This document shows positions 1-64,000 of a stretch of DNA of 64,000 nt, piece after piece. Location of the stretch: positions 22,818,432-22,882,431 of the forward strand of contig NC_092679.1 in assembly GCF_964355755.1 (NCBI RefSeq). Reading direction: 5' to 3'. The position numbers and the translations under genes were made by a program. Within the stretch, counting starts at the first letter, position 1. The number at the start of each line of letters is the position of its first letter. Origin of the DNA: Antedon mediterranea. Its lineage: Eukaryota; Echinodermata; Crinoidea; Comatulida; Antedonidae. A model generated the notes under the pieces. It ran no database searches and was not told where the DNA came from. It worked only from the letters and a program-made list of their open reading frames with translations.

Positions 1-14
1 GTTATTATTGCCTA

Positions 15-23
15 ACGAGTGAG
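15..23. repeat. Left target-site duplication of the giant foldback element
   Basis: The 9 bases ACGAGTGAG lie immediately before the first base of the left terminal inverted repeat. The identical 9 bases follow the last base of the right terminal repeat at 15353-15361. A perfect 9-bp duplication exactly abutting both ends marks a transposition event and fixes the element boundaries. Confidence 0.93.
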
Positions 24-172
24 GCTTGTGTCAAGCTAGCCAACAATAAGCCAGCCAACAATAAGCCAGCCCACTTTTATTTTTTCCAGCCAACAATAAC
101 TATGAAACGCCGTTTGTGCATTCTTTACATTTTCATTGTTACTTATGGCTTTTATGGTATTAGGAATTAAAT
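24..172 (+). repeat. Left outer inverted repeat with 15-bp sub-repeats
   Basis: This unique-sequence outer domain carries 15-bp sub-repeats of the form CCAGCCAACAATAAG: copies at 36-50 (one change), 51-65, a partial at 66-72 and another at 86-100 (last base changed). It continues to about 172, where the first ~184-bp unit starts. Its reverse complement at 15203-15352 is nearly perfect. In other foldback elements such outer domains are thought to be the transposase-binding end; that role is inferred here. Confidence 0.9.
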
Positions 173-3100
173 ATTTGTGAGAAAAACGGCGGATTGTTCC
201 TGGGATTCACTAGGTGGGATTATACTAGGGTACCCCCTTAGTCGTCCAGTATAAGTTAGAGTGGGACCAATGGTCCCGTTTACTCAGCCCTCATCTTTAA
301 AATTTGAGTGTAACTCAATTACAATTTTTAAAATATAGTTAAATTTGAAACTGTATTTGTGAGAAAATGGCGGATTGTTCCTGGGAGTCACTTGGTGGGA
401 TTATACTAGGGTACCCCCTTAGTCGTCCAGTATAAGTTAGAGTGCGACCACTGGTCCCGTTTACTCAGCCCTCATCTTTAAAATTTGAGTGTAACTCAAT
501 TACAATTTTTAAAATATAGTTAAATTTGAAACTGTATTGGTGAGAAAATGGCGGATTGTTCCTGGGAGTCACTTGGTGGGATTATACTAGGATACCTCCT
601 TAGTCGTACACTATAAGTTAGAGTGGGACCACTGGTACCATTTACTCAGCCCTCATCTTTTAAATTTGAGTGTAACTCATTTACGATTTAAAAAATATAG
701 TGAAATTTGATACTGTATTTGTGAGAAAATGGCGGATTGTTCCTGGGAGTCACTTGGTGGGATTATACTAGGGTACCTCCTTAGTTGTCCAGTATAAGTT
801 AGAGTGGGACCACTGGTCCCGTTTACTCAGCCCTCATCTTTAACATTTGAGTGTAACTCATTTACGATTTTTAAAATATAGTGAAATTTGATACTGTATT
901 TGTGAGAAAACGGCGGATTGTTCCTGAGAGTCACTTGGTGGGATTATACTAGGGTGCCTCCTTAGTAGTCCAGTATAAGTTAGAGTGGGACCACTGGTCC
1001 CGTTTACTCAGCCCTCATCTTTTAAATTTGAGTGTAACTCATTTACGATTTAAAAAATATAGTGAAATTAGATACTGTATTTGTGAGAAAACGGCGGATT
1101 GTTCCTGGGAGTCACATGGTGGCATTATACTAAGGTACGCCCTTAGTCGTCCAGTATAAGTTAGAGTGCGACCACTGGTTCCGTTTACTCAGCCCTCATC
1201 TTTTAAATTTGAGTGTAACTCAATTACGGTAAACATTTTTAAAATATAGTGAAAATTGATACTGTATTTGTGAGAAAATGGCGGATTTTTCCTTGGAGTC
1301 ACTTGGTGGGATTATACTAGGGTACCTCCTTAGTTGTCCAGTAGAAGTTAGAGTGGGACCACTGGTCCCGTTTACTCAGCCCTCATCTTTAACGTTTGAG
1401 GGTAACTCAATTACGATTAATATTTTAAAATATAGTGAAATTTGATACTGTATTTGTGAGAAAATGGCGGATTGTTCCCGAGAGTCACTTGGTGGGATTA
1501 TACTAGGGTACCTCCTTAGTTGTCCAGTTTAAGTTAGAGTGGGACCACTGGTCCCGTTTACTCAGCCCTTATCTTTAAAATTTGAGTGTAACTCATTTAC
1601 GATTAATATTTTAAAATATAGTGAAATTTGATACTGTATTTGTGAGAAAATGGCGGATTGTTCCTGGGAGCCACTTGGTGGGATTATACTAGGGTACCTC
1701 CTTAGTTGTCCAGTATAAGTTAGAGTGGGACCACTGGTCCCGTTTACTCAGCCCTCATCTTTAAAATTTGAGTGTAACTCATTTACGATTTTAAAAATAT
1801 AGTGAAATTTGATACTGTATTTGTGAGAAAACGGCGGATTGTTCCTGGGAGTCACATGGTGGCATTATACTAAGGTACGTCCTTAGTCGTCCAGTAGAAG
1901 TTAGAGTGGGACCACTGGTCCCGTTTACTCAGCCCTCATCTTTAACATTTGAGTGTAACTCAATTACGATTAATATTTTAAAATATAGTGAAATTTGATA
2001 CTGTATTTGTGAGAAAATGGCGGATTGTTCCCGAGAGTCACTTGGTGGGATTATACTAGGGTACCTCCTTAGTTGTCCAGTTTAAGTTAGAGTGGGACCA
2101 CTGGTCCCGTTTACTCCGCCCTTATCTTTAAAATTTGAGTGTAACTCAATTACGGTAAAACATTTTAAAATATAGTGAAAATTGATACTGTATTTGTGAG
2201 AAAATGGCGGATTGTTCCTGGGAGCCACTTGGTGAGATTTTACTAGGGTACCCCCTTAGTTGTGCAGTATAAGTTAGAGTGGGACCACGGGTCCCGTTTA
2301 CTCAGCCCTCATCTTTAAAATTTGAGTGTAACTCATTTACGATTTTTAAAATATAGTAAAATTTGAAACTGTATTTGTGAGAAAACGGCGGATTGTTCCT
2401 GAGAGTCACTTGGTGGGATTATATTAGGGTACCTCCTTAGTTGTCCAGTATAAGTTAGAGTGGGACCACTGGTCCCGTTTGCTCAGCCCTCATATTTAAA
2501 ATTTGAGTGTAACTCATTTACGATTTTAAAAATATAGTGAAATTTGATACTGTATTTGTGAGAAAACGGCGGATTGTTCCTGGGAGTCACATGGTGGCAT
2601 TATACTAAGGTACGTCCTTAGTCGTCCAGTATAAGTTAGAGTGCGACCACTGGTTCCGTTTACTCAGCCCTCATGTTTTAAATTTGAGTGTAACTCAATT
2701 ACTGTAAAAAATTTTAAAATATAGTGAAAATTGATACTGTATTTGTGAGAAAATGGCGGATTGTTCCTTGGATTCACTTGGTGGGATTATACTAAGGTAC
2801 CTCCTTAGTTGTCCAGTAGAAGTTAGAGTGGGACCACTGGTCCCGTTTACTCAGCCCTCATCTTTAACGTTTGAGTGTAACTCAATTACGATTAATATTT
2901 TAAAATATAGTGAAATTTGATACTGTATTTGTGAGAAAATGGCGGATTGTTCCTGGGATTCACTTGGTGGGATTATACTAGGGTACCTCCTTAGTTGTCC
3001 AGTATAAGTTAGAGTGGGACCACTGGTCCCGTTTACTCAGCCCTCATCTTTAACATTTGAGTGTAACTCATTTACGATTTTTAAAATATAGTGAAATTTG

Positions 3101-6100
3101 ATACTGTATTTGTGAGAAAACGGCGGATTGTTCCTGAGAGTCACTTGGTGGGATTATACTAGGGTGACTCCTTAGTAGTCCAGTATAAGTTAGAGTGGGA
3201 CCACTGGTCCCGTTTACTCAGCCCTCATCTTTTAAATTTGAGTGTAACTCATTTACGATTTTAAAAATATAGTGAAATTAGATACTGTATTTGTGAGAAA
3301 ACGGCGGATTGTTCCTGGGAGTCACATGGTGGCATTATACTAAGGTACGCCCTTAGTCGTCCAGTATAAGTTAGAGTGCGACCACTGGTTCCGTTTACTC
3401 AGCCCTCATCTTTTAAATTTGAGTGTAACTCAATTACGGTAAAAATTTTTAAAATATAGTGAAAATTGATACTGTATTTGTGAGAAAATGGCGGATTGTT
3501 CCTTGGAGTCACTTGGTGGGATTATACTAGGGTACCTCCTTAGTTGTCCAGTAGAAGTTAGAGTGGGACCACTGGTCCCGTTTACTCAGCCCTCATCTTT
3601 AACGTTTGAGGGTAACTCAATTACGATTAATATTTTAAAATATAGTGAAATTTGATACTGTATTTGTGAGAAAATGGCGGATTGTTCCCGAGAGTCACTT
3701 GGTGGGATTATACTAGGGTACCTCTTTAGTTGTCCAGTTTAAGTTAGAGTGGGACCACTGGTCCCGTTTACTCAGCCCTAATCTTTAAAATTTGAGTGTA
3801 ACTCATTTACGATTAATATTTTAAAATATAGTGAAATTTGATACTGTATTTGTGAGAAAATGGCAGATTGTTCCTGGGAGCCAATTGGTGGGATTATACT
3901 AGGGTACCCCCTTAGTTGTGCAGTATAAGTTAGAGTGGGACCACTGGTTCCGTTTACTCAGGCCTCATCTTTAAAATTTGAGTGTAACTCATTTACGATT
4001 TTTAAAATATAGTAAAATTTGAAACTGTATTTGTGAGAAAACGGCGGATTGTTCCTGAGAGTCACTTGGTGGGATTATACTAAGGTACCTCCTTAGTTGT
4101 CCAGTATAAGTTAGAGTGGGACCACTGGTCCCGTTTACTCAGCCCTCATCCTTAAAATTTGAGTGTAACTCATTTACGATTTTAAAAATATAGTGAAATT
4201 TGATACTGTATTTGTGAGAAAACGGCGGATTGTTCCTGGGAGTCACATGGTGGAATTATACTAAGGTACGTCCTTAGTCGTCCAGTAGAAGTTAGAGTGG
4301 GACCACTGGTCCCGTTTACTCAGCCCTCATCTTTAACGTTTGAGTGTAACTCAATTACGATTAATATTTTAAAATATAGTGAAATTTGATACTGTATTTG
4401 TGAGAAAATGGCGGATTGTTCCCGAGAGTCACTTGGTGGGATTATACTAGGGTACCTCCTTAGTTGTCCAGTTTAAGTTAGAGTGGGACCACTGGTCCCG
4501 TTTACTCAGCCCTTATCTTTAAAATTTGAGTGTAACTCAATTACGGTAAAACATTTTAAAATATAGTGAAAAATGATACTGTATTTGTGAGAAAATGGCG
4601 GATTTTTCATTGGAGTCACTTGGTGGGATTATACTAGGGTACCTCCTTAGTTGTCCAGTAGAAGTTAGAGTAGGACCACTGGTCCCGTTTACTCAGCCCT
4701 CATCTTTAACGTTTGAGTGTAACTCAATTACGATTAATATTGTAAAATATAGTGAAATTTGATACTGTATTTGTGAGAAAATGGCGGATTGTTCCCGAGA
4801 GTCACTTGGTGGGATTATACTAAGGTACCTCCTTAGTTGTCCAGTAGAAGTTAGAGTGGGACCACTGGTCCCGTTTACTCAGCCCTCATCTTTAACGTTT
4901 GAGTGTAACTCAATTACGATTAATATTTTAAAATATAGTGAAATTTGATACTGTATTTGTGAGAAAATGGCGGATTGTTCCTGGGAGTCACTTGGTGGGA
5001 TTATACTAGGGTACCTCCTTAGTTGTCCAGTATAAGTTAGAGTGGGACCACTGGTCCCGTTTACTCAGCCCTCATCTTTAACATTTGAGTGTAACTCATT
5101 TACGATTTTTAAAATATAGTGAAATTTGATACTGTATTTGTGAGAAAACGGCGGATTGTTCCTGAGAGTCACTTGGTGGGATTATACTAGGGTGACTCCT
5201 TAGTAGTCCAGTATAAGTTAGAGTGGGACCACTGGTCCCGTTTACTCAGCCCTCATCTTTTAAATTTGAGTGTAACTCATTTACGATTTTAAAAATATAG
5301 TGAAATTAGATACTGTATTTGTGAGAAAACGGCGGATTGTTCCTGGGAGTCACATGGTGGCATTATACTAAGGTACGCCCTTAGTCGTCCAGTATAAGTT
5401 AGAGTGTGACCACTGGTTCCGTTTACTCAGCCCTCATCTTTTAAATTTGAGTGTAACTCAATTACGGTAAAAAATTTTTTAAAATATAGTGAAAATTGAT
5501 ACTGTATTTGTGAGAAAATGGCGGATTTTTCCTTGGAGTCACTTGGTGGGATTATACTAGGGTACCTCCTTAGTTGTCCAGTAGAAGTTAGAGTGGGACC
5601 ACTGGTCCCGTTTACTCAGCCCTCATCTTTAACGTTTGAGGGTAACTCAATTACGATTAATATTTTAAAATATAGTGAAATTTGATACTGTATTTGTGAG
5701 AAAATGGCGGATTGTTCCCGAGAGTCACTTGGTGGGATTATACTAGGGTACCTCTTTAGTTGTCCAGTTTAAGTTAGAGTGGGACCACTGGTCCCGTTTA
5801 CTCAGCCCTAATCTTTAAAATTTGAGTGTAACTCATTTACGATTAATATTTTAAAATATAGTGAAATTTGATACTGTATTTGTGAGAAAATGGCAGATTG
5901 TTCCTGGGAGCCAATTGGTGGGATTATACTAGGGTACCCCCTTAGTTGTGCAGTATAAGTTAGAGTGGGACCACTGGTTCCGTTTACTCAGGCCTCATCT
6001 TTAAAATTTGAGTGTAACTCATTTACGATTTTTAAAATATAGTAAAATTTGAAACTGTATTTGTGAGAAAACGGCGGATTGTTCCTGAGAGTCACTTGGT

Positions 6101-9100
6101 GGGATTATACTAAGGTACCTCCTTAGTTGTCCAGTATAAGTTAGAGTGGGACCACTGGTCCCGTTTACTCAGCCCTCATCCTTAAAATTTGAGTGTAACT
6201 CATTTACGATTTTAAAAATATAGTGAAATTTGACACTGTATTTGTGAGAAAACGGTGGATTGTTCCTGGGAGTCACATGGTGGAATTATACTAAGGTACG
6301 TCCTTAGTCGTCCAGTAGAAGTTAGAGTGGGACCACTGGTCCCGTTTACTCAGCCCTCATCTTTAACGTTTGAGTGTAACTCAATTACGATTAATATTTT
6401 AAAATATAGTGAAATTTGATACTGTATTTGTGAGAAAATGGCGGATTGTTCCCGAGAGTCACTTGGTGGGATTATACTAGGGTACCTCCTTAGTTGTCCA
6501 GTTTAAGTTAGAGTGGGACCACTGGTCCCGTTTACTCAGCCCTTATCTTTAAAATTTGAGTGTAACTCAATTACGGTAAAACATTTTAAAATATAGTGAA
6601 AATTGATACTGTATTTGTGAGAAAATGGCGGATTTTTCCTTGGAGTCACTTGGTGGGATTATACTAGGGTACCTCCTTAGTTGTCCAGTAGAAGTTAGAG
6701 TAGGACCACTGGTCCCGTTTACTCAGCCCTCATCTTTAACGTTTGAGTGTAACTCAATTACGATTAATATTGTAAAATATAGTGAAATTTGATACTGTAT
6801 TTGTGAGAAAATGGCGGATTGTTCCCGAGAGTCACTTGGTGGGATTATACTAAGGTACCTCCTTAGTTGTCCAGTTTAAGTTAGAGTGGGACCACTGGTT
6901 CCGTTTACTCAGCCCTTATCTTTAAAATTTGAGTGTAATTCATTTACGATTAATATTTTAAAATATAGTGAAATTTGATACTGTATTTGTGAGAAAATGG
7001 CGGATTGTTCCTGGGAGCCACTTGGTGAGATTATACTAGGGTACCCCCTTAGTTGTGCAGTATAAGTTAGAGTGGGACCACTGGTCCCGTTTACTCAGCC
7101 CTCATCTTTAAAATTTGAGTGTAACTCATTTACGATTTTTAAAATATAGTAAAATTTGAAACTGTATTTGTGAGAAAACGGCGGATTGTTCCTGAAAGTC
7201 ACTTGGTGGGATTATACTAGGGTACCTCCTTAGTTGTCCAGTATAAGTTAGAGTGGGACCACTGGTCCCGTTTACTCAGCCCTCATCTTTAAAATTTGAG
7301 TGTAACTCATTTACGATTTTAAAAATATAGTGAAATTTGATACTGTATTTGTGAGAAAACGGCGGATTGTTCCTGGGAGTCACATGGTGGCATTATACTA
7401 GGGTACGTCCTTAGTCGTCCAGTATAAGTTAGAATGCGACCACTGGTTCCGTTTACTCAGCCCTCATGTTTTAAATTTGAGTGTAACTCAATTACTGTAA
7501 AAAATTTTAAAATATAGTGAAAATTGATACTGTATTTGTGAGAAAATGGCGGATTGTTCCTTGGATTCACTTGGTGGGATTATACTAAGGTACCTCCTTA
7601 GTTGTCCAGTAGAAGTTAGAGTGGGACCACTGGTCCCGTTTACTCAGCCCTCATCTTTAACGTTTGAGTGTAACTCAATTACGATTAATATTTTAAAATA
7701 TAGTGAAATTTGATACTGTATTTGTGAGAAAATGGCGGATTGTTCCCGAGAGTCACTTGGTGGGATTATACTAGTGTACCTCCTTAGTTGTCCAGTTTAA
7801 GTTAGAGTGGGACCACTGGTCCTGTTTACGCAGCCCTTATCTTTAAAATTTGAGTGTAACTCATTTACGATTAATATTTTAAAATATAGTGAAATTTGAT
7901 ACTGTATTTGTGAGAAAATGGCGGATTGTTCCTGGGAGCCACTTGGTGGGATTATACTAGGGTACGCCCTTAGTTGTGCAGTATAAGTTAGAGTGGGACC
8001 ACTGGTCCCGTTTACTCAGCCCTCATCTTTAAAATTTGAGTGTAACTCATTTACGATTTTTAAAATATAGTAAAATTTGAAACTGTATTTGTGAGAAAAC
8101 GGCGGATTGTTCCTGAGAGTCACTTGGTGGGATTATAGTAGGGTACCTCCTTAGTTGTCCAGTATAAGTTAGAGTGGGACCACTGGTCCCGTTTACTCAG
8201 CCCTCATCTTTAAAATTTGAGTGTAACTCATTTACGATTTTTAAAATATAGTGAAATTTGATACTGTATTTGTGAGAAAACGGCGGATTGTTCCTGAAAG
8301 TCACTTGGTGGGATTATACTAGGGTACCCCCTTAGTCGTCCAGTATAAGTTAGAGTGGGACCACTGGTCCCGTTTACTCAGCCCTCATCTTTAAAATTTG
8401 AATGTAACTCATTTACGATTTTAAAATATAGTGAAAATTGATACTGTATTTGTGAGAAAATGGCGGATTGTTCCTTGGATTCACTTGGTGGGATTATACT
8501 AAGGTACCTCCTTAGTTGTCCAGTAGAAGTTAGAGTGGGACCACTGGTCCCGTTTACTCAGCCCTCATCTTTAACGTTTGAGTGTAACTCAATTACGATT
8601 AATATTTTAAAATATAGTGAAATTTGATACTGTATTTGTGAGAAAATGGCGGATTGTTCCCGAGAGTCACTTGGTGGGATTATACTAGTGTACCTCCTTA
8701 GTTGTCCAGTTTAAGTTAGAGTGGGACCACTGGTCCTGTTTACGCAGCCCTTATCTTTAAAATTTGAGTGTAACTCATTTACGATTAATATTTTAAAATA
8801 TAGTGAAATTTGATACTGTATTTATGAGAAAATGGCGGATTGTTCCTGGGAGCCACTTGGTGGGATTATACTAGGGTACGCCCTTAGTTGTGCAGTATAA
8901 GTTATAGTGGGACCACTGGTCCCGTTTACTCAGCCCTCATCTTTAAAATTTGAGTGTAACTCATTTACGATTTTTAAAATATAGTAAAATTTGAAACTGT
9001 ATTTGTGAGAAAACGGCGGATTGTTCCTGAGAGTCACTTGGTGGGATTATAGTAGGGTACCTCCTTAGTTGTCCAGTATAAGTTAGAGTGGGACCACTGG

Positions 9101-11019
9101 TCCCGTTTACTCAGCCCTCATCCTTAAAATTTGAGTGTAACTCATTTACGATTTTTAAAATATAGTGAAATTTGATACTGTATTTGTGAGAAAACGGCGG
9201 ATTGTTCCTGAAAGTCACTTGGTGGGATTATACTAGGGTACCCCCTTAGTCGTCCAGTATAAGTTAGAGTGGGACCACTGGTCCCGTTTACTCAGCCCTC
9301 ATCTTTAAAATTTGAGTGTAACTCATTTACGATTTTAAAAATATAGTGAAATTTGATACTGTATTTGTGAGAAAACGGCGGATTGTTCCTGGGAGTCACA
9401 TGGTGGCATTATACTAAGGTACGTCCTTAGTCGTCCAGTAGAAGTTAGAGTGGGACCACTGGTCCCGTTTACTCAGCCATCATCTTTAACGTTTGAGTGT
9501 AACTCAATTACGAATAATATTTTAAAATATAGTGAAATTTGATACTGTATTTGTGAGAAAATGGCGGATTGTTCCCGAGAGTCACTTGGTGGGATTATAC
9601 TAGGGTACCTCCTTAGTTGTCCAGTAGAAGTTAGAGGGGGACCACACTGGTCCCGTTTATTCAGCCCTCATCTTTAACGTTTGAGTGTAACTCAATTACG
9701 ATTAATATTGTAAAATATAGTGAAATTTGATACTGTATTTGTGAGAAAATGGCGGATTGTTCCCGAGAGTCACTTGGTGGGATTATACTAGGGTACCTCC
9801 TTAGTGGTCCAGTTTAAGTTAGAGTGGGACCACTGGTCCCGTTTACTCAGCCCTTATCTTTAAAATTTGAGTGTAACTCATTTACGATTAATATTTTAAA
9901 ATATAGTGAAATTTGATACTGTATTTGTGAGAAAATGGCGGATTGTTCCTGGGAGCCACTTGGTGGGATTATACTAGGGTACCCTCTTAGTTGTGCAGTA
10001 TAAGTTAGAGTGGGACCACTGGTCCCGTTTACTCAGCCCTCATCTTTAAAATTTGAGTGTAACTCATTTACGATTTTTAGAATATAGTAAAATTTGAAAC
10101 TGTATTTGTGAGAAAACGGCGGATTGTTCCTGAGAGTCACTTGGTGGGATTATACTAGGGTACCTCCTTAGTTGTCCAGTATAAGTTAGAGTGGGACCAC
10201 TGGTCCCGTTTACTCAGCCCTCATCTTTAAAATTTGAGTGTAACTCATTTACGATTTTAAAAATATAGTGAAATTTGATACTGTATTTGTGAGAAAACGG
10301 CGGATTGTTCCTGGGAGTCAAATGGTGGCATTATACTAAGGTACGTCCTTAGTCGTCCAGTATAAGTTGGAGTGCGACCACTGGTTCCGTTTACTCAGCC
10401 CTCATCTTTTAAATTTGAGTGTAACTCAATTACGGTAAAAAAATTTAAAATATAGTGAAAATTGATACTGTATTTGTGAGAAAATGGCGGATTGTTCCTT
10501 GGAGTCACTTGGTGGAATTATACTAGGGTACCTCCTTAGTTGTCCAGTAGAAGTTAGAGTGGGACCACTGGTCCCGTTTACTCAGCCCTCATCTTTAAAA
10601 TTTGAGTGTAACTCATTTACGATTTTTAAAATATAGTAAAATTTGAAACTGTATTTGTGAGAAAACGGCGGATTGTTCCTGAGAGTCACTTGGTGGGATT
10701 ATAGTAGGGTACCTCCTTAGTTGTCCAGTATAAGTTAGAGTGGGACCACTGGTCCCGTTTACTCAGCCCTCATCTTTAAAATTTGAGTGTAACTCATTTA
10801 CGATTTTTAAAATATAGTGAAATTTGATACTGTATTTGTGAGAAAACGGCGGATTGTTCCTGAAAGTCACTTGGTGGGATTATACTAGGGTACCCCCTTA
10901 GTCGTCCAGTATAAGTTAGAGTGGGACCACTGGTCCCGTTTACTCAGCCCTCATCTTTAAAATTTGAGTGTAACTCATTTACGATTTTTAAAATATAGTT
11001 TAGAGTGGGACCACTGGTA
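173..11019 (+). repeat. Left arm: ~59 forward copies of a ~184-bp tandem repeat
   Basis: I counted about 59 unit starts at the recurring TATTTGTGAGAAAA phrase, with spacing mostly 181-190 bp. In order, each unit holds TGTGAGAAAAYGGCGGATTG, a GTCACTTGGTGGG stretch, a GGTACC core, the near-perfect palindrome GGGACCACTGGTCCC, TTTACTCAGCCCTCATC, the short inverted repeat GAGTGTAACTC, and an AT-rich TTTAAAATATAGT spacer. Length variation comes mainly from two spacer types (with or without GATTAATATT). Groups of variants recur in the same order, showing multi-unit duplication. No coding signal is seen. Confidence 0.95.
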
Positions 11020-11080
11020 CAAATTTCACTATATTTTATTTTTTTAATTTTTTTTATTTATTAATTTAAAAGATGAGGGC
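10990..11080. other. Inversion junction at the centre of the foldback element
   Basis: The last forward unit runs into AAATATAGT at about 11000. It is followed by a forward fragment, TAGAGTGGGACCACTGGTAC, to 11020. From 11021 the sequence reads AAATTTCACTATATTTTA, which is the reverse-orientation unit. The next 50 bases are unusually T-rich before normal reverse units resume at about 11070. There is thus essentially no loop of unique DNA between the arms. Confidence 0.88.
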
Positions 11081-14000
11081 TGAGTAAACGGAACAAGTGG
11101 TACCACTCTAACTTTTACTGGACGACCAAGGAGGTACCCTAGTACAATCCCACCAAGTGACTCTCAGGAACAATCCGCCATTTTTTCACAAATACAGTTT
11201 CAAATTTCACTATATTTTAAAAATCGTAAATGAGTTACACTCAAATTTTAAAAATGAGGGCTGAGTAAACGGGACCAGTGGTCCCACTCTAACTTATACT
11301 GGACGACTAAGTGGGTACCCAAGTATAATCCCACCAAGTGACTCCCAGGAACAATCCGCCATTTTCTCACAAATACAGTATCAAATTTCACTATATTTTT
11401 AAAATCGTAAATGAGTTACACTCAAATTTTAAAGATGAGGGCTGAGTAAACCGGACCAGTGGTCCCACTCTAACTTATACTGGACGACTAAGGGGGTACC
11501 CTAGTATAATCCCACCAAGTGACTGCCAGGAACAATCCGCCATTTTCTCACAAATACAGTATCAAATTTCACTATATTTTAAAATATTAATCGTAATTGA
11601 GTTACACTCAAATTTTAAAGATAAGGGCTGAGTAAACGGGACCAGTGGTCCCACTCTAACTTAAACTGGACAACTAAGGAGGTACCCTAGTATAATCCCA
11701 CCAAGTGACTCCCAGGAACAATCCGCCATTTTCTCACAAATACAGTATCAATTTTCACTATATTTTAAATTTTTTTATCGTAATTGAGTTACACTCAAAT
11801 TTAAAAGATGAGGGCTTAGTAAACGGAACCAGTGGTCCCACTATAACTTATACTGGACGACTAATCCCACCAAGTGACTCTCAGGAACAATCCGCCGTTT
11901 TCTCACAAATACAGTTTCAAATTTCACTATAATTTAAAAATCGTAAATGAGTTACACTCAAATTTTAAAGATGAGGGCTGAGTAAACGGGACAAGTGGTC
12001 CCACTCTAACTTATACTGGACGACTAAGGGGGTACCCTAGTATAATCCCACCAAGTGACTCCAAGGAACAATCCGCCATTTTCTCACAAATACAGTATCA
12101 AATTTCACTATATTTTAAAAATCGTAAATGAGTTACACTCAAATTTTAAAGATGAGGGCTGAGTAAACCGGACCAGTGGTCCCACTCTAACTTATACTGG
12201 ACGACTAAGGAGGTACCCTAGTATAATCCCACCAAGTGACTCCCAGGAACAATCCGCCATTTTCTCACAAATACAGTATCAATTTTCACTATATTTTAAA
12301 TTTTTTTATCGTAATTGAGTTACACTCAAATTTAAAAGATGAGGGCTGAGTAAACGGAACCAGTGGTCGCACTCTAACTTATACTGGACGACTAAGGACG
12401 TACCTTAGTATAATCCCACCATGTGACTCCCAGGAAAAATCCGCCGTTTTCTCACAAATACAGTATCTAATTTCTCTATATTTTTAAAATCGTAAATGAG
12501 TTACACTCAAATTTAAAAGATGAGGGCTGAGTAAACGGGACCAGTGGTCCCACTCTAACTTCTACTGGACGACTAAGGAGGCACCCTAGTATAATCCCAC
12601 CAAGTGACTCTCAGGAACAATCCGCCGTTTTCTCACAAATACAGTATCAAATTTTACTATATTTTAAAAATCGTAAATGAGTTACACTCAAATTTAAAAG
12701 ATGAGGGCTGAGTAAACGGGACCAGTGGTCCCACTCTAACTTATACTGGACGACTAAGGGGGTACCCTAGTATAATCCCACCAAGTGACTCTAAGGAACA
12801 ATCCGCCGTTTTCTCACAAATACAGTATCAAATTTCACTATATTTTAAAAATCGTAAATGAGTTACACTCAAATTTTAAAGATGAGGGCTGAGTAAACGG
12901 GACCAGTGGTCCCACTCTAACTTATACTGGATAACTAAGAAGGTACCCTAGTATAATCCCACAAAGTGACTCCCAGGAACAATCCGCCATTTTCTCACAA
13001 ATACAGTATCAAATTTCACTATATTTTTTAAAATCGTAAATGAGTTACACTCAAATTTTAAAGATGAGGGCTTAGTAAACGGGACCAGTGGTCCCACTAT
13101 AACTTATACTGGACGACTAAGGGTACGGTGTACCCTAGTATAATCCCACCAAGTGACTCTCAGGAACAATCCGCCGTTTTCTCACAAATACAGTTTCAAA
13201 TTTCACTATATTTTAAAAATCGTAAATGAGTTACACTCAAATTTTAAAGATGAGGGCTTAGTAAACGGGACCAGTGGTCCCACTATAACTTATACTGGAC
13301 GACTAAAGGGGTACCCTAGTATAATCCCACCAAGTGACTCCAAGGAACAATCCGCCATTTTCTCACAAATACAGTATCAAATTTCACTATATTTTAAAAA
13401 TCGTAAATGAGTTACACTCAAATTTTAAAGATGAGGGCTGAGTAAACCGGACCAGTGGTCCCACTCTAACTAATACTGGACGACTAAGGAGGTACCCTAG
13501 TATAATCCCACCAAGTGACTCCCAGGAACAATCCGCCGTTTTCTCACAAATACAGTATCAAATTTCACTATATTTTAAAATATTAATCGTAATTGAGTTA
13601 CACTAAAAAACTTTAAAGATGAGGGCTGAGTAAACGGAACCAGTGGTCGCACTCTAACTTATACTGGACGACTAAGGACGTACCCTAGTATAATCCCACC
13701 AAGTGACTCCCAGGAACAATCCGCCATTTTCTCACAAATACAGTATCAATTTTCACTATATTTTAAAAATGTTATCGTAATTGAGTTACACTCAAATTTA
13801 AAAGATGAGGGCTGAGTAAACGGGACCAGTGGTCCCACTCTAACTTATAGTGGACGGATATGGAGGTTCCCTAGTATAATCCCACCAAGTGACTTCCAGG
13901 AACAATCCGCCATTTTCTTACAAATACAGTATCAAATTTCACTATATTTTAAAATATTAATCGTAAGTGAGTTAAACTCAAATTTAAAAGATGAGGGCTG

Positions 14001-15202
14001 AGTAAACGGGACCAGTGGTCCAACTCTAACTTTACTGGACCACTAAGGAGGTACCCTAGTATAATCCCACCAAGTGACTCCCAGGAACAATCGGCCATTT
14101 TCTCACAAATACAGTATCAAATTTCACTATATTTTAAAATATTAATCGTAATTGAGTTACACTCAAATTTAAGAGATGACGGTTTAGTAAACGGGGCCAG
14201 TGGTCCCACTCTAACTTATACTGGACGACTAATGACGTACCCTAGTATAATCCCACCATGTGACTCCCAGAAACAATCCGCCGTTTTCTCACAAATACAG
14301 TATCAAATTTCACTATTTTTTAAAAATCGTAAATGAGTTACACTCAAATTTAAAAGATGAGGGCTTAGAGTAAACGGGACCAGTGGTCCCACTTTAACTT
14401 ATACTGGACGACTAAGGGGGTACCCTAGTATAATCCCACCAAATGACTCTCAGGAACAATCCGCCGTTTTCTCACAAATACAGTATCAAATTTCACTATA
14501 TTTTTAAAATCGTAAATGAGTTACACTCAAATTTTAAAGATGAGGGCTGAGTAAACGGGACCAGTGGTCCCACTCTAACTTATACTGGACAACTAAGGAG
14601 GTACCCTAGTATAATCCCACCAAGTGACTCCCAGGAACAATCCGCCATTTTTTCACAAATACAGTATCAAATTTCACTATATTTTTTAAATCGTAAATGA
14701 GTTACACTCAAATTTAAAAGATAAGGGCTGAGTAAACTATACCAGTGGTCCCACTCTAACTTTTCCTGTACGACTTAGGAGGCACCCTAGTATAATCCCA
14801 CCAAGTGACTCTCAGGAACAATCCGCCATTTTCTCACCAATACAGTTTCAAATTTAACTATATTTTAGAAATTGTAATTGAGTTACACTCAAATTTTAAA
14901 GATGAGGGCTGAGTAAACGGGACCAGTGGTCGCACTCTAACTTATACTGGACGACTAAGGGGGTACCCTAGTATAATCCCACCAAGTGACTCCCAGGAAC
15001 AATCCGCCATTTTCTCACAAATACAGTTTCAAATTTAACTATATTTTAAAAATCATAATTGAGTTACACTCAAATTTTAAAGATGAGGGCTGAGTAAACG
15101 GGACCATTGGTCCCACTCTAACTTATACTGGACGACTAAGGGGGTACCCTAGTATAATCCCACCAAGTGAATCCCAGGAACAATCTGCCGTTTTTCTCAC
15201 AA
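11021..15202 (-). repeat. Right arm: ~23 reverse copies of the same ~184-bp tandem repeat
   Basis: About 23 units of the same repeat read in reverse orientation, each with TCCGCCATTTTCTCACAAAT. They are on the whole more varied than the left-arm units: one unit near 11862 lacks about 17 bp around the GGTACC core, and several carry private substitutions. Two short open frames here (11705-11932 and 13153-13410) are readings of the repeat itself and share the same peptide phrases, so they are not genes. Confidence 0.95.
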
Positions 15203-15352
15203 ATATTTAATTCCTAATACCATAAAAGCCATAGTAACAATGAAAATGTAAAGAATGCACAAACGGCGTTTCATAGTTATTGTTGGCTGGAAAAAATAAA
15301 AGTGGGCTGGCTTATTGTTGGCTGGCTTATTGTTGGCTAGCTTGACACAAGC
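15203..15352 (-). repeat. Right outer inverted repeat with 15-bp sub-repeats
   Basis: This is the reverse complement of 24-172 with a single 1-base indel (TTACTATGG here, TTACTTATGG on the left). It ends in CTTGACACAAGC at 15352, directly before the 9-bp target duplication. The same 15-bp sub-repeats appear as TTATTGTTGGCTGG. Confidence 0.92.
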
Positions 15353-15361
15353 ACGAGTGAG
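15353..15361. repeat. Right target-site duplication of the giant foldback element
   Basis: ACGAGTGAG, identical to positions 15-23 and directly abutting the right end of the element. Confidence 0.93.
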
Positions 15362-16263
15362 CCCGTCAGTACAGCACGTGACAAAAGAGGTACAGTATGT
15401 ATTTTATCATCGTATGCGACTAGTTAGGTCTATATTCATACAGAAAAACCATTTAGAAACTCGGCGTGCAATGTTACCACAAAGATGTAGAACCAGTGGA
15501 GACTTGGGAAATGCATTATGCCCTCTATAGTTTACTATTACCGATTCTGTATCTATAGGGGGCGCCAGATTCATCAATCTAAAACATAAGATTTTCTTGA
15601 TTCACGTATAACAAAAAGATTGAATAAATTAATAATATAAATAAAAAAAATTATCTAATTCATGAAATATTCTCTCAATATACAACTCATTAACCATCCT
15701 TTTTTGTACACTATTGTTGGCCAACACACGCTGGCAAAGCCGGAAATAGTGTATCACGTTAAGAGATATGACATTTTTTCTTTTTCTTTTCTCTTAGTAT
15801 TCTACAGTACACTCTAATCATCTAGCCTATCTAGAGAATTAAACTCAGCTATTACCGAATGATTTATTTTACCATTGTCAGTAAATAGTTAGCGCTGGCC
15901 TTCTGAAGTTATAACAGCTTAATTGTATATGACAGTTCGGTTCTCTGAATTTAAATTCATCATTATTTTCTGAATAATAAAACAATTAGGTGATGTCTTC
16001 ATTCTCACAAAGCAGCTTTATCGGTTATATCACTCAACTTATTTATATGACACAGTTGTGCTTCTTAAAATTAATGATAATAATTTAATGAATAATAACA
16101 CTGAAAACCATTACGATCGTGCAGTACATACAGAACTTGGAAGTTAATAGCAACTAGTATTATCAAAGGTGAATATTATGACTATGTATTACTCTAGAAA
16201 TGTGTTCGTTTGTTTCCAGGCAAGAAATGTTTGACATTTATTTATAGGCAGGCTACTACAACA
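15362..16263. other. AT-rich non-coding sequence
   Basis: This is the host flank of the foldback insertion. I find no coding frame, RNA gene or clear repeat. An open frame at 15315-15530 starts inside the transposon's terminal repeat and runs out into the flank, so it is not credible. Confidence 0.5.
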
Positions 16264-16490
16264 ATATATCGTCGTTCAAAGTTACAGGCGCTAAAATATG
16301 GAATAACCTACCAACTGAAATTAAATTTTAAAAATTCCTCCAACAATTGCTCCCGTTTAAAGCTAGATATCGATTTCATTTTTCCCCAATTTGTTTGTAT
16401 TTAAGACAGGACCACAATGCAAAACAGGTTTTCTTTTACTTTATTGTGTAATCATGTATAAAGATTTTGTTAAATAGATAAAAATATCGA
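16264..16490 (+). pseudogene. LINE 3' end remnant (C-terminal reverse-transcriptase tail plus 3' UTR)
   Basis: The translation SSFKVTGAKIWNNLPTEIKF near 16264-16323 matches the usual C-terminal tail of CR1/jockey-like LINE proteins. The same phrase occurs in the minus-strand fragment at 24448-24750. The frame breaks near 16355 by a one-base shift: FKARYRFHF continues in another frame. A 3' UTR follows containing AAGACAGGACCACAATG and ending in an A-rich stretch near 16490. That UTR phrase recurs at 24.38 kb and 46.81 kb, so this is one LINE family. This copy is 5' truncated and broken. Confidence 0.8.
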
Positions 16491-16689
16491 TAACGATGTT
16501 AAATTTAATTGTGATTGGTAATAATAATAATGATTTTGTGGGATATATTCCCGAATGATCATAACATCAAAACGGTACTGGGCATGACAAAACCGGTCAA
16601 CGATCTGTGCAGCCACTAAAATATGGTAGCATGTATCCGAGACATGACTTTTAGTTCATGGAAAGCGCACATCTTAATTGAACAAGGCC

Positions 16690-16790
16690 AACAGCCATAA
16701 GTCGCGTGCTAAAACGCATAGTGATACCGGACCGACAGACAGACCGACCGACAAAGTGAACTATAGAGTCGCGTCCATGCGACTAAAAAT
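16690..16790 (+). repeat. Hairpin-bearing short repeat end with GACC-rich tract
   Basis: A (GACC/GACA)-rich run at about 16728-16753 is followed by a hairpin, AGTCGC-GTCCAT-GCGACT (16767-16784), and AAAAA. It looks like the end of a short interspersed or miniature element of the type common in marine invertebrates. Only one copy is in the window, so its boundaries and family are unknown. Confidence 0.4.
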
Positions 16791-17496
16791 GGCCTTTGAT
16801 AGTACAGTAAACTACCAGCCTGCCTAGTCTAGTACTGGTAGGCCTACTACGTAATAGTAAATAACTATACCTAGGCCAGGCTGGAAAATTGGTTATCAAC
16901 CTCTAATTAATCTACAGTAGCTTCACACCATTCACACGCAGGCAGGTTAGCTTGCTTGTTATCGTCATGAACATAGACGCTTTTTCCTGCTTTTACCAAC
17001 TTACACCAAATCAAAATAAGGCATGTTGTATTGATTCTAAATCTCTATATAAACAAATTAAATCTGTAGTCCTGGAAAGTTCAAAGTTTGTGATATTATT
17101 CTCAAATATTAATTCGCAAGACTAAATATGAAAAGTACTGAAATTGTCACGATTGATCAGTAGCGATATAAAGACACGACAAACATATTGTGGATTGTCG
17201 CATTATGTTGTGTTGAATTGACACCCTTTGAAAGAATGCTGAATTAATATTGACGGATTATTAGCACTGTTTCGGAACTTGCATTCACGCGAGCCAATGC
17301 TTAATTTGGTTAGAAAGTTAACACTAAGGTATGATATGGAATTCAGAAGCTGACAAAATCACACCTCGATACATTTAAACGCTAACATCTCCATCAGAGT
17401 AAATAAAATCACAGCTAGGATTTTGTGACATAGTATTGCAGGCTAAGTTAGTCTACTGGCATTTATTTACAAGTTAAAGACTGCATAATAAGGTTT
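16791..17496. other. Non-coding sequence, nothing recognised
   Basis: AT-rich sequence with one TAGGCCTA near 16848. No frame or repeat can be supported. Confidence 0.4.
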
Positions 17497-17611
17497 ATCG
17501 CAAATAGCTTGAGATCGCAAGAAATGTCATTGCACAATGCATGGTGGGAAAGAATAGAAGCGCGTCACCCCCATTTCCTTCCCATTATGCGTCGCGCACG
17601 CTATTTGCGAT
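17497..17611. mobile_element. Small palindromic miniature element (~115 bp)
   Basis: ATCGCAAATAGC at 17497-17508 is perfectly inverted as GCTATTTGCGAT at 17600-17611. The interior is itself imperfectly palindromic (TGCATGGTGGGAA against TTCCCATTATGCG). This is the layout of a tiny miniature inverted-repeat element. No target duplication is evident. Confidence 0.6.
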
Positions 17612-19374
17612 ATTTTTGGTTCGCGAATGTATGTTAGGTTCAAAAGTTACCAAAATTATTGTATTTTACTATTATAATTTACAAAACATTTGACTTGACT
17701 TTGACTAACAGTTTGTTTCATTATTGGTGCTTACTGTATTTTGTTTTCTTCCAGTTATTCGTCAAAACAATTTTAAATACGTGCAATTTAGGAAAAATTG
17801 TTTACAACAATTTATCACGTTAGCTATTATTTGTATTTACCATGCTTTTCGGTTAATATTCAAAATAATCACAAAGTATGTGTTACCTGGAAAAATGTTT
17901 ACGACATAATAAGAACACCATAATTATCATCAAAAATGTTTTTATAGCAATTCGGATAAGATGTATAAGTCTGATATATTGAAATTGCTAATTTCTCCGT
18001 CATACTTAATTCAGGCCAATCTTATAATGATTGCAAACTAAGAATGCCGAAAGCACATTTGACACTGTTCTTCTCATACGCTACCAATTAATATGTATTC
18101 ATTTTGACTAATAATTATTCGCGTTGTTTTTGTCAGTAGAGAAAAATGATGTATTATTTCACATAACATACGATGTTGGTAATTAGTCTTTACTAACTGG
18201 CCGATGTTGGCGTCTATGACAGATTATGACGTATGAGGAATAACTTTCCTCCTGTCTTTAGGATATTGACCACACTACTTCAGTGTAATCAGTATAGTAA
18301 AAGTGATCTTTAAAAGAAAAATTCATTTGCCCGAACAAATTTACAGACATCACTAAATATTAAAAAAAACTGTTATCGTAATAATGATATGCACACGCAA
18401 AGAAAAGATAGGTTGATTAGTTGGAATTACCGATATGTATTTATTTCTAAACAATTAGGGAATTACATGACGTCATCAACGACATTTTAGAATAAACATG
18501 GCTTCTAAAAACAGTAGATAATACACAAACTATAAATACATAAGATATACAAGCGGGTATATGTTATATAATTTATCTTTTTATATTATTGTAAATATGA
18601 AATAATTGTAAATATTATTATAAAACATTCATAAATCAGCAATTTATTGGACATTATAATTTGTAATTTTGCTTGTTTGAATAAAATATTACATTTCTAC
18701 TTATTTATGCCTAAGTATTACATGGTTCATATATCATTTAAGAACTTAAATTCACTTAAGTAAAATTCTAAATTGAATTGAAAAGTTCCAATTTCAACAT
18801 CATACTTCTATTTCAATTTGGCTGTCAAATCAAATTGTTTCTCATATCGCACGCATCGAATACTGGAGGCACTTGTTCAACTTTGACATAGAAATACGGT
18901 ACATCTATACAGAATACAAATCAATGTCTCGACAGAAAAAAAAATGCTTACTCTATAAATAGGGCCTTAAGTGATTTACATCATTACTATAATCACAGCA
19001 AAGAAATCATAGTCATTCGTAAGTTCGTCGAGCCGATCAGAAGTACAAAAAGACATTATGAAATAGAAAAATGCTATCCGCTGCAACAACATCTATTCCG
19101 AAGGTGATTACTAATATCCGTATCACCTGGTGATGCAGTATGCAAATGCTATAGGCATATCCGTGTTGGATTATTATATCTTCGTTTCTGCTATTGATGG
19201 GGTGTGACGTGGGTCATGCTATGACATTTCAAAAGCCCATTTTCACCGCTCTGTGATTCTAAGATATAGGCTTAAATACAAAACGAAGTTAGTTTAGTAT
19301 GAGAAAATAGTAATAACTGCAATTTTAGCCTATAATGTTCCTGTAAACAAATTAATGCACACGGATTACTCCAT
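17612..19374. other. AT-rich non-coding sequence
   Basis: Nothing recognisable: only short chance frames such as 17724-17909, no repeats that I could pair, and no RNA gene. Confidence 0.4.
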
Positions 19375-19383
19375 GCCCCGCCC

Positions 19384-20337
19384 GCGATTTTTTTTTTCGT
19401 ACATAAGTTGGGGACCCCTTCATGAAACGTCACAAAATAAACATGAATAATTCATCAGTTAAATTTTCTTGTTCCATGTGCACCCAAGCGTATAGCAACA
19501 AGAAGTGATTACACAATACATTACAACTGCGACACGATTCTAGGCCTATCTCCGCTGTGGTTGCGGCGTGCGATTTCATAGAAGAATAGCGTCGTTTTGT
19601 GTGGATTGTCGAAATAATCAGCCTTTGGTTTATGGTGTTTTTAATATAATTTATTAATAAAAAAATTACGTTATAAAATTATAGTTTCTATTAATACTAT
19701 TAGGCCTAATTATTAAATATTAGTCTCTAAACCCATTTCTATTCTAGGCCTAGTAGTAGCTGTGTGGTGTGTGTGACGTGTGTGTGTTAGGTATGACACA
19801 GTCCCAGTAATAAGTCAGCAAAATTAAACAATAAACATTACACAAAAATACATTTTTTATTCTCGTGAGTCTAATCTTCCCATCTCATGTGTTCATATTA
19901 TACGCGCATTTTTAAAAGTTCCTTTGAGTACATGCATATTGTTTGATAATAAAATAGCAGAATTAAAAAATTACAGTACACAAATTATATACATTTTTTA
20001 TTCTTGTGGGTCTAAGCTTTCTTTGGGCTATGTCCAATTAACTACAGTACTTAGTTTAATATCTTGCCTAGCTGTCGATTAGCCTCGACACATTTTGCAT
20101 AGTGGTGTGTGTGTGAAGATTAAGAAGAGTGCGCGAAGGCAATCACGTGAATTGACCTAGAATCCTGGGCCTACTGTAGAAAGAATCGTATCGCAGTTTA
20201 GTTGTGCGTGTAATCACTTCTTGTTGCTATACGCTTGGGTGCACACGGAACAACAAATTTAACTGATGAATTATTCATGTTTATTTTGTGACGTTTCATG
20301 AGGGGGTCCCCAACTTATGTACGAAAAAAAAAATCGC
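19384..20337. mobile_element. 954-bp inverted-repeat element with perfect 9-bp target duplication
   Basis: Both ends carry an inverted repeat starting GCGA, a run of ten T, then CGTACATAAGTTGGGGACC. The repeat is about 130 bp long with only a handful of differences (19384-19514 against 20208-20337), and weaker similarity continues about 30 bp inward. GCCCCGCCC sits at 19375-19383 and again at 20338-20346, directly abutting both ends. The interior is AT- and GT-rich, non-coding, and includes a diverged direct repeat around CATTTTTTATTC (about 19850 and 19992). Long inverted repeats, a leading G and a 9-bp duplication fit a non-autonomous Mutator-like element; the superfamily is inferred from duplication length alone. 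Confidence 0.88.
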
Positions 20338-20346
20338 GCCCCGCCC

Positions 20347-21170
20347 CGTTTCAGTCCTGATTTTAGAAATTTCAATTTAGCAACGAAATAGTAAATAATG
20401 ATCACTGATCCTCAGTACAAGAAAATAAAAAACAATGTTTTAATTTCCATGATGCAAAGTAAATCATAGCGTCAAAACACATACAATTCCGTGACAAGTA
20501 AGTTTAAATTGTTTTAATGAAAGCACAGTGCTCACTTAATTGAAAATAAAGTGCTGCATAGAAAAACATCTGTAATTTGGCCATTTTCCGTAAAGTTGTG
20601 AATTTACGTCAAAAAATCTCTTTGTTTATATTATGTACACGCGAACTTGAATGTTATATCTATGTTGTCGGTAATGTTTGTAGTGTGAATTGTTGGAGAT
20701 TTTCACTTTTGTCATCCGATAAAACACGCAAAACAAACGCCTAATACGAGATGAACGTGAATGTGTACACCGTCGTGGATCATAAACTCCTTACTATGCT
20801 CTCCATCCTGGAAATTGTTCTAATCTATTCTCAATTACTATAATAATTGACACTAATTTTCCTGTTGGGACTAATTCGCTGTCGTCTGCTGCTTCACTTA
20901 TAACCGAACTTTAATGATCTGTACACTGATTCTGTTTAGACAGACTAAGAAATAAAATAATTTTAGAACAACATTTACTAATTAAAATAAGTTTATAAAA
21001 TATTTATATCTTTATGTTTCGGAAACATCATGGAGCATTTGAACAAATAAGTAAATTATACAAAGTAAACATCGAAACGTTGTTCTTGCTGTCGTTATAT
21101 TTTATATTAAACTTAGTATTTACTAAATATATTATCAAACAAACGCATATATAATGAATCATGAAATGGT
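20347..21170. other. Non-coding sequence
   Basis: AT-rich, with no gene or repeat recognised. Confidence 0.4.
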
Positions 21171-21230
21171 TGTTGACGAAATAAGCACAATGTTGACGCA
21201 AAAAGCACGATGTTGACGCAATAAGCACGA
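21171..21230. repeat. 20-bp tandem repeat, three copies
   Basis: Three adjacent 20-bp units of the form TGTTGACGCAATAAGCACGA (21171, 21191, 21211) differ by one to three bases. The two overlapping minus-strand frames here are chance readings across this repeat. Confidence 0.8.
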
Positions 21231-24200
21231 ACGCATGATACTCTTCTAATATTTATACTGAAAACGATTGATTCATAATTGATAAGACTTTGGCTCACAT
21301 TATACTAAGTCAATTGAATCATTGCTGGTTGATAGACGACAAGTAGTGCTATATCGTATATCAGAATCCATTAGTGCTACTTCCATATTAACTATAAATT
21401 AGTAAAAAATCCGTGCTTAGAGTGATATTATATACACTATTGTAAATGTCTTGTTTTATAACGATTCATCTTGCCAAATACTATCTTAAGTAAAAACAAT
21501 ATTCGGTCTGTCATCAGCATGTAATACATATCTGTCACGCGTCAACAAAATAATTACGTTTGTTTCTAGTTGTCAGTATGTCTAAAAGCAAGTGAATGTA
21601 TCCAATGATTGTATATTATAAGAATAACATTCGAAAACAATCGAATTCAAAGTCTAGTATTTCAGTCATGTTGTTGGTTTCAGATGATATCATTTCCAGA
21701 AATTAGGCTATTATTTCAAAAATCTACAAGAAGTATTAATGTAAGATATATTTTTTTAAAAAACAACTAAACATTATCTTCTAAAAATATAATTATGGGG
21801 AATTTGCAGAATATCTTTGATAGAGAGGAGTAAGGACGTGCTTACCTGTATATTCAATTTGTTACCATATTATTTAATTTAAATATAATTATAAACCTGT
21901 AATTTATTATGAATAGTGGTTAATAAGAATAACAAATTAAGCGCTTTGAGCTAAAAAAAAACAGAGGGCGTGTTATTTCATATTTCGGCCTATATTGATG
22001 ATAAAGATAACTCGAGATTTTAAAAAGCATTTTTGAAGTTACCAATATATCGATTTTTTCATAGGCCTGGTATGCAAGTATAATTATTTACACGAATAAA
22101 TTCAGGACAATTAAAAAAATTGTGGACGCTATTGCACAAACAAACATGTCAAGCAAGTACGTTGTGAAAAGTTATTTACGCATGCGTACACAATTATGAT
22201 ATCGGTGCGTGTGTGTACGCATGCTTCAACTTGTAAGCATAAATCTATGTCGTTATTTACATTCATAAACAATCTTGTTACTTCTAATCCCTCCGACAGA
22301 TCCAATCACATTTGCTTAAATTTGAATACGTCTTTTCAAACCGTTACAACCCATATAACGGCATAAATATTTCTTAGAGACTATCAATAATGTTTGTGAG
22401 AACTCCACGGTTCATTAACGTCAAATTGTCATTAAGATTGAGATATCAGAATTTACTGTTTCTGACAGACTGACAGATCTGAATAGATCATGTTGCACTG
22501 CCTGGGGCACACGTTATTTCCATAACTATACCTTTGTATAGTTCAAAGAATAGCCGGCATCAGGTGATTATCAATTTGGTTATTATTTTTTACATGTAAC
22601 TAGATATTTGCCAGTCTGTAATCGATTTGTAAATTAGTTGATATAGCGTTTACTAATTTTAAATCCCTAGAATAATGACTAAACACAAACCAATTTGTTT
22701 GATTATTATAAAGATAAAATTATTACCAACACATAATTATTAACAATTAAACATCCAACATATATAATATATTTTTTAATTGTCGATGTTAACATACAAA
22801 TACTGTAATTGTTTACAATTTTTACATTTTTGAATATTGTTTTATATATTTTCAAAAATAGCCTACAGCTTTTAAGACAAATAAAGTAAAAACATATATT
22901 TAAAGTAACCATAAATTATTTTTTGTTACACAATGAATGAATTATTCTTGGCATTTGATTGCTTGAATTTGCATCACATTTTACACTGTCGACTGGGAAG
23001 TAACATTTTTAGAGAATTGTGTGCATTGGAAGCTGTTTCTATACCTAAATGTTATCTAAATTATTACGAGGTTTTTTTAATTTGTTAAATTTTCAATTTT
23101 CTTGATATTTGTTCACACTATCAACATATGCTCGTCCAAAAGAATATGTCTATTGAGTTTATATCATTGATACGTGCGGTTGTCTCTGGTGGTTTTTGTA
23201 ATTATTTTGTTAACTTTGACAGCAAATCATTATAATTGAAAGCGACAAATTCAGTTAATTGACGAGATTATTTATATCAACCAAATTAATTCGAACCGTC
23301 ATTCCAATCACTAATTAGGTCATTAATTTTTTTATGAGATCCTAATGATTCGCCAACTAAAGATATGTTAGCTGTTGTTAATAATAAATTTACTATACGG
23401 ATATTTAATTCATTAAGTTGTTGAGTTTTCCAGATTTAACGTTTTCATCACTTTGGTACAAGAGAGAAATTAATGATATAGAAGTTAAATTGAGATATTA
23501 TTATTCTATACTGACACCTGTCGATAATAGATAAATACCGAATGCAGAACACATCTACTGTTCTAGAGTAAATTTGTTTTTCAATTAGTCAGCCGATTCC
23601 ATCTTGAATCGAATGTCGAAGGCTAGGCGTTTGGATTTTTGCCACGGGAGCAGATTTATTATAGACGGCGCACTCTACAGATGGGGTTTCCATCGCGCGC
23701 AATATTCAAGCCTATCGCACTGCATATAAATTGAAATGTTTTAAACTAGAAGTAGCGGTCTACAAAGTAGGTATACTAATCGTTAAAAATGGAAAGTACT
23801 GCACATCACGTGATTGAATCAACCAATCAGATGACAAAGTACAATGACGTGGTTTATAACAAATCATTACATTGATTGATTGATAACTGAAATAGACATG
23901 AGTCTAAATCTCTTTGGATAAAGATGATGTGAGGTGTACAGGGCAACAAGGAGTTGGCTAAATCTACTTAATTTAACGTAACAGACTGTTTTATAACAGG
24001 CTTACTATGTCTTCTTTAAATTGATTCAAAGAGAACTTTTTATTCACAATTTTCTACGAACTATGGTACATTTATACAAATAATAAACATATACATTAAT
24101 AGGGAGAATGATTAGAATATTCTATTAAATAATGTGGAGCTGAGTTGAATAACGCACCTAAACAGTTCTAAAGCAAACTTGCAGTCAACTGATTCATTGC

Positions 24201-24296
24201 TTCCATTTTAATCAATGTTGAAGGCACACAGTCAATTCAATACATTTTGTATATCATTTCTGATAAAATAATGACTAAATAACGCCGTAGTTGGCA
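21231..24296. other. AT-rich non-coding sequence, ~3 kb
   Basis: No gene, RNA or repeat array is supported. A short diverged inverted pair around ACGCATGCGTACACA and GTGTGTACGCATGC lies near 22180-22225. The minus-strand frame at 22706-22912 is low-complexity and not credible. Confidence 0.4.
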
Positions 24297-24750
24297 GCAC
24301 CAATAATAATAATAATAATAATAATAAATAATATATTTATACAGGATAAAACAATCAGATAACAGTGTATCTGTTTTACATTGTGGTCCTGTCTTAATCA
24401 AAATATACAAAAGAGAAACTTAATTAAATATAATACATGTCAGTTTTTTATGAAAAGAAATGAGATTTGTATCTAGCCTTAAAGGACGTAATTGTTGGTG
24501 CCGATTTAATATTAATTGGTAAATTGTTCCATATTTTTGCGCCTGCAACTTTAAAGGACGAATTCATTTTACTAAGGGTGTATTTAGGTATTGTTACATT
24601 CAAATTTTCTACTCCACGTGTTAAGTGGGTGTGAATATCGCGAATCAATTCAATTTCATTTACTAATCTAATTGGTGCAAGGCCGTAAACACATTTATAC
24701 ATTAGACATGCTAGGGAGAAATCTCGTTTCTCTTCAATATGACGTGACAC
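24297..24750 (-). pseudogene. LINE 3' end: C-terminal reverse-transcriptase fragment, 3' UTR and TAA-type tail
   Basis: The minus-strand frame 24750-24448 (100 codons) reads KCVYGLAPIRLVNE and later FKVAGAKIWNNLPINIK and SFKARYKSHF. This is the C-terminal tail typical of CR1/jockey-like LINE proteins, downstream of the polymerase domain. Its 3' UTR contains AAGACAGGACCACAATG (minus strand, about 24396-24380), shared with the copies at 16.4 and 46.8 kb. It ends in a TTA/ATT microsatellite at 24302-24328, a usual LINE tail. The frame is open to the end, but the polymerase, endonuclease and any start are missing, so this is a 5'-truncated dead copy. Confidence 0.85.
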
Positions 24751-25901
24751 TTAGGGCAGAAACATATAGTTGAAAAGTGTAACATCGAAGTCCACAGCAA
24801 ATAGGGGCGACATTGTTTGTGTATGCGCTAAACAAATACATTAACATTATGTTGCACTTACAGAACTTTATTTTAAAAATCGGATGTATATGTTGGGTAG
24901 AGGATAGAGATTAAGGAAATTGATTCTTGTAGACTCAATAAGGAAAGTTAAGCAGATGTTCATCTCTCATAAACGAAGATATAGCGACAACATTTCAATG
25001 ATAATAGTTACCGCTTACCGTTGTTCATACAACTCAACAGCTACAATTCAATCCGAATTGAGAGAGTGAGATCAGCAAAACAATAAAATGTATTGTCCTC
25101 CACACCCCATTTTTAGTTATTCATTTCCATATTCACTTCCAAAGAAAAAAAAGATTTCACTTATTATGAAAAGACAAAATAATCCGGTAACTTTAACAAA
25201 AAACCTATTGTCTGGACAACTGGACTATTGTTTTTTTGAACAAGTTTCTTAATTTCTCAAATCGAATATACAGAATAAAACTTCTCCTCACCATTTTTTT
25301 AAAGAATATATGTATTTATTTTTTCAAAAAAAGATATACATAATAGAGAGGGCGTAGTTGATTCGTGAACAAATAAATCTCTGCTCTTTCGTCTCTTTAA
25401 AGAAAACCAAAGAAACTAAATCTATTTTCAATCGCAGAATTTATATTTGTTGTAAATTTTAGAAACAATGATACATTGAAATAAATAAGAATTGTTTTTA
25501 TTATCCAATTCCAAGCGAATTCCATTAGAAGTCCCGAAATAAAAAGTTTCTTTTTGTCACTTTAAGATATTGAAAATATATTACAATATCAGGTGAATGA
25601 TAAAAATGATGTATAGTACGAATAATTAGAATTACACTTAACTTGCAGAATTCGGCCCAAGGGGCTTAAAACAGATTGATCATACTCTTACCAATTACAT
25701 TCGGATCTTATTTCGTCAATTTAAATATACTTGTTTGCTCTGTATTGTATAGTGTTGAAGAGCTATTTTGCACATTGTTTGAAACTACCAATAATAAAGG
25801 AAGATTTAAATTTAGAAAAATGTATTTAAGAGCGTATAGATCTATTTTTAGATTATATAGAACATGCTATTATTATACAGTACTATAATATTAACTAAGA
25901 G
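24751..25901. other. AT-rich non-coding sequence
   Basis: No gene or repeat recognised. The frame at 25676-25888 is low-complexity and lacks any family likeness. Confidence 0.4.
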
Positions 25902-26041
25902 TAAAGCTCTGTCTACACTATACAACTTTATGTGATAAAAAAATGTGGTGTGCCCATATATGGACATACCATTATATTTGGGCACATCACATTTTTTTGT
26001 CAAATTAATTTGATAGTGTAGACAGTGTAGACAGAGCTTTA
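25902..26041. mobile_element. TA-flanked miniature transposon, AAGCTCTGTCTACAC family, near-complete copy
   Basis: TA then AAGCTCTGTCTACACTAT at the left is mirrored by GTGTAGACAGAGCTT then TA at the right. The second, inner pair is TGTGGTGTGCCCATATATGG and TTTGGGCACATCACA. The right end carries a small internal duplication of GTGTAGACA. TA flanks and short inverted ends fit a Tc1/mariner-type miniature element, an inference from the flanks. Related copies lie at 26.1, 36.4, 39.7, 41.8, 51.6 and 63.0 kb. Confidence 0.82.
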
Positions 26042-26153
26042 GTTTACTATAGACATTTTATGAGCGGGTGTGTCTGTTATTCATACCACTACCATATTTG
26101 GGTACATCACACTTTTTTGTCACATACAGTTTGATAGAGCAGACTGAGCTTAA
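26042..26153. mobile_element. Degenerate second copy of the same miniature transposon
   Basis: Directly after the previous copy, ACCATATTTGGGTACATCACA and TTTGATAGAGCAGACTGAGC repeat the right half of the family with several changes. The left half is too eroded to define. Confidence 0.65.
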
Positions 26154-26740
26154 TAGAATGAGGACAAATCTACTTGTAAGAAAATCCCGTTTGCATTTTC
26201 TTCTCAGTATTTACCCTAAAAGAATGTTCCTTATTTTGTTACATTTTCAGAAATGTACGTTTAAATATGAAATGTGCCAAAGGGGTGTTTTATCTACGAA
26301 TATAGGCCGATTTAACTTTTCACTACAAATAAGACTGAAATGTCCTGTTAATACTAGAAAGTTCTAAATATTACAGAACAGCGACTGGAGTATTACTAAA
26401 AACGTCACAAAACAATTAAAATGCCCTTTACTACAGGAAAATAGCAAAATCAGAATAGCTGCTAAATATCTACTACTGATGGAAAATGCGGCAAGAGCTA
26501 CATGTTACTAGGGCTACTAAGGTGGAAAGAGTGTAGCACAGCCAAGTATCATGTCACTCAATTATATAGAATGTCGCAAAACAGCTAGATAGGCTTAAAA
26601 CAAACAAGGCGGCAACTAATGGACAACGTGGTAATGGTTCAGAAGATCAAAATATTAGAAATGTCAAATAAACCAAGAAAGGGTAAAATTACTCTTATTT
26701 CACTCTTCCCTGAATAAACCAATTATCCCGCCACTGCCGC
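26154..26740. other. Non-coding sequence
   Basis: A chance frame (26068-26367) begins inside the degenerate miniature element. Nothing else is recognised. Confidence 0.4.
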
Positions 26741-26779
26741 TACCGCTGCCACCACTACATGCCAAATGGGACTGCTGAC

Positions 26780-26886
26780 TGTTGTAGTTACAGTAATCGT
26801 ATTACTTTAGCAGTCCCTGACTAATTTCATCTTTGTACATTGTATATTATTTTTTGTTGGTCAAATAAATAAATGAAATGAAATGT
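26780..26886 (+). mobile_element. Probable LINE 3' tail
   Basis: A short T-rich UTR-like stretch (TTTCATCTTTGTACATTGTA) ends in AATAAATAAATGAAATGAAATG, a tandem tail of the kind seen at the 3' ends of CR1-like LINEs. No protein-coding part remains upstream, so the call rests on tail form alone. Confidence 0.4.
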
Positions 26887-28442
26887 CACAGGAATGCAGA
26901 TCAGAGAAGATCCTGCTATTAGACTAGAAAATCAATCCAGATGAACTAACTTTACATTGCCACTAATACTACAACATGTCGCATAACTTCAGAACACATA
27001 ATCTTGCATCTACTTATCCTATAAACTGGAGCCAAACTTTTACATTGCCCTAAGATGAACATGTATAGTGGGTATCAATCGACTGCAAAATACTCTACAA
27101 TGGCTGATATTATACTTGGATTTTGACGTTTGATTTACGCATTTGTCTAACATACACGAATCTGAATCTAACCATGGTTTTATTTTCATCTTTATGGGCA
27201 CGTATTTATTATACCTCGAATATCAAATTCCATAGCGTTATTAGCAATGGCGGATATGAATCAATGTATTGTTATATTATCATTATTAAATCATCGTAAT
27301 GTTTTACAGTTTAACAACACATGGTGGTAATATATTTTCATAATTACAAATTAGGACGTTTTCTACATACCTTTTACATATTTTACGTTAAAAAAAATAC
27401 AGTTTGCTAATGAAAATTTCGACCTGGTATTTTGTATCAAAAAGCTAACGTTACGAGAATCTAGGGTTATTTTACCCATTAGAGACAGGCATATAGAATT
27501 AATGGCAAACGATATGAACGTTTTTCCAGCGATCAAGTTGCGAATATTCTAAAGTTAAATATGCATATAAAAAGCGACACATTTTTTCAAATAAAGCTGG
27601 TCAGTTGAAACATTGATGTTTGCTGCATGTCTCTGATAAGAGCTACTATTTTTAGCTATCGTCAATATACGCTTTGGAAATGTTTAACTGATAAAAGTTA
27701 TTACTAAAATTCTGCACGATAGTAATTCATCATGTGATATTTCAAGCTTTCGAGATGTGAGAGCAAAATACAAAGTAGTTCGTCTATGTGTGTGAGTTTG
27801 TTTTAATAAGCAATTGCAATTAACGAAGTAATACGTTACGTTTGACGGTATAATGAAGGAGAGTCTTAGCTAGGCTGTTCTCGTCGAATAAACATAGTTT
27901 TTAATTGGGAACACCGTATATTAAACACGATTTTGGTAATTGCGAACATATTGGCTTTTGTAACGTATTATTCTTGATACTGTACATGGTTACTTTTTCT
28001 GTACAAGATAGTTATCTTAGAGGGTTCAGTACACACATAGGCCAATTATTTACAAAACACGAGACAATCTCCTAATCATTTCGAATAGTATATACCAAGT
28101 TCGTTAGCTTGTGCCGTATATGATCAATGTATATACACGGGACATCCAGTCCCCGAAGTTTCCCGTTAGTATTAAATACATAAATGTGCCGCTTTCTCTT
28201 GATGGATTTGTGTATTTTTCCATTTTATTTCACCCACCGATTGTTCGTAGACCTACTGTTTTAAATTTGTTTCTTTAAAAGCAAGTTCCATGATATAGCT
28301 TCGCACACCATCTCAATGTATTAGAGATTTGCCTATCACAAGATAGACCGGGAGAATCGGACATTTTACGGCAACAGAAACGCCCAACTTTTTCTCCATG
28401 CAGAATTCACCGATTTAACGTGATAGATTAGAAATGTTACCC
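26887..28442. other. AT-rich non-coding sequence
   Basis: No gene, RNA or repeat recognised in this 1.5-kb stretch before the hAT-like element. Confidence 0.4.
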
Positions 28443-28450
28443 TTTAGCAA
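28443..28450. repeat. Left 8-bp target duplication of the hAT-like element
   Basis: TTTAGCAA directly precedes CAGTGGTGGCGCCAG. The same 8 bases directly follow the other end at 32742-32749. Confidence 0.88.
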
Positions 28451-28566
28451 CAGTGGTGGCGCCAGCGGGGGGGCTACGGGGGCTGTATCCCCCTCGTCGG
28501 GGAGCCTAGCCCCCACGTCGGGGAACGCGAGTACTTTTCGTCGGGGAATATAATATAAAGTATTTT
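28451..28566 (+). repeat. GC-rich left end of the hAT-like element with G-runs
   Basis: Within about 100 bases the plus strand has runs of 7, 5, 4, 4 and 4 G (28476-28546), spaced to permit a G-quadruplex. The sequence shares CGTCGGGGA and TAGCCCCC motifs with the right end. A minus-strand frame (28415-28612) across it is spurious. Confidence 0.6.
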
Positions 28567-30687
28567 TTGCAAGAATTACAAAGTAATCAGTGGAATGATG
28601 TGCTATTCTCAAATAATGCGAATGTTGCTTATCAAAATTTTACAAACACTTTAAATAAAACAATTGATAATTGTTTCCCTTTAAAACGAATTAGAAATAA
28701 GGCGAACAAGTTAAAATCTCCTTGGATCACAGCTGAAATTGCCAGAGCTATCTCTCAAAAACATAAATTATATAAAAAGTACAAACAAAATAACACCACT
28801 ACTAATAAAAGTACGTACATACATTTTAGAAACAAGTTAACCACTACTATTAGAAATCGGAAAAAAGAATATTATATGGTCCAGTTTGAACGAAATAAAC
28901 AAGATATTAAAAAAACGTGGACAATCCTAAATGATATAATGGGTAGGAAAAAGACTACCAATTTGCCTACAAAAATAAAATTGGGTACTGAGACTTTCTC
29001 TGATAATGATGAGAAAGCTGATGCATTCAACTCTTTTTTTATTAATATTGGAGAAAAACTAAATAATAAATTTAGGCATGAATCTCAAAATGAAGAAATC
29101 ACCCACAGAACTTTCTTAAAGGGAAATTTTACCTCTTCAATGTTTTTTAAGCCTGTTACTGAACATGAACTTAACCACTATATTAAAAACACAAAGAATA
29201 CTTCTCCTGGCCATGATGGTATAAGTGCCCAACTCATAAAATCTGCTTCCCCGTTTATTTTAAAACCTTTATTGCATATTATTAATACGTCATTATCATC
29301 GGGCTGTGTCCCGGCTGATATAAAAATTGCTAAAGTTATCCCGGTATTTAAGAATGGTGACATCTCCGATATAAATAATTATCGGCCTATTTCCATTTTA
29401 CCCCTTTTTTCCAAAATATTTGAGAGGATTGTGTATGATCAAACGATTTGTTACCTCTCAAAATATAACGTACTGAGTAAAACACAGTATGGATTTAGAC
29501 AACACCATTCAACTAGTCATGCTTTAATACAATCGATTGAAAAAATCACAAACGCTATTGAGAATAAAGAGTTCACACTAGGAGTTTTCCTTGATTTATC
29601 AAAAGCGTTTGATACAATCGATCATGATATATTATTAGATAAGTTAAGATTTTATGGTATAAGAGGAGTTCCGCTAAACTGGTTCTCAAACTATCTTAAA
29701 AAAAGACTACAATACACATTTATTGTTAATACTGCATCTAGTAAAATGAGAGTAAACACTGGAGTTCCTCAGGGATCCATATTGGGTCCATTATTATTTC
29801 TTATATTCATTAATGATATTAGTCTAGCATGTAACCATGTAGACATGATTATGTATGCAGATGACACAAATGTGTTTTATAGTCACAATGATATTACTCA
29901 AGCTTTTGATACAATGAACCAGGAGTTATCTATACTTTCGGACTGGTTTATTGCTAACAAATTAACGCTAAATGTAAACAAATCAAAATATGTTATATTT
30001 AAGGCTAGAAATAAGTCAGCTGACACTACCTCACTAGAATTGAGGATGGGAAATGAATGTATAGTAAAAGCTACTGAAGTTAAATTTCTAGGCTTATTTC
30101 TGGATGAAACTTTATCGTTTAATTTTCATGTAAATGAGGTAGCAAACAGTATTTCTAGAATAATTGGTGTCTTAAACAAAGTGAAGTCTATGTTATCAAG
30201 TAAAATCTTGTTAACGGTATACAATGCACTTATATTACCTAGAATAACGTATGCTATCACAGTATGGGGTGCTACTTCTGCTACAAACTTAAACCGTATA
30301 CATATTCTCCAGAAAAAAGCACTTAGAAATATTTGTCATGTTCATTTTATGCATCCTTCTCATCCACTTTTTATTTCAACCCAAACATTAAATATTTTTG
30401 ACCTTTATACAAAACACACTGCTATATTTATGTATCAATATAAACATAATCTATTACCTGAATCATTTAATAACTTATTTAGTACATCTGCCTCATTCCA
30501 TAATTACTCAACTAGAAACAGGTCAAACTACTGTCCACAACTAAAACGCACCAAAGTCGGACAGCAATGTATTTCCTACCAAGGAACACATATTTGGAAC
30601 AATTTAACAGACTATATAAAACAATCCCCCACTTTAAGTTTGTTTAAACAGAGATTAAAGCAATATTATAACAATAGAAATATTTAA
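28567..30687 (+). CDS. LINE (non-LTR retrotransposon) reverse transcriptase, 5'-truncated, frame intact
   Basis: This 706-codon frame encodes an RNA-templated DNA polymerase of CR1/jockey-like type, which copies element RNA at a nicked chromosomal site. Residues 1-130 are the basic linker that lies between endonuclease and polymerase. Visible polymerase motifs are TSPGHDG (212-218), NNYRPISILP (270-279), FLDLSKAFDTIDH (341-353, first catalytic Asp), GVPQGSILGPLLF (399-411) and MYADDT (429-434, catalytic Asp pair). The thumb and tail follow, with ITYAITVWG (560-568) and a C-terminal HIWNNLTDYIKQSPTLSLFK. The first codon listed is TTG, not a true start: the frame simply continues in from the hAT-like end, and the N-terminal endonuclease is absent. 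There are no stops or frameshifts, so the insertion is fairly young. Without a promoter, start or endonuclease it is probably not an active element by itself. Confidence 0.93.
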   Translation: MQELQSNQWNDVLFSNNANVAYQNFTNTLNKTIDNCFPLKRIRNKANKLKSPWITAEIARAISQKHKLYKKYKQNNTTTNKSTYIHFRNKLTTTIRNRKKEYYMVQFERNKQDIKKTWTILNDIMGRKKTTNLPTKIKLGTETFSDNDEKADAFNSFFINIGEKLNNKFRHESQNEEITHRTFLKGNFTSSMFFKPVTEHELNHYIKNTKNTSPGHDGISAQLIKSASPFILKPLLHIINTSLSSGCVPADIKIAKVIPVFKNGDISDINNYRPISILPLFSKIFERIVYDQTICYLSKYNVLSKTQYGFRQHHSTSHALIQSIEKITNAIENKEFTLGVFLDLSKAFDTIDHDILLDKLRFYGIRGVPLNWFSNYLKKRLQYTFIVNTASSKMRVNTGVPQGSILGPLLFLIFINDISLACNHVDMIMYADDTNVFYSHNDITQAFDTMNQELSILSDWFIANKLTLNVNKSKYVIFKARNKSADTTSLELRMGNECIVKATEVKFLGLFLDETLSFNFHVNEVANSISRIIGVLNKVKSMLSSKILLTVYNALILPRITYAITVWGATSATNLNRIHILQKKALRNICHVHFMHPSHPLFISTQTLNIFDLYTKHTAIFMYQYKHNLLPESFNNLFSTSASFHNYSTRNRSNYCPQLKRTKVGQQCISYQGTHIWNNLTDYIKQSPTLSLFKQRLKQYYNNRNI

Positions 30688-30895
30688 GTTAAGTAAATAA
30701 CATTATGTTATTTTGGTTTGTTCTTTTTGTTTGTACTAATTGTTTGATTTTTTTGTTAGGGTTACATGCTTAAAGCACTTGTGCTTATTTTGTATCCCAT
30801 TCCATTATCTTATTATTTGTATTGTATTTGTATATGTTTTTATTTTGATTATGGAATAAAAATGTCGATGAAATTGAAATTGAATTGAAAGTAAA
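30688..30895 (+). mobile_element. 3' UTR and tail of the LINE
   Basis: The T-rich UTR ends in GAAATTGAAATTGAATTGAAA at about 30870-30890, a short tandem tail that marks the LINE 3' end. An AATAAA signal lies just upstream (about 30856). I could not identify a target duplication around the insertion. Confidence 0.75.
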
Positions 30896-31549
30896 AATAA
30901 TTCGCGTTCACTTCGTAGCTTCAGCACTAGAAAACTGCGAAGTTCCATATTTGTTAAGTACGTCGGAGGGCTATTACACTTTATTATGCATGCATTATTG
31001 CCAGCGATCTAATAAACAATAGGATGCACTTGTCTGGCGGTGTCCCTTTGTACGAATCGTTTAACATTAGGCCCGGCCCATTGCGGCTTACGCGTGATAT
31101 CACGTTCCACCCAGGGACCAGAATGTGTACTGTAGTTACTTTCCAGGCGAAGTTTACTGACGCGTTACGTCGTGTACTGTGTATCGACAGCAAAAGGGTA
31201 CGAATTATCTTCGCGATCTATTTTATTGTTCGTATTTTCAATTTTTTAATTTACGATTACCGTGGGGTACCTGAACCTGAAATAGACGTTTTTTACTGTA
31301 GGCTCGGCCTACATTACTAAACAAAAAACATGCCATTTTCGTTTTAGCCAACATCTTATTATAGCTAAGTTATTACATTTCTAATGTCCTGTATGTCATG
31401 AACTGCTCGTACATCGAAATTCCAGATTCACATCTGGGAAATAAACTGATTTCCCCGACGGAAAATGGTCTACGCTTGTGGACGCATTCCCCTCCAAATA
31501 AAAGGTAAAAAGGGTAACTTGTTTAGGCCTCTATGTGTATAGGTGTAAT
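30896..31549. other. Unassigned interior of the hAT-like element
   Basis: No coding signal: the overlapping opposed frames at 30984-31193 and 31024-31320 have no family likeness. A TTTCCCCGACGGAAAA fragment at about 31452 resembles the inverted form of the CGTCGGGGA end motif and may be a scrap of another end. Confidence 0.5.
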
Positions 31550-32290
31550 TTTTGAAGACCTGCATCTCTAGTTTTTTTTAAATTGTCTTAGCTCAACCGT
31601 CCCCAATTATAGAGCTGGTCATGTATACTTACCGTACATTTTGTTTAATATTTCGATGTACAATGTACAGTCAGTGCATTGAACCTACAGCTCTATTTTT
31701 TCAATTTTTTTTATATCCATGGTAGGGCTGGTTCTGGAGATGTACCGGTATATATCTTGTTTTATGCTTCGAAGTATAGATAAGTTAAATTTCCGGGATC
31801 TAGCAACTCTATTTTTCAGAATGTTCTTAGCTCCACCCCAACCATGGTGGGCTGGACCTATAATTTCGTTTCATATTTCAATGTTTTACAGGGACCTAGC
31901 AGCTCTATTTTTGACAATTTTCTTAGCTCTGGTTCTGTAGACTTATAATTTCGTTTCATTTATCAATATGATGGGCCTATATAAGTGCAATTTCCAGGTA
32001 CCCAGGTCTATTTTTCACAATTTTCTTAGCAGCTCAACCCTAATGGTAGGGCTGGTCCTGGAGCCTTATATATTTTGTTTCTTTTTTCGAAATACATTAC
32101 TATAATCCAATATCCGGGGACCTAACAACTCTAGTTGTTTAAATGTCCTTAGCTCCATCTCAACCACGATGGGCTTGTTCTCTGATAGACTTGTAATTTA
32201 GTTTTATATATCAATGTATAATTGCAATTTCCGGGGACCTAGCAGCTATATTTTCCAAAATTTTCTTACAGATCAGACCCTGGATATCTC
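31550..32290 (+). repeat. Degenerate tandem repeat, ~7 units of about 95-125 bp
   Basis: Phrases such as CAGCTCTATTTTTCA, TTTTCTTAGCTC, GGTGGGCTGG and ATAATTTCGTTTCATAT recur in order. Unit marks lie near 31567, 31690, 31805, 31899, 32007, 32127 and 32242. Copies are well diverged. The open frame at 31719-31940 reads through the repeat and is not a gene. Confidence 0.8.
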
Positions 32291-32589
32291 GCGCATTTAC
32301 AATTTTCGTACCCCCAGACAGCAACCTGCCTACGTCTCTGCGATTATAACGATATACCTCTTGGCCCGTGGGTAGGTTTTACGTTCACGTATATTTTCTA
32401 TGATAGGCATATTGAACTTAAAACTTCATTTTTAAATTTGAAAGAATGGATTTACACAGTCATCGTACCGGACCTCTTGCAATGTGTTTTTCACACAGTA
32501 TATTGTATTTATGTACCATACAAAATTGAAAAAATTGGCTACCCTAAATCTGATTAAAACGGCCTCAAATTACGCTATAACGCGTTGCT

Positions 32590-32741
32590 TCCGGGGGATT
32601 CCCCCACCTGGACCCCCACCAGGGGCCCTTGGCGGCCCCCTGGCCCCCAGCCAAGTGATGCTCGCTTCACTCGCATAGCACCCCCCCCCCCCCGTCGGGG
32701 AATTTAGCCCCCGCGTCGGAAAGATCCTGGCGCCACCCCTG
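32590..32741 (-). repeat. GC-rich right end of the hAT-like element with a 13-C run
   Basis: It includes a GGGGCCC-like palindromic cluster (about 32605-32650), an uninterrupted run of 13 C (32681-32693), the shared CGTCGGGGAATTTAGCCCCC stretch, and the terminal CTGGCGCCACCCCTG. Three frames overlapping this block on both strands are artefacts of its composition. Confidence 0.75.
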
Positions 32742-32749
32742 TTTAGCAA
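32742..32749. repeat. Right 8-bp target duplication of the hAT-like element
   Basis: TTTAGCAA, identical to 28443-28450. Confidence 0.88.
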
Positions 32750-33599
32750 TCGTTTGCAAACATTCCCTATTGCCAATGCAAACAGTTGCCGTGGAGAAGC
32801 TATGAAAAACAGCGCCGATGGGTGTGTGTGGACATGCGCAGACGATCGTAATGATCTGTTGCTTCGTCATCGTATCTCTTTCTGATAACCCGCTGAATCA
32901 ACACGTTTTTCCGGTAATTGCTTTTGATAAAACGGTCAACAAATAAAATAAAAGAAATGAAATTATATTATAACATGCAAAATACTAAACTATGTTTTGG
33001 TGGTCCACTTTGTGTGTTTCTTATCAAATAGTACACACGCGTCATACGAAATGAAATAGCCATTGATTCACCATAATTCTGTGTAGGCCCTACTGTATCT
33101 TCCCATTATGGCATTATTGGGCCTACAGAGTACATTCTGTAATGACTGTATGTGTGGTGCCTGTATTATGTTAAGGTTAGGCTTATGGTCTATGATACAG
33201 GGGTCACATGTGATAAATACAGTATATGACACTGTGTTATAGAAGTTGCATGTGTTATAACTGGCGTTGTAAGAAATGATGTCGAAAAACGAAATTATGA
33301 TTGTAGACATTGCATAGTATTAATCTACCTAGACCGCCGATAATGCCATTCTCTCTTAATCAGTCCACGTACGCATTTTGTTCGTCGATATATGCACAGC
33401 GAATGAATAACATAATCACACTGTTTGAATTACATTATGCATATCTAATATTTCACACTTTCATTAATCAACGATCCATGTTTCTAAATGACATTACGGA
33501 TAGAGACAATACATTATGTAGGCTAATGTTATTACAAACTCATCGTTCGGCTGATGGTCACTTTGACATGCCATCCGCTTTGTATTTTGTCATTGATTG
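32750..33599. other. Non-coding sequence
   Basis: Two opposed frames (33068-33310 minus, 33310-33600 plus) abut here, but neither has a recognisable domain, and the plus one has no good ATG context. Nothing else is seen. Confidence 0.4.
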
Positions 33600-33865
33600 A
33601 GTGACACTTTCAAACACTGTCAAAACGGCGCGAAACGACGAGCGCTTTATAATATTGTCAGTATAAACGACGCGCGCATTCAAAAACGACGTTGACGCAC
33701 GCGCACTAAAGTAATTTTTTTTTCAACGTTTGAAAGTGTTAATTGATGTATCATAATATCAATGTTTGATCGCGCGCGTCATATACCGACAGTATTTGAA
33801 CGCGCGCGTCGTTTATGCTGACAATATTTGAACGTGCGCGTCGTTCATACTGACATTATCTAAAG
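33600..33865. repeat. CG-alternating inverted and tandem repeat island
   Basis: The left part has TTGTCAGTATAAACGACGCG. Its inverse, CGCGTCGTTTATGCTGACAA, occurs in the right part, with two further copies of GACAATATTTGAACGYGCGCG. ACACTTTCAAAC (33605) is also mirrored by GTTTGAAAGTGT (33728). The block is much richer in CGCGCG than its surroundings. Confidence 0.75.
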
Positions 33866-35790
33866 TACACGTTACAGTATACGATACAGTGTATCACAAA
33901 CTAGCAGTTCTTGACAATACGCGTCGGTGAGTTTGGTCTAGAGGGAAACATCTTAATGACAACTTTAATTTGAATATCATTTTGAATGTTCAATTATTAT
34001 CAATGTTTGAATAAATGCAGATATTAAATTAGAGTTTATTCCTAAATGTGTCTTAAAATCGAGCTATGCGATTCCCTTTTAAATTGATTTTTACGAGTAG
34101 AATTATAATTACTTTGTTTCGTGTTGTCTACAGAGCCGATTGTGTATCTAAACATTCTGTATTTATATAATTATATAAATATATTTAAATATTATGTAGT
34201 ACTATGTCCCATGTGACACTGTATTTACCATCAATGCCTGATAGGCTACCACTGGTTACATAAATGTTCGTATTATAGACAGATCCTCCTTGTTTGTGTG
34301 TGTGTATTTTGTGGGAGGTCGTCCATGCAATTCAGTACAGACCACGTCGTTATAATTATGTACTGTATATAAAGTTACGACTATTTAAACATGCATGATC
34401 TTTTTGTTTTCTATCATGTTAAAATAACACGTGGAAATTATGATGGTACAGAAATGTGTACATGTATGAACATAATAAGATCATTTATTTTGATAAATGG
34501 TGTCATATTCTTCCATTTAAAATTGTATAAATAAAATTTAAATCGAATAAACATGACAAGACTAAAACTATTATTGTTTTTTTTATAATGGGCTTCGGAA
34601 GTCGCGTGTATGGATGGGAGTTGCTACCTTATAATTACTAATTTTTTAACTCTTACTTGACTACAGTATTCTTGTTAAAACGTTCATATACGTTCTTACT
34701 GACGACGCAAATGATGATTTGATAAACATAAATAATGGAACATTACTTATATCAATTAATGGTAACATTCGTTGATATCTAATACGTGATACAATTAATG
34801 GTATATAGAAAATATATTAATACAATGCAATACAAGAATACATTAATGTTAAAGTACATGAGAATGTTATTTACACAGAAATCGAATTGAGAACTCTAAT
34901 GACAATTTTTTAAATTACACCGAGTGGACGTGTAATCAATTACGGGGCGCCTCATGTGCATAAATCAATTAATCAATCATTTATTCTTGCAATTGAAAAG
35001 ATAACACACAAAAATGAAGATTAATAATGAAAAATAAATAGGCTTACAATTAAAAAGTCAAAAGTCAAACAGTATGTCATTATTTTGATAAAATAAAAAT
35101 GTCTCAAACTGAGTTCCGTAATTAATAAAAACTCAATCTACATTTAATGGATGTTTAAAAAAATGTCATGTGTTTCATGATTCAGTTATTTTAAAAGGGT
35201 TAACCTTCAATGCAATAGCCTTGATATGATAAAAAGAATAAATGTTGGATGAAATTAATTTTTAGCTTTCAACATATCCGATCGAATTTTTGAAATGATG
35301 AAATAAAATTCGAGTATGAAGAAGAACTCTTCATGGAACCGTAATCAGCAATGTGTTTTTTTTGTTAACCAATGTTTTACAAAGTTTACCCAATATATAG
35401 AGACACCTTGACATGTGACCACTAAATTGTCCTGGTTTGTTCAGATCAAATCGAATATCAACTATTCAAAAAATATTTGCTATATTGTGTTGCTGTTTGA
35501 AACGAATTGCTTAAAACGTACAACAATAACATTCTTATATTATTCTCGAACTACACATTGATCTTCAAAAGCCATCTACATAATTAAACACAAGAACAAT
35601 AATGAAACGTGAGCAGGTTTATGAAGATTACCGTAAAAACGTCAGTAGCAATTCTTCGACAGTTTTACTTATGGTTTAATATCAGTGCATTGTACTATAC
35701 CATCGCATTACAAATAATGATTACACAGTGAGTAGGATTAATCTGTGAAATCCGAACGATTAATATTATTGATATGAAAAGATTTGTAGT
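33866..35790. other. AT-rich non-coding sequence
   Basis: Nothing recognised over 1.9 kb beyond short A/T tracts. Confidence 0.4.
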
Positions 35791-35880
35791 GCAATCAATC
35801 AATACAACAATGAATAAATCAATCAATCAATAACAATCAATAACAATCAATCAGTCACAAACAGTCAATCAATCAAACAA
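35791..35880 (+). repeat. CAAT tetranucleotide microsatellite
   Basis: An interrupted run of CAAT/ATCA units with TAACAATCAA and CAGTCAAT variants. Confidence 0.85.
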
Positions 35881-36384
35881 TTGACTGATAATACCAGTTT
35901 ATGATATCAGTTATGGTACCATTAAACAATTCATTCAAGAAATGTATAAACTGAGTAAATGTTGGATAAGGGCCTCTACAAACCAACGTCAGCCACGGTG
36001 CAGAGCCTACCGGTACCCACACTCACACCAGGAGATGATCCCTCACTATTTTCGAAAATAGTTTCAATTCATTCAATACAAATCTTTAAGTGGTCAAAAA
36101 CAATCATGAAGAACCCGTTTATTCAACCAATGTTTACAATTTTTTTTTCAAGTCAATCAATCAAAAATCTAATAATCTAACACTTGGTATTTTTTATTTA
36201 AAATAGACACACTATCAATTATTTTGATTAGTAGGAATCTGATTTCACTATAGTGGGTTTCTATGGTAACACTAATTCAAGGAAGACATATCCGATTAAC
36301 CAATGAATAATGAAATTATTGAATGAAAGTAACTTCTTAAGAATAGAACAGACCGACTTGCTCATAAAAATTACTATAGCAAAC
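35881..36384. other. Non-coding sequence
   Basis: The 73-codon frame at 35959-36180 has no recognisable feature. Nothing else is seen. Confidence 0.4.
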
Positions 36385-36830
36385 TAAAGCTCTGTCTACA
36401 CTATCAAGTTTGAAAAAAAAAGGTGTTGATGTGCCAAAATATGTAGCAGTAGCATTGGAAAAGCGAGAGAGGGGGAGGTGGTTGGGGTGGATGGAGAAAC
36501 ATACGTTTGTCTACACTATCAAAAAACGTGTGATGTGTCCAAATATGTAGAAATAGCATTGGAAAAGCGAGAGAGGGGGAGGTGGTTGCGGTGGATGGAG
36601 AGACATACGTTTGTCTACACTATCAAAAAACGTGTGATGTGCCCAAATATGTAGCAGTAGCATTGGAAAAGCGAGAGAGGGGGAAGTGGTTGGGCTGGAT
36701 GGAGAGACATATTTTTTACATGTTTGTCTACACTATCAAAAAACGTGTGATGTGCTCAAATATGGTAGTGATATCATGTCATCATGTCCATATATGGGCA
36801 CATCACATTTTTTCACATAAATTTTGATAG
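36385..36830. mobile_element. Expanded copy of the TA-flanked miniature transposon with internal tandem repeats
   Basis: It starts TAAAGCTCTGTCTACACTAT like its relatives. The inner part, GTCTACACTATCAAAAAACG to GATGGAGAGACATACG, is then repeated about three times (starts near 36391, 36506, 36610, 36723; spacing 104-115 bp) before the usual inner pair and ATTTTGATAGTGT. The last bases of the right end (AGACAGAGCTT) are missing. The frame at 36582-36827 is a reading of the repeat. Confidence 0.85.
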
Positions 36831-37620
36831 TGTTAATAAATGTTTATCTTTTAATGTGAAGTTTGTTGTAACGTTTTTTAAATATATTTCTGTCTTGTTT
36901 CCTGGTTTTTGGTACTATTTATTTTTGTATTGAAATGAATTGTCAATACCCAATCTTATTTTTTTGTATATACTGATATTAGGCCCTGTGACCAACAGAC
37001 AGACAAAAGTCAACTACGCGATTTATGGTACGAAATGTCCAAACACCTTTCTGATTAAGACATCACCCCCTCAACACCTACAAAATGAAAACATTATTAA
37101 ACATTCATAAGGTTACCGATTACTATGTATTTCTTCATATGCAAACCGACACACGAATCATTATATTGGCATACGACATAATTGACATAAACATTGTAAT
37201 GATTGTCTAACTAACGAAAGCAACGGTCCGGTAAATAGGATAGCTTTGTGCGGAAGGAGCGGTATTTTTTTTAAATCGCTGCCGCCGCATTCTCTTCGTG
37301 TTTAGAATAGAAGGTAAGCATGATTGATGTCAACGTATATTTATGATGGCTGACTTCTCCAGAAATCTCCTCATAATCCTCGCGCTTTCAAATATGTAAA
37401 ATACAAGTAAAAGTAATCATTTATCGTTTCCTGCTTATGTCGGGTACATAATCATGACATTTTCCAGTGACGTAACGGCAATGAGCGGTCACTGGCTAAA
37501 CCCAGGGACCTTAAAAAGTGCCCAGAGGAAAATCAGACATTCATATATGTCAAAAAGGGCTAAAAACGGCCAAAGCCTCAAGCGTTGGAGGGTCACTTAT
37601 GGTTCCTAAAACATTTCAAC
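36831..37620. other. Non-coding sequence
   Basis: No supported gene. A 17-codon ATG frame at 37346 with a hydrophobic run, and an AAG/GTAAGC donor-like site near 37313, were seen but are too weak to call. Confidence 0.4.
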
Positions 37621-37624
37621 ATTA

Positions 37625-38103
37625 CCTAAATCATTATCATGATTAAGTCAGTACATAATCATTACGTGTATATATAATCATGATGTGTGCAAAATCACGA
37701 CGTATTCATGATTAAAAGGTACACATGCCTAATCATGATGTATTCATGGTTAATTCGGTATGTTTGAATCAGTACCGTAATAATGACGTATTTCATGATA
37801 AATTGATACCTAATAATGACGTATTCATGACTCGATACATAATCATGACGTAGGTCTAAATTGTTCATGATTAAATTGGTAATAATCATCATAATCATCC
37901 CGCATACACAATCATTACGTATTCATGATTAAGTCAGTACATAATCATGATTACGTCAATACATAATCTTGACGTATTTATGATTAAGTCGGTACATAAT
38001 AACGACGTATTCATGATTAGGTCGACACATAATAACAACGTATTCATGATTCGGTCGACACATAATAACGACGTATTCATGATTAGGTCGACACATAATC
38101 ATG
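37625..38103 (+). repeat. 33-bp minisatellite
   Basis: Units like ACGTATTCATGATTAGGTCG-ACACATAATA repeat, cleanest at 37950-38100 where the period is exactly 33 bp and more decayed to the left. Because 33 is divisible by three, the repeat stays open in frame on both strands (37947-38195 plus, 37695-37898 minus), giving an 11-residue peptide period NNDVFMIRSTH. These are not taken as genes. Confidence 0.85.
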
Positions 38104-38264
38104 TAATGAACGATAGCAGTACAGCAAATTATAATTTATCCCACGTACGTCTACATGAATATAAAACCTCCAAGTGGTGTAAAAGTATCGATTAATCGTT
38201 TCCTACATGGTATGTTATCACATTGTGTATCTACTCCTCCTATGGCATCAATACTAATCTAGCA

Positions 38265-38610
38265 TAACAGTATTTTGTACGTTGGCCCAATAATTAAGCT
38301 ATTTTCACGAATGTACTCCAAACTGCTAACCTTACTCTTAATAGCCTACAACCAAGGTTTACCTACTTATTATCTAGCAGTAACTACTACAGTATTTGTA
38401 ATTACGTTTGCCAAATTAGGCTATTTTCACAAATGTACTCCAAACTATTAGACATTCTTCCTAATAGCATACATCCAAGCTGTACCTACTCAGTATCTAG
38501 CCTATAACGATTATATTTGTAATTACGTTGGCCTAAATAATACTATTTGTACGTGTGTATATTCCCAACCATTAGCCCTAGCCCTTCCTCCTTTTTAGCC
38601 TGCAACCATG
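38265..38610 (+). repeat. ~120-bp tandem repeat, 2.7 copies
   Basis: GTATTTGTAATTACGTTKGCC followed by GGCTATTTTCACRAATGTAC, CTCCAAACT, TAATAGCCTACA and TATCTAGC recurs with starts near 38270, 38392 and 38512. The third copy is partial and more diverged. Confidence 0.82.
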
Positions 38611-39208
38611 ATTTGCTCGTTCGCAGCCTGCGTTGGTATGAGCCAAATACCAGTGACAAAAAAGATAATTCTTTAGAAAAAAAACCCCTTATGTATGTTT
38701 AAATTTATATATTTAATGTTATATTAAAGTTGACTTTGGCAAAATGAATGAACGATACTAATAAACTTTACTTCAAAAAATGCCGACATTGAGGCAACAT
38801 TTAGTAAAATAATTCACTAAGCAATGAAGGAATGTAATAATATGTATATGGGTTAAAATTATTATTAATATGAGATGTAAAAGCCCAACGGAGCCTAAGC
38901 GAGATTACCAACACGTGTGTCGGGGTGTTAGTAATACACCTTTGCGACATGTAATAATTATAACAAAACGCATCGATGCTTTAAATTATATCGTGTGTAT
39001 CTTTGCCATACAAATTATGCTTAATTTTGAAATAGGTGGTGGACACAATGCAAAAAAAAACATTTGTAGAAATAACCGTATCGGCTAACTACTTAGTTGT
39101 CTCAAATATTCCACAAAACACAACTTTGATTTGAATCTAAACTTGCTTAAGTAGTTATTTCGAGGTTTTTCTTTTATTTTTTTTATCTGAGTTTACAAGC
39201 TCAAGTAG
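38611..39208. other. Non-coding sequence
   Basis: The frame 38870-39088 shows no domain. Nothing else is recognised. Confidence 0.4.
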
Positions 39209-39275
39209 TATACGTATGAAACACCATATGTGCAAAAATATTTATCTTAAAATATTAAGTCAAAACAATATCCGG
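39209..39275 (+). repeat. Dispersed repeat, copy 1
   Basis: TACGTATGAAACACCATATG, then TGCAAAAATATTTATCTT and TTAAGTCAAAA, matches 43806-43870 with a few differences. Confidence 0.7.
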
Positions 39276-39655
39276 AACCCAGACTAATTTTAACCCATTT
39301 GTAGCTTGTAGCCATGTTTTATTTTAGTGCGAACAAATGAAGGGTTTTCGGTAGCAACATTTCGTTGTTAGCTTTTCACACAGAGAAACGCATTAAAATT
39401 CAATTTCGGACTATTACCACATTCACTTCACGCATCACATCCAAAAATGTTACAAGCAACAACTTCCGAGGTTCAAATTTACCCAAGGCATTATTACAGT
39501 TTTCGAAAACCATACGTGTACATTTTACTCGATGGACTCTCGAGGCACGCGATACTCTACATAAAATATCTTTCGGAATATTTTGTGACCATAAACTGAA
39601 CAGTATTCGGGGTAGAGATTGTGAAAAATGTATCTTATGTTTGTCGAATTATGTT

Positions 39656-39820
39656 TAAGTGTCTGTCGACACTATCAAACTTTAAGTGACAAAAACATGT
39701 GATGTGCCCATATATGGACATAATGATGTAATCATTACCATATTTGAGCATATAACTACCATATTTGGGCACATCACATTGTTTTTGTCAAACTAGTTTG
39801 ATAGTGTAAACAGAGCTTTA
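39656..39820. mobile_element. TA-flanked miniature transposon, full-length copy
   Basis: The left end TAAGTGTCTGTCGACACTAT is somewhat mutated. The right end GTGTAAACAGAGCTTTA is close to the family form. The inner inverted pair GTGATGTGCCCATATATGG / CCATATTTGGGCACATCAC is intact, and CCATATTTG occurs twice (small internal duplication). Confidence 0.82.
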
Positions 39821-40555
39821 CATGTGATTTGAAGAGTTTGCTTAGTAAGGACTGGAAGGTAGATCTAAGAGGAATTCCTCTGATGTTCTATTTGTCGCGA
39901 ATTACGCCCGCCATAATGTTTCTACGTGATATGATATGGAAGAAGGAAATATTTTATCGTCTGCTCTCTTAGTACCGCGTCACAAGATCCTAGAAGGTAG
40001 CACGACATATCGGATCCAGAAAGAATTATTCTGATCCCATTAGTCAAAATGCATAACGTTTGAACGTGATATGAAAAATGAAGGATGGACAGTTTTAATA
40101 CTTGTACACAAATTAGAAAAATGGTAAAATTCATTAAAAAATAAAACTTTAAATTTCATATTAAAGGACTTTGGTACCAAATATTGCTTATATTATTTTC
40201 GGATCGCTTAGAGGAGGCAAAGAGGAAGGAGAACAGGAGAAATCATTCCGATATCCTATTTTATCACTCCTCCACGAGTTGAACAGTTTGTCAAACACAA
40301 AGGTTTAACTTCATATACTCAAAAATGTATTTTCATTATTGTATTAGACTATGATAATTGGATCAGGTTTTCAATAAATGATTATGATATTTAAAAGCTA
40401 AACACTCTATTTACCTAAACACTGGTTTATTAAATTCTATGAAAATAAACTGTACCTATATAATTACAATAAAAATCAAGGGGCGTATAACTCAGTTTGA
40501 TTATCATTAGTTTCTCGAAAGAAATCTGGAATTATCGCTTATTGAAATAAATGGA
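39821..40555. other. AT-rich non-coding sequence
   Basis: The minus-strand frame 39922-40134 shows no domain. Nothing recognised. Confidence 0.4.
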
Positions 40556-40559
40556 TTGG

Positions 40560-40960
40560 TTTAATAAAATGCATTTCAATTTCAATTCAAAATAAATGTA
40601 TTTCTCAAAATAAAGACAGTGAAATCTTCTTCAATAATAATAACAATACTTAACACCTTGAAGAAAAGGTACCACACTGTAAGCAAAGATGTATTTGTGG
40701 AAACCACGATAAATTGTTAAAAAGTAGACAGTGCAGTATCAAATTCATTGAAAAAATTTACAAAAATAAAATATAAACTGTAGTTAAATTAACTTGTACA
40801 TTATTTCTTTTGACTTAACCAATAATTGTAGAAAGAAAGTATACATCTAATTTGAAATTGAAACTTCTAAAGCGATTCATAACATTTAGTTCGTCAGGAA
40901 AGGCATTTTATAATTTGAGATCCTGGAAACTTATTATGTTTGTCAACCGCTGTATTTAAA
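40560..40960 (-). pseudogene. Decayed LINE 3' end
   Basis: On the minus strand, one frame near 40950-40830 reads FQDLKL, a stop, NAFPDELNVMNRFRSFNF and KLDVYFL. This fits the usual LINE C-terminal pattern (KLWN-LP ... SF...L..YL) with the Trp codon position lost to a stop. On the same strand a tail GAATTGAAATTGAAATG follows at about 40595-40575, like the tail of the LINE at 30.9 kb. The copy is old and broken. Confidence 0.55.
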
Positions 40961-41773
40961 CATAATCAGATTTGGTAGTATAGGCTAATTATGAAATGAA
41001 CTAACAGTTTGAAAATAATGATCAATAACCATGTTTGAAATTAACATAAACAAAGCAAAAATTTGTAGACTTTAATTAAAAAGTTTTTTTTAATTATAAA
41101 TAATGACCACAGCAAACAACGTGGACATAACAAATAGTATATATACCAGTTAAGTTTCACAGTTTTAAATGTATGCACACTATAACTCGTATAGTTTGGA
41201 CATAATCTATATTTATGATAAATAAATCTATATGTAGCCTGGCCCTTTACTGAATGCCTAATTTTGACTAAAATAAATGCATGACAGCGTGCGTCTGTCA
41301 TGCAACAGCTAACCAACGCTACTCAGCTACTCACACAACCAATTTATCAGGAATTTTCTGAACAAATAGGTCAACAAGCTGCGTTTTTCCATTAGAATTT
41401 GAATTAAAATCTCTAGAAAATGACAAACTTTTTCCCATTTATGTTATTAATCAGCTCTTTTTCTATATATTGGTATGCTGATGGCTTCGATCGTGCATTC
41501 CGTACGTCATCTGCTCCACTAGAAGCAAGCTAATGATCTGAGAATTCTGTTTCCTCTGAGTTCCCCCGAGGAAAAAAGAAAATGTGCGATGTATACTTTA
41601 CTTGTGTAGGTCTCAAGTATAGTGTGATTAAAGCAACCGCACGGCTAACGCGGTAATCATATGTTATATATTATTCTTCTTACAATTCTGTTCTGTTAAC
41701 ATGAAACATGAATGGTGTGTAATTTATATTCAAAATGTATGTATTTTGATAATAGATTGTAAACACTGTATTT
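40961..41773. other. Non-coding sequence
   Basis: The minus frame 41041-41316 has no recognisable domain. Nothing else is seen. Confidence 0.4.
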
Positions 41774-41895
41774 TAAAGCTCTGTCTACACTACCATACAA
41801 AAACATGTGATGTGTCCAAATATGGTAGTGATATGACATCATCATGTCAATTTAATGGGCACATTACATAAAGTTTGATAGTGTAGACAGAATAT
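41774..41895. mobile_element. TA-flanked miniature transposon, short copy
   Basis: TAAAGCTCTGTCTACACTAC at the left and TTTGATAGTGTAGACAGAAT at the right. It includes CAAATATGGTAGTGATATGA and GGGCACATTACA. The right terminus is mutated (GAATATA instead of GAGCTTTA). Confidence 0.85.
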
Positions 41896-41929
41896 ACAAG
41901 TGATCAAATTTCAATTTATGTTCAATATC

Positions 41930-42270
41930 ATCATTTACAGAATACCCTTTAATATATCAACCTCAAACTTACATCTGACTGCTACAAAACTGTTACCCAG
42001 AATTCCACTTTAAGAATCGAACTCGAACCATGTCCATTTGAACACATACTCTTCACCACATAATTATGACCGCTTCCAAACTTTTAAACCTTTTAATATC
42101 TAACTCAAACTCTTTAGGCCTTAATTCAAGGGGAATTCTGAGTAAAAGTTTTGTAGCATCAAATATGGGTTGAGTTAGATGCTTAAAATCCTGGTTAGGA
42201 ATTATGTAAAAGATTTGAGTTACAAAATGTTTACCCAGAATTCCTCTTTAAACATTCAACTCAAACCACA
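41930..42270. repeat. Inverted/direct repeat cluster
   Basis: ACAAAACTGTTACCCAGAAT (41985) and ACAAAATGTTTACCCAGAAT (42221) are direct copies. Between them GAATTCTGAGTAAAAGTTTT is the inverse copy, and CTAACTCAAAC (42100) is mirrored by GGGTTGAGTTAG (42168). The block looks like a decayed hairpin element whose limits are unclear. Confidence 0.6.
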
Positions 42271-43805
42271 TCAACTGATATCTGGTAGACTGGCAATTCA
42301 GTCTTCCACATCTTCTGACAGCCACAGAATCGGGTGGCTATATAAACGAAATACGTTTCCTGTCATTTACATTGAACAATGTACAATACTGAATACAACC
42401 ACTATTGATACTGTCTAGAGTTCAGCCCGCCAGACCCACATTCTATCATTGTATGTATTCATTGATTTTAGCATCTAGCGCTATTGTCATTCACCTGTCT
42501 GTTGGTGAGAAGTAGGCCTAGTGTAACTTACTTCTGCTTACTTAGTGATTTGCGTCTCCGTACGACGTGATTTCCGTTCCATTTAACTCATCATTGGGCT
42601 CGATATACGGTACCTGAGTAACATGACTTTACGCATGCGCAATTAATATAATACATTAGATTGTTATACTGCGAGATGGATCCGAGCTGAGTTGACTAAA
42701 TCGTACCAGTGCACGGGCAATGTGCATGAATTAGGCCTACTGTTTTATCCATCAATGATATTAAAAAACATAATTAGGATCTGCCGAACTGCAGAACGTT
42801 GTAGTTGTATCTTTTATCGTGATTTCTTTACATTCATAGTTTTAAATAAGAAAAATTTTAATTATAATTTTTGACAAAAGGCAGTTTGCTTCTTGGAAGA
42901 GTATTCGGTTTATGAAAAGAAATCATTATCGATTTTTTAAGCGCTCTTTACGAATTCGTCATATTTCCGCGAAAGGCCCAAGGCTTTTTTTCAACAGAGA
43001 AAAAACATTTATTTCTCAACTTATATTTACATACAGACAATTACATCATGAATATCTATCAGAATATAAATAATAGGATCGTGACTACAACATAATCAAC
43101 AACAATTTCTGATCACACATCACACTATTTCCTTTACCAGCAAAAAAGAGAAAAAAGAAAGAAAAAGGCTTAATTCTACATATATATTTTCCATTGCTTT
43201 TTTCTCATCTCTTTTTATTCTTTCAAAACGTTATTTGTTGTTATTTCAATACCCAACATTTTCACCAGACTATATAAAACAGGTAAGAAAGAAAATTTAC
43301 AGTGCTAATAATTACGTCGATTTTCATAAAAATATAATAATTATTATACTATAGATCATTGTAAACTGTACAAGATCATAATCAACGCATATTGTTGTTT
43401 ACATATTAAAGTCTTTCATCTAAAAAGAAGGTTTGAAAAGACGGTCTTTACAGTGTTTACATTTCTTCTCTTCGTTTTTAGGAAGCTAATAACACACGTA
43501 CTTAATGTATATTTTGTTTAGTTAGATCTGAAGTAACGTCATACTTCAGTTAGTTATTATTAGTTGTTTATTTAGATTTCTAATTATAGCAGACTTAATT
43601 TGTATTCAGACGAACACTCAGTACACATACTTGATATTTGAGTAGCTTCTAATGGCATTGTTTTAAATACAGTTCAAAATAGGAGTGTGAAGTAGCAATT
43701 TCTTATTTATGAGATATGCACCCGATTCTCATAGACTTGTCCCACAGTTACAGTTATTGCATTTTTTTCATGTTAGTCCACCAGTCGGCGTTTTGATTGA
43801 AAATA
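42271..43805. other. Non-coding sequence
   Basis: Two TAGGCCTA sites (42513 and 42731). Frames at 42179-42418, 42692-42874 and 43709-43960 show no domains. Confidence 0.4.
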
Positions 43806-43870
43806 TACGTATGAAACGCTATATGTGCCAAAATATTTATCTTTTTACTAATAAGTCAAAATTCCGTCTA
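43806..43870 (+). repeat. Dispersed repeat, copy 2
   Basis: TACGTATGAAACGCTATATG, TGCCAAAATATTTATCTT and TAAGTCAAAAT match 39209-39275 in the same orientation, 4.6 kb away. Confidence 0.7.
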
Positions 43871-46132
43871 GAACCAATTTTCTCGGTACTGTATATCGAA
43901 TTCTTTAGTTTCATAGGAATATTTGGTAATACAGCATCATATGCAATGAGTTCAGAATAAACGCATGTTACATATACGACATAAGTTGTATGTAAAAACG
44001 TGGACTTCTTTACTTCTATCGTGTGAACTAGCATCTAACACTCAGTGTGTAATATATATGCCTAATTTCATCTAAATGGTAATAAAATAAATCTTAAAGA
44101 ATGTAATAAAAAACAAAATGTTTAAGACAATGTAAAATAAATCTACAAACAAGCTGATACTACAAAATGTTTTTAAAACTAAAAAATACGTTCGCTGATG
44201 AATCTTCCGCTTATGACATTGGACTCTGTTGCTATTAAGGTCATCTTTACAATTCTACAAGAATGGCTAATGTCTTCTGAAGAGAACGCTTTGTAGATCG
44301 TTTAAATCCATTATTATAATCACACACACATTTCGTCTATTGGCATTTGTCTGTTTGGAATGATATCTGGCGACATGGGGAGAGAGTTAGATTAGACGAG
44401 AATTTGAACAGATCTATTATACGGTTCAATAAACAGACATCAATGGACAAAAGTTAATCATTTAGTTGATGGCGGAATCCATCAAAAAGAACTGACCATT
44501 ACTGCTCATTTGAACACGCATCTTCAGTATTATAGAGCAACTTTTGGAAAGTCCAGTTGTAGTAGTAAAACCAGTACTGGAATTTAAAGACGTATTTCCA
44601 ACGTGTACAAACAGATTATGATGAATAAATAATCTTTATCTCATCACAAAGGCATTATTCTTATAAAATATTTATTGATATTGAATTGATTCTTTTTGTC
44701 TCTTTTTATTTTTTGTTTCTGTTCGTATAAAATATAAAAAATATTATCAGAAAGGCTAATGTCTCTATAGTATTTTACAAGATATAAAGCAAAGATGCAA
44801 ATATATAGCCTATATGAAAAATATGAAAAAAGCACCTAAACAAGAAAACATACCTGGTGCCCATAATTAACTCGAGCGGAATATTATTGATAAGCGCCCT
44901 CTCTAATTTAATAATTCTCTGAATCGTAACAACATGCTAATTTCAGTGAAACAAGAAGGACTTTGGACATATTTATATATTTTGTGTATATTAACAAAAT
45001 CAAACTAAGGACTATACGTATATTAACCATGTTGCCAATACGAATATTTTAAGAATTTATTTGTTCAAAAATGGAGACTCAAAACGTTTTTTTAAATTGA
45101 TATCCACCGGTTTCTTTATAAATGTAGTTGTTAGATTTCAAAATAGCTGAAAGCGGAATTACAGATTGGTACGACGTACGTATGAACAAATTTCACCTAG
45201 CATCTACATAATTATCGCCTGATACGCGGTAATTCGTCATGACAACGCAGTGTCAGATTAATTTTCAAGATTTGGAAATTCATGTATATTTTGTTACAGA
45301 TTAAAAGAAATTAGAATTTCAAGCAATATTAGTAATAGTTCTGTAATATAAATTTCTTTGGCCCATGGGAAACGATCAAGTTCGATAACAAACAGCGTGA
45401 AATGGAAAGCCGATGACCTCAACAATTCAAGAGATGCGCAGTTCTGTTATCACCAGGAGAAAAGAGTACATACTCGATAGTGTACAGGTTTTAAATCAAT
45501 TAATGATCTTTGAAAATTTGTTAAAAATTCCAAAAATGAAAATATCTGTCAAAACTATAATTCCAATCATATTATGTAACATTAATTCATCATATACTCA
45601 TACAGGATTTGAACTCTATTTTAATGGTTATATTTGAAGGCGAGCACAACTGAATCGTTTACTGGAGAAATTAATTGTGAAGATTTAAATCCCCCTAATA
45701 ATTTCACGACTGTAACTTGCGTTTGAAATGTTTTTAAAGTCAACGTCCTCAAGAATGCTGCTGTAATAAAGTTTACCAATCTAAGTATATAGGCCCATGA
45801 GTGACATCAAACATCAAACAACATTTGTATAATATTAACTAGTAGTAGAATCAAGAGGATGGAGCAGGAAACATTATGTCAACATATTGTTGACAACAGC
45901 CGTGTCATTAATAGTTACATTTCTATAGTATATACTTTACTGTGAGAAATAAACGTTGTGCAACAGGAGTTATTATTAACACAAAATAGGATTTTTTATG
46001 TAACAAGCCTACTATAGACAAGGCAATATATTACTCTAACGTCGTCAATTGTGCGCATTACGTTTGATTCTACAGTTGAGTACTAGTCGTGTGGCACGTG
46101 AGTGGGTTGACCAATCACAAACGACAATTCTG
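43871..46132. other. AT-rich non-coding sequence
   Basis: Frames at 43837-44034, 44644-44835 and 45413-45637 are AT-driven and domain-free. No repeats could be paired. Confidence 0.4.
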
Positions 46133-46326
46133 GGGATCAATGTGTATCTGTGACTGCGACACGATCAGTTCCACGCCCCTTAAAACACACCACGCGCCGC
46201 GGTGTATATGTACATAGTACAGTACTTGGTGTTTGTCGCAGCCAGATATAAATTATATCAAAAGACTGTTACGATAACCTATCTTGGCAAGGCGAGCTCA
46301 GTGTCCTGTTGTTAGATTGCCTTGTT
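46133..46326 (+). repeat. Dispersed ~190-bp repeat, copy A
   Basis: GGATCAATGTGTATCTGTGA, CTGCGACACGA, GTTTGTCGCAGCCAGATATA, GACTGTTACGA and AAGGCGAGCT to GTTAGATTGCC align in order with 48096-48272. It has an extra segment of about 35 bp after the GACACGA block. Family unknown. Confidence 0.75.
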
Positions 46327-46344
46327 ACGACCGACGTAGTACGT

Positions 46345-46535
46345 CAGTAAAGCGTGGCTCCCACTAGCGACGCAACGCAAGGACGTAACGCAACGCAAGT
46401 GAATTGACCAATCACAAGCGATGGCTTATTCGCTTGTGATTGCTAACTGTCTATAACTTCGCTTGTCATTGGTTAAAACGCTTGCGTTGCGTTTACGTCC
46501 TTGCGTTACGTTCTAGTGGGAACCACGCTTGACTG
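46345..46535. mobile_element. Miniature inverted-repeat element, ~190 bp
   Basis: CAGTAAAGCGTGGCTCCCAC at the left is mirrored by GTGGGAACCACGCTTGACTG at the right. Inside lie inverted CGCAACGCAAGGACGTAACG and TTTACGTCCTTGCGTTACG blocks and an inner CACAAGCGA / TCGCTTGTG pair. Nearly the whole element is a palindrome. No clear target duplication. Confidence 0.78.
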
Positions 46536-46714
46536 CACAAATACATCACCGCGGTAAACTATGAAAATAATATACAGTATAACGATTCTTACACTTGTTA
46601 TACGCATCTCTTGGGTATTTGCATTTAGTGTCTTTATTGAATTTTGTTTGCAATTTGGAAGTAGAGGTCGTTTGCATTAAGTACAAATCGATCAAGTCGC
46701 TCACATCCTTATAT

Positions 46715-46890
46715 TTTTCAACAGCTTCCTAGATATAAAAGACCAAAGCTAGATTTCGATCTAATTTTTTTCAAAAAATAAACATTTTTGTCCTGTTTTT
46801 GTGTATTCAAGACAGGACCACAATGCAAACGGGTTTTCTTTTACATGACTGTGTAATCCTGTAAAAGATGTTGTTAAATAAATAAATAAA
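46715..46890 (+). pseudogene. LINE 3' end remnant (same family as 16.3 and 24.4 kb)
   Basis: GACCAAAGCTAGATTTCGAT resembles the terminal coding bases of the 16.3-kb copy. It is followed by TTCAAGACAGGACCACAATG, the shared 3' UTR phrase, and ends in AAATAAATAAATAAA. The coding part is too short and decayed to read. Confidence 0.78.
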
Positions 46891-47814
46891 AAACAATCCC
46901 AAGTCAGGTTTCAAACTATGCTTCCGGAATTAACAAAAGGAAATATTTACTGATTCACTGATCTACAGAAAAACAACAGATTTATTTGGTATGTAAATCG
47001 TGGCATCAGATTTTGATTTAAAAACACTTTATTTAAAAAAAATGATCACATCATCAATCGATCAAGATTTTCATGTCGATCATTTTAGGATGTATTTAAA
47101 GTATATACTAATTCATCATTATTATTGTTATATAATATTTTACCAAATCATTATATAAACCTCCACGATCATTCATTCGTTCACCAAGGTTAAGTAGGCC
47201 CTACAAATCCATGTCTCATTACGTAACACGTAAAAACAAATCTACTTAAAAATAGATTATAAAAAAACATTAAAACAAATTATCTAAAGAAGCTTTTAGA
47301 GAAATTAAACTCGTAAGATTTAGATTTAGATGCATTGCTGATAAAAAAATAACACTTCGAATTAAACTAAATTAATTGTCCTGTTGAGTAAATCCGTTTT
47401 AATAAAGTGAATTTATTTGTTTTTTACAAAAGACTTACCCGGTAATGGATTTTGAAAGTAGTGTAGTGTTAATAAATTTATACTGATTTTGGGAAAAGAA
47501 AATACAATAGTGTGTCAATATTACTTTTGAAAGAATTACTTCTGAATTGAGTTGGCGGTTCGTTTCAGATGTTAGATGTAATTTTTTACGGTTCGTGATG
47601 TCGACATGCGTAAACAATAATTAAAAGATGGTCAATACAATTAAGTTAGGAAGTCGTAGAGAAAATACTATTTTTTTGAAAATAAGAAACAGATTTTTTT
47701 TCTGTACGAAGACCGTATCGAAGGTATAATGTGAGCGCAAGAGGAAGGCAATTGGGAAAATGAGTGATGACGTCAAAAAAGTGGATAAGTGAATATGTAG
47801 AAGCAGAGAACGTG
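46891..47814. other. Non-coding sequence
   Basis: AT-rich with no supported gene. The minus frames overlapping 47435-48157 are rejected. Confidence 0.4.
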
Positions 47815-47945
47815 GTTGTCGTAGATGACGACGACGGCGGTGAAGGTGACGACGACGGCGGTGAAGGTGACGACGACGACGGTGAAGGTGACGATGTGAT
47901 GACGACGGCGGTGAAGGTGACGATGACGATGTGATGACGATGATG
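47815..47945 (+). repeat. 21-bp GAC/GGC-rich minisatellite
   Basis: Units of the form GGTGACGACGACGGCGGTGAA repeat with a 21-bp period, then blur into GAT/GAC trinucleotides. Because the period is divisible by three, the minus strand reads as long Ser/Pro-rich frames (48157-47621 and 48074-47646). These are composition artefacts. Confidence 0.85.
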
Positions 47946-48095
47946 ACAATGGGGAAGAACATTATTGGATGAACAATAGAACCATCTGACAACAAAGAAC
48001 AGAGAGGATTCAACAGATCTACATGGAAACGGACTGATGAAACGAAATGAAACGAAATCAATGGAAACACGCATAACCAGGATTCTGAGATCCGG

Positions 48096-48272
48096 AGATC
48101 AAAGTGTTGATCTGTGGCTGCGACACGACAGAATATGTACATTGTACCATTGTACAACAGCAGTGTTGGTATTTGTCACGACCAGACATACGATTAAAGG
48201 ACTGTTACGAGTTCCTATTTTGGTAAGGCGAGCTTAATGTCATGTCCTGATGTTAGATTGCCATGGTAAGGT
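48096..48272 (+). repeat. Dispersed ~180-bp repeat, copy B
   Basis: AGATCAAAGTGTTGATCTGT, GGCTGCGACACGA, GTATTTGTCACGACCAGACA, GACTGTTACGA, AAGGCGAGCTTAATGTCATG and TGTTAGATTGCC correspond to copy A at 46133-46326, in the same orientation. Confidence 0.75.
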
Positions 48273-51200
48273 TAGAGTTTGATACAAGTTTCATAAGCTG
48301 TATCACGGAATTTCCCTACGACACAACTACAAATTTAGATACAGTAAAAAAATACCTGTAGGTTAATTATGCTGTTTACCAAAAAAAATAGAAAATGCAA
48401 GATAATGTACATAGAGAAGCGGTAACGTTATCAATAAATACGTTGGCGCCCAATTCGGTAGTTCAAACGCGCGTTCAAATTACTTTAAGTTTTATAAGTA
48501 TACTTGATGTACAGATTACTACATAATAAGTGTACGTGCGAATGTACACAAACCGACTAGTACAAACTCTAATTTACCATTACTAATAAATCCCGCATTT
48601 ACTCGAGTGAGTAATATCATCATTTCAAATACTTGTTACTTAATTGATCATTGTAATTAGGATGTCGAATAATGTGACCTTAAAGATGGCTTAATTATAT
48701 CTTGTTTATCTGAATATTCTGGCATACGAGAAAACATTGACAGAAAGTAGTCAATTAATTCAACATTAATTTGTCAAAAATTACTTTCTTGGTGACGTCA
48801 CGGCAGACAGAATATTATTACTATGGGAACACTCTGGCAACGGTTTAGGACAGGTTTAGGACAGGTTTTTGATGGCGATAGACTCTCTGGAATCTAAAAG
48901 GCAATCCTACATATTATAAATGGGTGTACTTGACAATTAGTGTAGATTGTTAAGCACGTATACTTTTTTTCTTTCGGAGTTAAGTGCGCCTACATTCCTT
49001 AATGAGTTTATGATGTGCGTTCAGACGTGTGTGGTAACGTTCCATTGGATATACCTCTTTATATCGGAGTTGACGACACGGAGGTATAAGAGAGAGAACT
49101 GGTCACACAGGCGCTTAAGTCGGTTTTAAAACCTAGGATATGATTTCGATCAGCTTAAATCCGGTTTTTCTAAGTGTAATGTATTATTTCCCCAAAACAG
49201 TATAAATGTAGATTAATAAGATCAGACTTTCAAAAGGCAATTTTAATAAAGCAGCAAAATAAAACACAATAAAACCGATTATATGCACTTAAAAAGACAA
49301 AAAAATTTTTTTTTTTAAATCATGTCTTCTTCCGATAGACAATTTGAATATTTTTTGCCTTAAATTACAGTTTCTCAAGATTATAATGTTTTTTTTCGAT
49401 CCAATTTTTGGTCAAAGTGAATAACTATATGACATCAGAATGACATATTCAACAAAAGTCTTTTTTTTTTAGGGGAAATATAACTTTACAATGTTTAAAT
49501 ACAAGAACATTACAGTCAATATTGTTTTTGTGAAAGCCAGTTTAGTTTACAAAATAATTCTGACTTGGGTAATGATTTAGTATAGAGTAAAGTAAAAGCG
49601 ATTCATTTACATGTAGAGTTCGACAACTCCTATAATGCAGGGCTTCAGTTGACAATGGATGAATTATCTATTTGTCTGACAGGCAAGGAGCAAGTCTAAT
49701 TGCAAGGTTATCCATTGGTCAGTCTCCTGAATATAAGCTTATCGACTTCATAAAGAATAAAGCCAATTTTTACTAGCCGAGAGGCTTGTCGATGGACGGA
49801 ATTAGTAAGAATTTAACCACAGAAATCTAATAATTAGAATGAATTTTAAAAATATGCAAAAATATTCAAAATGTCAAACCGTCACCTGGATGGCTAAGTA
49901 TGTTATTTTTTTTAATGAAAAAAAGTGTTTACTGCACAAATTAGAACATTGCTGATGATCTAAGACAACAATTCAGACATGTGCATACCTACTTTTGATT
50001 TGGTTCTATCATAGAGAGATTTTTTCACAAGATTGACGGAGCCGAGTAGAATAAACATTCAACGAATGAAATTATTCTCACTTTCAACGAATAAAAAATT
50101 GTTTTATAAAACTCTTTTAAAGTAAACTTTATTTAGTTAATCCAATAATCTTAAGTAGTTTAAAAAGGAGGTCTTGAGATTGTTCTACATAGTATAGCAA
50201 AACTCACAATCCTTATTTTACGCAGTACAAAATTCTCAGCATTTGAACATAAAAATCTAGCAGTAATCACAGTAATTCATGAATAATTCAGTGCACGTGA
50301 TACAAAATCAACCAATCAAAAATACACTTAGGTGTGTGTGATAACATTTATCGGAAATACAGTTTTAGGAAGTATTGAAGATGATAATGTTGTGTAGAAT
50401 GTATAACGGTTTTCAGTTTGAATCTACTATTATAAAAATGTATACATCGTCAACATGTAAATTAAATGAGATCCGTATGCAATGTCTTGTTTTTAAAGTG
50501 AGAGCATGAATTTAAAATGAAATAAACGGCAAAAGGTCAAATTGCAATCTTTTATTCAACACAAGTATTATTTTGTGAAATTGAAATAAAAATTTGGAAA
50601 CGAAGGAAACTCAATCGTAACCAGTCCCCTCAGGAAATTGCTTTTCTTTTACAATGAAAAAAACGAGAACTGATAGCGATACAGATAAAATGAATAAAAT
50701 AAGTGATTCATAGATACGATATATCTTTCAGTATACCTAAACATAATAGATAGTGAATTGATAAAAAATCTCCGCGAGGGTGACACGAGAGTGGCATTGG
50801 GTAAATTAAACTATTAAGCTAAATAAATCTCTACGTGCGACCCTACTGAGAGATAACACAACTACTTTAAATACTACTCTGGGAGACTTTCAATAGTCGG
50901 TTAAGATCTACCTGGCAGCTGCAGAATCGAGTGTCTGTAGTACAGGTCATCTCTGAAAACGAGGGAGGATCAGAAATTGCTAAAACCAGATAGTCACGTC
51001 ATGGTTTTGATACACAAAATCCATGAGAGAGAGAGAGCATATAATAATCTTGCTCTAAAGCTCAGCTCAAAATTAATACGGTTTTCATCATAATTATACA
51101 AATTATAAATGACACAATAAACCAGTGAATTATATATAATGAACTCTGAATTGATTTTTAATATAAAATTCTAGAAAGTTCAACGAACCAAAAATCCCCA

Positions 51201-51630
51201 TGAGAATGGATGTACTAGAAGAGTTAATAAAGCAGAACATAGCGGATTTTTGTTTGATCAATAGAGCCTAACCACTTATTTAAGTTGCATCAACATTGTC
51301 ACACTGTACTGCACCAATAAGCTTCTGCTTATAAAACATCTCAAAAGGCACCTTGTCTAAAATATAAGCTATTTGCTTGACAAATATATTCATGTTAAAT
51401 TTATTGTGTAGACAAAGTAATAATGATTTCTTAAAACAAAAATAATTGCTGGTGCATGAAATTGTTATTGCATCTTCAGCGCATTTACTTACTTGGGTAA
51501 CAGTCCGTATCTTACAAAATCCAACTGGTAAAATCATATTGCATTTTTAAATGATTAAAATTGAACTTTCATCATTTTTTTTTTATTCCAAAAAAAATCA
51601 CAGATTGAGCACTTGATTTTTTGTTATCGT
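48273..51630. other. Non-coding sequence, ~3.4 kb
   Basis: AT-rich with homopolymer T and A tracts. There is a TGACGTCA site at 48795 and a doubled GGTTTAGGACA (about 48841-48863). Frames at 48947-49129 and 51280-51537 show no domain. No gene is supported. Confidence 0.4.
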
Positions 51631-51695
51631 GTCCATATTTTGGGCACATCACACATTTTTTTATAAACTAGTTTTATAGTGTAGGTCAGAGCTTT
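51631..51695. mobile_element. Right-half fragment of the TA-flanked miniature transposon
   Basis: GTCCATATTTTGGGCACATC, ACACATTTTTTTATAAACTA and GTGTAGGTCAGAGCTTTA are the right half of the family. The left half is absent. Confidence 0.75.
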
Positions 51696-52113
51696 AGTTT
51701 TTGTTGGCGCTGGCAGTATAAATAAACTAATTTAAGTCATACAAAAATACGTATTACGTCGTCGGTACAAGCAGCATCAGCATACAAATTACATTGAATA
51801 TTTCAGGGATTGCTTCTATTTTTCACGAAGATTTGTACAAATGCAAATGTTGTTTATACAAATCCTTAAAGCGAGCACGTGGTATATACTAGTTTTATAG
51901 TGTAGGTCAGAGCTTTAGTTTTGGTTTGCGCTGGCAGTATAAATAAACTAATTTAAGTCGTACAAAAATACGTATTACGTCGTCGGTACAAGCAGCATCA
52001 GTATAAAACTCGGATTACATTGAATATTTCAGGGATTGTTTCTATTTTTCACGAAGATTTGTACAAATGCAAATGTTGTTTATACAAATCCTTAAAGCGA
52101 GCACGTGGTATAT
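51671..52113 (+). repeat. 221-bp tandem duplication
   Basis: GTTTTATAGTGTAGGTCAGA begins at 51671 and again at 51892. The two copies run in step (GCTGGCAGTATAAATAAACT, TACGTATTACGTCGTCGGTA, AAAGCGAGCACGTGGTATAT) with few differences, so the duplication is fairly recent. Each copy carries the last ~25 bp of a miniature transposon at its start. Confidence 0.92.
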
Positions 52114-54003
52114 ACACGAGGGTAGACAAGATTTATAGTTTAGATTATATTAACGTTTGTAATGATAGTAGTTCGAAACGCTTACAATACGAGTAAGCGT
52201 TAATGTTATCTCAGCGATTAGGCACGTTAATGTAATGTATATATAACGTTGATAGCGAATAAATAATATTCTAATTCGTACAAACTATGCCTAATTAATA
52301 ACTAGGCAAAAATTATTGAAGGTTTTCCTCAAATTATTATTCAATTCACACCTAGGTGTATCCTTGGCATTTGGTTGGTTAATGTATCATGTGCCGATGG
52401 TTATTGTGGTCTATTCTATATTACAACTAACGTTCTGTGGTACAGTAAACGTTCTATTGCACGGCCAGTCATGTGCGACGCGGTATAGGCTTGGTGATGC
52501 ACGATTGCAAAACCAACCTAGTATCGCCGTCTGTAACCGCTCTAATTCGCAGCTAAAATCCGGTTACCAGCTTTTCAAATGGCCTAGCCTTCGACATTCG
52601 ATTCAAGATGGAAGCGGCCGGAGGATTAATTTAATAACAGTTTACTTTAAAACAGCAGATGTGTTATAAACACATGATGAATGTTTGTTTCTCGTTGAAA
52701 CTCTAATCTCAGTCCCGCCGCCTTAGTCATTGAATAGAACAGTGAAAATATTCTGTACCAATCAACCGATGTACATTTGTAGGTCTCATTGCCTCGGTCC
52801 ATTTGTTATAATAATAAACAAGTAAATAACATGCAGAAGGTCTCATTGTGGTGATGTCATAATTGCATTGAGCATAGCTGATTAGCTGAGCAATATCATT
52901 TGTATTTTGCTGTATTGTTTCTTTGCATAATATCATATACGGTACATTATACTCATTGACAATATTTTCTTTAGATATATTGTTGATTAGGCCTATAGTG
53001 TGTAATTCACATGTCTGTACCAACGCTTAGCACAACAAACTATATCAAGGCGAAGGCGAATTTATTCGCGCGAGATGGAAAATGGTTACGCATGTGCATA
53101 ACCGACGCTCTTAATTCGTGTGATTAAACTCGTCTAGTTGAAAACAGGTCCCTTTTTTTGTTATTTTATTTTTATGAGATGGTTATTGTATGACAAATAT
53201 TCCAGTACACCCCCTCACATCCGCCTCGATTCACAATAATTATAATAGTACAGTGTACGCTTTTAAATATTATGTAGGTTATATGCGTATAACTGCTACA
53301 ACAAACGAACAAGGATCAGTGTGGCTTTCTTCTTCATTATCACCACTACATTATACTCAAAATTAATCTTTAATTTTAATAAGTAGCCATGACCGATGGA
53401 TCTTGTATCGCATTCATCCATCTTCGCATTTATATCTACGATTTTGTATAATTCCCACCATTTGTCTATCTACAGGCGAGCCGTATCGACTTATGCAAAT
53501 GCCAAACATGATAACACAATAAAGTAAAATAAAAATATCATTATAAATTGTCATTATGAATTTATCATTACATCCATCAAACAATCAGTGTTTGGAGACA
53601 ATAAAAATGCATATTATGATGAAAATTAATATCTTGATGGCTTTCAAATATGATATATAAATTGATAGTAAATGTATATGAATAATAATAATAGAAAGGG
53701 AAAACATATACCGACTTTATTATGTTTTTATTCGCATGTCATGATTTATATTAATAAGAGATAAGAAGTGTATATATCCAAGGCTATTGAACAAATAGCA
53801 AATGTATTTCTTTTCAAAATATAATATTTACATTTTTAACATATTTAATTAATAATAATCTTAATATAAGATGTTAAGATTTTAATCTAAACTTCAAAAA
53901 TATGTCACAAAATGATAAGTTTATATTTATTATGGGTGCAAATGATCCCGATATCATCAAGCCAGTTATGAAGTATGTATGTTCGGCGTTTGACTATTCA
54001 AGC
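52114..54003. other. Non-coding sequence
   Basis: The longest frame, 52316-52669 (117 codons, no good ATG), has a hydrophobic start but no recognisable domain. CAAGATGGAAGCGGCCGG at 52604 resembles a YY1-type promoter motif, without other promoter signs. The minus frame 52727-53023 is also unsupported. Confidence 0.4.
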
Positions 54004-54160
54004 CCCCCACCTGATACTGAGCGACCTTTATGCAACATACATGCTCATTGAATGCTTTTATTATTGCTTTTTCTTTTATATCTTTGTTTATCTTGGTAAA
54101 TGTTGTTGTTAATCATACCTTGATGTTAAGGTGAATGTTAATAAATTTGAATTTATATAA
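54004..54160 (+). mobile_element. Possible LINE 3' tail
   Basis: GC-richer CCCCCCACCTGATACTGAGC is followed by a T-rich UTR-like stretch that ends AATAAATTTGAATTTATAT. This resembles the 3' ends of CR1-like LINEs. There is no coding remnant, so the call is weak. Confidence 0.35.
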
Positions 54161-54468
54161 CCATCTAAGATTTTACCTCAGTATATAATAATATACATCT
54201 TTATTTTGTCTTTTTAAGTGAAATCATTAGGCCTATATTTGTTTGCTGTATTAAAATGTCTATTCTCTATTCATCTTCGTTTTTCATATTTTTGGGTGAC
54301 AATAATCTTTAATTATGCCTAAATTTGAATTTTATTGTATTCACGATCCATAATTTAGGCTATTTTAAGTCAATTAAATAACACTATTATATTGAAAAAT
54401 TTTGAATATTCACTTTTCCAGTTAAATTACAAAATATCTAAACATTACATTGTCAGTATATTATATGC

Positions 54469-54490
54469 TATATATATATATATATATATA
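54469..54490. repeat. TA dinucleotide microsatellite
   Basis: Eleven uninterrupted TA units. Confidence 0.95.
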
Positions 54491-54949
54491 GGTATCGCCA
54501 TTATTGGAAGGAAGAGTAAAAAATGGTTGTTATTAGTCAATAATATACAAAATAATTAATTTTGATATTTTAGTATTTCACTATTGGAAACAACCTTATT
54601 ACATTCACTTACTGAAAATAATAAAGCAATTCATTTTGAACATTGATATTAAATACATTACATATGTTACGATTCATTTTATCTCCTTAATACAATTTAA
54701 TTGTATCATCCATTAAAGTCAATTTCTTGCAGACCACTAAATTATATCATAATCAATGTAGGCCTATTATTCAAATTCTTTATGGAATATGCTATGATTC
54801 AGTATTCTCTTTATGTTATATTTAGGTACAATCGATCTTTTACAGCAAACTAAATAATCTTACAATCAGCCTAAGTATAATCTTTCAAGTAACTGATATG
54901 ACTACTGTATATGATTGAAGGAAACAACACAAATAACAATGAAGAAAGA
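54491..54949. other. Non-coding sequence
   Basis: AT-rich. Nothing but one TAGGCCTA at 54761. Confidence 0.4.
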
Positions 54950-55215
54950 CGCGCGCGTTTAAACGTTGACAAATGCAAACGCGTTTTAACGTTGATTGAT
55001 ACGCGCATTTTCAAACGTTGATTGATACGCGCGTGTTTATTGATAGTTTGATACGCGCATGTTTAAACATTAATAATTTGGTGATACGCGCGCGTAAACA
55101 TTGATAGTTTGGTGATACGCGCGTGTTTAAACATTGATAGTTTGATACCCGCGTTTAAACGTTGATAGTCTTGATACGCGCGCGTTTAAATGTTGATAAT
55201 TATGGTACGCACGCG
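54950..55215 (+). repeat. CG-alternating tandem repeat island (~30-36-bp units)
   Basis: GATACGCGCGTGTTTAAACA followed by TTGATAGTTTG recurs about eight times with variable spacing. CGCGCG and GTTTAAAC palindromes occur in most units. It resembles, but does not simply match, the island at 33.6-33.9 kb. Confidence 0.85.
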
Positions 55216-57070
55216 TCAACTTGACTAACATATTGATAATTATTTGCTATATTATACAATGAATATCTGATTTTATTTATTGAGTATTCACTAAAGATGT
55301 TGTTTGTATTACGCATACAAAATATTATTCTCTAATATAATACAATACTACAATACATTCATATAATATATTGGTAAATTATGATCACGTAAAAGGTACA
55401 ATATTCCACGCCTTGGAGTACAGTATATACACATAGCGGTACTTAATAGTAACCGCTGTAACTCGTATATTTCAAATCATGTAAAACAACTGCTGTAATT
55501 ATATATGTTTTGGATTAATGTAGGCCTACACTAGACAAGCTTAAAAATGCGCTTACGCCAAATTCAGCGAACACCATGTAAACAATAGGCCTATAATATA
55601 GAAACTATGTATCACTATATCTGTAAAACTTTATCGTTTCTCTTGAAATGAAAAGGACCGAATCCTGACAAATAATTTGTAATCACCATGTACATCCATA
55701 ACCTCGTTAGCCAAGTATGGAATTCACAAATTAGGCAACGGGCGATTCAACTATATTAAATCAACTATTCATCACTATCAATTCCTAGATATGTACAGTT
55801 AGGATACGAGGCAGGCTACATAAACTCAATACACTAAGAAATCAATGAACCCAATTAGTGATGCCGTTAAAACTCCAGCCGACTGAAAAACCCAGGAGAG
55901 TTAAAATGGTACACTTAATTAAACAGTTTGCCTAGCTGGGATACGACGTATATCCACGCTTTCTGATTCATTATTCTAGCATTAAAAACTCTCAAATGTA
56001 GATAATGTCGTTACGCCTAATACTATTACAGGCTTCTCAGATACATAGAATGACATGGTGCGTCCATAGGCTTTATTACGCGCGCGTTTGATGTTACCCA
56101 ATGGAAGAGTGAAATTCACTCTTTCTTAGCCTAATCTAAATTACCGTAATATCACTCTTCTCTGATAATAATATGTAATTCATGTAGTACTATGGTTACA
56201 GTGTCTAGGCCTATATTGTATCCAGTATCAAATTCTTAATACAATGTATCCTATGTGACGCCTGTATCATAGACCATAAGTCCCCAACCTCAACATGGTT
56301 CAAACATATCATTGTAGGCCTATATAATGTTGATATAATATTAAAGTACAGAGAATCGGCTTCCAAATCCATATTAAATCAGGGTTGTTCACACGTAGTA
56401 TCCAGACCTACACAACATAGTAAGACCCTATTGACGTCAATTGTAAGAAGGAATCACATGAAAATTATATGTATAGGCCTAGGCCTATAACCGTTAAAAA
56501 CCTTAGAAATAGAACAGGTGGGTTCACACGATGCAATTCAGAACACATAAGACATATTTACACGATTATTAATGTCAAACATGCAATGTAATATCTGACG
56601 AAAATCAGAAATACGTATTAAATAGAAAGGCGTGTTCAGAAAAACAGAAAAAGACCTCCGTTTACACATATGACAATCGTAACATATAATCCTACCAACA
56701 CGTGGTAGTTTACCACCAAACTTCAATTCATCATAGGCCTAATACTATTATGTAGAAAGGTTCACACGCTTACTACCGAAGCGCTGTCCGTCTGAATTAG
56801 GCCTACACTGGCAATTCAAACCGGCAGGAATATTTTAACGTATCAAAATGCTAAATTCTGCTGCACATTTATAAATAGCAAAAATACAGCACACAAACCA
56901 TGTTTCCCACTCAGAAGATCGATTATTACTTTCAAATGTAAATCTTCACTGTCCACCGTTTATTTTCAGACAAAACGCATAGCAACGGTTGACGCAAACG
57001 CATGGAAAATGATACAGTGTGAAAACGTGCTTCTAAAAGATATTAGAGATAAAATATATAAAATACTCAC
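55216..57070. other. Non-coding sequence rich in TAGGCCTA
   Basis: At least seven perfect TAGGCCTA sites lie between 55521 and 56805, including a doubled ATAGGCCTAGGCCTATA at 56472. The minus frame at 56538-56726 has no domain. If the exon candidate at 57.1 kb is real, this stretch would be its first intron. Confidence 0.4.
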
Positions 57071-57097
57071 TGTCTCCTCGTCATCTTGCACCACCAT
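57071..57097 (-). CDS. Candidate first coding exon of a minus-strand host gene (weak)
   Basis: On the minus strand, ATG at 57097 sits in a good initiation context (AACAATGG). It reads nine codons, MVVQDDEET, and then meets a strong splice-donor sequence, ACA/GTGAGT, exactly in phase 0 at 57071/57070. The bases on the minus strand upstream have no conflicting in-frame evidence, and a TATATAAA box lies at 57490-57483. I do not recognise the protein, and no second exon could be found leftwards. Nine codons can arise by chance, so this is only a lead. Confidence 0.22.
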
Positions 57098-57482
57098 TGT
57101 TCATCTCGAGTAGTACCATGAATTTTACTTTACCCTGGTTCCCTGGATTGATTTGTTTTTTCTAATATGTTAATATCTGTGACTGTTATAAGTATACCCG
57201 CCGTAAGTGTTGGTGGAATATTGATTCTCCAAAGCGCTCAATAACACCAGTCAAGAAGAAAATATTTCTATTGAATTTAACTTAAAATAATAAATTCTCT
57301 TTAGTAATCAGAATACTCGCTGCTTACACACTTGCTTTCTAACGTGTTCTATTCTGTAGGCCGCGGCTCATCCATTAGCAAAATATCTCCAAAGCATGCG
57401 TGAGCTAATGAAAACGATTCCTGTCTGCTTTGTGCATTTTAAAAGTACTACTCGTAGCTGGGATTTAATCGTATGTGAATGA

Positions 57483-57490
57483 TTTATATA
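57483..57490 (-). promoter_or_regulatory. Possible TATA box for the candidate minus-strand gene
   Basis: TATATAAA on the minus strand, about 390 bp upstream of the candidate ATG, in a locally GC-richer stretch. In AT-rich DNA such boxes occur by chance, so the link is inferred only from position. Confidence 0.15.
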
Positions 57491-59535
57491 GACGAGTATT
57501 AAGTCGTGGCGTTCAAGCCTGCTTCAACATCGGAGCGCGAATGACCCTTTGGAGATCTATCTCATCTACAACCGTGATTGTACATTGTCTGCTCGTAGCG
57601 ATATAAGGCGGCAGTATTCAAGAGGCGTAGTTACTAATATACAAAGTCATTTGTCGTTGAAATCACAAAAGTCAGGCTTGGAAATAACCAGAGGGTACTT
57701 TGGCGCTCTCGTCAAAAGCTGCTTAACTCTTAGTGTTCCCACTCCAAAATATCGTCTGCTATTAGCGCGCGCGTAAACCGTCGGCTAAGTATCGATCCAA
57801 CTTAAGCACACATCAAGTAACGTAAAACAAACCAGGTTCCTTGTAAACACAATTTTAGATAAATTGATCGGTCATTGGGTGACCGCCTCTGGTTTTCTCG
57901 CACCCTAATTGGCGTGCGTGAAGGAAACACAGCGACGATACATTAGATTCCGGCCGCTCAAGTGGAATTTTCTCCACCAATTCAAATCACGAAACTCAGA
58001 TGCATAATCATTGAAATGCAGTTTAAATTATTCCTTTAACGTGTTGGCAAATATTTGATATGTAAATGTTCAACACACAGGTAACATTTAACAAGTGATG
58101 AACATTTAAATTTACCCCTTTAAAATACCACAGAGACTCATAAATATTAATGAGAACTTTACGCTAAGCCGTGTTTCTGCAGCAAAATGATGAGAGGAAC
58201 GCTACATCGAAACCTAAGAGAATTTGAACGAATTGCAAGCATTAGTAGCTACGGTATACACTAAGTCTCCGCGCAGGCAATAAAAATCCGTTTACTAGTT
58301 ATTTCGCTTAATGTTTAAACATTCCAAATGCATAGACAATTCTACATAAACGGCTGCTGACATATCGCAAAACGTGGCCTCAAGCATTTTCTCTCATAGC
58401 AGACTTTTCCACGTCAGTTTCTCATGTTTAAACTGCTAATCCTTGGCTACAGTCTTTCCCGAGATAGCGAATATATTTAATATGTCGCGAATCTTGAGTA
58501 ATTATGTCTTTATACAGTGATATACCATTACAAAAGGTCATACAGCAGCGACTATGTCAAAACATATTCGTTGCTTTTGACTTAATATTTATTACAATAT
58601 TTCATAATATAAATCAATTAATACGCCACTCTTTATACATTTCAGTTGGTATTATATATAAATCAATATCCAAAATCTATGTGCTTACGGATTGCTCATT
58701 GATGACTTTATATTACAAAAAAACTCATTTAATTACATAGGCTTAATTACTGTACATGCAGCATTTTAGATTATGTATATATTATATGATAAACGTCTTC
58801 ATTATAGAGTTGACCTATTGTTGCATAAGTCATAGTATTTAGATGTGTATTATGAATTTTAATACAAGCGTCGATTCTGAATGAAGGACAAATTAATCAT
58901 ACAATATTATATTTCCAATATTTTTTATAACTTTAAAATAAACATAATATAGTCAATGTTGACGTCATTCTTCTTTACACGGATAAAACGAAAATAGCCG
59001 TTGCTCTTCCGAGGGAGAGATACGATAATATTCATTGAGCACCCCTAATATAATAATGGACTAATCCGGAAAGATCTGCGTTTCTTCGTACGTATACTGT
59101 AATATTACTGTAATAACTTGTATGTGTCGTATATTGGACATTACGTTTTAGATCAGTATTTTGATATACTTTGAATAATTATATCGTTCAGAAAAACCTA
59201 ATTAATATTATGCAATTAACTTACTATTATTCAGCAGAATGCCGACCTTAATATTGTCATTATGTGACTTAATCACGTCAAATAAGCACGATAATAAATT
59301 GATTGATTGTGATACGATTACGTTAATTAAAGTCAATTGTATCGTTGTGTACAATCAATTATGGCATCATTACTCCAGATAATAATTTATAACAGAGACG
59401 TGCATGGTATCTGTTTTGGAGGAGGCGGTGGTGAAAACTGCATCTACAGTTCATTCAAATAGCATTTCTAATTCTCATTTTCAATATCTCCAAAATTGAA
59501 GCATATTAATATGAAATATGAATTAATTTTAACAT
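57491..59535. other. Non-coding sequence
   Basis: The block 57500-58000 is GC-richer than average with several CGCGCG sites. The frame 57549-57776 has no recognisable domain. No repeats could be paired. Confidence 0.4.
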
Positions 59536-59642
59536 GTGAGGCACATTGGACGCAGTATCAAGAAAATTGCCTAGATACAGATTTAAAAAACAATTGAAGG
59601 AAGGGTACAGGGCCACACGTGAGGCACATTGGACGCAGTATC
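59536..59642 (+). repeat. 24-bp direct repeat pair 83 bp apart
   Basis: The 24-base phrase at 59536-59559 (key part GAGGCACATTGGACGCAG) is repeated exactly at 59619-59642. The 60-codon frame across it is not credible as a gene. Confidence 0.8.
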
Positions 59643-62600
59643 GATTGAAACCAAAACATTTGAATCGTTCATGTAAAAAAAAGATTATGAAGTTAAAATT
59701 CGACGAAATCGAGATAAAAAAAAGCTAATTTCATTTTTGTTATGACAGTACATACATAATAATTTATATTTATATTTTTATTTTAAATTTGTCCGTGTGA
59801 ATAATTATGAAAAATAATTTCACATCTATCAGTGTTTTTCCTGTTAAAATGCTTATGACATGTAAAGAGTCAAATTCGAGCGTAATTTTGCAAATACTGT
59901 ACAGAACATAATGTGTGTTTCGTTCGTTAATAAAGTCAATTATAATTATTAACAATATCAGTTTAATCTGTTTTGCAGACCTAAGAAGCGAAAGTACAAT
60001 CTGATATGTTTTCAGTCAATTTGGTAGTAGGTTGTAGTGCCATGAGCCTCAATATCCTATCCGGTGTCATTTTAAGTAGGCCTACGATATACGACACACT
60101 GTCCTTTAGCATCGCTATGATGTTGGACAAAAATCTTCTGACGACAAAAGTACAAAATAACGACAATTCGTTCGTACAGGACTTTTATTTACAACATTTA
60201 CTTGTTATAATAGCCGTATACTAATCTCCCGTATACCCGCAACGCAGTACTAATCGTTCTCCGTATTTTTGCTGTTTATACATTAAGTCATTCTATCACG
60301 TCATTAATCATGCATAACGGATTGTAACTAGCGCCATCACAAAATATTAAATGATTATAAAATAGGTACGTAATAAGTGTTTTGTGGTTTTATTTTCGAG
60401 CTATATCAAAAATATACCCCCGTATATCTACTGTACGTGAAGCATTTTTTTTTTGCAGTTTAATTCACTTCTAGGGAGTCAATATGGTAACATGATCGGT
60501 TTGAGACTACCTAGCTAATAAAAAAATTGTATATACTGAGGCAGAATTTGGCCTAATTCTGTATTTGACCGTTTAGTAGAAATTCGCGATTTTTATCGTC
60601 ATTTCTATAACACATCTTGTAAACTAAACCAAGTAGTATATCTCAAATTCATGCCTGTAGCTGAGCTTTAAGTTTTCAGCCAGCAATCCCGGCAATTATT
60701 AACATAATATTCCACTTAAACTAGATAGAGAAGCGCAAGCATAACATTTGTATAAATCTTGAAACATGAGAAATACTTTTTGTTTGCGCTAATCTACTGC
60801 AATACGTCAATGTTCTTTGACACTAACGACTAGCTTAGCTATAGTAATTGTATTCATGACTGCCCTGAATTCTCAGCCACGGAAACACGAACTCTTAAGC
60901 GATCTTTAGAGCAGTTAAATATACCTACCCCGGAGGACAATAAAAACACAACAGAAATTAACATTTACAAATGTTGCTACGATATTACAAAAATTCGATT
61001 TTGCAACCGGCTATGTCGTCAGTTAAGTTTATACGTAATGTAGCAAACTTTACTTCGAGCCGCACCGAAAAACGATACAATGTTTGATGCGTGTAAATGC
61101 ACTAATTCAAATTGTACGCATGTATGTCCATGAAAAGATACACACTAAATGTAAATTGTACGCATGCGTCAACTTATGTTTGAACCAGTTCAAAAGTTCC
61201 TCAAACACTAACATGCGCATGCGCGTTTAACTTGTTTACAAAGATAACGTTATGGAAAAAAGTTAATTACGGGATCGTCAAAAACTCCCACATACTGTAT
61301 CTAAATAAACCATTGAAATTGATATGAACATATACTATGATTAAAAGTGATTTGTATACGATACAGCGGTAGGAATGATGGTGAGTAATAACGCGCCATA
61401 TCAAGGAATTAATGTTTTTGCCCAATAGCCACCAAATAGAGGCTCTACCCGCGTAGTAAAAATTATATAATAGTTATAAACAAATATGTAGTGGTGAACG
61501 AAAGGTCATTTATACATTATACGCACTCATTTAAAGTAATATAAAACACATAACGATACTTTAAATATAACCTGTTCTATTAGTTTAACACTCTGATTTC
61601 AAACATCATCTGTACAAATAGCGCTCTCGAAAAGTTTTCTTTAAGCCGTCTTTGAAGTCTGCACTTAGGCCTATCGAGAAGTGCTATTAATGACCATCCA
61701 TTTAGATAATTCTCGAGCGGAGATTGTGTTTGTGTACAAAATGCTATTCATTATTACATTAGTTTCATAACTACAAACATAACACTACTTAAAATAGTGG
61801 TGTCGATAGATACCTCACACGTCGGTAAACATGAACACACAGATAATTCATTTATTTAAAAACATACACATTAAAATATATGAGAATGAACAACTGCATT
61901 CAATTCGGCGGTTGTTTACAGGCTTCGGGCTCATACGACAATTTGCCGAAACGCACGTTTTCTACTCTCGATTTTATTTGACATATAGACTTTAATACGT
62001 AATTAAAAACAAAAACCAATTTGATTTATATATCAATAGATAGAACGCTGTAGAAACGCCATAAAACTAAGTAAAATAGTGACGTAACGTAGTGTAGGGA
62101 CAGATTTTGACGCACAGACTGAGAATTAAATGGAAAGTTACTCGTTTTCTCGTCATATTTACGTCAATAACTAGTATATTAGTGTCTACACTTCCTAGAG
62201 TTTCTCTAGTATTAGTAAACTATCATTTAATTGTATTTTTTTAAATTAGTTTGAAGGTTAATGTTGTGCATCGCAATTGATTACGTCAGGCCTACGTTAC
62301 GTCTAGAAAACTTACCGCTCGGCCCTTCATCATCTCATCGTTCAAAAAAGTCAGTCGTATAAATCCTACAAAAAAACGCATTTACTTTGCATAAATCCAA
62401 TAGATTCTAGCGTATTGTACGAGTTACTTCAAGATCCAAGGGTACTGCAAGCAGGGCTAAGTTTACGTCTCCTGCGTGTTTCACGGTACACTAACCCTAA
62501 CCGCTTACCACCCAAGACCGTCACAACATCGTTGGTTGTATGTTGTTGTCAATAAACAGGGGGCCTAGCCGTAAAAATCCTGCAAAATCGCATCACCTGG

Positions 62601-62955
62601 TCATGCTTTTCCTGTATAAAATTGATAAAAGTGTTCTGGTTGTATAAAATATTAAACATCCTAGATTACTGTACGAGATAACAGAGATTTTATGGTACTT
62701 TTCAAGATTCAAATTTACCGGCTCTAAACAGTAACACGGCTACGTCACGCCCTCAATATTTTAAAATCAATACAGTCTTTTTTATAATCGACCACATGAT
62801 AATTGGACCAAAAAAAACTATTTTTATTTTTAACATGAGTTAAACCGCTGTCATAAAATCTACTTAACCAAAAACATGCCAACAGAGAACAACTACTTGT
62901 TGACAACACATACAGATAGGAAAACAGATATTGTGCAAATTAAAAAAGGGTGATG
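59643..62955. other. Non-coding sequence, ~3.3 kb
   Basis: Two opposed frames at 59981-60224 overlap each other and show no domain. Repeated TGTACGCATG-type words occur at 61110-61230 without a clear period. No gene is supported. Confidence 0.4.
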
Positions 62956-63027
62956 AGCACAAATATTATGGTAGTGATATGACGTCATCGTCGTTTGGTC
63001 ACATAAAGTTTTTGATAGTGTAGACAG
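62956..63027. mobile_element. Fragment of the TA-flanked miniature transposon
   Basis: GAGCACAAATATTATGGTAG, TGATATGACGTCATCGTCG and TTTTTGATAGTGTAGACAGA match the 41.8-kb copy. Both true ends are missing. Confidence 0.72.
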
Positions 63028-63629
63028 ATGTTTACGAAGCAGTGGGAGGCAATTAGCACTCATATTGCAGATGAATTTATAAACTATAACCATGCATATT
63101 TTTTAATTTAAAAATAACAAATGGCATTTCGCTAGCTGAAAATCTATAAAATGACGAATAGTTGTGTTTATATGTCCGTTATGACCATTGCTGCTGGCCG
63201 TTCTCAGTGACGATCCGCCACCGACGTCTTCCCCAAGCCAACTAATGCAGTTGAAATGAGCGCCAATGTACGTTACAGTTCAGACTAATTTCATTTTAAT
63301 TGTCCCTTGCTAGTCATTGAGATCGTGCAAAAAATACAATTAACTATATCCATCCCTTTCGGGGTACTTATAGACAGTAATAAATATAAGATGTAATTGA
63401 GATGAAGTGGATTATTTTGTTCATAAAGATTCAACCGTTTGCACTCTTTGCAGAAGACGAATGGTAACATTTCTTAGTTCTAAGTATGCTTATTACAGTC
63501 GTTGTGTTTACATGATCATACTATAAAGCTCTGTTATTATAAAGAATACCATAAATGCCTGCGAATTTTCTTGTTTTCTTTTTCTGGTTGTACGAAAGAA
63601 AGAAGTGTTTTTTTTTCTCTCACTAAATT
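63028..63629. other. Non-coding sequence
   Basis: Nothing recognised, apart from an AAAGCTCTG word at 63526 that recalls the miniature-transposon end but has no partner. Confidence 0.4.
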
Positions 63630-63768
63630 AAATATATATTTATTTATCTGGAGGACTAAACTTAAAGCCTTGGCTTAATGCGCCCTCCTCACACAATTAT
63701 ATTCATTAATTTATGTTCTGTATATTGTATATTGTATTGTGTGAAACAATAAACTTGAAACTTGAAAC
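63630..63768 (+). mobile_element. Probable LINE 3' UTR and tail
   Basis: CTTAATGCGCCCTCCTCACA is followed by TTATGTTCTGTATATTGTAT, AATAAA and the tandem tail CTTGAAACTTGAAAC. This is the usual look of a CR1-like LINE 3' end. No coding sequence is left. Confidence 0.5.
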
Positions 63769-64000
63769 GTTTGTTGATATGGATGAAATTATCGAAATAA
63801 AAGAAATTAAAAGGTTCATCGACCAATGAACTGCTACTGATGAATCAACGTTCGAATTTAAAGGACCAATGAATTGTATACCACCTTATCATACTTGTGT
63901 CTTTATTATACAGTATGATAATGAGTAATAATAATAAGTATATGATAAACCGACCAAGAGAACTTCTCGCAAAGTTGATATCAATGTAAAACAAAAATGT

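Follow-up and report, generated by a model that had tools for sequence, protein, structure and literature searches.

A giant foldback transposon with satellite arms in the crinoid Antedon mediterranea, probably of a Rehavkus/Mutator-type family

The window analysed here, a 64,000-nucleotide stretch of Antedon mediterranea contig NC_092679.1, contains a complete foldback transposon at positions 24–15352 (hereafter WIN). Direct reading placed copies of the target-site duplication ACGAGTGAG on the forward strand at 15–23 and 15353–15361 and, in a search of the whole window, nowhere else; shuffled sequences were expected to contain 0.14 copies, and two or more copies occurred anywhere in just 1 of 100 shuffles. 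A duplication of 8 or 10 bp was, by reading, incompatible with symmetrical ends, which gives a length of 9 bp. The first-pass annotation had proposed a complete foldback element of about 15.3 kb with a perfect 9-bp duplication, and ACGAGTGAG at both edges confirms it. The same annotation would have abandoned the proposal if the flanks had belonged to a larger satellite array, and they are not satellite: the 123 bases to the left of WIN, beyond the window edge, are non-satellite by eye. A BLAST search for copies of the unit or tip elsewhere in the window produced no match longer than 33 bp, and an Rfam scan of the window at gathering scores gave no matches.

The non-satellite part of the terminal inverted repeat (TIR), delimited by tip alignment, comprises a 143-bp left tip (24–166, forward strand) and a 142-bp right tip (15211–15352, reverse strand) with the same palindrome and three 12-mers. 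A 1-bp indel is the sole difference between them (0 of 142 aligned bases differ), in agreement with the near-identical outer inverted repeats noted earlier. The terminal 18-mer was found in the window at the two WIN ends only, even when three mismatches were allowed. Each tip begins with the palindrome GCTTG-TGT-CAAGC (24–36 on the left, forward strand), followed by three copies of AGCCAACAATAA at 38–49, 53–64 and 88–99 (within 38–99, forward strand), with a 3-bp spacer between the first and second; the right-tip copies lie at 15277–15288, 15312–15323 and 15327–15338 on the reverse strand. All six copies of AGCCAACAATAA in the window fall within the tips, compared with 0.66 expected from shuffles (one mismatch allowed), and we presume that they are putative transposase-binding repeats. 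A sequence link between tip and unit, of the kind seen in Tetris, was sought in WIN, and the longest match was 7 bp. The tip 18-mer also matched a contig (L001) in a viral collection, which we took as chance because the match does not extend past the 18-mer; no exact match was obtained for a second tip pattern or a unit pattern in that collection, or for a unit pattern in a prokaryote collection.

Between the tips lies satellite only, and WIN has no transposase of its own, as an autonomous Rehavkus-type element would; it is therefore non-autonomous. Unit segmentation gave a left arm of 59 units of 180–189 bp (173–10999, forward strand) and a right arm of 23 units, including one of 169 bp and an innermost unit cut to 164 bp (11063–15205, reverse strand), matching the earlier estimate of about 82 units in two opposed arrays with no unique core. 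Long inverted arms of tandem repeats, together with the flanking duplications, place WIN in the foldback structural class. Forty-one units are 181 bp long and 33 are 186 or 187 bp, with the others at 180–189 bp apart from the 169- and 164-bp units. Mean unit identity is 0.917 among left-arm units, 0.891 among right-arm units and 0.900 between arms. Inward from the tips, the two arms stay collinear over about 0.9 kb, with 19 differences in 899 bases, and then fall out of register. The central junction (10999–11063; alignment and reading) consists of a 19-bp piece of forward unit, a 19-bp piece of reverse unit and about 35 bp of A/T. The left arm shows an 11-unit period (lag-11 mean 0.944, compared with 0.941 for the best of 2000 permutations over 29 lags) and contains 11-unit and 5-unit block duplications that are about 0.5% diverged.

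Satellite arrays are difficult to assemble and the locus is known here from assembled sequence alone, so that one could imagine a normal satellite array that happens to contain an inverted junction, or an artefact of assembly or library preparation such as a palindromic read. We regard this as exceedingly improbable: the arms of WIN are unequal (59 versus 23 units), with an average divergence of about 10%, and the flanking duplication is direct, not inverted. The other copies in the genome contradict an artefact as a general explanation. A search of the 354-Mb genome that contains WIN returned 67 exact tip matches (37 forward, 30 reverse), with 0 and 0 for a control pattern. By reading of the match list, 52 of these form 26 inward-facing pairs, all but one spaced 7.5–33 kb apart; the remaining 15 lack an exact partner, although two have near-exact partners, one of them truncated. 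The 143-bp tip was present at 100% identity in 26 of 40 scored genome matches, WIN included. Perfect 9-bp duplications, the length found in Rehavkus, flank 19 of the 26 pairs (18 by script, and C3c by reading, allowing for a duplicated 10-bp tip); three pairs have perfect 8-bp duplications, three match at 8 of 9 bases and one at 7 of 9. Thus 25 of 26 pairs have at least eight matching duplicated bases, compared with none of 650 deliberately wrong pairings, two of which matched at seven. This is the outcome of the genome search for the same ends with 9-bp duplications that the first-pass annotation had suggested.

We read the interiors of 19 of the 26 pairs in full; the other seven include pairs spaced 27, 31 and 79 kb apart. 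All 19 have the palindrome at both ends (the search pattern itself included it) and satellite arms, comparable to the mini-satellite near the TIR in Rehavkus, and 18 are coreless at the point where the arrays switch orientation, the sole exception being the element C3a. A 1.4-kb gap in C5c was considered as a core and taken as a nested insert because it is located off the switch point. The arms vary between 2 units (right arm of C5b) and an uninterrupted run of 85 (left arm of C4d). Five of the 18 coreless elements that we read, WIN among them, contain a 40-bp patch of the WIN junction, in either orientation.

On another contig, with a different target duplication and different adjoining bases, lies C4a, a sister of WIN. 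The two have 69 units in common, in the same order and at about 0.4% divergence (49 differences over about 12.6 kb); all 47 left units of C4a and 22 of the 23 right units of WIN are shared in order. Alignment scores were 92.6 and 16.7, and the best of 40 shuffles reached -42.2 and -34.1. The shared order indicates that the common ancestor of WIN and C4a was already giant, at about 12.6 kb or more. This bears on the proposal that a small foldback of few units inserted at the window locus and its arrays then grew to 15 kb in place, as the block duplications in WIN could suggest. C4a has 26 extra units in its right arm and WIN 12 extra in its left, showing that arrays do change length after copies separate, and the count of 82 therefore need not equal the number of units at insertion. 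However, the order common to two elements at different sites makes growth from a small insertion very unlikely, and all but one of the units in the 11-unit duplication of WIN are shared with C4a.

We also considered homogenisation between the arms of an element, and rejected it for the WIN group, in which matching arms are closer between elements than within one: the left arms of WIN and C4a and the right arms of C5c and C7c are identical over 330 bp, while the two arms of WIN differ by 6. C1c is an exception, in that the nearest relative of its right arm is its own left arm. C7b has the junction patch in common with WIN but its arms are not collinear with those of WIN, so that sequence exchange among elements, or the re-forming of junctions, takes place as well.

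C3a (C3:8279859-8313032) is a 33-kb element with its own perfect 9-bp duplication, tips that differ from those of WIN by at most one base, and a 15.7-kb core exactly at the orientation switch. The core holds further tandem repeats, one of them coding, and two open reading frames side by side. The first, transposase-like, encodes 1108 aa with a PHD finger (PF00628) at residues 152–198 (E 3.5e-5), a domain also carried by the Rehavkus transposase; the match, at 24.2 bits, lies only 0.2 bits over the cut-off of 24.0. The second encodes 774 aa with UCH (1.7e-20) and Ulp1 peptidase (9.8e-19) matches. No Pfam transposase model, MULE included, matched the 1108-aa ORF or, at E values up to 10, its C-terminal 449 aa, and a comparison of those 449 aa with solved structures gave nothing beyond chance. 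Diverged homologues of the ORF occur elsewhere, on C2, C4 and C10. In two diverged homologue fragments, near-identical to each other, D943 and C991-x-x-H994 are kept, with D868 lying outside both fragments. Of the Mutator signature, a DDE triad with CxxH, these fragments keep one D and the CxxH, and a catalytic role for this region is putative.

The lack of a Pfam transposase match and the homologues on other contigs could favour a different reading, that the coreless elements use another transposase and C3a picked up an unrelated gene cluster by chance. We consider this quite unlikely, since the core sits precisely at the orientation switch of an element with family tips and a target duplication of its own, and the PHD finger and 9-bp duplication together are the combination published for Rehavkus, as given in excerpts of PMC6446971. 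Among the matches listed (42 of 61 candidates scored), one intact 1108-aa frame was found, and at least 18 coreless giants in the genome appear to depend on this single intact gene-bearing relative. The C2 and C4 relatives are stop-free across their matched parts, indicating that another transposase source may exist. The first-pass annotation had suggested looking for a transposase gene between the same ends, and C3a, with its PHD-finger ORF, is a candidate source; along with the same-end family, it supports the earlier view of WIN as a recent insertion of an unusually large foldback, mobilised in trans.

The sequences show both ends, the target duplications, other copies in the genome, descent of WIN from an already giant ancestor, and a gene-bearing copy that shares its ends. 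The best explanation as a whole is that WIN is very probably a giant non-autonomous foldback belonging to a Rehavkus/Mutator-type transposon family; the Rehavkus assignment draws on the PHD finger, 9-bp duplication and satellite. Judging from sequence, the C3a protein would bind the tip repeats and then cut at the terminal palindrome, and could insert coreless relatives at 9-bp staggered cuts, irrespective of the sequence between their tips. Coreless elements may originate during repair after excision, if the gap is filled with satellite copied from both arms and the strands rejoin inside the repeats before the core is reached; the arms may afterwards lengthen or shorten as units are exchanged in blocks. 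More tentatively, and at slightly less than even weight, we suggest that most or all of the 181-bp satellite is spread through the genome within giant hairpin elements that lack a core and owe their movement to a single surviving source gene. Array growth and transposition would then be two phases of the same life cycle, and length would not prevent movement. If true, this would be satellite DNA living as a transposon. WIN and C4a give sequence evidence that a DNA transposon can carry whole satellite arrays of about 12.6 kb to new sites. Because the family is small and includes a pair of sister elements and an intact candidate source gene, it makes satellite dispersal, array growth and the purpose of repeat-built ends testable.

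Drosophila FB and sea-urchin TU elements have inverted arms built of repeats. The first-pass annotation likened WIN to these and to Mutator-like groups; the Mutator likeness stands, but the published relatives found to be closest are Rehavkus and Tetris, not FB or TU, and the likeness to FB and TU is one of repeat-built inverted arms. FB4 has a repetitive TIR (PMC8277862). Composite repeat-built TIRs like those of WIN also occur in Tm1, a Mutator/Foldback element of root-knot nematodes, but with repeats of 13–15 bp (PMC3169594), and in Galileo, which belongs to the P superfamily and whose repeats carry extra transposase-binding sites (PMC3688188). The tip of WIN has the same layout, by description only, as that of Muta1, a type 2 foldback MULE of Aedes aegypti with a 145-bp TIR, a 10-bp imperfect terminal palindrome, 12-bp subterminal repeats with 3–4-bp spacers and 8- or 9-bp duplications; its transposase mobilises non-autonomous derivatives in yeast (PMC5225508). 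Muta1 is 3.2 kb long, and satellite arms are not described in the excerpts of that article. No closer published case was found in the excerpts of PMC13359780, PMC9659126, PMC5844308, PMC8268682 and PMC12910113.

Rehavkus elements are Mutator-related DNA transposons with 9-bp duplications, a PHD finger in the transposase and a mini-satellite, with arthropod and annelid hosts given in the excerpts of PMC6446971; Rehavkus-1_TC of Tribolium is 9.5 kb long, and its inverted termini carry the 164-bp satellite TCsat23 (PMC6446971, PMC10218199). TCsat23 arrays are described there as mostly 5 and 8 units, in contrast to the 2 to 85 units of WIN-family arms, and the Rehavkus mini-satellite lies before the 3' TIR (PMC6446971), whereas satellite occupies both arms throughout in the WIN family. 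The family differs further from Rehavkus, as described, in that 18 of the 19 elements read are coreless and in the UCH and Ulp1 ORF beside the transposase-like ORF of C3a. Tetris, a foldback of Drosophila virilis, resembles WIN in its unique tip, tandem-repeat TIRs (about 220-bp repeats), short duplications (8–10 bp) and absence of coding capacity; its repeats have been shown to amplify within the element, and they make up arrays of as many as 66 copies (PMC4079207). Tetris TIRs are at most 1,735 bp, and its authors suggested that larger arrays may have disrupted transposition (PMC4079207). Compared with Tetris, for which the excerpts report no autonomous element found, the WIN family has a candidate source and seems to have moved arrays of about 12.6 kb in one piece.

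The window element, a foldback transposon at positions 24–15352, lies between identical 9-bp target-site duplications, ACGAGTGAG, at 15–23 (starting 14 bases after the window start) and 15353–15361, the only two occurrences of this sequence in the window. Its inverted tips, which are non-satellite sequence of 143 and 142 bp, differ from each other by a single indel, and its interior comprises 82 tandem satellite units, 59 on the plus strand and 23 on the minus strand, of which 41 are 181 bp long and 33 are 186 or 187 bp long. The switch, where the orientation of the array flips, is occupied by nothing more than a patchwork of unit fragments and A/T. The first-pass annotation had described identical 9-bp edges, near-identical inverted ends with one indel, and a single repeat in two opposed arrays of about 82 units without a unique core, and all of this description was confirmed. 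The outermost 13 bp of each tip form the palindrome GCTTG-TGT-CAAGC; further in come three AGCCAACAATAA copies, the first and second of which are 3 bp apart.

The window also contains a second foldback-type element of about 956 bp (19383–20338), unrelated to the first. Its inverted ends extend to as much as 159 bp and are 92% identical overall and 99% identical over the outer 84 bp; its duplication can be read as 7 bp (CCCCGCC) or as 9 bp (GCCCCGCCC), according to how the ends are drawn. A 725-aa open frame at 28510–30687 with a reverse transcriptase domain (PF00078, 1.8e-35) is probably a non-LTR retrotransposon. A short motif, TGTCTACACTATCAAAAAACGTGTGATGTGCCCA..., is dispersed with its pieces in both orientations at 25923–26012, 36416–36813, 39644–39832 and 41799–41889, and looks like a miniature inverted-repeat element family.

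A search of the window's own genome (354 Mb, 18 contigs) with an 18-base tip returned 67 matches (37 forward, 30 reverse), compared to 0 for a control pattern. By reading of the match list, 52 of the 67 tips formed 26 inward-facing pairs, 25 with spacings of 7.5–33 kb and one with a spacing of 79 kb, and 15 tips were unpaired. Perfect 9-bp duplications were found by script for 18 of the 26 pairs, and allowing a 10-bp duplication of the left tip in one relative on contig C3, C3c, brings this to 19; other copies with the same ends and 9-bp duplications, which the first-pass annotation had proposed seeking, are thus present in the genome. At the left end of C3c (L023 241–260), the first 10 tip bases are doubled head to tail, directly inside the 9-bp target duplication. 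The remaining pairs included three with perfect 8-bp duplications, three matching at 8/9 positions (the 79-kb pair among them) and one at 7/9, while 650 wrong pairings gave none with at least 8 matches and two with 7. No fixed consensus was found among the 18 perfect duplications. When the whole 143-bp tip was searched, at least 26 genome copies, query included, were 100% identical among the 40 of 95 candidates scored, and this same set held near-exact partners for two of the unpaired tips. One newly partnered pair spans 7.5 kb with an 8/9 duplication (by reading), and the other has a truncated left tip. The 79-kb pair (C6:18981631–19060520; pieces L059, L060, L068–L074) has its 8/9 flank match in T/G-rich sequence, and satellite lies 5 kb inside its left end and is absent from six other sampled 100-base spots; possible explanations are a very large composite, insertions nested in one another, or tips paired by chance.

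Full reading covered 19 of the 26 pairs, namely the window element and 18 of the 25 others. Eighteen of these elements consist of opposed arrays of the window-type unit and are coreless at the switch, with unit coverage of 0.886–0.985 of the element. Three of the 18 showed oddities away from the switch: a 1.4-kb nested stretch in C5c, and small flips in both C3c and C4d. The exact 12-mer AGCCAACAATAA was missing from both tips in six of the 19, and the left tips of these six differ from that of the window element by 13–21 bases, indicating a more diverged subfamily.

One copy, C3a (C3:8279859–8313032; 33,174 bp; perfect duplication ATGTGCGAG), has a 15.7-kb core situated exactly at the switch, flanked by 54 and 41 units. 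The core encodes an 1108-aa frame, in which a PHD finger and a coding repeat of 39 aa occur, and a 774-aa frame (L020 4780–7104) that combines ubiquitin-hydrolase (UCH) and Ulp1 peptidase domains; the two frames may be exons of one gene. Judged from its domains, the second frame could encode a deubiquitinase/deSUMOylase that travels with the transposon. Pfam gave no transposase match for the 1108-aa frame. Its D943 and a C-x-x-H at 991–994 are kept in two diverged homologues, near-identical to each other, and conservation of these residues is expected of Mutator-type transposases. The suggested search for a transposase gene between the same ends yielded a candidate in this PHD-finger, transposase-like frame. 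Among 30 matches listed (42 of 61 candidates scored), the frame is intact at one locus, C3a; the next best locus, on C4, has many stops, and the others are distant or partial, some stop-free over the matched part. Diverged relatives with 31–32% identity occur at C2:17926767–17928141, preceded by a PHD-like match, and at C4:13582253–13582627, and represent related families in the same genome. The core also contains two more tandem-repeat tracts (L019), around CAAAATACGCAAATCATGC and TTTCATTCAAAACA.

The first 330 bp at the left end of the window element match one arm of C4a, one of C5c and one of C7c without a single difference, compared to 6 differences between the element's own left and right arms. 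The orientation of the matching arms is as predicted by a shared central patch. Between the window element and C4a, which sits on contig C4 and has another target duplication, unit order matched for 47 of 47 left-arm units of C4a and for 22 of 23 right-arm units of the window element, with 49 differences over about 12.6 kb and 37 of 69 unit pairs identical. Shuffled arms (40 per arm) scored far lower than this alignment, and alignment to the wrong C4a arm did not exceed the best shuffle score. The window element has 12 additional units in its left arm, and C4a has 26 additional units in its right arm. Shared order together with unequal arm lengths indicates that the ancestor shared by these two elements was already giant and that its arms have since changed in length by blocks. 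C7b has the central patch in common with this group and not the unit order, suggesting exchange between elements.

The 18 coreless junctions fell into 11 groups by script. Two of these (the window element with C4a, and C5c with C7b and C7c) have a 40-bp patch in common in opposite orientation, reducing the number to 10, of which three are shared and together account for 11 elements. The simplest reading is about ten separate losses of the core, with three of the products then multiplying; alternatively, junctions may have re-formed.

The observed ends, duplications, family, descent and single gene-bearing copy can be brought together in a proposed mechanism. The C3a protein would bind the tip repeats and move whatever lies between two tips, and repair of excision gaps within the repeat-rich arms could bypass the core, producing coreless elements. 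Unit number might be altered by unequal exchange or template switching, the latter a published model for the repetitive ends of Drosophila FB4 (PMC8277862). Galileo is described as having repeat-built ends with multiple transposase-binding sites (PMC3688188).

The layout of the tip is like that of Muta1, an active Mutator-like element of Aedes aegypti with an imperfect terminal palindrome followed by 12-bp repeats with 3–4-bp spacers, and duplications of 8 or 9 bp (PMC5225508); this is a likeness of layout, set side by side by description only. Rehavkus elements are, in the published account, Mutator-like; few members are known, their duplications are 9 bp long, their TIRs measure 26–400 bp with a mini-satellite preceding the 3' TIR, and they have a PHD finger (PMC6446971). 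In Rehavkus-1_TC (9.5 kb), the inverted termini carry a satellite of 164 bp, for the most part as 5 and 8 units (PMC10218199). The testable features of our family fit Rehavkus, by description rather than by transposase sequence. Tetris, a Drosophila virilis foldback whose source is described as not known, has 220-bp repeats, TIRs up to 1,735 bp and 8–10-bp duplications; its repeats were also amplified within Tetris, and they form arrays that reach 66 copies. The authors of that work suggested that transposition may have been disrupted by arrays of larger size (PMC4079207). By title or abstract start, no comparable family appeared among the literature matches listed, and one may already be in print. 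Compared to Rehavkus and Tetris, the family described here is larger in scale, with up to 85 units in one run, is nearly without cores, and provides evidence of a giant element moving whole.
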